64,000 nt of DNA from Punctularia strigosozonata HHB-11173 SS5 (taxonomy: Eukaryota > Basidiomycota > Agaricomycetes > Corticiales > Punctulariaceae): assembly GCF_000264995.1 (NCBI RefSeq), contig NW_006767453.1, positions 78,272 through 142,271 of the forward strand. Direction: 5' to 3'. Below the pieces are notes generated by a model. The model had not been told where the DNA came from. It worked only from the letters and a program-made list of their open reading frames with translations, and did no database searches. Shown piece after piece: positions 1 to 64,000 of the stretch. Made by a program: the position numbers and the translations under genes. How positions within the stretch are numbered: the first letter of the stretch is position 1; each line of letters begins with the position of its first letter.

Positions 1-1019
1 GTACCAGCCGGGTTTGCCAGCGACACCATCCATGTTGGCGATGGCGGCCTGCGAACGTGTGCGATCAGCCCGCGTTTTCTCGACGAGGTCGGCGAAGGGC
101 TTACAGCCAATAGGCCGCCAAAAGCGCCGCTGACAGTCGCGGCCGCGAAGAAGATGGCTGCTCGAATGCCAAATTCCGAGCGCTTGTACCAGCTGAGGAC
201 GTATCATGTCATTAATTGACGCATATATTCAGGACGCATATATGCATACCAAGAGAGGTAGAAGTTGACTGTGAACATGGTTCAGTACAACGCAGGTTAC
301 CAACAGGGCGGACTCACCTCCAGGGAACAACCCAGCCTCGAATAAACCGAGCATCCATCGCATGCCCAACAACCCTCCGTAGTTGTGTACCAGTCCCTGT
401 ACGGTCTATAGATCCCGTATTTCAGCGTGACTTCATTCACGATGAGGACTGAAGAAGCGCACCATCATGATGCCCCACAGGAACATGAGAAGCGAGAGCC
501 AGATCGAGGGCCTAAGACGCTTCAGGAAAACGTTCGAAGGCACCTGAACGCATATATACGCTTAATTCGTTAATCTCGAGGAAAGAAGGGGGTCGACTAA
601 CCTCGAATATCGCGTAAGAAATGAAGAAGATCATGAGTGCAATGTTATATTGCGAATCATTAATGTGTAAGTCCTTCTCCAAACCATAAAGCTAACCGGC
701 ATCCATTATCAGCGCATATATGCGTGTCATTCAACGTATAACGCACCTTCGCGTTGCCTATGCTCGTGCGGTCGAGGAAGCTCAGCAGATACAAGAACGA
801 CAGCCACGGTATGAGCGCCAGATCGAGCTTGCGCAGCAGCTTGCGCTCGTCGACCCCGGACGTATCGATCTCGCCCGCGCCGCGGGCGTCCACCGCGTTT
901 TTCTCCCTATCGGCGGCGACGCCGACGTCCTCGATCTGCCGCGCGCGCCCTTTCTCATCGGAAGCGTCCGTCGATGACGCCGACGTCCGTGAATGTTCCT
1001 GTACATGTGCCTTCTCCAT
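1..1019 (-). CDS. MFS transporter, allantoate/nicotinate permease type (5' part only)
   Basis: Proton-coupled major facilitator transporter of the fungal anion:cation symporter group (Dal5/Tna1-like), expected in the plasma membrane and importing a small carboxylate or vitamin-type substrate; the substrate cannot be told from sequence. The start near 1019 (MEKAHVQEH) gives a charged N-tail followed by LRKLDLALIPWLSFLYLLSF and the DRTSIGNA motif of TM1. Further exons on the minus strand read SQYNIALMIFFISYAIFE (about 605-665), VPSNVFLKRLRPSIW (about 455-540), LVHNYGGLLGMRWMLGLFEA (about 310-395) and WYKRSEFGIRAAIFF (about 75-190). All are typical of this family. The gene runs off the left edge, so roughly the second half is missing. 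Exon limits are estimated from GT/AG sites. Confidence 0.88.
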
Positions 1020-1130
1020 CCTTATTGAGTTCCTTCCGCAAAGAGATCCGCCAAGAGATGGATCAGATGGAATGGGTGGGGAAACGGACGCGCGAGACGG
1101 GTGCGAGAAGTGCCTGGAAGAGCTGCCCAA

Positions 1131-1906
1131 AGACGGATCGGGCTTCCCCTCCCAAGTCTATATAGTCTCAGCGCGCCTTCTCATTTACCTGCGGGGGTTC
1201 GGCGGTCGGCGCGGTGTGGGGAAGGCGGGGCAAGCGAAACGGTGATCTGGACCTTATCGGCGCCTCCGCACCCAATCATGGCGCCGGCCTTCCCACTAAA
1301 CAGCGTCACCTGAGCGCTTCGACTCGCGGCAGAAGCGCCACGCCGAGCGGTTGATATTTTGTGCCAGCGTCCTCTTCACTAGAGGAAAGGACGGGGTCCC
1401 GCCGATCCACCTTCGCTTGCACCGCCGTAGCCCAACAAATCATGTACATATCAGTGAAGTTTGCGTAGAATCTACGGTGTATGTTTGCCGTTTACCGTGC
1501 ACGTTCGTCGGTTTTGTTTTTAAGTCGGAGAACTAAATCAGGGATTGAACTTGCGAACACAGCCACCATTAGCGATGCTGACTAATTACGGGCTGGGAGA
1601 TACCTGAGACAAGCTCAGGTAATCAAGTTACGACATATCCAGGGCGATACGCAGGGCACAGCGCTTTTCTACATAGAGTGGAGGGTTCGATGGTCCAGAA
1701 CGCCCGAGGGGAACGCCTGCACAAAACAAAGGCTCCTCGTCGACGTTATGTCGGAAAAGACGTATCGATTGCACGTGACAGCGCCCACTCGCCATCCTGA
1801 CCACCGCGCCTGCCGGAATGCCCACTCCATCGCAATGATTTTGCCCGTCCGACTCGTACGATAGTACAATACCTCTCTCAGTCTCGTCTGCGGACGCAAG
1901 CGCTTT
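1131..1906. other. Intergenic, divergent promoters
   Basis: No convincing coding exon is seen. The stretch lies between the divergent MFS transporter (-) and pantothenate synthetase (+), so it should hold both promoters. A short plus-strand open frame at 1351-1536 has no recognisable content. Confidence 0.5.
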
Positions 1907-3144
1907 ATGCTTCGGCTCTCTCGCTGCTCGGCCAGCACACACAAAATCGGAGCTCGCTGGATCGCTCGCGCGATGTCGTCCGCTCAAGACTTGCCGCCGT
2001 CGGGCATCCCGATCTTCACGACGCTCGCCGCCTACCGCGAATGGCGACACAGGGCATTTCGCGAGGGCAAATCGGTAGGATTCGTCGCGACGATGGGCGC
2101 GCTGCACGAGGGCCATCTCTCTCTCGGTATGGACATACCAAATTCTCTCACTGCGCAACTCTGAAAATTGCCGGTTCTCCTTTCTTTATTATTATTTTGA
2201 TCAGTAAAGCGCAGCCTACAATCGAACGACCTCACGGTCCTCTCCATATTCGTGAACCCAGCCCAGTTCGCGCCCCACGAAGACCTCGCGACCTACCCCC
2301 GCACGCTCCCGCACGACCTTGAGCTCCTCAATGCGCTCTCTCTACCACATCCCACCACTGAAGATCCAGCACGGGTTCGCAAGCCCTCCGCCGTCTTTGC
2401 GCCAACGGTGCTGGAGATGTACCCCTCCGGCATCACGCAGGACGTGGCTGAGCAGAAGGGGACGTTTGTCGAGGTGAAGGGGTACGGGCACCAGATGGAG
2501 GGCCGCAGCCGACCGACGTTCTTCCGAGGCGTCGCCACAGTCGTAACAAAACTTTTTAACGCCATCCAGGTAACGTGAATTCCGCGTCTTGTTCGTGGTG
2601 CGCCGAAAGGCTAATAGAAAGTCCTCCGCAGCCGGACCACACCTACTTCGGGCAAAAAGACATCCAGCAGGCGCTCCTCCTTAAGCGCATGGTGAAGGAC
2701 CTCCTCATGGCGTACCCTTCGCCTGATCGGTTACACATCGTGCCCACGATGCGCGATCCGACCGACGGACTCGCGCTCTCCTCCCGCAACGCGTACCTCT
2801 CGCCCTCCGATCGCCGCGTCGCACCGACCCTCTACGCCGCTCTCAACGCCGCCAAATCCGCCTGGGAGTCCGGCGCGAGCAAAGACGAGAGCATCCGGAC
2901 CGCGGTGGACGTCGTCGAGAAGGCGCGGCAGGAGGCGAAGTCTGGCTACGGAGAGGTGGATGTCCAGCTCGATTACGTTGAGATGAACGATTCGGACACG
3001 TTCGAGGTGCTGGAGGGCGGGCTAAAGAGCACGGACGTGAACCCGGCCCATCCGGTGATTCTCAGTGGGGCGATGTGGGTGGGCAGGACGAGGTTGATAG
3101 ATAACGTCCTCCTAGGAGACGTGGGCAAGGTCATAGAGCTATAG
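1907..3144 (+). CDS. PAN6: Pantoate--beta-alanine ligase (pantothenate synthetase)
   Basis: Joins pantoate and beta-alanine using ATP to make pantothenate, the coenzyme A precursor. Exons read as 1907-2126, 2205-2569 and 2632-3144, joined in frame by GT..AG introns of 78 and 62 bp. Motifs in order: [15 protein letters not shown] (HxGH nucleotide-binding signature, about residues 57-71), [47 protein letters not shown], and [20 protein letters not shown] (KMSKS-like and substrate loop). The length of about 365 aa is slightly above bacterial PanC. An alternative start lies at 1973 (MSSAQD); the longer N-terminus is basic and Ser-rich and could be a mitochondrial presequence, which is inference. 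Confidence 0.95.
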
Positions 3145-3251
3145 ACCCCTAGATCTTCGTTCTCACAAGCGCATAAATTAACCCACAAAGTTGGAAATGT
3201 GCGCTCTGCGAGTTTGGATATTGCCTCATGTGTCCAGCTATTAGCTTGTCC

Positions 3252-4373
3252 TTAGGGAAGACGTTTGACGTTATTCTCTGCGGCTTGGCGCATCAGGCCC
3301 CTCCGTGTACGGGCCGCCTTGTCCCAGATGCTCTCCGCGCCCCAGGCCTCCGCTTCCCACTCCTTCCGCAGCTCGTCACACGCCGTGTCCACAACCACGA
3401 GATGAACCCTCTCGTCCAACGCCATCGCGAACTCGCAAAGGCGCTCAAACATTTTCCTGGAGTGAAGCTTCATACCGCTATTCAACGCGATCCACGCCTT
3501 TCGGTGCAGAACAAGCACGATCATCCGTAATGAAGGTACGCCCGCGCGCCGGACCCAGCGCACGACGGCACGCACGCGCTGCTCAACATTGGCATCGCGG
3601 GCCGAGCCGTCGAGCGTAGGGACGACGGGGAGCGCGAGGTAACCGAGCGCGGGGAAGCACCGGAGGAACACGGGCATGTCGGTGGCCACGACGGGCGTGA
3701 ACCAGAGCACGGGAAGGCGAAGGCGCTCAACGTGGCGCGCGAGCGGGGATCTGTGAGTTCCGTCACCGAACGATATCGGCCGGTCCTGTAGCGTGACGGA
3801 GAGCAGCGGGCTGGGCCGGCCGGCGTGTGGGGGCGGCACGATGTGGTTCCAGAGCATGGGACTCCGGAAGAGGTACTCGCAGGTGTAGATGCTGGAGAGG
3901 TGTGGGAAGAGGGTGAAGAGGGTGGTGTGCACGTAGGAGGAGGAATAGGCGTCCGGGATGCAGACGTGGCGGGCGTTGGACAGAAAGGCGGGTACGCGCT
4001 CGGGTGACCAGCTGAACGAGCTGGAAGAGCGGGCATGAGGCCAGGTGAGGACGGATAGAGCACGGGGGAAGGCATATCGCCGGGCTTCGTGGCAGACAAG
4101 GGAGACGGCGAGGGCGTCCTGTTTGGATATGCACGCTAGGAGGTCGAGGATATGCCAGACGAGCTCGATGGGCAATCGCCTGAGGTGCCTGGCCGTCTTC
4201 AACTCGCCGCGATTGAGGCGCTGTTCGTTGGGTACACGATCATGTTTGCGGGATGTCCGAGGTGTAGACTGAGAGGAGGCCAGCGGTTTCGGACGAGTCT
4301 TCGCAAGCGACGACGCTGTAGGTCGGGTGAACCCTGCGACGACTCGCGAGAGGACATCTTCAAGCATATCCAC
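3252..4373 (-). CDS. F-box-like protein, copy 1
   Basis: An uninterrupted frame of 373 aa. Residues about 62-100 read RHLRRLPIELVWHILDLLAC followed by SLVCHEARRYAFPRAL, the pattern of the F-box motif that docks on Skp1 in SCF ubiquitin ligases in Agaricomycetes. The rest is a Leu-rich region without clear LRRs, ending in a family signature DELRKEWEAEAWGAESIWDK. That tail recurs in the two neighbours at 4506-5081 and 5084-6043, so the three are paralogs. No intron is needed. The substrate of the putative ligase is unknown. The start at 4373 is the first Met of the frame. Confidence 0.7.
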   Translation of the reverse strand: MDMLEDVLSRVVAGFTRPTASSLAKTRPKPLASSQSTPRTSRKHDRVPNEQRLNRGELKTARHLRRLPIELVWHILDLLACISKQDALAVSLVCHEARRYAFPRALSVLTWPHARSSSSFSWSPERVPAFLSNARHVCIPDAYSSSYVHTTLFTLFPHLSSIYTCEYLFRSPMLWNHIVPPPHAGRPSPLLSVTLQDRPISFGDGTHRSPLARHVERLRLPVLWFTPVVATDMPVFLRCFPALGYLALPVVPTLDGSARDANVEQRVRAVVRWVRRAGVPSLRMIVLVLHRKAWIALNSGMKLHSRKMFERLCEFAMALDERVHLVVVDTACDELRKEWEAEAWGAESIWDKAARTRRGLMRQAAENNVKRLP

Positions 4374-4505
4374 TACGCTTTCGAAACCTCGCGATGGGAT
4401 GGGAAAGGGCGGAAGTCATAGCGGTAAGACATCAAGGTGCTATCTCGTTCATTGTCACGGGCGCCTAAGCACGCATGCAAACATATACACCCCAGCCAGG
4501 CGCAA

Positions 4506-5081
4506 TCACACCATGATACAACCCTCGCTATAGCGAGCTGTTCCAGGGCGAGATATTAGTACAAAACGCGTTTGTGATTTACACTGTGCGACGTCAATGG
4601 AGCAAGCTTGAAATATGAAAGTCAGCAAGTCAGCCTCGGGGCACGTTTGGCAACCTTCCGGGACAATGATTCTCGGGACCGCCTCGTCCCATACGCTCTC
4701 CGCGCCCCAGGCCTCCGCCTCCCAATCTTTGCACAACTGGTCAAATCCAGCGTCCACGACGACCAGTCTGTCAGCGTGACGAAGAGCGTAGGGCACTGGT
4801 CCTGCGCGCACGTAGCGCAAGAAGGCACGCTGTTCTCGATTGGAGGAGATAAAGACGACGTGGGTGATAGCGGTCAACGAAGTAGGCATGGATGCGCTAC
4901 TTGTATCGACATTGCCCTGTGACTGGAGGAAAGGGCCGAAGTTATGGAATGATCGTCGTCCGGAAGCGGGTCCTAATACAGATACATTGAATTTCCTGTC
5001 GTCGTTCGTGATGCAAGCCATACGACATACGCACCGTGCGTTGGATTCGATAATTTTTCGACTGATGAACGGATACACTAT
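4506..5081 (-). pseudogene. F-box-like family remnant (C-terminal part)
   Basis: The minus-strand frame still carries the family C-terminus: SLTAITHVVFISSNREQ, VVVDAGFDQLCKDWEAEAWG and AESVWDEA, closely matching the end of the gene at 3252-4373. No F-box segment precedes it, and the upstream part of the frame is unlike the family. It is therefore best read as a truncated duplicate wedged between two longer copies. It could still be expressed as a short protein; the sequence cannot decide this. Confidence 0.6.
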
Positions 5082-5083
5082 GA

Positions 5084-6043
5084 TCATGATATGCAGATCT
5101 GCCGCACACGCAGGGCCTGCTCCCACAAAGAATCGCCACTTCTCACTTCTGCCTCCCAGCTGTCGTGTATGTCATTGGCAGTCCTATTCCAATCCGAGTC
5201 GTATTTGACGGGAACGAGATAGAATCGGGGATCAGTCCGAATAGCGTGCTGATACACCTCGACAAGCACAGGCCGTGGATAGTGAGTGCACCAGTCCCAT
5301 AAAGGTGTGCCTCGATAGTACGGTAGGATGATGACCACCATTTGCAGCGAGGGCAGGGTGGCCTTCGATATCCAGTACTGAATGGAGTTCACGCGGGCTG
5401 GGACGACTGCGCGAACAAGGATATCATCGGAGTGCGCTTCGACCATGAACGAGACATGCGTGACATTGGCGAAGAAGCTAAGAAAGCGGGGGACTCTGGA
5501 CCCGACGTTGAAAGGTATTCCGGGAAGGCGGAGATGCGTCACCGCATTCGCGACCGGATACGTGCGATACCTGGATGAAGGGCTATATATGCTCTGCACA
5601 TAGGGGAGTTGTCGCAGGCTGATGTCCAGATTAGGGAGAGCGTGACCCTTCCAGCGCACCAAAGAGTCGAGGGCGTATTCGGAGACACAGAGATTGCTGA
5701 TGTTGCGGCACCAATTGAGGACGAGTTTGAATAAGGAAGTATCGGTTTGAGCGTCGCATAGGCATATGTTGTGCACCAGTGCAAAAAGCGATTTTTTCTC
5801 GTCGCTGCGAGCAACGTTGGGGAACACCGCGACATCGAACAACGCTGCGGGCCAGCGGGCTATCTTCCTCGGAGGCCATCTTCTGAAGGTCGAGAAAACG
5901 AAGGGAATAGCGAGCTTTCGTGCTGCTTTGCAGACTAGGGAGATGGTGAGCGCTTCTTCTCTCGAGGATCCAACAGCGATCGAGAAGATCAACCAGACGA
6001 TCTTATGGAAAGCAAGAGTGAGCAGCTCATTTGCCGAGTTCAT
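5084..6043 (-). CDS. F-box-like protein, copy 2
   Basis: An intronless frame of 319 aa starting MNSANELLTLAFHKIVWLIF. The N-terminus shows a degenerate F-box: IVWLIFSIAVGSS then ALTISLVCKAARKLAIPFVF, aligned with copy 1 (LVWHILDLLA, AVSLVCHEARRYAFP). The last 30 residues, SWEAEVRSGDSLWEQALRVR, match the shared family tail. Internal similarity to copy 1 is low, so this duplication is older than the remnant between them. The promoter and first codons are copied in inverted orientation at 8430-8573. A role as an SCF adaptor is inferred from the family. Confidence 0.65.
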   Translation of the reverse strand: MNSANELLTLAFHKIVWLIFSIAVGSSREEALTISLVCKAARKLAIPFVFSTFRRWPPRKIARWPAALFDVAVFPNVARSDEKKSLFALVHNICLCDAQTDTSLFKLVLNWCRNISNLCVSEYALDSLVRWKGHALPNLDISLRQLPYVQSIYSPSSRYRTYPVANAVTHLRLPGIPFNVGSRVPRFLSFFANVTHVSFMVEAHSDDILVRAVVPARVNSIQYWISKATLPSLQMVVIILPYYRGTPLWDWCTHYPRPVLVEVYQHAIRTDPRFYLVPVKYDSDWNRTANDIHDSWEAEVRSGDSLWEQALRVRQICIS

Positions 6044-6143
6044 TTGGCTAAGCGAAGGCTGTGCACTGGCTGGGACCCCGGGAACCGGCTATTTCAATGC
6101 ATATACTGCAGTTATCAGTGTACATACAGCATAAAGTCAATGC
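5999..6143. repeat. Inverted duplicate, left copy
   Basis: This 145 bp segment covers the first codons and about 100 bp upstream of the F-box-like gene at 5084-6043. Its reverse complement recurs at 8430-8573 with only about three differences over the shared core (one missing T, one C/T change, one A/C change near the edge). Such high identity implies a recent segmental copy. Confidence 0.9.
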
Positions 6144-6662
6144 CATTCTTGAATGACAGCACGAAACACAGTAGGGCAGCATTTCAAGCATTCAGTTGAA
6201 ATTCCGAAGCAGGATGGGTGCAGACTATCCTGACTGTTAACCTTGGGTGCAGGAAGATGAGCCTAAGGCATACATGCGCACCACCTAAGACATCGCTCAT
6301 CATTCGTCATCTATAGACAGTTCAAGGAGACAGATTGGCATCTGTGATCCTCAGTGTATTGCACGTTAAGTGCACTGTCAGGGGGTATAGACCATGTTGG
6401 GATGATAGTACAAATGGGTGCTAGACGGAGGCAATCTCGGGTTTTCAGGGACTCCACCGTCCACCCTCGGGCACGTCTGCTTGAAAACACACAAAGCAAA
6501 GTTGGGTATAGGGCATCGATGGGGTGCCACAGGATGAGTTGGACGGAATTGTCTCCGGTATTTATGCTGACCGGAACGCGTCGCGTCGACACGTCTACGA
6601 CGCGTTCACGCGCGCCACATACGTGACACTGTTTGATAGCACGTGATCGCATGCCGAAGTCA
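6144..6662. other. Intergenic
   Basis: No gene recognised. The DNA between the inverted duplicate and the GC-rich repeat tract shows no conserved domain in any frame. Confidence 0.5.
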
Positions 6663-8060
6663 ACGCGCTCAACTCAACGAAGCGCGACCCAATCGGGTCA
6701 CCGGGCCCATTCAGCAAAGTGCGCGCTGGGTCGCTCAACGTCGAAGACCCTGGCATTCAACTCGACGCTGACCGCGCGCACGGCCTCGACACTGCACGCC
6801 GCACGTGTCCGCGCTCAACGCCGCGCACCCGACCCTCAATGCCTCAACGGCACGCGCCCCGGCGCTCAATGCGTCAACCCCGGCCTCCTTGACGATGCAC
6901 GCCCCACTCTCCGTGCCGTGCGCCGCTGCGCTCGACGCCGCATCCGCCTGCTCGCCCTCAGCAGGCCTCAGTGCTCAAACCCCTGCCTCCCGGCCTCCTC
7001 GACGCCCCGGTTTCCATGCTGCGCACCGCGGCTCTCAACGCCGCACCCGCCCGCTCGCCCTCAACGCCGCATGCCCCGCTGCTCAAAGCCCCGCCTCCCG
7101 CCCTCCTCGACGATGCATGCCCCGCCCTATGTCGTGCCCCCACGGCGTTGAGAACGCCGCAGGCCCCTGCCCTCAGCACCGNNNNNNNNNNNNNNNNNNN
7201 NNNNNNNNNNNNNNNNNNNNNNNNNNNNNNNNNNNNNNNNNNNNNNNNNNNNNNNNNNNNNNNNNNNNNNNNNNNNNNNNNNNNNNNNNNNNNNNNNNNN
7301 NNNNNNNNNNNNNNNNNNNNNNNNNNNNNNNNNNNNNNNNNNNNNNNNNNNNNNNNNNNNNNNNNNNNNNNNNNNNNNNNNNNNNNNNNNNNNNNNNNNN
7401 NNNNNNNNNNNNNNNNNNNNNNNNNNNNNNNNNNNNNNNNNNNNNNNNNNNNNNNNNNNNNNNNNNNNNNNNNNNNNNNNNNNNNNNNNNNNNNNNNNNN
7501 NNNNNNNNNNNNNNNNNNNNNNNNNNNNNNNNNNNNNNNNNNNNNNNNNNNNNNNNNNNNNNNNNNNNNNNNNNNNNNNNNNNNNNNNNNNNNNNNNNNN
7601 NNNNNNNNNNNNNNNNNNNNNNNNNNNNNNNNNNNNNNNNNNNNNNNNNNNNNNNNNNNNNNNNNNNNNNNNNNNNNNNNNNNNNNNNNNNNNNNNNNNN
7701 NNNNNNNNNNNNNNNNNNNNNNNNNNNNNNCCGCTGCCTCAAAGCCCCGCCTCCCGCCCTCCTCGACGATGCATGCCCCGCCCTATGTCGTGCCCCACGG
7801 CGTTGAGAACGCCGCAGGCCCCTGCCCTCAGCACCGCACGCCCTGGTGCTAACGCCCCGCTTTCCGGCCTCCTCGACGCCCCACCCTCCATGCCGCGCAC
7901 CGCTGCGCTCAATGCCGCACCCGTCCGCCCGCCCTCAACACCGCACGCCGAGACCTCCACCATGCGCGCTCCGCCCTCCACGCCACACGCCCCGGCACTC
8001 AACGCCCAGCCCCCGGCCTCATCAACGCTGCGGGCTCCGCCCTCCATGCTGCGCCGAGGT
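6663..8060. repeat. GC-rich degenerate tandem-repeat tract
   Basis: A long pyrimidine-biased, GC-rich tract built of variants of CTCAACGCCGCACGCCCC and CCCGCCCTCCTCGACG. All frames look open for long stretches because the repeat lacks stops, but the deduced peptides are only Pro/Ala/Leu/Asn/Ser low complexity, so no gene is called. A unit of about 105 bp at about 7075-7181 recurs nearly unchanged at 7731-7836, directly on both sides of the assembly gap. Confidence 0.8.
7182..7730. other. Assembly gap (N)
   Basis: 549 N within the tandem-repeat tract. The flanks are near-identical copies, so the gap probably reflects collapsed or unresolved repeats and its true size is unknown. Confidence 0.98.
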
Positions 8061-8089
8061 AGGGTCTACCACGGTATGCATGGACCCGG

Positions 8090-8180
8090 GTGAACTGCAG
8101 GTATGTACCTGCGGTTTCGGCACGGGTCGGGTACACCAGGTTCGGGTAGACCTGTAGTACGGGTAGCGGGTAAGTACAAT
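8090..8180. repeat. CGGGTA-type simple repeat patch
   Basis: A short degenerate run of CGGGTA/GGTTCGGGTA units (ACGGGTCGGGTACACC, GGTTCGGGTAGACC, ACGGGTAGCGGGTAAG). It is too short and irregular to be a telomere tract. Confidence 0.45.
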
Positions 8181-8429
8181 CTTGTAGCTTGAATTTACAG
8201 CCGTACCGTGACATAGAAGTGACTGAATGACTGATATGTTGTGCGTGTCTTTTTGCTCTTGCCAGCGTATCCCACTCGGGCCCGATTAGAACTCGACCGC
8301 CCCTGAGACTTAGGGACAGTCGAGTTCCAATCCTCAGGCCTTGACACTTAGATATCACCCCATCCAACGCATCGGGCTTATGTATATCTTGTGCCTCGAT
8401 ACATCTTGGTTCATGTCCCTTAGGTGATA

Positions 8430-8573
8430 GCATTGACTTATGCTGTATGTACACTGATAACTGCAGTATATGCATTGAAATAGCCGGTTCCCGGGGTCCC
8501 AGCCAGTGCACAGCCCTCGCTTAGCCAAATGAACTCGGCAAATGAGCTGCTCACTCTTGCTTTCCATACGATC
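8430..8573. repeat. Inverted duplicate, right copy
   Basis: Inverted copy of 5999-6143 (144 bp, about 97% identical by eye). On the plus strand it carries the upstream region and first 13 codons of the F-box-like gene. Similarity stops abruptly after about 8573. Confidence 0.9.
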
Positions 8574-8642
8574 TCCACGTTTATAACTCTGCCAGGCAAT
8601 CCGTCGCTTGCTTGTCATATGTTCGTGTGCACGCATGGCTGA
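8529..8642 (+). pseudogene. Truncated F-box-like gene start
   Basis: The duplicated ATG opens MNSANELLTLAFHT, identical to the start of the gene at 5084-6043 for 13 residues. It then runs into unrelated sequence and stops after 38 codons. It is a by-product of the inverted duplication and very unlikely to make a functional protein, although its promoter copy may still be active. Confidence 0.75.
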
Positions 8643-9078
8643 CGCGTGTAGATTTCGCTGCTTTGGCTCGTGATGATACCGTGGACCGCGTCGCAAGCTG
8701 GTTAAGGCTTTCGAGAACGGCAATCTTGCATCCAGCTGCTCGATGACCTTGCGACATTATATGCATCATATGCGGCCTAGTTGGGCGCGCTTTAAGGGTA
8801 TCGAGGATGATTGTGCACCGGGGTCACGGTGACGATACGTTGCATCGGCGTATATCGAGGCTATATACTTGAGGGCTGTAGTAACGCTCGCTCTATCGGC
8901 AGAGGACAACCTATCTCATGAGTGCGTGCGACTGCGGGACCAGCGCTTATGGCGTGGGATTTTCGGCCAGCACTGTTCTCCCGGCCCGAGGGGTCGGGTC
9001 CTGCCGTCACTCCCTCCGAGTGAAACTGTACGAGTCTGAGCGGTATACGGCAACACGACGAAACTCTGCCTCAACATT

Positions 9079-10709
9079 ATGCAAGCACGTCCGGAGCCTC
9101 GTCGGACGTTGTTCTCTTCAGTGCAATGCACCCCTGCGTTCCTGAAGAAGACCTCAGATTCGCATCCGTTTACACAACAGGTTCGCATCACACACAGCCG
9201 GACATCACTGAATACAGAGCCAAGTTTCGACGCCCGAGCATAAGGGATGCTCACCATGGAGTGATGAACATCCCTTGGACCTCTGACGCCGCCTTGAGCG
9301 TGATGGCACGCATCCATTTTCCCCGGCAACGCTCATTCGTGTTCTTTTGTTTTGCGCGACAGATCGACGTCATCATACCGACCTCCGGATCTGACTCTGA
9401 CGCCCTGCGCGCGTTGCAAAAGCTAGAGAGTGCGTACGCCAAAACCAGCATGGAACTCTCGGATCTGCTGGAAAACCTTGTCGCACCCTACCGACGGTCG
9501 TATTACGCCCGACAGTAAGAGTTCAGCTCGCTCACCGTTGGCAATTAATGACGGATATATAGAGGGCTGATCGCGTTGAGCCAAAACTCTGACGCTGACG
9601 GATACGGTGCCTGGTGTCTCGATCCCCGTGGTATGCTCACCTTGGCTCTGAGCAAAGAGACTTACGGGCAATCGAGACTCGCTGGACGGAAACTGTGCAT
9701 CCATCGACGCTCCGACATGCACTGTACGTCTTTCTGTATAATGCCGGCTAGGATCGTATATTTACATAGCTTGAGCCCAGTGGTCAACATGTATGCTGAT
9801 GATCGAGAACCGAAGACGTATCAGAAACAGCTGAACGCATTGCGGGCGTGGGAGGCCCGAAGAGCGGAAGAAGGCTATCAGTGGGAGATGCTTTACTATT
9901 GCCCAGGTACAAATGCTCATATTGGAGCATGATCGACCTATTTTTCATGGGGAACGCGCTTCACAGATATCAAAGAAGTCTCGGCGCGCAATGCTCACCG
10001 TTTGCAAAAAGCGAAGCCCGAAATCAGCATGTTCAACAACGTTCACGTCCCCATCATCACCAGCGACGCGGTCATCCGTCCATCTCGCGAAGGTGATCAT
10101 GATGCCGTGGAAGACTGGGAGGAGCACATGGCTTCGCTTTTTGAGTGGTCCGGCATGGCGGCACTCGGTGCACAGAGGTATGATCCACGCGCTTTCGTTG
10201 TTCGCGTAGGGAATAGGACTCAGTAATGAACGTTACCCAGGCTCCAAGTTGTGGATTGTGTCGACCCCTACGTTGCCGTGTACGAGCCTCCCGCGCCCAG
10301 CAGGGCAGGTGAAATAATGCATCTACGATGGCGAGGATTTTTCCCACCGGACTTCGTCTGGTCGGTGTTGGAGCACGCGGTGTACGTCCGCATCTTTTGA
10401 TGTGCAAGACCACATCACGTCCGTACTGACTTCGTAAATTGAAGGAACATTGTGTCAGCAGCAGGGCAGCACAGTTCCGAGAGTAGTTTTGTGTCGATCA
10501 CCGCCCACGGCTTCTCGCAAAGTCCAATCACTTACATACCTCAGGATACGTGCAGCTGGGATGCAAGGGGATATCGATATCCACGTAAGGAGGCGGAGGA
10601 TACGTGGTCGTTATTGATTGCTCCCCGCACCGATGGCGCGAACGGCGGGGTGCAGACTTATGCGACACTGGTCGAGAGCATTGGGGAGTGGGATACCCGA
10701 TGGGGTTGA
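9079..10709 (+). CDS. RPP40: RNase P/MRP subunit, RPP40-like
   Basis: Likely protein subunit of RNase P/MRP, which processes pre-tRNA and pre-rRNA in the nucleus and nucleolus. Seven exons join in frame: 9079-9180, 9363-9514, 9563-9723, 9781-9906, 9967-10177, 10241-10381 and 10445-10709. The order of segments follows human RPP40: SDSHPFTQQ then IDVIIPTSGSDS (human FLIPECG), LDPRGMLTLALSKETYG (human LLPNGKLILSLDKDTYEE), SLFEWSGMAALGAQR (human ELFDWLGAV), DPYVAVYEPPAPSRAGE, FVSITAHGFSQSPITY (human VTLSVQGFADSPVSW), and the tail PRKEAEDTWSLLIAP. The first intron (182 bp) is unusually long for this region. The comparison is from memory of the human protein, without a search. The nearby 8.6-9.08 kb holds no other gene. 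Confidence 0.8.
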
Positions 10710-10910
10710 AATGGTACTGGGAGACTCTGCCAAGGGTTCCAAGCGGATACGAATCTTCCGGTAACTTACCCTTCAAGTCAATACTTCACACTGTGCGCGG
10801 CGCTTTGGGTCCTGGTGGCCCTCCTCCGCCCGAAAAGGAAACTCGGCAGCCGATCAAACTCCGCTTTGCGGTTTTGCTCAACAGCCACATATAGGTACCT
10901 TGTTTCGCAT

Positions 10911-10980
10911 CATACCCTCTCCCTCAATCAAAAGCTCATTAGCACCCTCTCCCTTCTCTCTGTGTTTTATTATCTTTATT
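10911..10980 (+). promoter_or_regulatory. CT-rich leader before the gene at 10991
   Basis: A pyrimidine-rich block (CATACCCTCTCCCTCAATC, ACCCTCTCCCTTCTCTCTG) lies just before the ATG, typical of the region around transcription starts in filamentous fungi. Confidence 0.5.
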
Positions 10981-10990
10981 ATCCACAAAA

Positions 10991-11820
10991 ATGGGCCGCC
11001 CGCTCTTCTCCAAGGCTCTCTACGACTACAAGCCTGTCACCCAGCCCGTCGTGCGAACGGTCGCCGAATCGCAGCCCGCGCACCCAGTTTACGACCGCTG
11101 GGCTCCCGATCGCTTCGACCCGGACTCGGATGAGTGGTTCGAGGGATCAAACGCCGTCTACGAGGCGTTCTTGGACCCACATGAATTGGAGGCGCTGCGG
11201 GGCGAGGGTGCGAGACGGATATCGGACAGCCTGATGAGCGAGCTCCAGGTTGATGGGAGCTCGTCCGGCAGCGATAGTGGGAGGACCAGCCCGACGGGCG
11301 TTGACGCGGAGGAACCAGGTCCAGCGCCCATGGAAGTGGACGGACCGCCCGCTGCAGATCGGCCAGTCGCTGCGGACGGGGGATCTGATCGTTCCAGCGT
11401 GCGCGGCGAGCGAGCGGCCACGGTCTCAGAGTAAGCAGAGAAACTTCATCGCTTTGAACATTGCGCTAAGATGTTGAAACTGTTAGGATGGTGACCACGC
11501 CTCAACCGACGCCGCCGGTCGCTACGCCCGTCTCCACTCCTCCTACCGTTTCGGCCATGCCACGGGTCGCCCCCATTCCTATCCCGGTCCCCCGGTCGCC
11601 GGTCATGTCGAGGGCTCAGATCGTACCCTCGACTCCGCCTCAGAACTCTCTGCCGCAGGTGACACCGTCCGCCACGCCCCGGATCTACACCTGGCGCCGC
11701 CCCTCCATCACCGCCATGCCCGTCTCGCCATCCGGCGGGCCGCTGACGAACCCCAGCGCCCGCCGCTCGCTGGCGCACATCACGTCCGTCGCCGCGCGCG
11801 TCCCCGACCTGCGGGCTTAG
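10991..11820 (+). CDS. Unknown disordered protein
   Basis: Two exons, 10991-11430 and 11487-11820, joined in frame by a GTAAGC..TTAG intron, give about 257 aa. No known domain. The first 70 residues are the most protein-like (MGRPLFSKALYDYK, YDRWAPDRFDPDSDEWFEG, AFLDPHELEALR). The remainder is Ser/Pro/Ala/Thr-rich and probably unstructured, with RIYTWRRPSITAMP near the end. The leader before the ATG is a CT-rich tract (10911-10990), as at fungal transcription starts. The function is not guessed. Confidence 0.6.
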
Positions 11821-12354
11821 ACCGGCTCGCAGCACGTATACACGGTCTCTATCAGCCTAAAACGAGCTGAACGTGCAGACTCCCTTGCGTGGGCGCTGGA
11901 CGTTCGTCGCTCACATATTTGTTCCTCGGCTTCCGGCTTTTCTAAAGGTCGCTTTCACTGGCAGGGCTTCGGTATGCTGTCTTATACAGATTGTATAGGT
12001 CTTTTCCGCTCGATATACCAAGGAACTACAACACACTCCCTTCGCATCCCTCTCATCGTCGCCCGTCTTTGGCTACCCTAATTCACTAGCGCATCTGTAA
12101 CATTTCATGCATACTACTCTTTGCTCGATCTGCTCTACTGTACTTCGTAGTACTTGGGCGCCTGGAATATATGCGAAGGTGTTGGTTACGCGTTGAAGTC
12201 GTTGGTGATAAGCAGTTGTAGTATGCGCATGCGGGAGGCAAATGACGCCACCGCGCAATGCATGCGGGACCGTTGCTCGCACACTACAACGATATGCATA
12301 TGTACGCGGCTTACTTCTGGACCAACGGATTGATCTTTCCAACTCCTTCGTGGT
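11821..12354. other. Intergenic
   Basis: 3' region of the unknown gene and promoter region of the methionine permease. No coding exon is recognised. Confidence 0.5.
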
Positions 12355-14692
12355 ATGGAAGATCCGACTGAAGAGAGTCCACTGATTGACTCGAGCTCGC
12401 TACGACGCGATGAGAGTCCCAAACACGCGCGCCAAAGGCACCTGGGTATGGACCTTCCGTCCTATAATGCACTGCGCGCCCAATCTTACTTACAGATGCT
12501 AATACAGGCGTCGCAAGCGTAGGATTCCTGATATTCAACCGAATCATCGGCACGGGGTGAATGATGGACGATCGAATGCGTGGTGTCCACGTCTGACATC
12601 TCGGTGCAGAATCTTTGCCGCGCCGAGCATCATCTTGCGATGCGCTGGAAGCATAGGTAATATATAGTTCAGCCGTATCGGCCTTTCGGATCACTGACCG
12701 GACGGATGCAGGTGCAACGTTCACCATGTGGGTGATTGGAACGCTCGTTGCCGCAGCTGGGACATCCGTATACATTGGTATGTCCTTGTGTACTATCCAC
12801 ACGCGGAGTGTAGTCTCCAACTTGCCAAAGAGCTAGGAACAGTACTGCTAAACCCGAATCAACGCATCTCTCCACATATTGAAACTCTGTATTCGTCCAG
12901 GCTCTTCCCAGAAACGGCGGAGAGAAGAACTACCTGGAGTTTATCTACAACAAACCTCGGTTTATGATCACCTGCGCATATGCGTCCTATGCGATTTTTA
13001 CGGTGAGTGCATCATTCCCAAGGACATCTTGAGGTGAGACTCACAGGTTCTAGGGCTGGGCTTCCGCGAACAGCCTCGTGTTCGGAGAATGTGAGCCTTC
13101 CCAGCTTCATCGTCACCGCCAGGATATTGAACTTTAATACTCGTTAGACTTGGTCAATGCGTTATCTATAACTGCTACGAGGACTACCATCGGAGCAGCA
13201 GCCCTTCTCTGCATGACGTTTTGCCTAGTAATGCACGGCTGCTTTCTCCACCAAGGACTACGCATACAGAACACCCTCGGTGCTGCCAAGATCGTGATCC
13301 TCATCGTGATACCGATCTCAGCTCTACTCAACGTCGTTGGGATACCATTCTTCCAGCTTCGGGACGGCGTCAACGTCCCACACAACTTCGATGTGGACAA
13401 AATATGGGAAGGAAGCTTCAAGACAGGCGTAAGCGGCTTCGTCACTGGGATGTTCAACGTTATCTGGTTGGTCCAGTTACCACTCGCCATTCAAATATAT
13501 TTCATCCAGTTCTTTCAGGTCATATAATGGCTATCAGAACGCGAATTATGCCCTGGCCGAAGTCCACAATCCAGTGCGCACGATTCGACGTGCTGCTCCG
13601 CTGGCTGTTGCCGGTGTCTCGGTCTTCTATTTTCTCATCAATATCGCGTACTTCATAGCCATAGCCAAGGAGGACATCCTCGAAAGCCGCCGAATCGTAG
13701 CGTAAGTCGGTCCGGTGGTTGCCCAACGTTTATCTGTTTACCCTGGATGTCCCGTTAGTGCGCTTTTCTTCCGCAACATATTTGGACCGTCAACAGAGAA
13801 GGTTAGTGGATACGTTCTTCCTCAACATGTCGGATGTTGATGAGGATCGTATAGATATTGAGTGGAGCAATCGCCCTATCAACCCTGGGAAACGTTATGT
13901 CAATCGTATTTGCGCATGGGCGAGGTATGCCATAATGCTATAGTACTATGTCACAATGCATGAATAACAACACAACTTCCAGTCATACAGGAATTGGGCC
14001 GTGAAGGCATATTGCCGGCCTCACGTTGGTTTGGATCCAGCAAACCGTTCGATTCTCCTCTCCGGGGTATTCTCGTCGTGTGGCTCGTCTCGTCCGTGTT
14101 GATGCTATCAGCGCCATCCGGGGACGCGTACTTGCTGATGGTAAACCGTAAGTTATTTCAGACCTGATATGCCGCTACAGCCATTGACTGTGAGGATAAT
14201 CCACAGTATCGTATTACCCGATCATTCTGTTCAACGTGCTGCTGCCAGCAGGCATTATCTACATGCATATATCGCCAAGTATCGAATGGAATCCGCCGTA
14301 CAGAAGCTATACAGCCGTCGCCGTGTTTTTCTTCATATCGAACGTCTTCCTTCTCCTCGCACCGTTTGTGCCACCCCCTCCTGGATTCCAGGTCTACGAG
14401 AACTTTCCGTACTGGGTGAGTGCCGGCCACGAGCTGCTCGTCGTCATAGAGGCAGATCTGACCAGCTTCTGCGGTTTAGCTGCATGTGGTCGGAGCGCTC
14501 ATCATTGGGCTGCTGGGAGTGTCGTATTTCACCGGACGGTACGTCATATGACTCTAGCATATGACGAATAGAACCTGACGCTATTGAAGTTGGGTTATAC
14601 TGCCAAAGATCGGCAAATACGAGCTGAGGAGAGTTACGATCGTTGAGCATGGTATTCCTGTCGCGGCTTTTCGGAAGCAACGCATAGAGTAA
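12355..14692 (+). CDS. Amino-acid permease, MUP1-like (methionine) type
   Basis: APC-superfamily transporter resembling the fungal high-affinity methionine permeases Mup1/Mup3, expected in the plasma membrane with 12 TM segments. It is cut into about a dozen exons. From the start MEDPTEESPLIDSSSLRR the exons give VASVGFLIFNRIIGTG and IFAAPSIILRCAGSIG (TM1), TMWVIGTLVAAAGTSVYI, ALPRNGGEKNYLEFIYNK, GWASANSLVFGE, the long exon about 13150-13468 (LGAAKIVILIVIPISALLNV), YQNANYALAEVHNPVRTIRR, ALFFRNIFGPSTEK, LSTLGNVMSIVFAHGR, VIQELGREGILPASRWFGSS, FNVLLPAGIIYMHI and ENFPYWV, ending VAAFRKQRIE with stop 14690-14692. These are family hallmarks. Small exon borders are estimates. Confidence 0.85.
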
Positions 14693-15602
14693 ATAAATTG
14701 TTACATGGCTTATGAGTCTTCACTTCACTCGTGAAGGATGGCCAATGTGTGGCCTTGTACATAGATGTTGTCCCGTAGGAGAAGCGTGAACCTTCGGTTG
14801 AGTCGTCCGTGGGCAGTAAGTTCTAACTCCGACCCATGCGGCATGATGCATCTAGGACGTCCATGAGAACCTGCACGGTCGAGACCTGAAACGAATGTGC
14901 AAGAGCTCTAGGGAACGTTTCTGCGATACTTTCGTGGATTTTATCTTGCTTGGAGGGCTCCTGAAACGATATGGAATGAACTGGAAGACGCGTACATGCA
15001 CGTTTGACACGGACTCGCAAAATTAACCTCGTATGGCGCTATCCTCCGGTCACTATCGACCGTCGGGTCGGACCTGACCGCCTTTGTGCTAGCCGAAAAC
15101 CATACACGGCCGGTGCAGATCTCAGGCGTGCATGCCGACATTCAAAGCAGCTCCGCAGGAAACGCTGGAAGCTACCAGCAATTGTCCGCGCAGGCCCTTC
15201 TGGGTTTCTAGTTGGCCGCGTTTCTCCTCATACCAGCCCGTGTTTACCCTGGCGTAGTGGCATTCTGGCTCAATGGGTCAATGCAACTCTTCAATCACAC
15301 GTCCCAAGCACCCCGCTTCCCTCGTGACTACGGCGAACTCAGCCTTATTATCCACCTTATGCGCACCATCGACATTTCCAACTCCCGCGTGAAGTCAAAG
15401 CGAGTTCATGACGATTTCCGGACGTAAAACCCTGTCCGAATGGCACGGCAGGAATCGGCGGCGATTATTCAGTTGCCTTCCATACCTACGACTCTCCGTT
15501 CACGTCGGTCAAGCCTCGCCCTGGATCCTGTGGCGACGAAAGTATATAAGACCGGGCATGAGAGGCCGATAGAACAGAACTCACCTCACTGATCTCAACA
15601 CA
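14693..15602. other. Intergenic
   Basis: No gene recognised. The right end is the promoter of the gene at 15603. Confidence 0.5.
15543..15550 (+). promoter_or_regulatory. TATA box
   Basis: TATATAAG lies about 53 bp before the ATG at 15603, a normal spacing for a strong fungal promoter. Confidence 0.7.
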
Positions 15603-16355
15603 ATGGCCAACAACCAAGTGCGATCGTTGTTATGTCTTGAGCTATAGTGGCTCACTGTTGCATTTCAGCTCGTTCAGATCACCGTGCTCAACAACTCCAG
15701 CTACGCTCTAGGTCTCAATGACCCGAGCACCGTGACGGTGCAGGGCAAGCTCGTCAGCGAACCCGAGGCGGTATGCACTTGCTTCATGCTTTCGGCGTAT
15801 CTGTGGGCGATCCTGATATACCCTTCCATATAGATCCCTCTTGGCCATAGGGGCACTGGAGGTGTCTGGCAGGCTGAGATTCAGCACATCCACTGGCCCA
15901 AGCTCGCTGGGATCGGTCCTGTCCAGCTTCCGGGCGTCCAGGCCCTGTCGCTCTATCGCTTTGAAGAGGCGCCGGACTACGTGCTCGTGATCCTCGTGTC
16001 CAAGTCGCTCAGCCAGGTCGCTAAAGCAAGTCATCGGTGACCTCGTTAGCGTCTTTCGCAGCAGCTCACGAGTGTTGCAGGTCGCCTTCGTGCGCCGTGA
16101 CCAAGTCAAGTTCGACGAGCAGTACCTCCGTACCCTCGAGAACGCGTCCAGCGTTACCGACGACGCCAGTCTTCTTTTCCACCTTTCTGGACATCCGTTC
16201 GTCGTGGAGGTGAGCTCCTGCCAACGCCGGACATGTGTGTATCTGATGATATACTGCCATGCTTGCAGGCCACGGTCCAATTCCTTCTGCAAAACAATGA
16301 CCACGGTCTCAACCACACAACTCTGCAAGTCACTTTCAGTAACAGGATCGCGTGA
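15603..16355 (+). CDS. Unknown small protein, family X copy A
   Basis: Five exons, all joined at phase 0: 15603-15617, 15669-15770, 15834-16016, 16081-16209 and 16269-16355, giving 171 aa. No signal peptide and no known domain that I recognise. Key segments are ITVLNNSSYALGLNDPSTVT, GTGGVWQAEI, VQLPGVQALSLYRFEEAPDY, VAFVRRDQVKFDEQYLRTLE, FHLSGHPFVVE and LQVTFSNRIA. It looks like a beta-rich single domain. A paralog with the same exon layout lies inverted at 20113-20873. A strong TATA box precedes it. A 262-residue antisense frame at 15708-16496 is not supported, since the spliced plus-strand product matches the paralog. Confidence 0.8.
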
Positions 16356-16496
16356 GCAAATCGCGGGCGTCGACAACGTACGACTCCATTCCATCTTGTA
16401 ATATAAACGATGTCGAAGTGCGAGAATGCTGTAGGTTCTATCGACGATGTGATCGTTTACTCCGATGATGTACAAATAAATACGTATGCAAACCAA

Positions 16497-18198
16497 CTAA
16501 CGACTGAATGCCACGACACCTCCTATAAGTGCCCCTACGAGACATAAGGACGTCCAAGCTTTCAGTTGCTTCTTCCACGTGGGCGTGACCGCTTTCTGCT
16601 GATCAGGGTATGCAGACTCCTTGAGCATCGATGATGTTTCGTCCTCCTGCGGGATAGCATCACTTGCTACGACTGTCTCATCTGTGCCATTGTTGAGAGC
16701 ATCCGATGTGGACAGAAGATGCATGGGAAGAGCCATCTCCTCGCTGAAAGCGTCGATCACCTCCACGCGACTCACGGCACCGAAGAAGTCAGTGATTAAT
16801 GTCTTATCCAGTGGCCGACGGAAGAGATCCGCGCGATACCCCGCGTGCGAGTGTATCTTGTCAAAAGAATACGTCTTGAACTGTATATTGCACGTCAGAT
16901 AGGTACGTTTCGTACGGCAGCCAGGGGCGTACAAGATCGGCCATGGTAGCATCACTTGTCTTGTTGATGCCTTCCATGAATTCAAGCACCCAATGAGTGA
17001 AGCTATCGATGACGGCGACGCCAATGTCGTTGTCGTTCTCGTACTACGCCGCATGAGCCAGATGCGAAGAGGATCAAATCAAGAGGTGACACACTGAGTA
17101 CGAATTCTCGCCTCCTTCCGCACTCCCAGTGGCCAGGACGTTAGGCGAATATATCTTGCTGTACATCGTGTTGGCCTGGCAAGTGTCAATCATGAACAAG
17201 AGCTCATTGTATCTGCAAGTTGACGAGCAGGGGTAGTTAGCTCATCAGACGTTGCGATGCGCATCGGTCAATCAAGCTTACCGGCCCTTCTGCCACATCT
17301 GCTCGATAGCATCGGCGATATCGAATGCCGAGATTTCCTCGTTGTCCTGGAACTTCAGGAACTCATTGCCGCCTTAGTCACGGAGTGATCAACATTGCGG
17401 ACCCGGGTCTGGCTGCGATAAGAAACTGACCATGCCCGGTCATGTAGACAAAGACATTACTCCGGTCGTCACTGAGCAAGCGCTTTGACCGTGGCACAAA
17501 TGACGGCACTCGTCCTAACGATAACGAATACCAGGTCATGATCAATGTCACCTCTTGCATATCAGATGGTCAACGAATTCTCACCTGTCAGAACACGCAG
17601 GAAATTCTCCACAGTGACTTCGTATCCCCGGTAGTCGACTTCGATGTTATCTCCGTAGAGGTCGAGGGATTTGGAAGCCGAGTGATAAACGGTACTGTTG
17701 CGAAGAAATGTTAACGCCTCGTGACGAAGCCGAAGCAAGATAATCACTCACCCCGGGTACTTGTTCCGAGCGTTACACGCCGCATCGTCCGCCAGCATGA
17801 GAATGATGTTCGAGTCTGGTATCCCGAGCCGCTTTACGGTGCGATACCTGAGTCACGGTTAGATCTGTGTCAACCACAATCATGGAGCGTACGCACATCC
17901 CCAGAGCGTTCGCCATATGCTAATGCGGATGATTATTCAGCATGGTGTCGTATAGACAACGGCGAGAGCGACAGCAAAGCTCTCAGTCATACAAGACACT
18001 CACGCGGTAGTTGAACCAGTATCTCGACGAGCATACTAAGACCGCCCAGTTGTTCGTGTGCTTCGAGCTCCCGGTCCCTTCTTGAGAATGCTTAGTAAAG
18101 AACTGTTGTGCCGCTTCATGGGGGTTATGTTGAGCGTCGGCGGTCAACAGGCATAGCAGAAGGCCAAGTAATGCAAGTGGGAGGGCCCTCAGTTTCAT
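16497..18198 (-). CDS. GPI8: GPI-anchor transamidase catalytic subunit
   Basis: Cysteine protease of clan CD (C13) that, within the GPI transamidase complex in the ER membrane, cleaves the C-terminal signal and attaches the GPI anchor. The N-terminal signal peptide is [17 protein letters not shown], followed by [17 protein letters not shown]. Further exons give [42 protein letters not shown] with the catalytic His at a splice site, and [19 protein letters not shown] with the catalytic Cys, then [20 protein letters not shown]. The C-terminal exon (16497-about 17054) ends in a TM helix, [16 protein letters not shown]. The gene sits head-to-tail with the NNRD gene upstream. Confidence 0.93.
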
Positions 18199-18427
18199 TC
18201 TTGAAACGCCAGGTCGCGACGGAAGGAGAGGGCAAGGTATCGTATATTAGTCACGTGGAGTCCCGATAGGGTAATCGGAGTCGGAGCCGACGAGCGTTGT
18301 CAATGTTTGGCAACAGCCTCGGAAACAAACAACCGATTGAGTAGGGTCAGACCGTCGAATATATGATTGATGATACATTGGATGCGTATAGTTTACATAT
18401 TAGCGTATAGTCTTGTCGTTGTTTCAG

Positions 18428-19778
18428 TCACAGCTTCTGAATCCGGGCAGGATCGCGTCCCTGCAGTTCCTCTCCAAATACTTCCGCGAATGCGTTGCCT
18501 ATTTCGCCAAGCATGTCCTATGCCCAGCCATGCGTCAATCATCCATCGGTTGTGAGTAAGTACTGCATCGTACCTGAGTGACTACGCTCCGACCTTCCCT
18601 CAGGAACGCGCGCTTGCTGGCGGTGCGGGTGACCGTACACCCTCCTGCGGCTGCCAATATCGGGATACGTGATGGTGGGATGGATTTGTCGCTGCAGGAC
18701 CACGTGGAAGTCAGAGACAATGACAAGCATTGACGACCGATACCTACCCGTAAGCGCCATCCTCATAGCATTTACCCCAGGCCAGGAAGCATCCGATCGT
18801 ACCGCTGAGAATGTCGCCTTGTCCGCCACAACGCTTCAAACCTCCCTCAACGTCGATTTGAACGATCTCGTCGACCTGGAATTATGATATTAGATCGTTG
18901 CAAGACGAAGGGTAAATAATATCTCCACTCACAGCCTCTCCTTCCTCTACCTTGCTGAGTGCAGCGTTCGCTTCGGACCCTGTCGTGTTGGCAGCCAAGA
19001 TGTCCTTCGGACCTGGATTATCCCAATCAATGAGAAAAGAGGTAATGGGGTGGAATGTGTACCTTTCTGGACGATCAAGACACCTCCGAGCGCCTTCGAC
19101 ACCAACGAAGCGCGTTTCTCTGGAGGCGTCGACGGATCAATCTTGACGGCTTCACTCAGGCGCTTGAATTCCATGACGTTCGGAGTGAGAACCGCTCTCC
19201 GGTAGCCCTTGATGATATCCAAGTTGCGGTCGATCAAGTACAGGCCATCGGCGTCCAGGACGGTGTACAGGGCTTGAGCTGAGTGAACAACAGATGAGAC
19301 GTGTAAGAATACGTAGTACGCAGTTCACGCACATTTTGCGACCTCCAACGCGACCTTCGCGAACTTCTGCATATAATCTTCGCGTCCCAGACCAGGACCG
19401 AGCACGAGAACGTGCAGACGCGACAGGATGGACTCCAGCTGCGACCTGACGGTGTCGACGGATGACTCTTCTTTCAGGATCGGGTGTACGATGAGGTCCG
19501 GCGAATATGATTTGATAGCGCCTCCAGCCGTCGGAGAGCATATGACATGGGCCAGCTCAGCGCCCTGTGAGTAAGGTTGCTGAGCGTGCCTCATCTCGAC
19601 GAAAGAAGGTAGGACGTACTAAGCGTTGACTGCTGATACTAGCGAAGTAGGGTGCGCCCGTGTAGTCAAGTGCACCACCAAGTACGCCGACGCGTCCGCT
19701 CTGTCCCTTGTGCAACATACCGTTCAAGGGCGGGATGAGCGAGCGCAGCTGCGCCATCATTTTGGGGGCGACAGGCAT
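18428..19778 (-). CDS. NNRD: ATP/ADP-dependent NAD(P)H-hydrate dehydratase
   Basis: Repairs hydrated NADH/NADPH (NAD(P)HX) by ATP-dependent dehydration; fungal YjeF C-terminal/ribokinase-like fold. Exons in order: [20 protein letters not shown] and [106 protein letters not shown] (catalytic GGxGD loop), then [20 protein letters not shown] and [15 protein letters not shown]. The stop is at 18428-18430. The start at 19778 ([11 protein letters not shown]) is the first Met of the exon; an extra upstream targeting exon is possible. Several introns of 50-70 bp are needed. Confidence 0.9.
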
Positions 19779-20112
19779 ATTGTCAAGCAGGAGAGCGTGT
19801 AGCGGGAGGGCGTTGGACGATGTTGTAGCTCAAAAGATCGTAGACGCATATTGCAGTTTCTCACTGCGCTTCAGTGATGACGCAGACGATGGGACTGGAG
19901 ACTTGAGGGTATGAAGCGTCATACCCCGGTAAACGCCGGTACTCTGGAGAAGGTAAATCCAAGGATGCGAGGATCAATGCCGTATACCTTCCTTTCAGCT
20001 ACTGGTAAGTCACAAACAAGCACACATATTATTCAAGTATTATTGATGAGGGCATGGCAGAAGCACATGAATTACTACGTCGTCAAACATTTCAAGGATC
20101 TCCGCGTAGCAG
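19779..20112. other. Intergenic
   Basis: 334 bp between the NNRD start and the 3' end of family X copy B. Nothing recognised. Confidence 0.5.
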
Positions 20113-20873
20113 TTACTCGATCGTGAAGGCGTTGCTGAAAGTGACTTGCACGGTGGAGTGCTCGAGAGTCTTGGTGGTCGGAAGGAACTGGACCTTTGCC
20201 TGGGAGGGTGCAAGATGGTTTCAGATCCCAACTGAACAACCAAGACGGAGAGAAGACTACTGACCTCGACCGCGAAGGGGTGTCCATGAATGTGGAAGAG
20301 GTAAGTGGTGTCGCTGTGGACGCTCGCGGCGCTCTCGAGGGTCTCCAGGTACTGCTTGTCGAACTTGACCTCGTCGGCACGGACAAAGGCGACCTGGACG
20401 ATCAGAAGGGCGATTAGTTTGGTCTCAAGACTGTATAAACACCATTTACCTTGGCAGTCTGCGTGAAGGTCTCTTCCACGAGGATCACCAACACGACTCC
20501 AGGAGCTTCCTTGAACTGGTACAGCGAGAGCGCCTGGACACCCGGGAACTCAACGGGGCCAACGCCAGAATGAGGGGGAAGGTGGAAGGGGATGACCTCC
20601 GCCTGCCAGATACCGCCCGAGCGCCTATGACCGGGCTTGACCTGGGGAGCGATTGGTTCAGTGTCGGAGACCTACCGTATGGCGTGGCAAGCACGTACCT
20701 CGTCGGGCTTGCTCACGAGCTTGCCCTGCACTGTGACGGTGCTGGGCTCATGCGGCTGCAGGATGTAACTCGAGTTGTTGAGAACGGAGACTTGCAAGAA
20801 CTGTAGGAGATGCAGTGAGTACGAGCACCACAGCCCTATATCATGTCAACCTTACCTTCTTGTTGTCGGCCAT
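20113..20873 (-). CDS. Unknown small protein, family X copy B
   Basis: Paralog of the gene at 15603-16355, on the opposite strand and with the same five-exon, phase-0 structure. The first exon MADNKK is followed by VSVLNNSSYILQPHEPSTVT, GGIWQAEVIPFHLPP, VEFPGVQALSLYQFKEAPGV, VAFVRADEVKFDKQYLETLE, FHIHGHPFAVE and VQVTFSNAFTIE. Most difference from copy A lies in the second half of exon 3 and in the last exon. No known domain is recognised. The two copies point towards each other around GPI8 and NNRD. Confidence 0.8.
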
Positions 20874-21926
20874 TGTGTTCAGGAGATGGATTGTATTGAG
20901 TTGTGATATGCTAGGATGGGTGGGTGAAGCAGATGCTGGTGCTACACGTCCTCTATGACCAGCTTTTATAGGCTGTGGTCAATCCAGCGGCTTATTGACA
21001 AACGTCGGCGGTGCCGGCTGATCGGGTGTATGCATATTCGCAGCAGTCCAGTAAAGTTGCCGCCCGAGCACGACGGAGTATGCTGACGTCTTAACAGCGC
21101 CCCGGCCCCGAAACAGGACGCATCCATTCTTTACAAGGTCGGCTTTGGCACCGGTGACACCCTAGTTTCGCCTCAACGCTGGATTATGGCGGAGACTGTT
21201 GCAATAATGACTACGCATGTGCAAGTCCTCTGACGGATATTATGAAAGCGGCGTCGCATCCCGCTGCCATAGCGTTGGTCAAGTAGCGACAATCTCGGCG
21301 TCGGTCTTTTCATAACACTGTTCCGCGATACAGTCAGCGGATTCGATGACGGAGGATGGAAAAGGGGGAGAATGGCGTAGGAGTTTTGAGTCTTTGACTG
21401 ACCGGCACCTCGCCGAGCGTGGACATGGGGACCGTGATTATCCTCGAGTTGTGGCAGCAGCACTTGGGAATGTAATTGAATGTGCCCCGTGCGTTCCGAA
21501 TCGATGCTCCAGTACGCCACAGGACGGGAGTAGTTTGGTCGATTGAAGCCCTCGAACCGGGGCGACGAGGAATGGCGCTAGCATTTCCAGTTCGGCAGAG
21601 CTGCGCGCGCAGGGCCCGAAGGTGTCGGGATGCTTGTCTCGGGGCCAATGTTACGTAGCTATCAGCTGGTTGTTGACGAGAACTGTATCATTTCCGCGCC
21701 CTGTCGGCCCTAGCGTCTGATCTTGCTAAGAGGTCCTGGTCAAGGTTGAAGGTAAACTGCGAAAGGCGGTACTTGATCATGAGGCCTTGAGGCCTAATGA
21801 TCTGTAACCGGGCCGAACCACCGACGGGCTACGCCTACACAGGACGTTGTCTCGTCGCCTGAATTATGCTACGTGGCATGCCAAGTACAATTATGAACAC
21901 AACGGTGAGCTCCGCTATAGTAAGCC
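20874..21926. other. Intergenic
   Basis: About 1 kb with no recognisable gene. The left end holds the promoter of family X copy B. Confidence 0.5.
20963..20970 (-). promoter_or_regulatory. TATA box of family X copy B
   Basis: TATAAAAG on the minus strand, about 90 bp before the ATG at 20873. Confidence 0.6.
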
Positions 21927-24129
21927 TCAATCAACCTCGTGGAGCCCGGAAGAGCTATCCGTGAATTCGTCGAGTCGGACGATGACTTGATCTATGGTTG
22001 GACGTTTCGTGGGCTCCTCTTCCCAGCAATCCAACAGAAACTGCCAGAACCCGTCACCCAGCCCCCGTCGCATTACTTCTTCGCCCTCAGGCCGGCGCGG
22101 AAGCTCACCATGAAACTTCGCAACGACCACCCGAGTATCAGAGTAATAATCATATGGAACCACGCCGCTCAGAATCTAACCAATCGTCAGGGATTGTTCA
22201 AGCAGCATATAACTAACATGATGTCACCTCCAGAGCAGTCATGCCGAACGAAAATATATCGACCGGGAAGCGATATTGGGGGATCTCGCCGGGTTTGTCC
22301 ACGACTAGCTCAGGAGCAAGCCATCTGCCACCGTGTTGGTCAATAACGAGCGAATTGGCACGAGCGTGAGTATTCACCTCGCACTCGGCGTTGTTGACAA
22401 AGTGAACTGTGCATCGACAGTATCCGAGATGATCTATGCAAACGCATAAGAAGACCGTAGAATGAGTCGTGGGGGAACTCGCACCTTGGCAAGACCAAAG
22501 TCTGAAATCAGGGGGCGCGGTCTTCCACTTGACGTGTCAATCTGTATCATATCCTGAGGAGACGGACGCTTGCTGATCAACTACCCTGTCAAGTCGTATA
22601 GTGACTGCAACGTACGCCCTGCCGATATTATGGTAAGTGAAAGATCAATCTGTCAGCAATGTGTTGTGGAATTACCCGGAGATATCCATGTACAATTTTG
22701 AGATCATGTAGCACCTTAAGGCAGCGTGCAATGCCTTTGATCTACGAGACATCGATATGGTGTGTCTAGCATGCATGACTGAGCTGCCTTACAAGTTCAA
22801 GTCTGTCGGCATCTGGATGTGCTTCGAGATATTCCACCACGGTACCATCTGGCATGAAGGGGCTGACGATGAACCTATGACCTGATCAGTATTCTCTTCA
22901 GACTCCGGTCATGTGTGGACACACTTACGGTCCAGGTGGGCCATGGCTGTAGCCCCAGTACGGCAAGATGTGCTCGCCTTTATCTGCTGCATAAACCTTC
23001 TTCCAAATACGGCACTCTTCACCGAACCGCTTTATAGGCGTGAACAACGATCTCGGGTTTGCGGGGATATCGAGCCCACCTTGAGGATCTTCGGTTCGTC
23101 TCTCGCGTCTACTCGCATACACTTGAGAATTACCTGCCCTTTTCCAAGATACTCGCCTCGATACCACTCGATGTAACCATTAAACAGGAAGGCGAGCCTT
23201 TCAGAACGTATCTCGTATTCTCCCAACTTGCGAATCTCGTAGTCGTTAAGCTCCGGGTTAGGCAGTCGTTGCTTCACCACCGTTAAGAGGTCGTACAGCA
23301 GGGGCTCCATGTTCTTCACGATTTCGTTATTCTCTCCCACGGAACGCGAAGTCTAGTCAAGCAAGCTTGGTAACGTCGAATGGTAAACAAAGTAGCTTAC
23401 TCACAACCTGAATATGACCAGCCAAATCGTCGATGGCATCCGCGTATATATCTAGACGCTCGCCAATGGAACGCAACTCTCCCAACACCCTGAGCTGATC
23501 ACGTTGCTGCGCTATGTGTAGCTCAATCAACCAGTCCTGGGTATCGAGGTGGGCGACGAGCTGCGGCAAGTGTCAGTACCATAAGCTGCCATCTAAATGT
23601 GCGTCATAGCTACCTGAGCGCGTTGCATCAATTTATCGATACGCTCTGCGTAGCCGTTGATCTCGTTTTCGATGGTCTTCAACCTCGCGAATTGTACGAT
23701 CGTCTTCTTGCTCGTCCACTTCTCCATTGAACGGAGCGCATCTTGTATCAAGCTTTGCGCACGTAAATATCACGATCTTCGCCTGGCATACCCAGATAGA
23801 ACTCACACTTCTATGTCGCGTAATACCCTCTTGAGGCTCCAACTGAAATAACTGATCCGCTCCTGATACTGATTTCGTCTGTGCAAAGCCACCAGTAGTT
23901 CGTTGCACTGCTGAGCCAAGCGTCGCGAGGCCTCCCTGCCGACGATGTTGATAACCTGGTGATTACTTCGGAGACAAAGGGGTGCTGACCTGTTTTCCCC
24001 GACTTTCTCGCACAGCTCTAATAAACTCTGAACCCCCGCCAGTGCAGTAGACAAATAAGGCACGCCAGAGAGGTCTACTGCAGTCTTGGCGACAGCAGTC
24101 GTTGCACGCATACCATAAAGCCAACCCAT
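21927..24129 (-). CDS. MLKL-like helical domain + pseudokinase, K1
   Basis: Multi-exon gene. The N-terminal helical region (TAVDLSGVPYLSTALAGVQS, LLELCEKVGENR, then RRLAQQCNELLVALHRR, IENEINGYAERIDKLMQRAQ and a helix-rich stretch to about 23360) matches the layout of fungal MLKL N-terminal (4HB plus brace) domains. A TKL-type kinase domain follows: KGQVILKCMRV (Lys kept), IWKKVYAADKGEHILPYWGY, LKVLHDLKIVHGYLR (HRD Asp replaced by Tyr), DMIQIDTSSG (HRDxKxxN Asn replaced by Met), ISDFGLAKV (DFG kept), WLAPELV, and the C-lobe tail DCWEEEPTKRPTIDQVIVRL. The catalytic loop contains a 3-nt micro-exon (22616-22618). It is predicted to be catalytically weak or dead. A cell-death role is inference from the family. 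Confidence 0.75.
22616..22618 (-). other. 3-nt micro-exon (Gly) in K1
   Basis: GGC sits between an acceptor (CGGCAG) and a donor (GTACGT). The flanking introns are 22619-22675 (57 bp) and 22554-22615 (62 bp). It supplies the Gly between HGYLR and DMIQI, the position of Gly in HGDIKG of related kinases. Confidence 0.75.
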
Positions 24130-24835
24130 AGTGATGGATAAGTATGCTGACAGAGGGGAAGGGGTGATGAACGAGGATGAGATTCTGGTACCGGATCAGT
24201 CGTCAGATGGTATATAAGATATGAGCGGTGTACTGACAAGCTCCTTGGAAACCTCTTTGTTCTCGGGGGCGCGGAAAGCGCCCCCGAAGGCTGAGTGGAA
24301 GAGTCCGGCTTGACAGGTGATTGAACGCGATAGACCAAAGGGAGTCATCCGAGGGCGCAATGCCGGATTCCGGACGCAGTCCATAAGATGGGTTCTGTAC
24401 CGTACAAGGGGCCGTTTGGTGTGTCCTACGCGTGTTGCTATTGTTCACAGCCCGTCCCAGGCCTCAAGGATGCCCGGAATAGGAAATGCAGTCCTCCAGG
24501 AGCTGATACGGATCACCTCAGACACGCCGCGTGCCATGGTAGAGGTCGTTGGTTTCATGCTGCAGTGCTTTTCACGAGACTCGTTCAGCATATGTGTGTA
24601 GCAGGGAGGCAAGAGAGCGGCCGCCGTGTCTTCAGTGAGGTAGACGGACAACCCCTACCACAGGCCTAGGGTTATGGCTCTAACACGAAGATACTCGTCC
24701 CGACATTGACACCGAGAGCTCACAGGATGTATATTATCATGGTGGTGAGGGTATGCATCGTTCGAGGGGTATTCTACTACGGAAGTCCTGACCCAGGAAC
24801 GTACTGCAGCGCCGCCTAAAATCCGTGACCACTCA
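24130..24835. other. Intergenic between K1 and K2
   Basis: About 700 bp: promoter of K1 and 3' region of K2. No gene recognised. Confidence 0.5.
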
Positions 24836-27005
24836 TTATAGCCGGGCGATCACCTCGTCAATTGTGGGCCGCTTCGTAGGATCCGTTTGCCAACAGTCTA
24901 GAAGGAGGCTCCACAGGGAGTCGTCTAGTCCATTGGCCACCACCTCCGGCTCGGTGGGTTGAGGCGGAAGTTCACCTCTCATCATCTTCGCTAGGAAGGC
25001 TAGATGGAAGGCGTTGTAATTGGAATATGGGTGCTGGCCCGTCATCACCTACGACAGGTCAATCAGTCGAGCAATTTGCCAGCCTTGCTGTGATATTACC
25101 TCGAGTATGGTCATGCCGAAAGCATAAACGTCCGCCGGTGTACTGTATATCTGAGCCTTTGACGCGTTTCCGGCCAAAACCTCGGGGGCAGCCCATCTGT
25201 GAAACACAAAGGAAAGGTCAGTTGGAGAAGCCGATTGTGTTCGTCGTTGTGCGTGCCTAGTAATCTCGTATCCGCGAGAGTCGGTGAATTCCACGATGTT
25301 GTCGACCATCATCTTCAGCCGGCATGAGTCACATGGTGGGATCTCTATTCGGATACTGGGGTCCTCACCTTAGTCAAGCCGAAATCAGAAAGCAAGACTT
25401 TAGGGCTTCCAGTTGACGTGTCTATGCAACATTGAGCCTTGTGTGTCCATCAGCGATATCTCCTTTGCCCGGATTTCTCGATACTCACACCCTACGAGGG
25501 CGTGCGGTCAGTCAAGAATGTACGGAAAAGCGGAGTGACCAACCTGGATATTGCCATGGACTATATCCATGTTGTGAAGTACCCTGATGGCTTGCGCCAG
25601 AGACCTGACCTGTGTGATGGGCGGGTTAACATTGCCGTGAACAAAGTCTCATGCAGCGGCGGATCATCACCAGTTGCATTCGATCTACAGCATTGCCATG
25701 TTTTTCGATATACTCCATGATAGATCCTTCTGGAAAATAAGGACTAAACACGAAACTGGCCCGCAACCGTATCAGATGCGTGGATGTGGAAGTCGGCACC
25801 TTACTCACGGGTGATCGCCATCTTGTCCGTACCCCCAGAAAGGCACTATATGCTCGCCGCTGTCGACTTCGTACACAGCCTTCCATACATCGATTTCCCG
25901 AATGAAGCGCTGATGGACAGTCAGATCGCTGCTCGTGCATGCCTATGCAGTTGAGCCACATACTCGTTTCACTTTGTCGCTCATCTTGCATTGGTGTATC
26001 CGTTTGACAACAACCTCCCCCCTTTCAGTATGGACACCTCTGAAGTTCTCCAAAGCACCATTACAGCTCATAGAAAACGCTTCGATCTGTCGTCGGATGG
26101 TGCTTGCTCCGACACGCATGACTGCTAGTCCACTCCCAGAGAGAGATTCCTGAATGTTGACCAGAACCTCGCTCTGATACTTGTGTTCCTGTGCCGCGAC
26201 CCTCGCGAAGTCCACCAGCTGTCATACAGTCTGTGATTGATTCGCAACATACGCGAGAACGAGACACACCTCGCTAGTCTTCGTTTCCGTGCTCAAGATA
26301 CGGGTCTGAATAGAGACTGTGTTGCGCCCAATCTCGTCCAGTTTCTGTTGCGTACGCTGATCAGCAATTCTTTGTAACAGCTCTCGCTCTTGGCCCTGCT
26401 CGCGCGCGTCGAGCACAGCTATGAGCTGAAATTGTTGAGGTGAGCGACAATGCGCGTACTCGAACGACGTTACGTTACCTGGAACTCGTCGAGGCATGAG
26501 GCGATGCGGTCGTGATATTGTGCAATTTCATCCTCGATAGACCTCTGGCCCGTGAACATTTGCCACCATCTACGACACAGAATCTGTTGCAATTTTCCAT
26601 GAGCGTCCTGGACAATCCTATCGACGATCAGGTCAGCGGACGAAGCATGGGTCAGTATTGGTAATATGTGTACCCGTTGAGGCGCAACACGGCTTCTCCC
26701 ATGTCTGAGTTTCCGTCGATGGGCTTCGCTCCCGTCTTCCTATGAATAGCAATCATGAGGCGGAAGCAATGTTCGCACAGAGCTATTGCCGCTTTTCTGA
26801 GTATCTCGACATTGATCAATACGAGCGTCACCAAGCTGAAGGGCGTAACTCACTTGTTCGCGTCAACTTTGTCGCAAAGATCGAGGATCTTGTCGAGAGT
26901 ACCAATCGCGGGGGCAAGGTACGATATACCGGATAGATCAGCAAAATCTTTGGCGACGCTCAATCCGGCTCGAGCGAAGTGGGTGGTATCGGCCTTGGCG
27001 AGCAT
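24836..27005 (-). CDS. MLKL-like helical domain + pseudokinase, K2
   Basis: Multi-exon gene in tandem with K1 and K3 and much closer to K3. N-terminus: ARAGLSVAKDFADLSGISYL, IGTLDKILDLCDKVDANK, ILRKAAIALCEHCFRLMIAI, SIEDEIAQYHDRIASCLDEF, then a coiled region RIADQRTQQKLDEIGRNTVS. Kinase-like part: ERGEVVVKRIHQCKMSDKVK (Lys kept, no Gly loop), SGEHIVPFWGYG, PYFPEGSIMEYIEKHG, IRVLHNMDIVHGNIQ (catalytic Asp replaced by Asn), AQCCIDTSTGSPKV, LLSDFGLTK, RWAAPEVLAGN, PADVYAFGMTILEV, DCWQTDPTKRPTIDEVIARL. The micro-exon is at 25489-25491. The start MLAKADTTH at 27005 aligns with K3. Confidence 0.75.
25489..25491 (-). other. 3-nt micro-exon (Gly) in K2
   Basis: GGT between acceptor CGTAG and donor GTGAGT. 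The flanking introns are 25492-25543 (52 bp) and 25438-25488 (51 bp). Splicing yields HGNIQ-G-AQCCI, which keeps the spacing of related kinases. Confidence 0.72.
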
Positions 27006-27480
27006 GACGGGATTGTATTTTGAGCGTACGGAGGGGGCTTGATTCTAGCAATGAGACGGGATGACCTCCGACGTGAGCGTTCTTATAGAGTTAGGCCTCC
27101 GCTGTACGGCGCATCCCAATCGTGATTCCGTTAGCGATGACACGGGTATTGCTCCGCCGTGGATCACGTCCCGCGATACGAGCGTATGCGGATCACCAAC
27201 AGCCGCCCACAATACAACAAAGCTATGAAGCAGACAACCTCTTTCCCAACAGAGGACAGCGCGGGTTTCTATGCGGTAACGAGCCTGGCATGTCGAGAAC
27301 CTTTCGGACAATGGCTTAGTTGGGTGGCACTCTGCGCTCTGCGTGGTTGAGTGAGTCCAAGGACAAAGGACAAAGTGGCATCGGAGTCAAAGTACAAAGG
27401 GAGACAAAGAGCATCGCGGCGCGCCGTCGTTGCGTGTCTCGAGCTTCCACCAGTCTCGTTGACCTAAAAATAGCCTATGC
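27006..27480 (-). promoter_or_regulatory. K2 upstream region homologous to that of K3
   Basis: Elements shared with the K3 upstream region: CTATAAGAACGC near the start site, GGACAGCGCGGGTTTCTATG (about 27256), AAAGCTATGAAGCAGACA (27219-27236), and TTGACCTAAAAATAGCCTA (about 27459-27477). Their order and spacing match K3, so the promoter was duplicated with the gene or is under constraint. Confidence 0.65.
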
Positions 27481-27946
27481 CCAGTGGGTACCATTTCGGC
27501 GTTTACTTGCTTCCGCACAATCAGCCAGGAATCAGAGAGGGACAGCTTTGATTTCGGAAATTATACGTATACCTTTCAGCGCACTCGTTTCAACTCCGCG
27601 CTTTTCTTACTCTCTTTACGTATCTTGCAAGCTCAGACACCGCGTTCGATATGCATGATATGTCGCACGATCGTTGCGATCATGTTGTGGCACCTTAAGC
27701 TTGTTCGAGACTCTTTTAGTCTGCGTAGCGAAGTGATATACGTAGTGAGAGGCAAATGGCACAAGAGACACGACAGAGTTGCTTGTCCAGGTACCGGTGT
27801 AAGTATGTACGGCTATGGGACGTATCACGGGTATAGTATGCTACGCTAACAAGTCATGGAGACTGGCCGTACTTATTCTATGTGGACGAGAAGGGATGTA
27901 TTGTACGCAACGAAAGTCCCTTCCGTTATATGGCTCGTAACATCGC
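27481..27946. other. Intergenic between K2 and K3
   Basis: Distal part of the roughly 940 bp between K2 and K3. Nothing recognised. Confidence 0.45.
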
Positions 27947-30129
27947 TCATAGTCGAGTGACAACCTCGTCGATGGTGGGCCGCTTCGCGGAATCCCTCTG
28001 CCAGCAATCCCACAGGAGATTCCACAGAGCATCGTCTAGCCCATTGGCCACCACCTCCGGATCTGTGGGTCGTTGCGGTAGTTCATCTTCTTTCACCTTC
28101 GCTATGAAGGCCCTCTGCGGTTTGGTATAATTTGAGTATGGCTGTTGACCCGTCATCACCTATAAGGTGTCAGCGATCGATGCGACCTCAGACCGGGTTG
28201 CGGCCTTACCTCGAGTATAGTCATGCCCACAGCATAGACGTCCGCCGGTGTGCTGTATATCTGAGTTTCTGTCTGGTCAAAATCCACAATCTCAGGAGCA
28301 GCCCATCTGTGCAAACAAGAACGAAGTGAAAAAGACAGTGGTTCTGGTTCGTCAGAGGTGCATACCTAGTGATCTCATATCCACAGGAATTGGTGAACTC
28401 CAGCATGTTGTTGGCCATCACCTACATTCAGTATCAGTTGTACGATCATAGCTCGTCATTGCTTGATAATGTCGTTCGCACCTTAGCCAGCCCGAAGTCA
28501 GCGAGCAAGACTTTTGGACTCCCTGTCGACGTGTCTATGAGACATGTAGACTTGCGTACTCATGAGCGATACTATAGTCGCAGGAATGTGACATTACTTA
28601 CACCCTATCACGAGAAACATCAGACAAGGCCGCACCGAGAACACGAATGACTCACCTGTATATTACCATGGACTATCTTCATGTCGTGGAGTACCTTGAC
28701 ACTTTCCGCGATAGACCGAATCTGTCGCACGGGGAAAGTCAGCCTCGCGGTAAGCACATAACGATCAAGCGAGGGATTTCAATTACCAGATGCCTACGAT
28801 CAACATCACTGTGTTTCCGGATGTAGTCCATGATGGACCCTTCTGGAAGATAAGGGCAAAACACAAATCTAGCCCGCGAGAGTATTCAGTGTGTGGATGA
28901 AACGAACTTGGAATCCGACTCACGGGTGCTCGCTATACTCCCCGTACCCCCAGTAAGGTAGTATATGTTCGCCGCCGTCGATTTCGTACACGGCCTTCCA
29001 TAAGGTGATTTCCCGAGCGAAGCGCTGGCACAAATGTTGAGCTGTAGCACTCGCGTGCTCATACGATTATACGACATACCCGTTTCACCTTGTCATTCAT
29101 CTTGCATTGACGTATCCACCTTACAACCACTTCCCCCTTTTCGCTGTGCAACCCTCTGTAATTATCTATGGCACCATTCCAGCTCATAGAGTACGCTTCG
29201 CCCTTGCGTTGGATGGTGCTTGCGCCAACGCGCATGACCATCAGTCCACTCCCAGAGATAGATTCCTGTATGCTGAATAGAACCTCGGTCTGGCGCTTCT
29301 GCTCGTCCACAGCAACTTTCGTGATGTCAGTCAGCTATCAAGCATCTTCAGCCTGGGTGCAACGTGGCAGAAGATTGAGCGTACCTCGCTGGTCTTCGTT
29401 TCCGTGTTCACGACACTTGCATGAATGGCCACAGTGTTGTGCCCAATTCGGTCCAGTTTTTGGTGGGTGCGCTTATCGGCAATCCTCTGTAGCAGCGCCC
29501 TCTCTTCATCCTGCTCACGCGCGTCTAGCACTGCGATGAGCTGGGGTGCTGGATATCAGCAAACAATGTGACTATCGAAGGGGCGAGACCGTACATGGAA
29601 CTCATCGAGGCATGTGGTGATTTGTTCACGATATTGTGCGATATCGTCCTCGATTGACTTCTGCCGCAGGAACTTGTACCACTTCTTACGTTCGATGATC
29701 TGTTTCAAGTCGCGATGAGCGTTCTCGACGATTCTATCAACTATGCGGTGAGCGGACAGAAAGGCATGACAATCGCGTTCAGTGTATGCACCCGTTAAGA
29801 CGTGACACAGCTGCTTCCATGTCCGAGTTCTCATCGATGCGATTTCCCCCAAGCCTCCTATGAATAGCAATCATGAGGCGGAAGCAATGTTTGCATAGGG
29901 CTATTGCTGCTTTCCTGTAGATGTCAGAATTGATCAGCATCATCATCGCGGAGCTGGAGCTGGAAGGAAGGACTCGCTTGTTTGCTTCGACCTTGTCACA
30001 AAGCTCAAGTATCTTGTCCAGCGTACCGATGACGGGAGCGAGGTAAGATATTCCCGACAGATCAGCGAAGTCCTTGGCAATGTTCAAACCAGCTCGAACC
30101 AAGTGGCTAGTATCAGTTTTGGCGGACAT
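27947..30129 (-). CDS. MLKL-like helical domain + pseudokinase, K3
   Basis: Closest paralog of K2. N-terminus: VRAGLNIAKDFADLSGISYL, IGTLDKILELCDKVEANK, RKAAIALCKHCFRLMIAIHR, SIEDDIAQYREQITTCLDEF, then coiled RIADKRTHQKLDRIGHNTVA. Kinase-like part: KGEVVVRWIRQCKMNDKVK (the VAIK Lys is Arg), VKVLHDMKIVHGNIQ (Asp replaced by Asn), STCLIDTSTGSPKV, LLADFGLAK, RWAAPEIVDFD, and NLLWDCWQRDSAKRPTIDEV. Two of the three core catalytic residues are therefore altered, making it the clearest pseudokinase of the set. The micro-exon is at 28602-28604. Starts at MSAKTDTSH, directly comparable with K2. Confidence 0.75.
28602..28604 (-). other. 3-nt micro-exon (Gly) in K3
   Basis: GGT between acceptor GATAG and donor GTAAGT. 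The flanking introns are 28605-28655 (51 bp) and 28551-28601 (51 bp). The spliced product reads HGNIQ-G-STCLI. Confidence 0.72.
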
Positions 30130-30576
30130 GGTGAGGAAGTATTTCGGCGGACGATACTGCTAGTGAGAAGATAGGATGACCTTGATCTTGAACGCTCTTA
30201 TACAGCGAACCTTGTGGGCGCAACTACGAAGTAATGAAGACACCCCTGCGTTACCAGGCCAGCCCAATCACGCGTCCTAGGCAAAGCATACGTCCCGATT
30301 ATGCTCTGGATCGATCCCGCGACATGAGCGGGGAGGGTAAAGGAGTCTCAAGGACCAACAAAAGCTATGAAGCAGACAGCATTGTGCGCGAGGGTGGACA
30401 GCGCGGGTTTCTATGCAGTCCTCGAGCATGGCAGTGCGTTGTACTTTGAATGATGATAATGTGTCCGAGTGGGTCCATGGACAAAAGACAAAGAGGCGAA
30501 AGCCGCATGGGATGAGAGTACAAGACAGAGGAACGCAAGCGCCGTCTCGGGTCCTATTGACGTAAAAATAGCCTAC
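30130..30576 (-). promoter_or_regulatory. K3 upstream region homologous to that of K2
   Basis: Contains TATAAGAGCG close to the gene, AAAGCTATGAAGCAGACA (30361-30378), GGACAGCGCGGGTTTCTATG (about 30398) and TTGACGTAAAAATAGCCTA (30557-30575), in the same order as upstream of K2. The last motif lies about 430-450 bp before each ATG. Confidence 0.65.
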
Positions 30577-30669
30577 GGTCGGCAAATAACAATCCAGCTG
30601 CATTACTTTGCTTCCGGAACATGAACAAAGGATAGCTTTGCGCTCGATGTACGGTTGGCTATGCAATTC

Positions 30670-31626
30670 TCAGTGTACTCGCTTCGACTCCGCGCTTGTC
30701 CGACACTCTTCTCGTGCCTTGAGCTCGAACTGTTTCCGCCACCGTTTCCATTCTTCGTCGGTTCCTCCATCACCATACACAGCCCACCCGTCACGTATGC
30801 GAAGCCACTGAGCAAGTGGATGATCCAGTAAGGCAGTCCTTAGGGTCTTGAGCGGTGAGGGTGATGGACGCGTTGGGATGAGCTCTACCACGGTATAGAA
30901 GGCTGTTCCGCACAAAGCGCCGATGATCAAACCCCAGACGATCTGGTGAGGTGTGTGATACCCGAGATGATAACTACATGCCCGTGATGAGAAATTTGCC
31001 GTGCAAATCACGAATATGGGGCGCACCGAGAGTAGGCAACCACCCCTGCCCAGCATATTAGTCCAAGGCATACCAAGGGCTTGAGCAAACGGTCCAGGAG
31101 GCGGATTCCTGAGGGCGGGAACCGATGCCGGATGTAGAGGTGACATATCAGGAAGGATACGAAGTATCCCATGTATTGACTATGCGAAGAGGGAAAGCCA
31201 TATCCCGGTCCCATTTCTGCATTGCACAGCGTAAGTAGGCTGGAATTCCCTTGGTGATTTAGACCGACGCACCCATAGGACGATCCTGCTTGATTATGTG
31301 CTTCAATACGAAGTTAAAGCCTTCGCACGCGAACTGTCCTGCCCACATCAGGATTATGGTTAACTCTCGCGTCTGGACCGCTAATGCTGCATACGAGGCC
31401 TGTTCAATAAGTGTGGTGCTCCCCGACAGCACGCTCGGACAACGCACCATCAGGAGGACGGGACTAAGAGTGATCAAAGCGAGAACTAGCGAGAGATGCG
31501 AGGTATCATCGTCTGCAACTCCCGGTCAGAAAACTACGGCGTGAACGGAAGGTCGGCTTTCCTGGACATACATACTACATGTGTTAGATCCAGAGATGCA
31601 CGCGACGCCGGAAGGACGTCGGTCAT
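30670..31626 (-). CDS. CWH8: Dolichyldiphosphatase (PAP2 family)
   Basis: ER membrane phosphatase that recycles dolichyl diphosphate to the monophosphate after N-glycan transfer. Exon 1 (ATG at 31626) gives SRASLDLTHV, continuing to DDTSHLSLVLALITLSPVLL, IILMWAGQFACEGFNFVLKH and IIKQDRP. Next is GYGFPSSHSQYMGYF (the PAP2 PSGH-like motif), then AGVVAYSR spliced to YHLGYHTPHQIVWGLIIGAL (SR-x5-H motif). Four or more TM helices. The hydrophilic tail ends KAREECRTSAESKRVH. Length about 250 aa as in the family. The exon 1 donor was placed at the GTATGT that restores frame. Confidence 0.88.
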
Positions 31627-32372
31627 GTTCAGCCGTTGACGACCACAAGTCTCTTCGCTCAAGACACCGAATGTGAGATATACGCGCTGGCGTGTCGATG
31701 GCAAGCGCAGTGGAAGAGGCGGAGGGTGATCACGCGCTTGGCCAAAGCTCGACGACCGACCGACGACGAGAGCTCAGGCTTTGACGGTCACGACCATCGA
31801 TGCTTCTTCTTACGCGACGAATCCCTGCAATCAACGGATCTGGCATACTTAAGAGACCCGACACGTACCCCAAAGTCTCATTCTGTTGGCGAAGGCCATC
31901 TACCCTCGAATTCGCACCATGGGACCCGCAACCGCCGCCCGCTGACGTGTCGTTTCCTTGGACGACATGGACCGACTCCGTCTTCATTGCTGTTCTAGGT
32001 CACCGCAGAAGAGCTACCAGGATAAGATCTTTTGGAACAAATGCGGATAGACTTCGGCAGCGACGCCGGATCTCCCTAAGTACAGCTGTGTTCTGGCGCT
32101 CTTCGACGAGCTATATGACCTTCTTTGCGCCGTTCTATTCGTAACTGCAGTCATCAGGTCTTGAAGACTCCGCACCTTACCGTACAGAAGCGATGCCCAC
32201 CACTCGCGAGTCCCGAGATCTCATCGAAGGCCAATAGGAGACGATGTGCTCATCCTGGTGGTCTGGAGGCAACGTCCGTCTGTTATTCTCATGCTGTGTG
32301 GTGCTCGTTATATAGGATCAAGTTGACGTTCGAAGAGCCTCAGCCAACAACCTTGCCTCCTGCAGGTCCGAA
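31627..32372. other. Intergenic, divergent promoters
   Basis: Between the divergent CWH8 and GH74 genes. Open frames on both strands at about 31636-31998 have no recognisable content and are not called. Confidence 0.5.
32309..32315 (+). promoter_or_regulatory. TATA box of the GH74 gene
   Basis: TATATAG lies 58 bp before the initiating ATG at 32373. Confidence 0.65.
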
Positions 32373-35339
32373 ATGATGTTCACGGCCGCACTTCTGTCAG
32401 TTGCCCCTTTGGCATTCGCGGCATTGGTAGATGCCATCGTAACTCAAGGCTCGTACACATGGAAGAACGTCAAAATTGGTGGAGGCGGAGGTCGGCCAGC
32501 AAAAAGAGTCTGCGCATATATGCTGATGACGTAGCCAATAGGTTTCGTCCCCAACATCGTCTTCAATACCGAAGAAAAAGGCCTCGCATACGCCAGGTAA
32601 GTTCGCCATTCATACTCAGTCGTCTATATGCCAAAATTGTAATCATACAGGACCGATATTGGCGGTGTTTATCGGCTGAACCCAGACGATTCATGGACAC
32701 CTTTGACCGACTTCGCCAATGATACCTACTGGGGGTTCTGGGGCTCGGGTGGGTGGACAGCTCACTGATCCTATCATATCCTTCGGCTTATCCCAATCAT
32801 GGACGTCAGATGCTCTGGCCACCGATCCTGTGGACCCCAATAACTTGTACATCGCTACTGGCATGTACACTAACTCTTGGGTTCGTCCATGGGGGGATCT
32901 TGGGAACACCTTCGTCTCATGTCGTTCTTCAGGACCCCAACAACGGTCATATTCTCAAGTCGACGAACCGCGGCGCATCGTTTACTGCATTCCCTCTTCC
33001 CTTCAAGGTGAGACATGATCTGATTGGGGGCTATACCTCCTGCTTATCTCAGAATAGGTCGGTGGAAACGATCCCGGACGAGGCATGGGCGAGCGTCTTG
33101 CGATAGACCCGAATAATGTTAGTGAATCGTCATATTATTCGTTGTACGTGTCGCGTGAATTCTGTATAGAACAAGATCCTGTTTTTTGGAGCACGTTCAG
33201 GCCACGGCCTTTGGAAATCGACCAATTCCGGAGAAACTTGGACGAATGTCACATCCTTTCCATCTGTCGGCACCTATGTTCAGGATCCGACGGATCCTTC
33301 CGGACTGGGAAGCGACATCATGGGCATCGCTTGGGTCACCTTCGATCACGTCTCCGCTGACTCCAAGACCTCGACCGGATCTAAACGCATCTTTGTCGGT
33401 GTTGCTAACATGGGTGCGGACAACGTCTTCGTCAGCGAGGACGCCGGAGTTACGTGGAAAGCTGTCTCTGGCCAGAACTCGACCTTCATCCCGCATCACG
33501 GTGTCTTGAGTCCCAAAGAGGGCCCTGCTCTGTACCTGCCCTACGCTAACGGCATGTGAGTCTTTACCCGTCTCTTCAATACAACGAAAGTATAGCTCAG
33601 TCCTTGCGACAGTGGCCCTTACGACGGTACCGCCGGTTACGTGAAGAAGTACTTCATCAATAACAGTACTTGGGTCGACATCACTCCTGCTCAAGGCATC
33701 GCGGACAACGCTTATGGCTACGGTGGTCTCTCTGTCGACTTGCAAAGGCCGGGTACGGTGATGGTCGCACCCCTCAATGAATGGTACCCGGATGCCGAGT
33801 GAGTGCGCTAACTTGTCTATGTGTCAAGCTGGCTCCTTAACATGGCGGTATAGCATCTACCGTAGCACCGACGGCGGTAATTCGTGGACCGGACTCTTTA
33901 CGACGAGTTACCCACCTCCCGACTATCAGCTCTTCGTCAATCGCTCTTATAATTACGATGTTAGCAAAGCGCCTTGGATCACGACCTTTGCGACGGGAGA
34001 TACTAAGCACATCGGTAATGTGATCTTGTTCACCATTCAGCGCCGTCATTGAACCATTTCTCTTCCTTCAGGATGGATGATCGAGGGCCTCTCGATTGAT
34101 CCTTTCGATTCTGTATGTCGCATCGTGGGCTGACCAATATCGTACTGATCGGACAATACTCGTCAGAACCACTGGTTGTACGGTACCGGGTTGACACTCT
34201 ATGGCGGACACGATCTCCTAAATTGGGACGCTGCCCCTCGCAAGAATGTCACGGTCGCGAGCCTGGCAGACGGAAGTGCGTAGAATTCTGCAACCCTCAC
34301 TTATGTCAGCATTCATGACCTTGATAGTCGAGGAAACTGCGGTTCAGGGCCTATCGGCTCCTCTCAGTGGCCCTCTCCTATTGAGCGCTGTTGGCGATGT
34401 CGGTAAGTAAACCGACCATTAGTTGTCATCTCATCAACTCAGCCTTGAGCCTTGGATAGGTTCTTTCCGTCACACCTCTTTGACCACTCCACCTACGGAG
34501 AATGCAAACCCGATATGGGCAGGAGTAAGTCCTTTTACCCCTTGCGAGAATGTCCCTGATGCCAGTCATAGACCGCTTCTGATGTTGACTACGCCGGTGG
34601 TGCCCCTTCTAACCTCGTGCGTCTGGCGGGCATCGCTGGCCAACCGATCGCCACGAGTAACGACAGCGGCGTCACCTGGACTCCTCTTTCGACCGCATCG
34701 AGTACGGCGTCCGGCGGCAAGATTGCAATCTCTGCGGATGGCTCGACCATCGTTTGGTCCCAGGCGTCGGGCTTGAGCGGACCGCAATACTCTGCGAACG
34801 GCGGGGCCTTTGCAGCCCCGGCAGGCTTGCCTTCATCGGCGCTCGTCGTAGCCGACAAGCTCAACACATCCGTGTTCTATGCCATATCCGGGAAATCGTT
34901 CTATGTATCCGCCGACGGTGCCAAGACGTTTACCCAGACCTCCACCCTCGGCACCGCCCAGTCTTCCACCGCGATCGCTGCGTCCCCGTTCAAAGCAGGA
35001 GAGCTGTTCGTCTCTACCTCCGCGGGCGTCTTCCATTCAACGGATTTCGGCAAGACTCTTACCAGCATACCCGGCGCAACGAACGCCTGGGACATCGCCG
35101 TGGGTGTGCCCAAGACGAAGAGCGCGAGGACGCCGCCGGTGCTCTTCGCTTCGGCGACCATCTCGGGTGTCAACTCCGTTTACCGCACGGATGATCTCGG
35201 CGCGAACTGGGTAAAGGTGGCGGATGTCGCGCATGGCTTCGGGTCCGCATCTGGCTTGGTTTTGGCGGCGGATGCGAGAGTGTATGGGCGCGTATTTGTG
35301 GGGACGAACGGGCGAGGTATATTCTACGGAGAAGTCTAA
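32373..35339 (+). CDS. GH74 xyloglucanase, secreted
   Basis: Extracellular xyloglucan-degrading glycoside hydrolase family 74 (endo- or reducing-end-specific beta-1,4-glucanase) acting on plant cell walls. A signal peptide (MFTAALLSVAPLAFA) is followed by YTWKNVKIGGGG, GLAYARTDIGGVYRLNPDD, SWTPLTDFAND, VDPNNLYIATGMYTNSW, GHILKSTNRGASFTAFPLPF, GMGERLAIDPNN, RIFVGVANMGADNVFVSEDA, STDGGNSWTGLF, NPIWAG, VRLAGIAGQPIATSNDSG and VFVGTNGRGIFYGEV at the C-terminus. Repeated S-x-D-x-G-x-x-W segments mark the two seven-bladed propellers. About ten short introns interrupt it; for example GTTCGTCC..CTTCAG after the MYTNSW segment restores frame. No C-terminal CBM1 is present. Confidence 0.92.
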
Positions 35340-35973
35340 GCTCTATAGGTACCTGGATGGAACGTGCTCTGCGCCATCGTCAATCATTCAGGTATTGTCC
35401 GTCTGTCTCTCGACTTCGTATATACACCTATGTTGGTTTGGAGCGCACGTTTGAGAATATGCCACTGGTGCGGTACCTGGAAGTTTCTCCGGCGAATACG
35501 TGGGGGTTCCTCGGTAAGCACGATTGTCCGATCTGCAAGCCCCTTAGGCAAGTGCAGAAGGTTGCGATATCTGATGGAATGGTCGTACATGGCGTTCCCC
35601 TTGGATAGCTGCTGTAGTGCCTGCAACTAGTTTTAAGCGAGTTGTCTCGCGATCGTGCTTAAGGACTAGGTGCTGCGTAGCTGCCAGCGTCTGCATCGGC
35701 AAGTTCCGCATCTGTCTAAAGAGTGCCCTCATTCTCAGGGCGAGCGCCGGTCTTGCCGCAGGTCCTCTTCACGGTGATATCTCCATGCTGGTCGTCCACA
35801 TCCGCCTTTCTTCCAACAAACAGGAACAAATGAACCGTAGATGTGATGTCGGCCGGATCGATCTGGGATCGGCGCCACATCACATGCATGGCCGGCCCAG
35901 TTGACATCATATCAGAGGCGAACATAAAGTCATCGTGCAAACGTTCCTCGTCCCTACTCAACTTTCGTCTACG
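35340..35973. other. Intergenic
   Basis: 634 bp between GH74 and PGM, including the PGM promoter. No gene recognised. Confidence 0.5.
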
Positions 35974-38041
<2,068 letters not shown>

Positions 38042-38558
38042 TTCGTGGAACGACACGGGGTAATTCGGATATAAAGTGTACCATAATCTCCTATACTTGT
38101 GGATCTCAGTAGCATACGGCATATCTGCTTTGCGCCGATTTGGGCCGCAGGAGCTTTGAGGAGTTCACATGTCACGCTGTCACAATACGCGTTCATCCGT
38201 TCCACGCATCACGAATGAAGAGATGACGACCCGCCTTGCCCTTGAACTTACTCTAAAGCTGAAGCTATGATGTTGAACGCGGATACTACGTCGGGACTCA
38301 AAGAACTTAATGCGGACGTTCCCGTGGTCTCACACAAGCTATCGCCTTCGCGACATGAAATCAGGCGTCTATCAAGCATTGCCCCCACTCTTCGCACCGT
38401 CCCATGAATGATGCCCTTATAGGGCAGAATGCTGCATCAGTAGGCTTTAGAAGCGTCAAAGCAATGCATACAGCCAGCTATCCCTTTGCATAAGTAGTCG
38501 ACAGCGATCCCCGATATCCATAGGACACCGTAGCTCCTCTCGAACGGATTACATCGCT
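38042..38558. other. Intergenic
   Basis: 517 bp between PGM2 and K4, containing the K4 promoter. No gene recognised. Confidence 0.5.
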
Positions 38559-40692
38559 ATGAAGGGCGCAAACGCTACCTTCGTCGCTGAGACCACGTTT
38601 ACACTCACTGCCATCGCTGCTGAGCTCTCGGCAGTGCCGTACTTGGGAGCGGTGGTGGGCGGCCTACGGGAGATCCTGGCACTTTGCGACAATGTGCGGC
38701 TTAATAGGTGATTACTTGTGACTGGAACTTGAAGCCATGCCGAATTCTGACTTTTCCTCCCTCGGTCGTTAGGAACGCGGCAGCTCAGCTTGCATTAAGA
38801 TGTGGTCTATTGGCTGAAGCGCTGTACCAGAGCAACGGGAACAAACAGTTCAATTCAAGCGACGTTGACATGAATGCTGCGCTTGCTCGTGTCGAATCGT
38901 GGGCAACGTCCTATCCGAAAACAGAATTCACATTGACTACTATCAACAGGGAGATCCTTCATATAAGGGACAGGATGATGAAATGGCGCGACTGGAACAC
39001 GCTGAAGAACTTCGTGAAGCAGAAGGAGATCAAGGAGGAGATCGATGATTCTAACGCAGCGCTGAGTGCGTGTGCAGAAAGCCTTTTCGTAAGCGACGAA
39101 CTATGACATAGAGGGCGAGCCTGGCTGAATGACCTCGAAATCTAGCTCACCTCACATCTTCAAATGCATCAGATGCAGAGCGATTTCACGGCGGTGCACG
39201 CTATCGACCGGATGGAATTGTTCGCGGCGTTGAACCGGTTAGAAGCACAAGGGGAGGAAACCAACAATCAAGTGTTTGTAATCATGAATTCTGTCCAGCA
39301 GGAGGTACGCGCATGCGACGAAACACCGAGCCTGCCGCTGAACAATTGCTAGATTCTTCCTTCGTTGTCGAGGGGCGATCTGCGACTGACGGAGATATTG
39401 AGGCTCTTGTTCGACCTACAGACGAAGTACGAGCAGCTGCTGCCTAACATGAATCTTAACCACGGTGAAGTGGTCCGCCTGCAGGACGGTAGCCAGGCTC
39501 AGCGGTTCACGACCCCGGTCAAGGGCAGCGCAAACATGGATGTGTACGAGGGGAGGTACCTCGACAACTGCAAGGTTGCGCTCAAGACGATCCGGTCGTT
39601 CCTCACGGGCCCGAAGAGCCTGCAGGTGAATCGTTTCTAGGAATTCTTGCATATCGGTCGTTAAATCGTATGCAATAGCGCTTCCAACGCGAGGTGGGTC
39701 TATGGCAAAAGGTTTGGAGCGTCGACAAGGGGAGGCACATACTGCCTGTTTATGGGTATTCGGAAGGACAAGGGCATCCGTCAGTCTCTGCCAGGTCTAG
39801 GTCATTCTCGCATCTCACTGGCACCTCCAGATTTGTCGTCAGTCCTTGGCAAGAGAACGGGACAGTCATGGACTATACGAGAAAGTACGACAACCAGGTC
39901 GATTTCCGGACCATGGTAAGTGACGGGACGCTCTGTACCTCAGCACCCTGGAACGCATTGATAACAATTTTTCTAACATAGATCAAGGAAATAGCAGAGG
40001 GGATCGCTGTTCTTCATGGCATGACACCTCCAGTTGCTCACGGAGACATAAAGGTACGTTATCACTTTTCCATCGTGATATCGAATCGCTCATGAAGCGC
40101 TTATTTTAGGGAGTACGTATCAACATACGATCTTGTTCGTATCGAATCTGAACTCCGACAGGATAACATCTTGATCTCCCTCTCCGGACACCCGCTTCTC
40201 TCCGATTTCGGCCTAGCGAAGGTCATTGAGGACGTCACCGGCGCGCCAATCACCAGTACGGGCAGCTCCAACAGCGCGAGGTGGGATATTCAGTTTGCTT
40301 TGCTCGCTCGATCTCACTCTGAAGGATGATTAGGTGGTTCGCTCCGGAGCTTTTTGAGGGTGATTCGACGCTTAACCTCAGCGCGGACATTTACGCATTC
40401 GGAATGACTGTGCTTGAGGTCGGTATCCTCGTTGAATCATGAACACGCGCATTACTGAGACTCGTGATGTCGCCGCGCTTAGATTTTCACCGGCTCGAAC
40501 CCCTACAGCACCATCAAGCGCGACACGGAGGTGATCATCAAGAAGCACCACGGTATGAAGCCGGTTCGACCTACAGACGACAAGACAGTCAGCCGCGGGT
40601 TGGATGATAACCTGTGGGAGCTCCTGCTTTGGTGTTGGGAATCTCCACCTGCGAAACGGCCGACGATCTCGCAAGTGCTCGAGCGCCTCTGA
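38559..40692 (+). CDS. MLKL-like helical domain + protein kinase, K4
   Basis: Fourth member of the family, on the opposite strand. N-terminus: AIAAELSAVPYLGAVVGGLR, EILALCDNVRLNR, then AAQLALRCGLLAEALYQSNG and WNTLKNFVKQKEIKEEIDDS, a helical bundle plus brace layout. Kinase domain: YLDNCKVALKTIRSF (Lys), VWSVDKGRHILPVYGYSEG, PWQENGTVMDYTRKYD, GIAVLHG, VAHGDIKG-DNILISLSGHP (catalytic Asp and Asn kept), LLSDFGLAKVIED, ARWFAPELFEG, DIYAFGMTVLE, WELLLWCWESPPAKRPTISQ. All core residues are kept, so it should be active. The micro-exon is at 40110-40112. A role in regulated cell death is inferred only from domain layout. Confidence 0.8.
40110..40112 (+). other. 3-nt micro-exon (Gly) in K4
   Basis: GGA between acceptor TTATTTTAG and donor GTACGT. 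The flanking introns are 40054-40109 (56 bp) and 40113-40161 (49 bp). It supplies the Gly of the near-universal fungal HGDIKGDN loop; skipping it would give HGDIKDN. Confidence 0.8.
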
Positions 40693-41008
40693 AAGGTACG
40701 AGCGGCGACGTTTCATGCGCTCATAACCGTGAAAAAGGTTTCTGCTGCCGCTGCCGACATGGCAGAAGGGAATATAACCCGTTTCAGTGACACATTGACT
40801 CGAGCATGCTGTCGTCGTGTTTTGACTGCGTCTAGTATAATACATGTCGGAAGTCGTACACTGCTATGTGATCGTCCAATTAAACGAGTAATGTCCAGCC
40901 AGTATGCATAGTTCCGGCGTAGCCGGAATCTGTCTACAACGCCGTCTCCGTCAGGAATGACGTTGCAAGCCGGCGGATGCTGCGGACTCGCGTCGATGTC
41001 TGCGCTCT

Positions 41009-41355
41009 TCATGCCTCCTTCTCTTTCTTCTGATAGAGCTGGTATGTCACGATGGCTCCGGCGACGGAGAACCCGACGATCAGCACGGGGAGTGCGTAGT
41101 CCTTCACCCCTTGCTCTGTTCATCCGCGTTTCGTCAGAGACACGAAGGAATCGTGACATTGAAGGAAGGAAGAGAGTACGTACTGATTTGCCTCCAGAGC
41201 ATGTAACCCTCGATAGCCGTCTCCGGGTTTATGGGCAGCTTCGCGGCGATGGCGGCTGCCTTCTCGCCCATCTCAGCCTCGTCCTGTATCTTCTGCTTCT
41301 GCGCGTTGAAGTCGCCCTCGGTGGCGATATTGTTCTTCATGTCGGCGAAGTTCAT
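41009..41355 (-). CDS. Small single-pass membrane protein, unknown
   Basis: Two exons. Exon 1 from 41355 reads NFADMKNNIATEGDFNAQKQ, KIQDEAEMGEKAAAIAAKLP and AIEGYMLWRQI. After an intron (donor GTACGT, acceptor AACAG) exon 2 gives KQGVKDYALPVLIVGFSVAG and TYQLYQKKEKEA, stop at 41009-41011. About 90 aa: an amphipathic charged N-half and one C-terminal TM helix with a Lys-rich tail. I do not recognise the family. It is convergent with K4. Confidence 0.65.
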
Positions 41356-42901
41356 GATGAGATATTTGGTAGTCGTTGAGATATGTACGAGGGTATGGGG
41401 ATGCGAATAAAGGTGAGCAGGGTGTCAAGAGCTTTGCTGGTCGCGAGCATGGACAGGTATCAGTTGCAATATATATGCACTCGGAGGTTTTGCTGGGTGT
41501 GACGCCAGAGATCTGAAGTCATCATGAGGTCGGTGGTGTTGGCTCGTGGGGTCGTTTATATTTAGTTCCTCCTGGATGCCCAAGAGGCAAGTCAGGAGCC
41601 CAGCGTTGAAGCGCCTGGTATGCACCATAAGTGACACCGGTTATCTTAGATGAAGGCTATAGCAAGAGTTGCAGTCTTTCCGCACGACCCGTTCATGGTC
41701 GCCGACGGCTTGCCACGAGCAGAGGGAGAGCGAGTTTGGCGCGCTATAACGCGTCGGAGCCGTTGCGCCGCCACAGGCCACCACTCACCACCACCACGTG
41801 GATGTGTGCCTGCTCGGCCTTCGCCGCGATGTCTGCTTTGCCTCTCGCCGATGCCAACTTGCCCACCCTTGCGATCTCGGCGACACAACACATGGCTCTG
41901 CTCGACTCGTATGTGCAGTATACAAGGATGGCAAACATGGAAGCCGGTTGACTCCACGCATACGGCGGCGGCGAGGCATAATATGCGATACAGGCCGGAG
42001 CGGGGTTCGCGTTGCTCAGCAAGATTCCATTATGCAGCGTCGCTGTTCGAGCTAATCTATCATTTAAGAGATAGCAGGTAGGGTTATTGCGCATACCAGA
42101 GTGAGTTGTTGCTAGCCTGGATCCAGGGAGGACTCAATACAATCGTGATAGACCGAATCAACCACGCGCAAGATTCCATTCGCGCCGACTTTCGTTGTAC
42201 TGCCAGTAGCCCCGAGAGATTGAGAGAGTACTCGCACATCCTTGTGAGTCGTTTTGCGAGCTTCACGCTTCTACGACTGTTTCGAGATATGGGACAGGTA
42301 CAAAGTTCTGAAAGTCAATTCTCAGCTATACGCAAACTTCATCAACGAATCGACGACGCGGACCACTGATGGGCATGAACCTGTATTTGATCGAATGCTG
42401 GTTCAGGACGCTCACTCGCAGCTTGCTCGGAGGAGGGTTTTGACATCATGTCTGCGGCGCGTTCTTCTCGACCGTCGGCTGGTTATCGCGAGGTAGCGCA
42501 CGTCTCGACAACGTTCGTTCTCCAGGTAACTCAGAACTAACACCTTGAGTGTAGCCACCAGTCATCGACCGAGACGCCATCTGTTCACGTCTTGTGATGA
42601 CTGCACTTAGAGTTTTCCCTTTTCATGTGTTGCCGTTCATGTTGTCACGCAACAACACACGTACAATGCCTGTTTGCATTCGAATGTCGAAGTCCTGTCA
42701 GCGTAGATACACAAAATGTACATGCTCCCGTCTAATCTCATTATGTCTGGCACTTGTTGTAGCCTCCTGCGTGCAATCACTGACCAATATGTATCCAAAC
42801 GATACGCATGGTGCGGTAACTTGTTTCTTTGTCTGCGGTGCTCGCGTGATGACGTGACGCGCCATTTAACCTTGACCTCCACCTCGACCACGTCTTTTAC
42901 A
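41356..42901. other. Intergenic, unassigned
   Basis: About 1.5 kb. Short open stretches at 42106-42369 and 42254-42496 look mildly protein-like (DRINHAQDSIRADFR; FEIWDRYKVLKVNSQLYANF) but cannot be joined into a recognisable product. Possibly a decayed gene; nothing firm. Confidence 0.4.
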
Positions 42902-44475
42902 ATGTCCTCGGTGGAGGAGGAATCTACACTCACGATCACAAACACACCAGCTCCATACAACGAGGAGCACGCCGATCTGATCTTGCGTTCATCGGACAAC
43001 ATCGAGTTCAGAGTTTACCGGGGCATTCTCTACATTTTGTCACCCGTTCTGAAGGATCTCATCACGCAAAAACTCGCCGAACACCCAACCTTGGACGATG
43101 TTCCGTTGATCAGCGTACCAGAGTCCAGTGTCACCGTGCACGAGCTGCTGAGCTTGATTTATCCTACGGACGAAGACTGGCTGACCGATGCGTGCGACTT
43201 CTCCTTCAGTCAGCAATCTCGTACAAAATGGACCACGTTGTAGCTATAATGTGTAAGAAGCTGGTGGTGGATTGGTTGGAGGTGGATCCTGGGTCGGTGT
43301 TTGCCGTCAGCTGCTCATGCCAGCTCGAACCGGAGGCAAAGATGGCGGCGGAGCGGTTGCGAGAGCAGGCACGTACCGATTCACATCCTATGTGTTTTGA
43401 TGCCACCGAGTGGGAGCACGTCTCTCCTCGGTCGTATCTGTGGCTTTTGCATTATTTCCGTGGTGACTTCATGCCCAAGACGTGGACGTCGAAGATGCCA
43501 TTCTGGCATGGACCAAGGTCGCCGTCAAAACAGAAGCAACCATAACTTGCGGGTGATGGCTCTGTACCCGCAGCTGCAAGTCCTTTTGATGGCAACAGCC
43601 CCTGGGACTTCATTATTCTATCTTCCGACAATACCTGCTTTCATGTTTTGAAGATTATCCTGGCCATCACTTCTCTGTTCTTTCGCGATATGTTCTGCGT
43701 CGCCCAGCATTCACCTACAGACAAATCTGCAGATTTTATTGTCAAAGTGGATGAAGACAGTTCAGTCCTTGACACCTTCTTGCGCATTTGTTATCCAGGG
43801 CCCAATCCCGTCCATCTCCCTCCAACTGAGCTCTACCACCTCATTCACGCGGCCGAAAAGTACCAGGTGCATGCGGTGTCACATTGGGGGTGGGAACGGC
43901 TGCTCCAAGCCACTGCCGATGATCCTGTTGGCACATATGCCGTGGCATGTCATCTGGAATGGGTGGCCGACGCACTCTCATGCGCAAAAGCCGCTCTGAA
44001 GTTCACTGCGCAGGAGCTGGAAGGGTTTTCGAAGACAACCGGACTTGAACTCGTCTCTGCCCCTTGCATAAGCTGCCTTCTGGCATACCATTGTGACTGT
44101 CGCGAACTTCCGGCATGGGGTGCTCTACTGACCTGCCACTGGATGCTCCAGTATACCATTTGGTCTGGATGGTGTCCTTGTATGCCCAAGGCAGCAGGCA
44201 ACCCACCTGCAATTGACAATGTTGCTGAGAGATGGGTCATGTATTTCAAACGTGCATGTGACATACTGAAGAAGAGGCCAGGAAATGTAGAGACGGCTGT
44301 GATGACTGACTGGCCTTGCCCAAGTCCATGCCAAGATCTGGGCCTGCATGACTGGAGTAACCTTTCTTTGTCGGCATTGCTTGCCACAGAGATCCGCAAA
44401 TGTATTGAGGAGGTAGGCACAGTGGACAGTAGCATTAACACTTCCACTTCACAGCTAACAATCGTTGCAGGTTGA
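42902..44475 (+). pseudogene. Double BTB/POZ-domain gene, disrupted
   Basis: Agaricomycete-type BTB protein. First domain: EEHADLILRSSDNIEFRVYR, ILSPVLKDL, VPESSVTVHELLSLIYPTDE. Near 43185-43200 the frame changes: the continuation QSAISYKMDHVVAIMCKKLV, expected after the BTB fold, is in another frame, a one-base difference too short for an intron. A second break lies near 43470-43550, where AQDVDVEDAILAWTKV is out of frame. The second domain starts about 43565: WDFIILSSDNTCFHVLK, DEDSSVLDTFLRICYPGPNP, LIHAAEKYQVHAV, and the conserved tail YFKRACDILKKRPGNVET. It is either a young pseudogene or a sequence with base errors. BTB proteins often act as Cul3 adaptors; that is not shown here. Confidence 0.7.
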
Positions 44476-44682
44476 ACTGGATATTGCAGCTTAGATTTTG
44501 GTTCTGGTACAGCTGGTGTTACATTTACTACAAAGAGTGTTGCATATGTTGACCTTGTGAATAATCCAACTGTCAGAAGTCTCAACTTTCACTTTGGTAC
44601 ATACAATGTGGGACAATCCAGGAATGTGGCTGTACATGTCTAGCCATGCCACCAAACATGCACTGCCACACAGCTAAGGTAG
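44476..44682. other. BTB 3' flank
   Basis: No gene recognised. An open frame by chance continues to 44643. Confidence 0.4.
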
Positions 44683-44866
44683 TATCAGGGTACACTCTGG
44701 AGACTCCTGGCCTAGTAGCAGATCCCTAGGGACAACAGTGGAGATGATCGCACAAGGCAGGGAACACCTGAGTATATAGGGTAGAAACTATGGGAAGTAC
44801 ACATACCTGTTGCACAAGGCAGGGAACACCTGAGAGAATAAATGTAAGGTGTTCCCTGGTGCGATA
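44683..44866 (-). repeat. TATCAGGG repeat-family fragment (E3)
   Basis: Minus-orientation fragment of the same repeat family as 44922-45514. It starts TATCAGGGTAC and contains two copies of GCACAAGGCAGGGAACACCTG about 60 bp apart, the inverted form of the paired internal repeats. The other end is missing. Treated as a fossil repeat. Confidence 0.65.
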
Positions 44867-44921
44867 GGTGCCATGGAAGGGGGGTGTGGCAGGATATGTG
44901 CCCAAAGTTGGGTGGTGCAGC

Positions 44922-45514
44922 TGTCAGGGCACGGCTCCCACACCCGCCTCATGTCCCATTGTTCCCCGTTCTGCTTCCGCTTCTGTCCCATTTTGTTCGT
45001 TTCCCCTAATGCTTCTGCCTCCCTATTTGGTCACTGTCATGGCACGGCTCCAGTACTCGTCTTTCCCTGTTTCCCCGCATTCTCCACACACTCTTTTTAC
45101 CCTTTCAGGTTTCCTAGGAGCTCCCAGACGCTCCTTCTATTCTTTCGGGCCTCCTAGGAGCTCCATACATCCTTCTATCCTTTTGGGTCTCCTAGGGCCT
45201 CCGCGCCTTGCGTGGCCTTCCTAGGCCGTTCCACTGGTCACGTGCTGGGCACCCGAGGAGCCTCCCTCTCTCTCATTGGACCATCCCTCATGTTGCTGAT
45301 GGATTACTCAGCTACTATATAGTCACCTGTCGCACCAGGGAGCAACTCAGACTTGTTCTCTCAGTTGCTTCCCTGCCTTGTGCGACAGGTATGTGTATTC
45401 GTCTAGTATCTTTGTATATATTCTCAGTTGCTTCCCTGCCTTGTGCTACAGCGTCTCCACCGCCGTCCCAGGGGATCCGCGCCGCTCCTAGGAGCTCCAG
45501 CGCGTACTCTGACA
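44922..45514 (+). repeat. TGTCAGGG..TCTGACA repeat, copy E1
   Basis: A 593 bp element beginning TGTCAGGGCACGGCTCCC and ending GCGTACTCTGACA, with TG..CA ends and inverted termini. It holds CACCAGGGAGCAACTCAGAC and two copies of CAGTTGCTTCCCTGCCTTGT. It has no protein-coding content. It may be the LTR of a retroelement or a short non-autonomous element with inverted ends; no clear target duplication is seen. Confidence 0.7.
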
Positions 45515-45949
45515 GTCACGCTCTCCCGCACCCTCCTTTTGGCATCTCCCCTATTTTGTTCTGTCGCTCAGTGCTCCTAGGACCTCCGCACGCTGTCGAG
45601 ACGGAAGTTTGGTGTGTGGCTGTGTCAAAGAGGCGAGGGGAATTCTTGAGGTGATAGGAGTGTACCACCGATTCTTCAGCTTCTTCTTGCAGCAAACTTC
45701 CCTGAGGTCCCGGGCTATCTAAGTCGGGGATTGCTCAGTTGGCCGTCGGTTAATGAACCTGACTTGAATTTGATGGGACAAGCTTTGTGAGCTCGTCGGC
45801 GATACCTAAAAAGGTAAGAAGACAGTTAGCCTGTATGGGAGGCTTGAGGGGTCTTGTGTTGATGTGTTGTACAACGCGCCGCGCGTCGAAGTTCCTAGAG
45901 AAATAAAGGGAGGGATCAGTTGTTCCTTGGGTGGCAGAGGCGATAGAGC
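45515..45949. repeat. Repeat-derived flank
   Basis: The first part (CTCCTTTTGGCATCTCCCCT, CGCTCAGTGCTCCTAGGACC) again resembles the interior of copy E2 (48303-48814), so it is a further fragment. The rest has no recognised gene. Confidence 0.5.
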
Positions 45950-46381
45950 GTGGGAAACGGTTTCGAACAGCCTACGGTGGCTGTGTAGAGTCGATAGGGT
46001 CGATAGAGAGTCGATAGGGACGCTGTCCAGGCACTCGAGTCCTGACAGAGAGAGAGTTTAGCAGACGACTGCTGAGTACTTTCGGGGGGGAACTGATTGA
46101 TTGCTCATTCATGCCGATTCGGCTACATTTTATACTCCTTAGCTAGGCCAGCTTTCTGAGTCATATTAGTAATCTTAGCAGTGCTGAGTCAGCTTCTGAC
46201 TCAGCCGAGTCATGATTTGTCATGTGCTGACTAAGATTGGGCACCGCTTGGTAATCCCTTTCCTAATATGGTCAAACTTTCCTGGGCCAGTTTAAGGTAC
46301 ATGCTTGGTCTATTCTACTTAGATTCTATACTACTACATAACAGAGAGGCTGCAGAATGAATAAAAAATGGAGGTTTTCGA
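45950..46381. repeat. 432 bp segment duplicated across the gap, left copy
   Basis: Appears base-for-base identical to 46752-47183 in a direct reading, from GTGGGAAACGGTTTCGAACA to GGAGGTTTTCGA. The copies abut the run of N on both sides. Confidence 0.9.
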
Positions 46382-46751
46382 NNNNNNNNNNNNNNNNNNN
46401 NNNNNNNNNNNNNNNNNNNNNNNNNNNNNNNNNNNNNNNNNNNNNNNNNNNNNNNNNNNNNNNNNNNNNNNNNNNNNNNNNNNNNNNNNNNNNNNNNNNN
46501 NNNNNNNNNNNNNNNNNNNNNNNNNNNNNNNNNNNNNNNNNNNNNNNNNNNNNNNNNNNNNNNNNNNNNNNNNNNNNNNNNNNNNNNNNNNNNNNNNNNN
46601 NNNNNNNNNNNNNNNNNNNNNNNNNNNNNNNNNNNNNNNNNNNNNNNNNNNNNNNNNNNNNNNNNNNNNNNNNNNNNNNNNNNNNNNNNNNNNNNNNNNN
46701 NNNNNNNNNNNNNNNNNNNNNNNNNNNNNNNNNNNNNNNNNNNNNNNNNNN
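46382..46751. other. Assembly gap (N)
   Basis: 370 N flanked by identical 432 bp copies. The two contig ends probably overlap, so the gap may be artificial. Confidence 0.98.
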
Positions 46752-47183
46752 GTGGGAAACGGTTTCGAACAGCCTACGGTGGCTGTGTAGAGTCGATAGG
46801 GTCGATAGAGAGTCGATAGGGACGCTGTCCAGGCACTCGAGTCCTGACAGAGAGAGAGTTTAGCAGACGACTGCTGAGTACTTTCGGGGGGGAACTGATT
46901 GATTGCTCATTCATGCCGATTCGGCTACATTTTATACTCCTTAGCTAGGCCAGCTTTCTGAGTCATATTAGTAATCTTAGCAGTGCTGAGTCAGCTTCTG
47001 ACTCAGCCGAGTCATGATTTGTCATGTGCTGACTAAGATTGGGCACCGCTTGGTAATCCCTTTCCTAATATGGTCAAACTTTCCTGGGCCAGTTTAAGGT
47101 ACATGCTTGGTCTATTCTACTTAGATTCTATACTACTACATAACAGAGAGGCTGCAGAATGAATAAAAAATGGAGGTTTTCGA
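46752..47183. repeat. 432 bp segment duplicated across the gap, right copy
   Basis: Right-hand copy of 45950-46381. The sequence continues past it without a gap into the next repeat fragment. Confidence 0.9.
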
Positions 47184-47229
47184 GCAGTTCCGCACCTATT
47201 CACTTTAGGGGCGGGACAACGCCATGCGG

Positions 47230-48273
47230 CCTTCCTAGGTCGCTCCATTGGTCACATGTCGGGCGCCCGAGGACCCTCCTCTTCTCTCATTGGACCATCT
47301 CTCGTTGCGCTGATGGATTATTCAGCTACTATATAGTCGCCTGTCGCACCAGGGAGCAACCCAGACTTGTTCTCTCAGTTGCCTCCCTGCCTTGTGCGAC
47401 AGGTATGTGTATTCTCCCTCGTATCTTCATGTATATACTCAGTTGCCTCCCTGCCTTGTGCGACAGTGTCTCCACCGCCGTCCTGGGGGATTGTCTAGAT
47501 TGGATACAAGCAAGAGGTAATGGGGTCGGATGACCGAAGTCCAAAACGTATATACGAAGAATAGAATGAAATAGAAGGAGAAACTCAAGGGGTAGAGTCG
47601 GAGCGGCGTGTCGGCGTGAAGTCGATAAGTCGGAATCGTTGGTGAAGTCGAGATCGGATGCGGACCAAGCCTAAGCTCGTGCGCTAGGCTGCTACGCGCT
47701 CTGAGTCCGCAGGAGGAAGAGAGCAAAGCTTAGTCGATATTCGAACTGACTATCTACGGTACAGTTTGACGGTTTATATACATAAAAGAGAACAATGGTG
47801 AAATCGGAGAGTCGGAGATCGGAGGCACCGTTTGGCACACAAAGGGAACATACGGAGACGAGAGATAACACATGGAACACAAAGGGAACATATCTAAGGA
47901 AGAGGCGGAAAGATCGGACCGAGGGATCCGTCGCAAGCGACGGAAAACTAAAGTCTACAAAGGGAAGCTATGATGTCAGACAAAGGGAACAGGAATCAGG
48001 AAAGTCAGAGTTGAATCCGTTCAAGATCTGGAACCACCGGGGCGTTGAGCCGCCGGTGGCCCAGTGCATATGATAGGCGTATCCCGCCCTCGACCAAAAC
48101 GGGAAAGGCGGGATCGGCGTCGGCGAAGAAGTCGGTGAAGGGTCGGAGATCAGATCGGAGAAGGTTGGTGTAGATCGGTGACAATCGGTGGAGCGGATCG
48201 GCGTAGGTCGGTCTGGATCGACACGTAACAGGGATCTGCGCCGCTCCTAGGAGCTCCAGCGCGTACTCTGACA
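47230..48273 (+). repeat. E1-family repeat, 5'-truncated, split by a solo LTR (E4)
   Basis: From GCGGCCTTCCTAGG onward this follows copy E1, including the paired CAGTTGCCTCCCTGCCTTGT repeats. It is interrupted at 47491 by a solo LTR and resumes at 48236 with CTGCGCCGCTCCTAGGAGC, ending TACTCTGACA at 48273, exactly as E1 does. Confidence 0.75.
47492..48230 (-). mobile_element. Solo LTR with 5-bp target duplication
   Basis: A 739 bp sequence bounded by TGTCTAGATT and ACGTAACA (TG..CA ends) and flanked by direct repeats GGGAT at 47487-47491 and 48231-48235. With the insert removed, the flanks match the uninterrupted copy at 44922-45514. In element orientation (minus) it starts TGTTACGTG and ends ATCTAGACA, a Copia-like look. 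No internal coding region remains, so this is a relic left by LTR-LTR recombination. It is younger than the repeat it sits in. Confidence 0.82.
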
Positions 48274-48302
48274 GCAGCGGACTAATGCCAGCCAGTGGTG
48301 GG

Positions 48303-48814
48303 TGTCAGGGTATGTGCTGGACCTCCTAGGAGCAGCGTGGATCCCTCAGGATGGCAGCGGAGATGCTGTCGCACAAGGCAGGGAAGCAGCTGAGAATATA
48401 TATACAAAATCCTAAGAAAATACACATACCTGTTGCACAAGGCAGGGAAGCAATTGAGAGGTCAAGTCTGAGTTGCTCCCTGGTGCGACAGGCGACTATA
48501 TAGTAGCTGAATAATCCATCAGTGAAACGAGGGATGGTCCAATGTGAGAAGAGGAGGGTCCTCAGGTGCCCAGCACGTGACCAGTGGAACGGCCTAGGAA
48601 GGCCGCGCGACGCGCGGAGGCCCTAGGAGCGCTGAGCGACGGAGCAAACAGGGGAAGTGCCAAAAGGAGTGCATGGGAAGCCTAGGAAGGCGTGGGAGAG
48701 TGTAGCCAAATAGGGAAGTGGAAGCATTAGGAGGAATGAACAAATGGGGAGAGAAACAGAACCAAAAGGGGAACAATGGGGGCATGAGGCGAGTGTGGGA
48801 GGTGTGCCCTGACA
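48303..48814 (-). repeat. TGTCAGGG repeat, copy E2 (inverted)
   Basis: A 512 bp copy in minus orientation with both ends present (TGTCAGGGTATG at the left, GTGCCCTGACA at the right), so the ends are inverted repeats of about 10 bp. It contains two GCACAAGGCAGGGAAGCA units. No target duplication is evident. Confidence 0.7.
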
Positions 48815-48829
48815 CCTTCCTGTCTATAA

Positions 48830-50076
48830 ACAAGATCTATCCGCCAGCGGCAAGTTGGATTTCCCACCATCATGTGACTTTTGAAGGAAAAAATGCGGCT
48901 GACCTCAAACTTGCTCTCAAACTGTTTCTTTGCCCAGCACATCTTCAATACAGCAATCCAGCCATCATCTCTCATGACCAGTACAGGAGTTAGCACTCTA
49001 GCATTGGCATCTGTTCCATCTATTGCTATGACTACACTCATAGAGATGAGATGCTCGTGGAAGACTTGTGATGTGATTCTCAACTGCTGGAACACCTACA
49101 GAGCTGTGAGCTGCATGCAACAAAGTCTTCCAACTCCTAACTAATTTGATTTCACCAGCATCTTGTTCAGCATTGTCAAGAGGCAGTTGCCAGTGTATGC
49201 AGACAGTGCATTAGGGGCTGGCAGATACTAATTACAGTGATTGAACAGGATACATGGGAGTGTGCCATTCAAGACTGTTCTGTGGATGATTTGGACTCAG
49301 AAGAGGCCCTCATCTACCATATTGATATGGTCCATATGCCACAGACACCTCTTCCATGTCCTGTTCAGGGTGTGTAACGGCCTCCTCTATCCCTGGAGCC
49401 TCACTGAATTTGTACAACAGGATGTTTTCCCAAGGGATGCTTCAGCAAGGCCATGTTGATGACCCACTTTGCTAGCATCCATAGTGCACTACTTGGACAG
49501 GCATTATCATCCTCCTCTTTGCAGTTATTTCTGCAGCCGCAGTGTCATCCTATTCCACCATCACACAGGTTACCATCAGCTGTGCCATTATCCCTGCCAC
49601 CAGACATCATCAGTCTCTCTCTGCCTATCCATCCTGCACCCAAGCAACCCACCGACACATCTGCATCCCCAAGGAAGAGGTGGAGGAGGCTCGATCACCC
49701 AGATGATAGCGGTGATGAGCATTCCGATGCCAAGATATTTCTGCTCAGTGACCTACCAGCCCCTGCCAGCCAACTCTACACTTCATTAATCCCAACACAG
49801 ATCAGTATGGGAACTCAACCTCATTCTCAAGGGGGAGGCACTCTGCAGCTTCTCTCAAGGCCCCTGCGTCCATTAGCAAACACTCCTATAAGGCCCAGTA
49901 CCAGTGTTGATCAACACCTTCAAGGTTACAAGCACTTCAAGCCAGAGGTTCAATCTCTTGACCTCCTGGGGCTCATGCAAGGTGATGGTCTGTGGCCAGA
50001 GGAACGACCTAAAGATGTGCTTTTTGATGGAGGCGATGATGATTTTGAATGGATAGATGATACTATGGATGCCTGA
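48830..50076 (+). CDS. Unknown gene or remnant with one C2H2-like finger
   Basis: DNA here is poorer in GC than the neighbouring genes. Plus-strand pieces: IYPPAASWISHHHVTFEGKN (48838 on), a segment at about 49225-49375 with a C2H2-like finger (WECAIQDCS, then LIYHIDMVHMP), and a 207-residue frame 49453-50076 that is Ser/Pro-rich in its first half and ends DVLFDGGDDDFEWIDDTMDA, an acidic tail that could be an activation region. I cannot join these with confidence into one product. It may be a Zn-finger regulator or repeat-carried gene, possibly broken. Confidence 0.35.
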
Positions 50077-50892
50077 TACATAGCTGCCCCTATATGTTCC
50101 CTCTTTATAGTATACAATGTATGTGCATGGACCTCGAAGATGTATCTGGAATGAGCGCAACAGACCAGGCCAGTGTGAGTGGGTAAAGGACCCGAGAGTC
50201 ATACCACACAGCAAGGTGCAGAGCTGCATACACTGACCGCAGTAACAACCAGCAGGTGTCCCACTCATCCAACATTTTCCCTGACAATACACCAACAGGA
50301 CACTGGCTATTGCCTCCAGGGCGTTACAGTACCCCTGAAAGAGACTGTTCATTCGGAGTAGCTGGCGTAGAAAATGCAGCCATCATTCGAGAACAAGATG
50401 ATCTACACATGTCAGAGGACCCGACCGCGGTACATCACAGCGTGTGCGCACCTCGATATCTTTGCATGATTCCGAACCTTCGAACCCTGGTCCTCTCCTC
50501 GATCAGAAGCGAACCGTTCGCGATACACCTTCGTCGGGCCAGGCATGAGCTGCCATAGTCTGAGTGCATCGCAGTTTCGGGTCAGGAAACCGCGAAACGG
50601 CCGATCGAGTTTTGCACGACGCGGTCTGTGGGCCGATTCAAGAGAACGGCAGGTCATGCGAATGTTTTTCGGTCCCGAATGGCGATCCCAAAGTAGCGAA
50701 CTCTCGCGTTCGCATTTGAGAAGCGCGAGCAAGAAGTTTCGATGGAAAATGGCGATGATCATTGCAGAAATATACATCACTATCTGGATCGGCACCATCG
50801 TTAATTCAGTTTTCACGATTCACGAAATATTAGACGACGAACGTACCTAAAATGATACATACACGACCAAAACTCAGCCTTCATTGCCTCAG
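50077..50892. other. Intergenic
   Basis: About 800 bp with no recognised gene, 3' of VPS25. Confidence 0.45.
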
Positions 50893-51705
50893 CTATATCT
50901 GGCCTGTAAAGAACCGCACGCCCTCGCCGTCTGCGACCGAAATCGTCTGAGCTCGTCCATTCTTGGAGAGTATGCCTATCGCCTGGCGTAGAACTTGAAG
51001 AGGCACGTTCGACAGCGGCGACGGAACCGGAGGTTCTGTAATTTCCTGGTACGTGAGGATCGTGTTGAGCTGCCCTGAATTGGTTGCCTGTGGTATTGAG
51101 ATCAGATCGTCGGCGAGACACCAAGACTCCGACGGTTTTACCCATTCGTGCAGCACTTCTGCCCACTCCTCGGGAAGCCGCCAGTACAGGATAACCGACC
51201 GTGTTTGCCGCGGTGGATCGTATACCGCCTGCTTCCGTTTCACCAACTCGGACAGGATATACGCGAGGTATTGCGGCTGCACGCGTCCTAAGGAAATAAT
51301 GAGAGGCATCGTGAGCGTTCTCGTACATGTCGGTTGGGGTTTGACGACATACGGTTTATCCTCGGGTTCCGCAAGACCTCATCCCAGTCTCCTCCGGGAA
51401 CCTCAGCATCTTCTATGCGTAGCGTGAATAAGCGTCGGTGTCTCGCATATCCTAGGATAATCTTTATCCAGTTATCGGTGAACGGAGCTTGGAGTTGTGC
51501 TGTCGACTGTTGGCTGATCTGCCCCGTTATGCTGAGACGACTGCGGCGGACGATGAACTGGTGTTGGCCTCTCACGTATAGAAAGGAGGCGCGGAATGTA
51601 TTGATGGAAGTATGTAGCCTAAGGATTTCAAGATCGTTGAGTATGCCAAGGTTGTCTCATAGCGGTAACCTGACCTGAGGCGGTCGTGTGCGGGGAGAAA
51701 GGCAT
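50893..51705 (-). CDS. VPS25: ESCRT-II subunit Vps25
   Basis: ESCRT-II component for sorting ubiquitinated cargo into multivesicular bodies; two winged-helix domains. The start MPFSPHTTAS (51705) is spliced to GYILPSIHSAPPFYT, matching the PPFFT motif of Vps25. Next come DNWIKIILGYARHRRLFTLR and GDWDEVLRNPRI, then VQPQYLAYILSELVKRKQAV, VILYWRLPEEWAEVLHEWV, GQLNTILTYQEITE, and VLRQAIGILSKNGRAQTISV, ending DGEGVRFFTGQI. RPEEW and DGxGVKFF equivalents are present. Length close to the family norm of about 180-200 aa. Divergent from the GH35 gene. Confidence 0.9.
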
Positions 51706-52368
51706 GTTTGGACCGGACTGCGCTTCAAGCTTCAGTCTTGACCACGGCCGTCACATCGACTTTGCTTGGCGCTCAAATAACACTGTGTTCGTGTAATTAT
51801 GCTCGATCTACTGGCCAGATACATTGGTCACGGATTGGCCGAGATATCCTCGCGATGGGCGGGTTCTCTAGATTCTCCAACGGAGCGTCGACCATTCGGT
51901 GTGCAACCAGCCTGAAATCGAGACTCCTTGAAGTACAATCACGGTTGGCATGATGGATCGGAGTCTGATACCATCCTCTTCGCAGTGAATTGCTTTCAAT
52001 TGCGTACACGCGTAGCCGTACATCCAGACAGAGATCCCGAGCGGACCGCCTTCCTGATATGCCGAAGTTCGGGCGTTTTATGGGAGCCCATGACGCCCCT
52101 TGTTCCACGAGGGACTTCCCTCTTCTGATGCGTATATCCTATGGTCGTCTCGCGTTAACATCGTCCTCGACGCTTCTTCGAGGGACATGTGTCTTTGGGT
52201 AGGTGCTTCTGCAGCTCGGGCGGACCGCGTTCGACGTCACATGGTTCTTCCTATAGCAAGCTCGTTCGCGCCGGCTCCAGAAATCCAGGAACGGCCAAGG
52301 CGAACGACCCTAGCATATAATGCGACGCTAACCCAGAAGTGCACGGTATACCTAGCCGCCATTCAGCG
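51706..52368. other. Intergenic, divergent promoters
   Basis: 663 bp between VPS25 (-) and GH35 (+). A possible TATA-like element (CATATAATGC, about 52315) precedes the GH35 start. No gene recognised. Confidence 0.5.
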
Positions 52369-55300
52369 ATGGTCGCCTCGCTTTCGCATCTCTTCGGTGC
52401 GAGCGTCCTACTATTCTCTACCGTCTGGTGTGCGCTTGCCACGCCGCAGCTACTACCACGCAACTCGACGGGCTTGAGGAACGCTGTCACTTGGGACGAG
52501 CATTCGCTTTTCATCAACGGCGTCCGCACCTTCATTCTCTCAGCGGAATACCACCCATGGCGACTACCAAACCCTAACCTGTGGTCCGATGTCTTCCAGA
52601 AGATAAAAGCAAATGGCTTCAACACAGTCTCGTTCTATGTGGATTGGGCCGTTCATTTCCCGACTCCCGATACGAATGGGGGTGCAGGTGACTGGCAAGC
52701 CGGGACGTACCGGGATCTTCAGAGGTTCATCGACGACGCCAAGGACGCAGGGCTGTGGCTCATTGCCCGCCCTGGACCGTACATCAGTATGTGCGTCTCA
52801 CCTCACGCTTGGAAATAGATCACTAATCACAGACAACAGACGCTGAGACGTCGGGAGGAGGTTTCCCCGGGTGGCTTGGTAATATTGAAGGAGCTTTGAG
52901 GACGGATGCCGAGGATTATCATCAGGCTTGGGTCCCATATCTCACTGCGGTATCCAAGATCATTGCGAAGAACCAAGTCACGAACGGGGGCCCGATTATC
53001 TTGGTACAAGCGGAAAACGAGTTTAGCGAGGGATCGACCCGGAGTCCGTACATGCAGCAAGTCATTGATTTGCACCGCGCAAATGGCGTTGTCGTCCGTG
53101 GGTATCTCGGATCGTCTATAAAGATACGCAATTCTGATTCACATCCAGCAATCATCCATAACGACCAGCATGGAGGAACCACGGGTAACTTCAGTCCGGA
53201 CCAGCCGGGCGAGGGCGACGTCAATATTTACTGGTGAGGGTACCCACAGTCTGACTTGTGATCCCAGCTCACACTATAATTTTAGTGGTGATTCGTATCC
53301 TCAAGGCACGACACGCTGGAACCAAGTGCAGCCGTATTCATACTATTATGGTGGCCACAAAGCCGTAGCTCCTAGCAATCCGCTGTGCCTTGCCGAGGTA
53401 GGAATTGTGAGGTTTAGGCGCAAATTATGACTGAGATTCATGAATGCCATCCGCAGTTCGGCGGAGGTTGGCTGCAGGGGTGGCAAGGGACAACCAGGGG
53501 TGGAACGGGATATGAGAGGTTCAGTGCGTTCGCGTCATTGTTGGAGGTTCATTGCATGTTAATATTGGCCCAGCGTACGATTTGACCGGTCCGAACTATG
53601 GTGGGATATGGCCATGCTTTTTCGAGATGTACCAGACTAATCTGTGATTATCATGCAGAGGACATTTTCTACAAGGAAAACTAGTATGTAGGACCCAGAC
53701 CCCTCAGGCTGCTCGCGAAGGCTCATGTGAACATGCAGCGCCCAAACTGCCACTATCCTGAATATCTACATGTTATTTGGCGGTACGAACTGGGGACATA
53801 CGTATGAGCCAACGGTCTATTCAAGCTACGATTACGGTGCTGGTAGGTCCTTTCCGGGCGCCTGCATAAGTCAGTTCCTTACGAATCCCGACAGGAATCA
53901 ACGAGAATCGCATTGCTACACAAAAGATGAACGAGATGCGAACGCAAGGTGCGGTCATGGGCCATTGATGTCGTCCAGCCTCCTCTTTCAAGTGCTCTCC
54001 TCATGGGCCTTCAGGCTACTTTCTCCGCGTTTCTCCGGACCTGCTTGCATCGAACTTCAACGGCAATGGAACGAACTACACCACGAACTCTTTGCTGTAT
54101 GCTGTCGAGCTGCGCAACCCCGACACGGGAGCAGCTTTCTACTTTGTCAGACATTCTGACTCAACGTACGCTTACGAGAGTACCGCATGCGTCCTTGTGC
54201 TGATTAGCATTGGTTTAGCTCGACTGCTGTAACATCGGGCCAATTGAGCGTGAACACGCTAGAAGGCGTATTCACCGTGCCGCAGAACGGCTCACTGACT
54301 ATCTCCGGGCGCGAATACAAAATTCTTCCTACCGACTATATCTTCGGTTCGCAGAAGACGAAGATAATATACACGACGGCTGAGTGGGTTGTCTCATTTG
54401 GCCTTCGATTGCAACTCATGTATCTCCGAAGGATTCTGACATGGACCACCATGGACTCGACCGACTTCCTGATACTCTACGCGCCTAAGGGAGAAACCGG
54501 AGAAACGGTTTTCTCCTTCGCGTCCGCACCTAGGGTAGACCTCTCGAGTGCACCGGGGGCTTCGTCGCGTTTTGCGAACTCTACGTTGAGGTTGAACTAT
54601 GTCCTGAATGGACTCGGTGTCATCAAATTCAATCATGGTCAAAAACAAACCGTAATCATTCTGATGGACAAGGACGCAGCATTCACCTGGAGCGCGCCCG
54701 TGCTCGCGGGAAGTGGACCATTTGGTAGCCACTTCGGAGTCGGGACGAATGCTACGTAAGATCCGTTTCCCGCCATTCGTTGCTGATTGTTAACGGTGTT
54801 CATCGCTCCGATTCTATGCAGCGTTTTTGTTGGCGGGCCGTACCTCGTCCGAACAGCTACTACGTCCGGGGGCACCCTCAAATTAACGGGCGATAACAAT
54901 GGTACCACGAGCATCGAGTTCTTCGCGCCATCCGCTGTGTCGAGGCTATCGTGGAACAGCAAAAGCGTCCCGGTTTCCAGAACCCCGTATGGCTCGTACA
55001 AAGGCACTCTAGGGACCGTGAAGACGGTCACGCCACCCAGTCTCGGTTCATGGAAGGTTATCGGAAGGTTCGCATCCAAGTGTTTATCTCATGATATGGC
55101 TTGCCCACCTTTCTACAGCTTGCCCGAGGTTGAGCCCGGATTCGACGACTCGAGCTTCATCACATGCAGTCAGACAGCCACGAACGTATGCTCCTTCCTC
55201 TGTCTCAATTCCAGGTGTTTTTCTGATCCTGTTGTTCAGTACACCCTTGCCCCGCTCGCTGGAGATAAGGTTCTCTACTCTCAGCAGTATGGGTGCGTTT

Positions 55301-56529
55301 AGCAGCTTGATTCGAGGGCTAGAACAGCGCGGTTGATAAATTTGACACTTCAGTATTTACGGCGGCAACCTAATCTGGCGTGGTCACTTCAACGCCTCCG
55401 GGCAGGAGCAAGCCGTAAATTTGACGGTTCAGAGCGGCTTCGGCCATGGTTATTCCACCTGGCTGAACGGCGTGTTCCTCGGCTCCAGCCAAGGCAACTC
55501 CACCGTCAGCTTGACCACCGATATATGGAATATTCCCAACGGTACCTTGAGAATTGGTCAGGACAACGTTTTGACAGTTCTTCAAGATCACATGGGTAGG
55601 CTCTTCGCACCCTGAGGGCAAGCAATGGCTAAGAACGTGCTCCAGGGATCGTGGAGACGAGCACGAACAGTGGTAAAGAACCACGGGGCATTCGAGGATA
55701 CTCCATCATCGGAGGTAACACGACCTTCAATACGTGGAAGCTACAAGGAAATCAGGTATGTCATGGCGGAGATGTTTCAGCACCTTCGCTGATATTATTA
55801 TCGATCAGGGAGGCGCTGCTGGAACGCCGGATACGTTCCGAGGTTATATGAAGTGAATGTCATAGACCCTGCATCCGCGTTCTGTGTGTTCTGATAATGC
55901 CTCTAATTTAGCGAAGGCGGACTCTACGCTGAGAGGATTGGCGCTCATCTACCGGGCTTCCCTGACGCGGCATGGGCGGCGGGATCGCCCCTTGCGATCT
56001 CCGGAGGCGGTCTGAGCGGACCCGGTGTCAACTTCTACCGCACTCAGTTCAATCTGAACCTCCCAAGCCACACGGACGTGCCGATTAGGCTGTCCATCGC
56101 CCCGAGCGATATCACCTCCAACTTCCGCGTGCAGATATATCTGAACGGGTGGATGCTGGGAAAATACATCAATAACTTCGGGTATGAATTCAACATTTGG
56201 AGCCTCGCCACCCCTGCTGATCATCGCACAGCCCTCAGACTGATTTCGTGTTACCTGCTGGGTGCGGCGCCTGCTGGCTGTCTGGTTTGGTTCTTCACTG
56301 ATTCTTATGCTCGACACGCAGGATCCTACTCCCGAACGCGGAAAACACTCTGGCGATATCGCTGTGGTCCCTCGATTCTGCCGGCGCATCGCTCGCTGGG
56401 TTGAGCCTCATCTCTGACGGCACGTTTGCCACGAGTCTCGGTTCTGAGATTGCGGATTGGACTGCGGCACCCAATTACGCCGCTCAGAAGAGTAAGCGTC
56501 CCAGCCCGACGTACGTCAAACCACTGTAA
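52369..56529 (+). CDS. GH35 beta-galactosidase, secreted
   Basis: Large fungal GH35 enzyme (LacA-like) releasing beta-galactosyl residues from pectin/xyloglucan side chains. Signal peptide: SHLFGASVLLFSTVWCALA. Catalytic domain: FILSAEYHPWRLPNPNLW, GFNTVSFYVDWAVHFP, WLIARPGPYI, ETSGGGFPGWL, ILVQAENEFSEG (acid/base Glu), LCLAE spliced to FGGGWLQGWQG (nucleophile Glu), YMLFGGTNWGHTYEPTVYSS. Later beta domains: VELRNPDTGAAFYFVRHSDS, LPTDYIFGSQKTKIIYTTAE, GYSTWLNGVFLGSSQGNS, and a jelly-roll end VQIYLNGWMLGKYINNFG, closing WTAAPNYAAQKSKRPSPTYV. About 15 exons; the borders near 53500-53800 and 53900-54230 are the least sure. Length about 1000 aa as in the family. Confidence 0.9.
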
Positions 56530-56663
56530 GAGTTTGATCGATCATGTTGTGTGACCAGTCGCCGTAAAAGCTGTATGGGAGGGAATGTTGCTTCCTGCAA
56601 ACAAATACATAGCTTGCATAAAACGGCATTACACATGAAATCCGAATGAGAACATCAACTGCG

Positions 56664-58239
56664 CTAACCGCGGATCCGCAGCGTGTGCCGGGGTCCGCAT
56701 TGCACCTGCCCCAGGGGACGCCCGTTTTTGTCCAGCTTGATGGTGGACGAAGACGCCCTTTGCTCTGGTGGGAGCAAGTCATCTGTCGTTTTCCGTTTCT
56801 TCTTGGCCGTTGGCCCTGGCAAAGTCCAGTCTGCCCGGTAAGCCGCCTGATCTGGCCATATAAGGTCCCCGTGGGCTTTCGTGGACGCATCGGCCTGGTC
56901 TTTGGTTTTGGGCGCAGTTGAAAGCTTTCTCGGTGAACTCGATGACGGCCCGGTGATGTATTCACGGGATGGCGATACGGCCGACATGGACACGCCTTCA
57001 GCGAGGACATCGAGACTGGCGTCTACACGTTCCTAAGGCGGGCGTAGGCATTAACAAGGCTATATCAGCGGGGACACAACAGAACCGGCGTACCGCAGCT
57101 ACATTGGACGGCATGTTCTCCTTGCCCGTGGGCGTAGCCCATGCCCTGTGTGTTGTTGCAACCTCGGATCCCGAGCTCATACGCTTAAGTTCCTCTTTCG
57201 CAGCCTTGACCTTCTGCTTGTATTCCTCGCTCTGTCACATGCATCAGTAAGAGACGAATAAAGAAGAACGCTATTCGCACGATCTTCTTATGCCGCACGA
57301 GTGTGACCTTCAGGCTCGCAATCTCCTGGTCTTTCTCCTTCAGAGCAGCCCACTTTGCTTCTTCCTCTCGCTTTGCCCGTAGCTTCGCGTCTGACGCCTG
57401 CTCCTGGAGCAGCTGATTCTGTCGTTCGAGTCCCTGTGCCTTCTCCTGCCACCGCTTTGCTCCTTCGACAGCGCTGTTGCGTTCGTGGTGGAGCCGCGCA
57501 CATCGCTGCTCCAATCGCTCGGCAGCCTCCGCGGTCTCTGCGAGGACTACTTGCAGATCGAGCTGACCAGCTTCAGCTTCTTTCATCCCTTTTATTCTCT
57601 TCTTCAGATCCCTGACCTCCTTGCGGGCGTCCCTGAGCTGCGCGTCCATTTCCGTCCTCGCATCCCGATCTCGTGCAGCTTCCGCGAACATGGGTGCGAT
57701 GCGTGATTTGAAATCTTCGATGGCCCGCAGTAGTGTACTCTGATATGAAATTGCAATACCCATGAACAGCGTGTTCCGGTAGGTTATTCGGAATTTGTGG
57801 CTCACCTCTACGTTGTTCGATGCGAGTCCGCCTGCTACGCGAGACAGTTCTTCGCCAGCTCTGGCAACACTCCGAAGCTCGGACCCTGCACCCATTCGCG
57901 CCATTCGCTGAGCTACATGATTTGCATGTCGCACGACGGCATCCGGAATGACCTCATCCTCTTCCGGTTCGATTGGATCAGAGGCCACCAACTCGATAAA
58001 GATGTTACAAGGTCCAATGTCGCGTAGAGTGCTTGGGCGGCGACAATTTGGGCAATCCTTCTTCTCCCTTACCCAGCGTTCGACACACCGTTTGCAAAAG
58101 GTATGCCCTGGATAGATGAGTCAGACGACGAGAACAAGAACCACGACGAAAGCAGCGTACCACATTTTTTCAATGTTCGTAGCTGCTCTGAGCGCAGGTC
58201 AAATGTATCCAAGCATACCGGGCATTGTGCTCGAGGCAT
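56664..58239 (-). CDS. RING finger / coiled-coil protein (E3 ligase-like)
   Basis: Exon 1 starts MPRAQCPVCLDTFD at 58239 and ends KKCG. Exon 2 gives HTFCKRCVERWVREKK and DCPNCRRPSTLRD, completing a C3HC4 RING. Residues about 100-300 are a long coiled coil (exons in 57250-57800: EMDAQLRDARKEVRDLKKRI, AERLEQRCARLHHERNSAVE, EKDQEIASLKVTLVRHKK). The C-terminus (56664-57020) is Ser/Lys-rich and disordered (STAPKTKDQADASTKAHG, TAKKKRKTTDDLLPPEQ). The layout RING + coiled coil + basic tail is like TRAIP-type ubiquitin ligases, but this assignment is tentative. Zn ligands look complete. Confidence 0.78.
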
Positions 58240-61233
58240 CACTATGACCCATAGGTATACAACTAGCGTAACTCGTCGCGCGTAATGGCGGGCGGGTAAC
58301 CCGCGTTGCCTCGCGTGTAGGAAGCACGCGCCGTCGACCATGTGACCACGCGCCTCCTCTCCGCTGCAAGCTCGGGAACGCCGGTCTCGACGCAGTAACG
58401 ACTCGACCAATTGAACAGCTTTCATTCATCAGGCTATGGATTCAACTGCATATGTTCTGCCTCAGGTTCTTGGAGTAATGCCATCGTACATACGCGGATT
58501 CGTTAAGATCTGCGCTAGCACAGCAACAACAGCAACGATATATTTTTCGGTACGCTCCACACCCCGTAACCGCAATTGTACGGTCTTGGAATCTCCATGC
58601 AAACGTGGTAAGCTCTACTCTGAATAAGGATGCGCGCGGTGTGTTGAGGTTTTACAGATGTGTCACGATACCGTGCATGCCGGTGCCGTATCGTTCGGTT
58701 GCATGGCTTCATACTACAACATCCCGCAAATATGAATAATAAGAACACTTTTGTGCTATAGCTTTGGATACCGTGCGTCGATCCTTGCCTTCGGGCCGCC
58801 CAGAAGTCTGTGTACCCCTCACTATACCCGCGGACACCGGCACCGCAGCGTTGTTTCCGCCATCTATGACCCTGGATGTCTCTATCGAATTTTAAGATCT
58901 ATGCCATGGGCTCTAAAGCAAGCACGTGTATCAAGTTCCATCTCACTGCCAAGGGACGCGGCGTTGGATTCGTTCACCATGTTCGTCATCTATGAACACA
59001 GCACATCCTATTGTATGTTATCTGACTTCCTGTCTTAGGGTACGCACTATGACTTCTTGCCTCGCTTTGCCGAGAACCCTCGACGTGCCTGCCATCTGAC
59101 CCTCTCTGCTCACCAGTCTACGCACTATTTTCCCACGCGATGCTCACTAAACTTGTGCTGCGGGATACAGCTCTCACAGCATCGATGCTGTGCCTCGTAT
59201 CGCTATAGACTGCGAGAGCCTTAGTATCGGAGCATGCACCGCACTGCACCGGAGTAATTCAATCCGGGGCCGTTCATCGCCGAGTTCTGCCCTACCTATC
59301 GTCCGGGTTGCTCCATCACGGCTTTATGAGAGTTTCACCGCTGGCCGGCACGATGTGAGACATACATGTCGTCCATGTACCGCGATGTTCAGGCGTGTGT
59401 CAGTGGCATAGGCGCCGTAACGTCAAAATGCCGTTCTTATCATCGACGCTGGAGCTGGCGACTCGCCTCGGTTAATGTCCATTCCATCCTCGATGGGGCT
59501 ATGTGTGATTCTTTTTCTTGCGTTTCTCAATCACGTTTCTCTATAGCTCAACAGCCATCCGCCGCGTGCCTTTGAACGCCAGCGTACTTAAGCTGCGCAA
59601 TGGACGCCAACCAGAGGCACTGCTCGTTCTCCATTTTACTCCCATGGCAAACCGACTCTCACCACGGTGAGTGGGCTGTTGCAGTGCTTCCATTATGCTC
59701 ATGCATTGTTCTTGTTCTTCGAGCAGACAACAGCTTACAAGGTCAGGAGGCGACAGCAATGCTGACGATTGGCCTCTTGTGGACCAAGGGTACGCCTCAT
59801 TTCCCCGAGGATATGGCCACACGGTCAATGAGAATTCGCCCGCTCATACTGCCTGTTTTTGCAGAAAACCGGACAAACCACCTGGCAGCTACAACCCTCA
59901 GCGCCCGAAGCCGAGACCGAAATGATGCTCGAAGGCAGCCGACTTTCGTACAAAATCCCTTCATCTAAACCGCACCGCGTCTTTCTTCGCATCAACTGCG
60001 CCCTTTCGAGCCTTGAGGACGGATGCCTCCGTCCCGACTTCTGCGATTGATTGCACCCTAGCTTGTTCCCGCCTTGTTGCCATCGCTGTCAAATCCTGCT
60101 TATGATGATTGTCTATCTCTGCAAATAGATGTGCGCGTTCCTCGTGAGCCGTGCCGGCCTTGGCATCACTACTATGTATCACGGTCTGACAAGAACACCT
60201 TCCGCCAACGCTGCTGCCACGGACGCACTAGCCTCGACGCACTCCGACTATCTCCCCAACGTCGTTCTAGCGCAGACGAATGACACCCCGAAACGCGCTT
60301 CAACCTCATAAGTGGCCGAAGCCTGAAATGCGCGCCTTCGCTACTTGCATACCGGTAACGAGGATAATCCGCGCCTGTACCGCTCGTACATGTCATCTTG
60401 CTCATGCTCGTCGTAGCTTTCCATCCGTCCGGCGCAGCACGCTCGCTCCACTATCCAAAGCTGCTCTCCTTACCTTCCGCGCTTCATTACCTGCATTCAA
60501 TTCAGATGGCTGTGACACTAAGCATACTTAAGTTGGAACGTGAACACTCGTCTGCATGCCAGTAGTGCTGCAATCAGCGGTCCAGTGTGTGTACACGGGT
60601 TCGTCAGTATTCGATCAAATCCGTGACCGATAGTATCATGTGCCTGAGTATGACGAAAGCAATCTGAATTTGAGGATAGGCAATGGATGACCATCACGTC
60701 AACCGGCGCTCGAAGTTGCATGCCCCCTCTCCCAGAGTCATTAATGCGTGTGAATATTATACCATATCCGGCATGTTGCAGAGTCGTTAATGAACGTCAT
60801 TGGTTCTCTCCCTTCTCCGTGTCGTCGCTTCCGCCCTTTGTCCGCCGCCACGACCGTCGAGCGTACCGGCAGGTCGCATCCACCGGCAAGACTTGCTTTT
60901 TGTGAGCCTACCGGTCCCAAACGTTGGCCCTGCGAACGGCCGTTCCCAATACAAATATGCCCGTTTTTATAGTCTGTTTCTCATGAGAACGGGCTGCTCT
61001 GCCTCACGGACGTCGCTTGCGTCCTCCGAACTCCGATCAAAGGTCGCATTTCCGGTTGGCTAGCCCGTGTTTGGGTAAATCCCTTGGCTTCTCACCATGT
61101 TCGTGCTCGTGTTTCACTCGAGCCGCTCGAGACTGGTTTGCGCGGCGGTCTTATAAGGCGTCCCTGGGTGTGGTCTCGCCGTCGTCGGATCCTGCAAGGT
61201 CGACTCCGTCAGAGCAAAGCTGCCCGCGTATCA
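58240..61233. other. Gene-poor interval
   Basis: About 3 kb without a gene I can support. A minus-strand open stretch at 59961-60182 is charged and Ala-rich (HEERAHLFAEIDNHHKQDLT) and a piece at about 60430-60500 (ARKVRRAALDSGASVLRRTD) has a similar look. They could be exons of an unrecognised coiled-coil protein, but no joined product is convincing. Confidence 0.4.
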
Positions 61234-62640
61234 GATGATTCGTCCTTGGACTCTCTTTGCCCTCTGTGGTCTCCTTGCAGCCGTCACAGCCTCTCCGTTG
61301 AGTCTCTCCTCGAGGGCATTGCTTCCTAGCATCGCGGAAGGCAAGCACCACTCAAGCATCTTCTGTGATTCGTGTCGAACTGAACTGGGCGTTTACAGAC
61401 AAGTTTGATGAACTGAAATTCTACTTCCAGTACGCGTCGTCAGCGTATTTGGACACTTGTGCGAAACCGAATGGCAATACTCTCATTGAAGAGGTACTTT
61501 CCTGGGTATTCATTCAACTTGTCGTTCGCTTATACGAGGAGGTTCTCTAGTTCAGCTCTGCGGTGATAGACACTCAAGGATTCATTGCAAGGGATGACAG
61601 TAGGTAACGCCAGGCTCGCAGTCTATTCGCCGTGCCCCTCGCATTCACATCCTTCGTGTAGGAAGGAAATAGTGGTGGCTCTGCGGGGTAGGTGAGTATG
61701 CGCGAGATTGCGGTCACTTCGTCACGCTCAAGCTGCCTCAGCTCCGACTTCGCGGATGCCCTCACAGACATCAACATCCTCCTAGTTCCGTTCTTATCGC
61801 CAGAAGTGGTCAGCCCTCGTAAGCTCCCGAGTTTTTTCCATGCCACATTCACAAAAATGACGGGTTATCTCACGTCCCGAAGTCGGCGTTCTCGTTCACG
61901 CAGGATTCCTCACAGGGTGTGTGCACGCCCACATGGACATCTTGGAAATGTGGGAGTAATGAAACGGCAAACCCACAGCTGGAACTCGGTCGTCAAGAAC
62001 GTGACGGCCGTGGTGTCCTCCCAACTGTCTGCCCACCCTGATTATACCATCGTCACCTCCGGGCACTCACTCGGCGGGGCACTGTCCTCGATCGCCGCTG
62101 TGTCCTTAGCGGAGAACTTCCCGAAAAGGTTAGTCGATCCTCCTATACTCATCGGGATGTACTCATGCTTTGTGTAGCCCCATTCGTATGTACACGTATG
62201 GGCAACCTCGAACCGGCGATCCTTCGTATGCGTTCTGGGTGAACGACAAATTTGGCGCGAACGCGTTCAGAGGTGGAAGTTCTCGTTAGCTTCCGTCACC
62301 TCGTGCTGATCATGTTTCTCATCGTGATGGGCAGTAACGCACACCAACGATGGGTAAATCAGCGGTTTGCTAACCTCTGTTATCCCAGTAACTCATCCAG
62401 TGATCCCTAGCGTACCGACTTTGATACCGCAATTGATCGGGTACCGGCATCATGGTACGCATCGTCATGTCGGTCGCATGCCCACATTCTAAAAGTACGT
62501 TGTCAGGCATTGAGTACTGGCAGTTCCAAGATCCCGCAGCAGCAGCCAACACCACACAGTGCGCTGCTGATGGGGAAGATCCGAACTGCTCCGCTTCCAT
62601 AGAACCGTCTGGAGGCATCAACGACGCGCATCATACCTAG
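61234..62640 (+). CDS. Class 3 lipase, secreted
   Basis: Alpha/beta-hydrolase triacylglycerol lipase. Signal peptide: MIRPWTLFALCGLLAAVTAS. After a 43 bp intron (GTGATTCG..TTTACAG) comes YKFDELKFYFQYASSAYLDT. Further exons: VVALRGS then SDFADALTDINILLVPFLSP, VGVMKRQTHSWNSVVKNVTA, YTIVTSGHSLGGALSSIAAV (nucleophile Ser in GHSLGG), MYTYGQPRTGDPSYAFWVND, THTND (near the catalytic Asp) and RHHGTEYWQFQDPAAAANT (catalytic His region) to the stop at 62638-62640. About 300 aa as usual. Exon borders are estimates. Confidence 0.87.
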
Positions 62641-62981
62641 TTTGTGATTGTATACCGTCATAGAAGACGTTGACTGACAGTAGCTTCTATAGTCTCGGGA
62701 TCGACGCTGGCACAGCGTTCTGTTCTTGAGGTGCTTAACACATCGTTCACTGAACGGATAGCCTATATGATTCTCGGACAACATTGATACACTCGCTCCA
62801 TCCCCACAAGGACGATTCAGCAATAAATACACGGTCGTGCTGCTAAGCCTGTGATTTAGGCAGTTACAACGATATTATTGGCATATAAGCGGTCTGCGTA
62901 TATACACGTTTGAAACGAGTGTCCGGGAATGAGTACAAAAGCGTATAGCCGATACACGCAGCATGGAGAAGTCTCTCCGGT
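62641..62981. other. Intergenic
   Basis: 341 bp between convergent 3' ends of the lipase and the peroxidase. Nothing recognised. Confidence 0.5.
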
Positions 62982-63794
62982 TCATATGGATGCCTGCGCG
63001 GCTTTCCGCCCCTCCTCGACCTCCTTGCGGAACTGCGTCGTCTCAGAGGCAATAGAGCGGACCGTCTGCACCTCATCCGGGACGTGCCAATGAGCGGGAA
63101 AACGGTTCTCCCCAAACCATGCCTGCGGGAGGCCGGAACGTGTCAGCCTCGGAGATGCACGAAGAGGTAAAGCTAATTTTACCTCTAGCCCCTCCTTCGT
63201 GAAAGTCCCCGTTTGGGGATCTCGGACACGGTCGAAGGCCGAGACGGCCTCCGACGCCGCTAAGATAGATCTGAAGAGATTCAGAGGCTTGCTGAGCGTG
63301 AGCTCGCGACGGACGCGAGCCCGAACGAAGTCCTCCTTCGTCATCCCACCCGGCGGACAAGAGGCGACAAACTCGTGGTATAACGTCGGGTCGACCTGAC
63401 GCGGCGCGTATTTGGCGTGGGGGGCCGCGTCCGCGTGAACGATGGAGGCGTCGTGTTCGATGCGGTTGTGCAGCGCGAGGTTCTCGAGGTCGAGAGTCCA
63501 GGAGGGTGCGAGCCCGACGAAGCGGAAGGTGCCGCAAGCGATGAGACCGGTCAGGGCTAGGATGTAGCAGAGGGGCGTAGACAGGTTGTAGGCGACCCGA
63601 AGTCCAGAAACGAGCTGGCCTAGGGAGATATTCTTCCCATTGTGCGGTCTGACGTTAGATCATGCGTTAGCTACCGGGAATTGGACCGTTCAAATGGCTA
63701 CACACAAGATATGGTAGTTGGAGAGCGTGTTAAGAGCAGGGCACGGCGATCGCGAATCCGTGGGTCCGGGAGGCGTCCAAGAAAAGGCGTCCAT
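62982..63794 (-). CDS. Heme-thiolate peroxidase, chloroperoxidase type
   Basis: Peroxidase family 2 enzyme. The start MDAFSWTPPGPTDSRSPCPA at 63794 places the proximal heme Cys in the PCP motif close to the N-terminus. The next exon gives GKNISLGQLVSGLRVAYNLS, then NLALHNRIEHDASIVHADA with the EHD motif (acid-base Glu), typical of the chloroperoxidase branch rather than EGD of the peroxygenase branch. The tail is DFVRARVRRELTLSKPLNLF, AWFGENRFPAHWHVPDEVQT, IASETTQFRKEVEEGRKAAQ. About 230 aa, short for the family, with no signal peptide, so possibly intracellular. The start is backed by a TATA box 37 bp upstream. Confidence 0.83.
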
Positions 63795-63830
63795 GGCTGG
63801 GGAAGTGCCGTGAGTGATCCAGCATTGCGG

Positions 63831-63838
63831 TTTATATA
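63831..63838 (-). promoter_or_regulatory. TATA box of the peroxidase gene
   Basis: TATATAAA on the minus strand, about 37 bp before the ATG at 63794. It would make an upstream in-frame Met at about 63860 part of the promoter and so argues for the shorter start. Confidence 0.65.
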
Positions 63839-64000
63839 TGGCGGACGAGTCCGCCGCTGGCATGATGACGGAATCAAAAGGTTATCCGTCGCCGCCGGCA
63901 CCCAATCATACTCAGTCATGCCCGTTCGAAAGCCTGTCTATAAGAGGCTCGAGACGTCCCGCGCGAGTCGAAATGCTAGGAATGCCGCGGAATGTAGGTG

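What the first reader, a model, noticed from the sequence alone, without database searches (positions are those of the whole stretch)
22554..40161. A 3-nt micro-exon conserved in the catalytic loop of four kinase-like genes
In K1, K2, K3 and K4 the catalytic loop is split by two short introns with a single Gly codon between them: GGC (22616-22618), GGT (25489-25491), GGT (28602-28604) and GGA (40110-40112). Flanking introns are 57/62, 52/51, 51/51 and 56/49 bp, all of normal size here, and every micro-exon has AG before and a good GT donor after. Splicing it in gives HGDIK-G-DN in K4, HGYLR-G-DM in K1 and HGNIQ-G-xxC in K2/K3, the exact spacing of related fungal kinases. The codon is kept while the rest of the loop has diverged, so the structure predates the duplications. 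Exons this short are rare and are missed by most gene finders.
Basis: partly seen in the sequence, partly recalled or inferred. Interest (0 to 1): 0.85.

Follow-up and report, generated by a model that had tools for sequence, protein, structure and literature searches.

The report
Three-letter exons inside kinase genes
In a wood-rotting mushroom, four related kinase genes each appear to carry a three-letter exon, one single amino-acid codon lying between two tiny introns at the heart of the kinase; the public gene models get this spot wrong, but exons this small are known elsewhere, so it is a striking new case of a known kind.

Summary
In K1-K4 (Punctularia strigosozonata HHB-11173 SS5) the catalytic loop is cut by two normal-sized introns (49-62 nt) with one Gly codon between (GGC, GGT, GGT, GGA) at the stated coordinates. 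No single canonical intron gives the kinase spacing (HxxxK + two residues + N) in any of the four; two introns around GGN do, uniquely in three, while K4 has one other, worse path. None of the four public models has the codon as a 3-nt exon: K4 skips it, K3 uses a 7-nt exon, and K1 and K2 need non-canonical introns with exactly three extra bases, as a cDNA holding those bases would give if aligned without a micro-exon. Of 58 other-species homologues, 56 keep two residues there. In this genome 58 motif places carry only the downstream intron (53 near a kinase hit), two kinases read carry only the upstream one, and a fifth (K5, L081) has both around a 2-nt exon that its frame requires. So a second intron probably landed 3 nt from an old loop intron. 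No RNA was available. K1-K3 look like pseudokinases, perhaps MLKL-like.

The parts
22616..22618 (-). K1 micro-exon GGC (Gly)
   Evidence: unique canonical two-intron path, HGYLR-G-DMIQID
22619..22675 (-). K1 upstream intron (57 nt, GTAATT..CGGCAG)
22554..22615 (-). K1 downstream intron (62 nt, GTACGT..CCTCAG)
25489..25491 (-). K2 micro-exon GGT (Gly)
   Evidence: HGNIQ-G-AQCCID
25492..25543 (-). K2 upstream intron (52 nt, GTTGGT..TCGTAG)
25438..25488 (-). K2 downstream intron (51 nt, GTGAGT..CACAAG)
   Evidence: acceptor scores below all 38 other introns
28602..28604 (-). K3 micro-exon GGT (Gly)
   Evidence: HGNIQ-G-STCLID
28605..28655 (-). K3 upstream intron (51 nt, GTGAGT..TGATAG)
28551..28601 (-). 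K3 downstream intron (51 nt, GTAAGT..CGCAAG)
   Evidence: the public model P0121 fits GGTGTAA|GTAATG and CATAG|ACACG instead
40110..40112 (+). K4 micro-exon GGA (Gly)
   Evidence: HGDIK-G-DNILIS
40054..40109 (+). K4 upstream intron (56 nt, GTACGT..TTTTAG)
40113..40161 (+). K4 downstream intron (49 nt, GTACGT..CGACAG)
21927..24129 (-). K1 gene, 13 exons, 519 aa, HGY in place of HRD (predicted pseudokinase)
   Evidence: differs from public model P0230 at one residue only, the loop Gly
24836..27005 (-). K2 gene, 13 exons, 504 aa, HGN (predicted pseudokinase)
   Evidence: differs from public model P0122 at one residue only, the loop Gly
27947..30129 (-). K3 gene, 13 exons, 503 aa, HGN and VVVR (predicted pseudokinase)
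   Evidence: matches public model P0121 except in the loop
38559..40692 (+). K4 gene, 11 exons, 523 aa, HGD..N..DFG intact
   Evidence: public model P0001 (426 aa) lacks the Gly, 82 N-terminal residues and 17 more, and has 3 extra residues before WFAPE

Best explanation
Each gene carries a constitutive 3-nt coding exon, a single Gly codon of the kinase catalytic loop, flanked by two short introns. The downstream intron (phase 0, right after the residue that follows the loop Lys/Arg) sits at a position shared by dozens of kinase genes in this genome. A second intron was gained 3 nt upstream, between the Lys/Arg/Gln codon and the Gly codon, probably before K1-K4 arose by duplication in the Punctularia lineage. 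The two introns are most likely removed one at a time by intron definition, because a 3-nt exon cannot hold splicing factors at both ends at once. The product then keeps the exact H-x-x-x-K-G-x-N spacing. Shown: the sequence, splice sites, frame, spacing and paralogue states. Inferred: inclusion in mRNA, order of splicing, timing of the gain.
For: Coordinates and sites. Exhaustive path search: no one-intron solution in 5 of 5 genes (K1-K5), one two-intron solution in 4 of 5 and two in K4. Intron lengths and shuffles. Public models P0230 (K1) and P0122 (K2) match the hand models along their whole length except one residue, the loop Gly, where each can only be made by extending the upstream exon by three bases (or an equivalent shift) into a non-canonical intron. 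The extra bases fit the upstream side better (1/3 and 2/3 matches) than the downstream side (0/3), as expected if a cDNA with GGC or GGT was aligned without a micro-exon (by eye). 56 of 58 other-species homologues (P0002-P0059) have exactly two residues between K and N. The nine of these on contigs of 1028-2458 nt, whose ORF fills 61-95% of the contig, are probably cDNA; nine of nine keep the residue. In K5 the outer exons are out of frame without the 2-nt exon. Four Gly codons of three kinds (GGC, GGT, GGT, GGA) survive in proteins 30-69% identical. 58 motif places carry only the downstream intron (reversed-pattern control 0; 53 lie near a kinase hit); of the held loci, 23 places read this way with donor and acceptor, 2 have only the upstream intron (L087, L083) and 21 have no intron there.
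Against: No RNA reads or cDNA of this species could be examined. Micro-exon donors are below the median of this gene set, the K2 upstream donor ranks at the 8th percentile, and the K2/K3 intron-2 acceptors score lowest of all. The public K4 model skips the codon with a canonical 108-nt intron, and K3's public model fits a 7-nt exon with canonical sites. How the public models were made is inferred, not documented. K1-K4 as one branch has only 83/72 support.
Confidence: 0.9

Rival explanations
1. One long intron, no micro-exon: the outer exons are joined directly and the proteins lack the Gly, as in the public K4 model.
For: Canonical GT-AG ends and an open frame in K1-K4; the public K4 model P0001 has exactly this.
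Against: Spans of 105-122 nt lie far outside the 48-66 nt of the 38 other introns. The loop would lose a residue that 56 of 58 homologues keep and misplace the metal-binding Asn of K4 (role of the Asn recalled). The AG-GGN-GTRNGT core inside each span is not expected by chance. In K5 direct joining breaks the frame. P0001 has other differences: missing N-terminal parts and three extra residues before WFAPE.
Confidence: 0.04
2. A different small exon in one copy: K3 uses GGTGTAA (7 nt) with the acceptor CATAG|ACACG, as in the public model.
For: Public model P0121; both introns canonical; it puts an Asn at the N position, and the AAG acceptor of the 3-nt model is weak.
Against: It deletes the hydrophobic strand after the loop that K1 (IQI), K2 (CCI) and K4 (ILI) keep; the donor GTAATG departs more from the usual form than GTAAGT; the 69% identical K2 has the same alternative acceptor, yet its public model keeps AQCC, i.e. 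the AAG acceptor.
Confidence: 0.12
3. Regulated micro-exon: inclusion or skipping of the codon is a frame-neutral switch of loop geometry and, in K4, of kinase activity.
For: Skipping keeps the frame in K1-K4; donors are sub-optimal; 3-bp alternatively spliced micro-exons are described in fungal Tuber NLR genes (PMC10197012, passage).
Against: No isoform data. The codon is kept in K1-K3, which lack the catalytic Asp. In kinases with a single loop intron the residue is part of a larger exon and always included.
Confidence: 0.06

Closest known systems
Codon-sized (3-bp) micro-exons of the Tuber melanosporum NACHT-ANK genes (Iotti et al. 2012; not read, seen only as cited in passages of PMC4986451, PMC3689799, PMC10197012)
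   Same: Fungus, one-codon exons, a gene family discussed in connection with recognition
   Different: There tens of micro-exons are alternatively spliced to vary a sensor domain; here one fixed codon of a catalytic loop appears constitutive. Phylum differs (Ascomycota against Basidiomycota; recalled).
1-nt exon of Arabidopsis APC11 (PMC4674806, abstract and introduction) and 1-15-nt plant micro-exons (PMC8831610, passages)
   Same: Constitutive ultra-short exon needed for the correct protein; public annotation wrong; copies with and without the flanking introns
   Different: Plants, conserved over many species, RNA-proven. In Chlamydomonas kinase domains are among the top motifs coded by micro-exons (PMC8831610).
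3-nt exons of mouse Ncam and Drosophila TnT (PMC8042270, passages) and hth (PMC7392893, search listing)
   Same: Exon of one codon
   Different: Animals; the Drosophila cases are alternatively spliced
Small exons in Phanerochaete chrysosporium P450 genes (PMC1184071, passages)
   Same: White-rot basidiomycete with frequent 45-55 bp introns; shortest exon 6 bp
   Different: 6 bp or longer, spread over many positions, not one conserved codon
Xlr2 micro-exon of Trichoderma virens (PMC11121469, abstract and passages)
   Same: Micro-exon in a filamentous fungus; that paper says functional ones had not been described before in filamentous fungi
   Different: A regulated switch in a transcription factor gene of an ascomycete (phylum recalled)
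Spliceosomal twin introns (stwintrons; PMC12403724 and others, search listing and starts of abstracts)
   Same: Two adjacent fungal introns removed in succession
   Different: A stwintron leaves no exon between its parts; here a codon is kept

Membership tests
Coding micro-exon (3 nt) | AG before and GT after the exon, both flanking introns of normal size | tested here: met
   4 of 4 genes
Coding micro-exon (3 nt) | Needed for the correct frame or protein spacing, no simpler canonical splicing | tested here: met
   no one-intron path in 4 of 4; K4 has a second two-intron path with worse sites
Coding micro-exon (3 nt) | Present in mature mRNA of this species | not testable with these tools
   no RNA held; only indirect support from the non-canonical public models of K1 and K2
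Regulated (alternatively spliced) micro-exon | Inclusion varies between tissues or conditions | not testable with these tools
   no RNA held
Stwintron | One intron interrupts a splice signal of another and no exon remains between | tested here: not met
   each intron has its own canonical ends and a codon remains
Tyrosine-kinase-like / protein kinase (PF07714) | Kinase domain above the Pfam cut-off | tested here: met
   80.8-112.6 bits in K1-K4 (cut-off 23.1)
[quoted passage not shown]
   K3 22.5 bits, below the cut-off 27; no match at E<=0.001 in K1, K2, K4 (the K1 of that call still held 18 residues of an intron; public K1 P0230 is precomputed as having PF22215). 22 of 56 aligned family members match PF22215 at E<=0.01, best 1e-15, which row not shown. 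N-terminal part of the K2 model all helical. Fold lists were filled by kinase domains
MLKL (mixed lineage kinase domain-like) | C-terminal pseudokinase (lost catalytic Asp) | tested here: met
   K1 HGY, K2 and K3 HGN; not K4, which keeps HGD
MLKL (mixed lineage kinase domain-like) | Membrane permeabilisation and cell death on activation | not testable with these tools
   needs an experiment

The most novel reading that the evidence does not exclude
The catalytic loop of these fungal kinases is an intron hot spot where 2-3-nt exons arose more than once (K1-K4 at 3 nt, K5 at 2 nt), and frame-neutral inclusion or skipping of the Gly codon is used in K4, an MLKL-like protein, as a splicing switch between an active and a dead kinase in a cell-death or recognition pathway.
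Probability: 0.06. Interest if true: 0.82.

Novelty: new member of a known kind. Interest (0 to 1): 0.5.

Why it matters
It gives a clear, testable case of one-codon exons (and one probable two-base exon) in a basidiomycete, in the most conserved motif of a large kinase family, with relatives carrying each of the two introns alone. That makes it a natural experiment on how ultra-short exons arise and how intron definition handles them. It also shows that public kinase models in fungi can be wrong at the catalytic site, which misleads calls of active and dead kinases. RT-PCR would settle it.

Tried and rejected
A stwintron reading was rejected because a codon is left between two self-sufficient introns. 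A chance AG-GGN-GT inside one intron was rejected by shuffles and lengths. That the other-species homologues also carry the micro-exon is unproven: their models are nearly all correct here (56 of 58), which would be surprising if they had it, but I searched no fungal DNA outside this genome; P0039 (Lentinula) has an insertion right after the residue, consistent with a mis-placed acceptor of a downstream intron.

Search for an intron directly after K: 8 places, reversed-pattern control 8, so chance level overall; K2, K3, K4 and C11:1204073 (K5) are kinase-like, the other four were judged by their motif only, and K1 is missed because its donor is GTAATT. Wider search: 24 places, control 11. Besides K4 and K5, six were read: two are kinase loops with the upstream intron alone (L083 CDK-like HRDLK|PQN; L087 HGDFK|AANVL) and four (L082, L084, L085, L086) show no kinase loop. 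One (C1:2225471) lies inside an unbroken kinase match, and the remaining 15 are at least 21 kb from every kinase hit that I copied and were not read. The hit lists are not complete ('more matches are not listed', best candidates only). Of the 58 places, 53 lie within 1.2 kb of a kinase hit and 5 do not. K5 could be a decaying gene: only 801 bases were read.

Fold searches returned kinase domains; no MLKL row was among the 50 shown in either list, which excludes nothing. The second structure job was not used. Literature: 10 searches; no listed title or passage that I saw was of a 3-nt exon in a basidiomycete kinase, but the library holds open-licence papers only and most listed papers were not opened.
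Full report
What was checked. The four places were read from the window and full gene models were built by hand and corrected. K1-K3 lie on the minus strand, K4 on the plus strand.

Is it real splicing anatomy? Across the four models, the 38 introns other than the eight in question are 48-66 nt long (mean 55.3, s.d. 4.7). The spans between the outer loop exons are 122, 106, 105 and 108 nt, i.e. two introns' worth, and cutting out GGN gives introns of 49-62 nt. The core YAG-GGN-GTRNGT occurred in 0, 0, 1 and 0 of 5000 dinucleotide shuffles of the spans of K1, K2, K3 and K4; the looser AG-GGN-GT in 0.74, 0.44, 0.46 and 0.02%. An exhaustive listing of canonical paths found no single intron that leaves two residues between the loop Lys/Arg/Gln and the Asn-equivalent in any of the genes. 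Exactly one two-intron path exists in K1, K2 and K3. K4 has two: GGA, and a worse TAC. Against this: the micro-exon never ends in G, so its donors score at the 11th-39th percentile of the other 38; the K2 upstream donor scores at the 8th; and the intron-2 acceptors of K2 and K3 score below all of them.

The public models. The genome is Punctularia strigosozonata HHB-11173 SS5: public proteins of that name, 95-99% identical to the hand models, lie on a contig of 371046 bases, the length of the window's contig C21. K1 (P0230) and K2 (P0122) differ from the window's spliced protein at one residue each, the loop Gly, which is Val there. K3 (P0121) differs only in the loop: HGNIQ-GVNTSTG, which fits a 7-nt exon GGTGTAA and another acceptor. 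K4 (P0001) reads HGDIK-DNILI, a skipped codon, and also lacks N-terminal parts and has three extra residues before WFAPE. The Val of K1 and K2 can only be made with a non-canonical intron and three extra exon bases. Ab initio predictors avoid such introns (recalled). A transcript with three extra bases aligned without a micro-exon would give just this, and the three bases fit the upstream side better than the downstream side (by eye). I take this as indirect transcript evidence for K1 and K2; how those models were made is not documented here.

Homologues. Of P0002-P0059, 56 of 58 have exactly two residues between K and N; P0039 has an insertion and P0055 was not matched by the expression. In P0016 and P0048 the expression caught the first of two kinase loops. 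The residue is A 42, G 8, C 3, V 2 (the two rows just named), S 1. Nine of the 58 (P0006, P0007, P0028, P0029, P0046, P0047, P0054, P0058, P0059) sit on contigs of 1028-2458 nt of which their reading frames fill 61-95%, so they are probably cDNA; nine of nine keep the residue. They suggest that mature mRNAs of relatives keep the codon, not that they have a micro-exon.

Where the two introns come from. A scan of the same genome found 58 places with the motif HGx-x-x plus one small residue, then GTNNGT, i.e. no intron before the residue and a donor after it (control 0); 53 lie near a kinase hit, 5 do not. The residue there is G 19, A 14, C 13, S 12. Among the held loci, which were picked as kinase hits and are not a random sample, 23 distinct places read this way with both donor and acceptor, 21 have no intron in the loop, and 2 have only the upstream intron: L087 (HGDFK|AANVL) and the CDK-like L083 (HRDLK|PQN). 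Both introns together were found in K1-K4 and in one more gene, K5, at C11:1204073 (L081): HGDLK|57 nt|GG|52 nt|G-NNVLIN. Its micro-exon is 2 nt, and joining the outer exons directly is out of frame. K5 lacks the R|W intron that K1-K4 share, so it is not simply one more copy; a second origin of the upstream intron, or an old one lost elsewhere, are both open.

Age. K1-K4 are 30-69% identical to each other. In a 36-row tree, 18 other-species relatives form one clade (98/97), K1-K3 another (100/99), and K1-K4 join with weak support (83/72); the program warns of long branches among the outer rows. With the shared R|W intron, one gain of the upstream intron before the K1-K4 duplications is the simplest account. 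This species' branch showed numerous specific intron gains and losses in an amylase gene (PMC3584928, passages).

What the genes are. All four match PF07714 and PF00069. K4 keeps HGD, N and DFG. K1 (HGY), K2 (HGN) and K3 (HGN, and VVVR at the beta-3 lysine; motifs recalled) look like pseudokinases, yet keep the Gly. The N-terminal part is helical (model of K2, mean pLDDT 81.6). K3 scores 22.5 bits against MLKL_N, below the cut-off of 27; the other three gave no match in that call, while public K1 carries the domain in the precomputed list and 22 of 56 family members match it at E<=0.01. This suggests an MLKL-like architecture, helical bundle plus (pseudo)kinase, without proving it. Fungal HeLo domains are described as homologues of the MLKL bundle (PMC10197012, passages); a survey of early-diverging fungi reports MLKL homologues only in Glomeromycotina among those (PMC8778642, passages). 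Function remains inference.

How it most likely works. Each intron has its own donor and acceptor and normal length, so intron definition can act on each in turn. A CTNAY branch-point match lies in range in 6 of the 8 (not in intron 2 of K4 or K1; it is also missing in 16 of the other 38). Three bases are too few for both spliceosome halves at once (recalled), so removal is probably sequential. Either order leaves all sites intact (inference).

Novelty. Exons of 1-3 nt are known in plants and animals (PMC4674806 abstract; PMC8831610 and PMC8042270 passages) and 3-bp micro-exons in Tuber (PMC10197012 and PMC4986451 passages; the original was not read). A one-codon exon at a kinase catalytic loop kept in four basidiomycete paralogues, with a 2-nt counterpart, did not show in the listings of my ten searches. 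It is a new member of a known kind, of moderate interest, and easy to settle with RNA.

Noticed in passing
L081 (G000 C11:1204073-1204215): Fifth kinase (K5) with a probable 2-nt micro-exon GG between introns of 57 and 52 nt in the same catalytic loop; intron 2 is in phase 2.
   Followed up: partly
window 25197-25256 and 29915-29977: Two GC-AG introns, in K2 and K3 at different positions; the public proteins agree with these boundaries.
   Followed up: partly
window 21927-30129: K1, K2, K3 have lost the catalytic Asp (HGY, HGN, HGN) and K3 also the beta-3 Lys: a tandem of predicted pseudokinases with possible MLKL-like architecture.
   Followed up: partly
window 38559-40692: Public K4 model P0001 also lacks N-terminal parts and has three extra residues before WFAPE, apparently from another acceptor.
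   Followed up: partly
L087 (G000 C12:22170-22440): Kinase with a single intron directly after the loop Lys (HGDFK|AANVL), the position of the upstream micro-exon intron alone.
   Followed up: yes
window about 32300-35340 and 35900-37790, plus strand: Reading frames that look like a xyloglucanase-type glycosidase and a phosphoglucomutase lie between K3 and K4 (names recalled from the letters, not searched).
   Followed up: no
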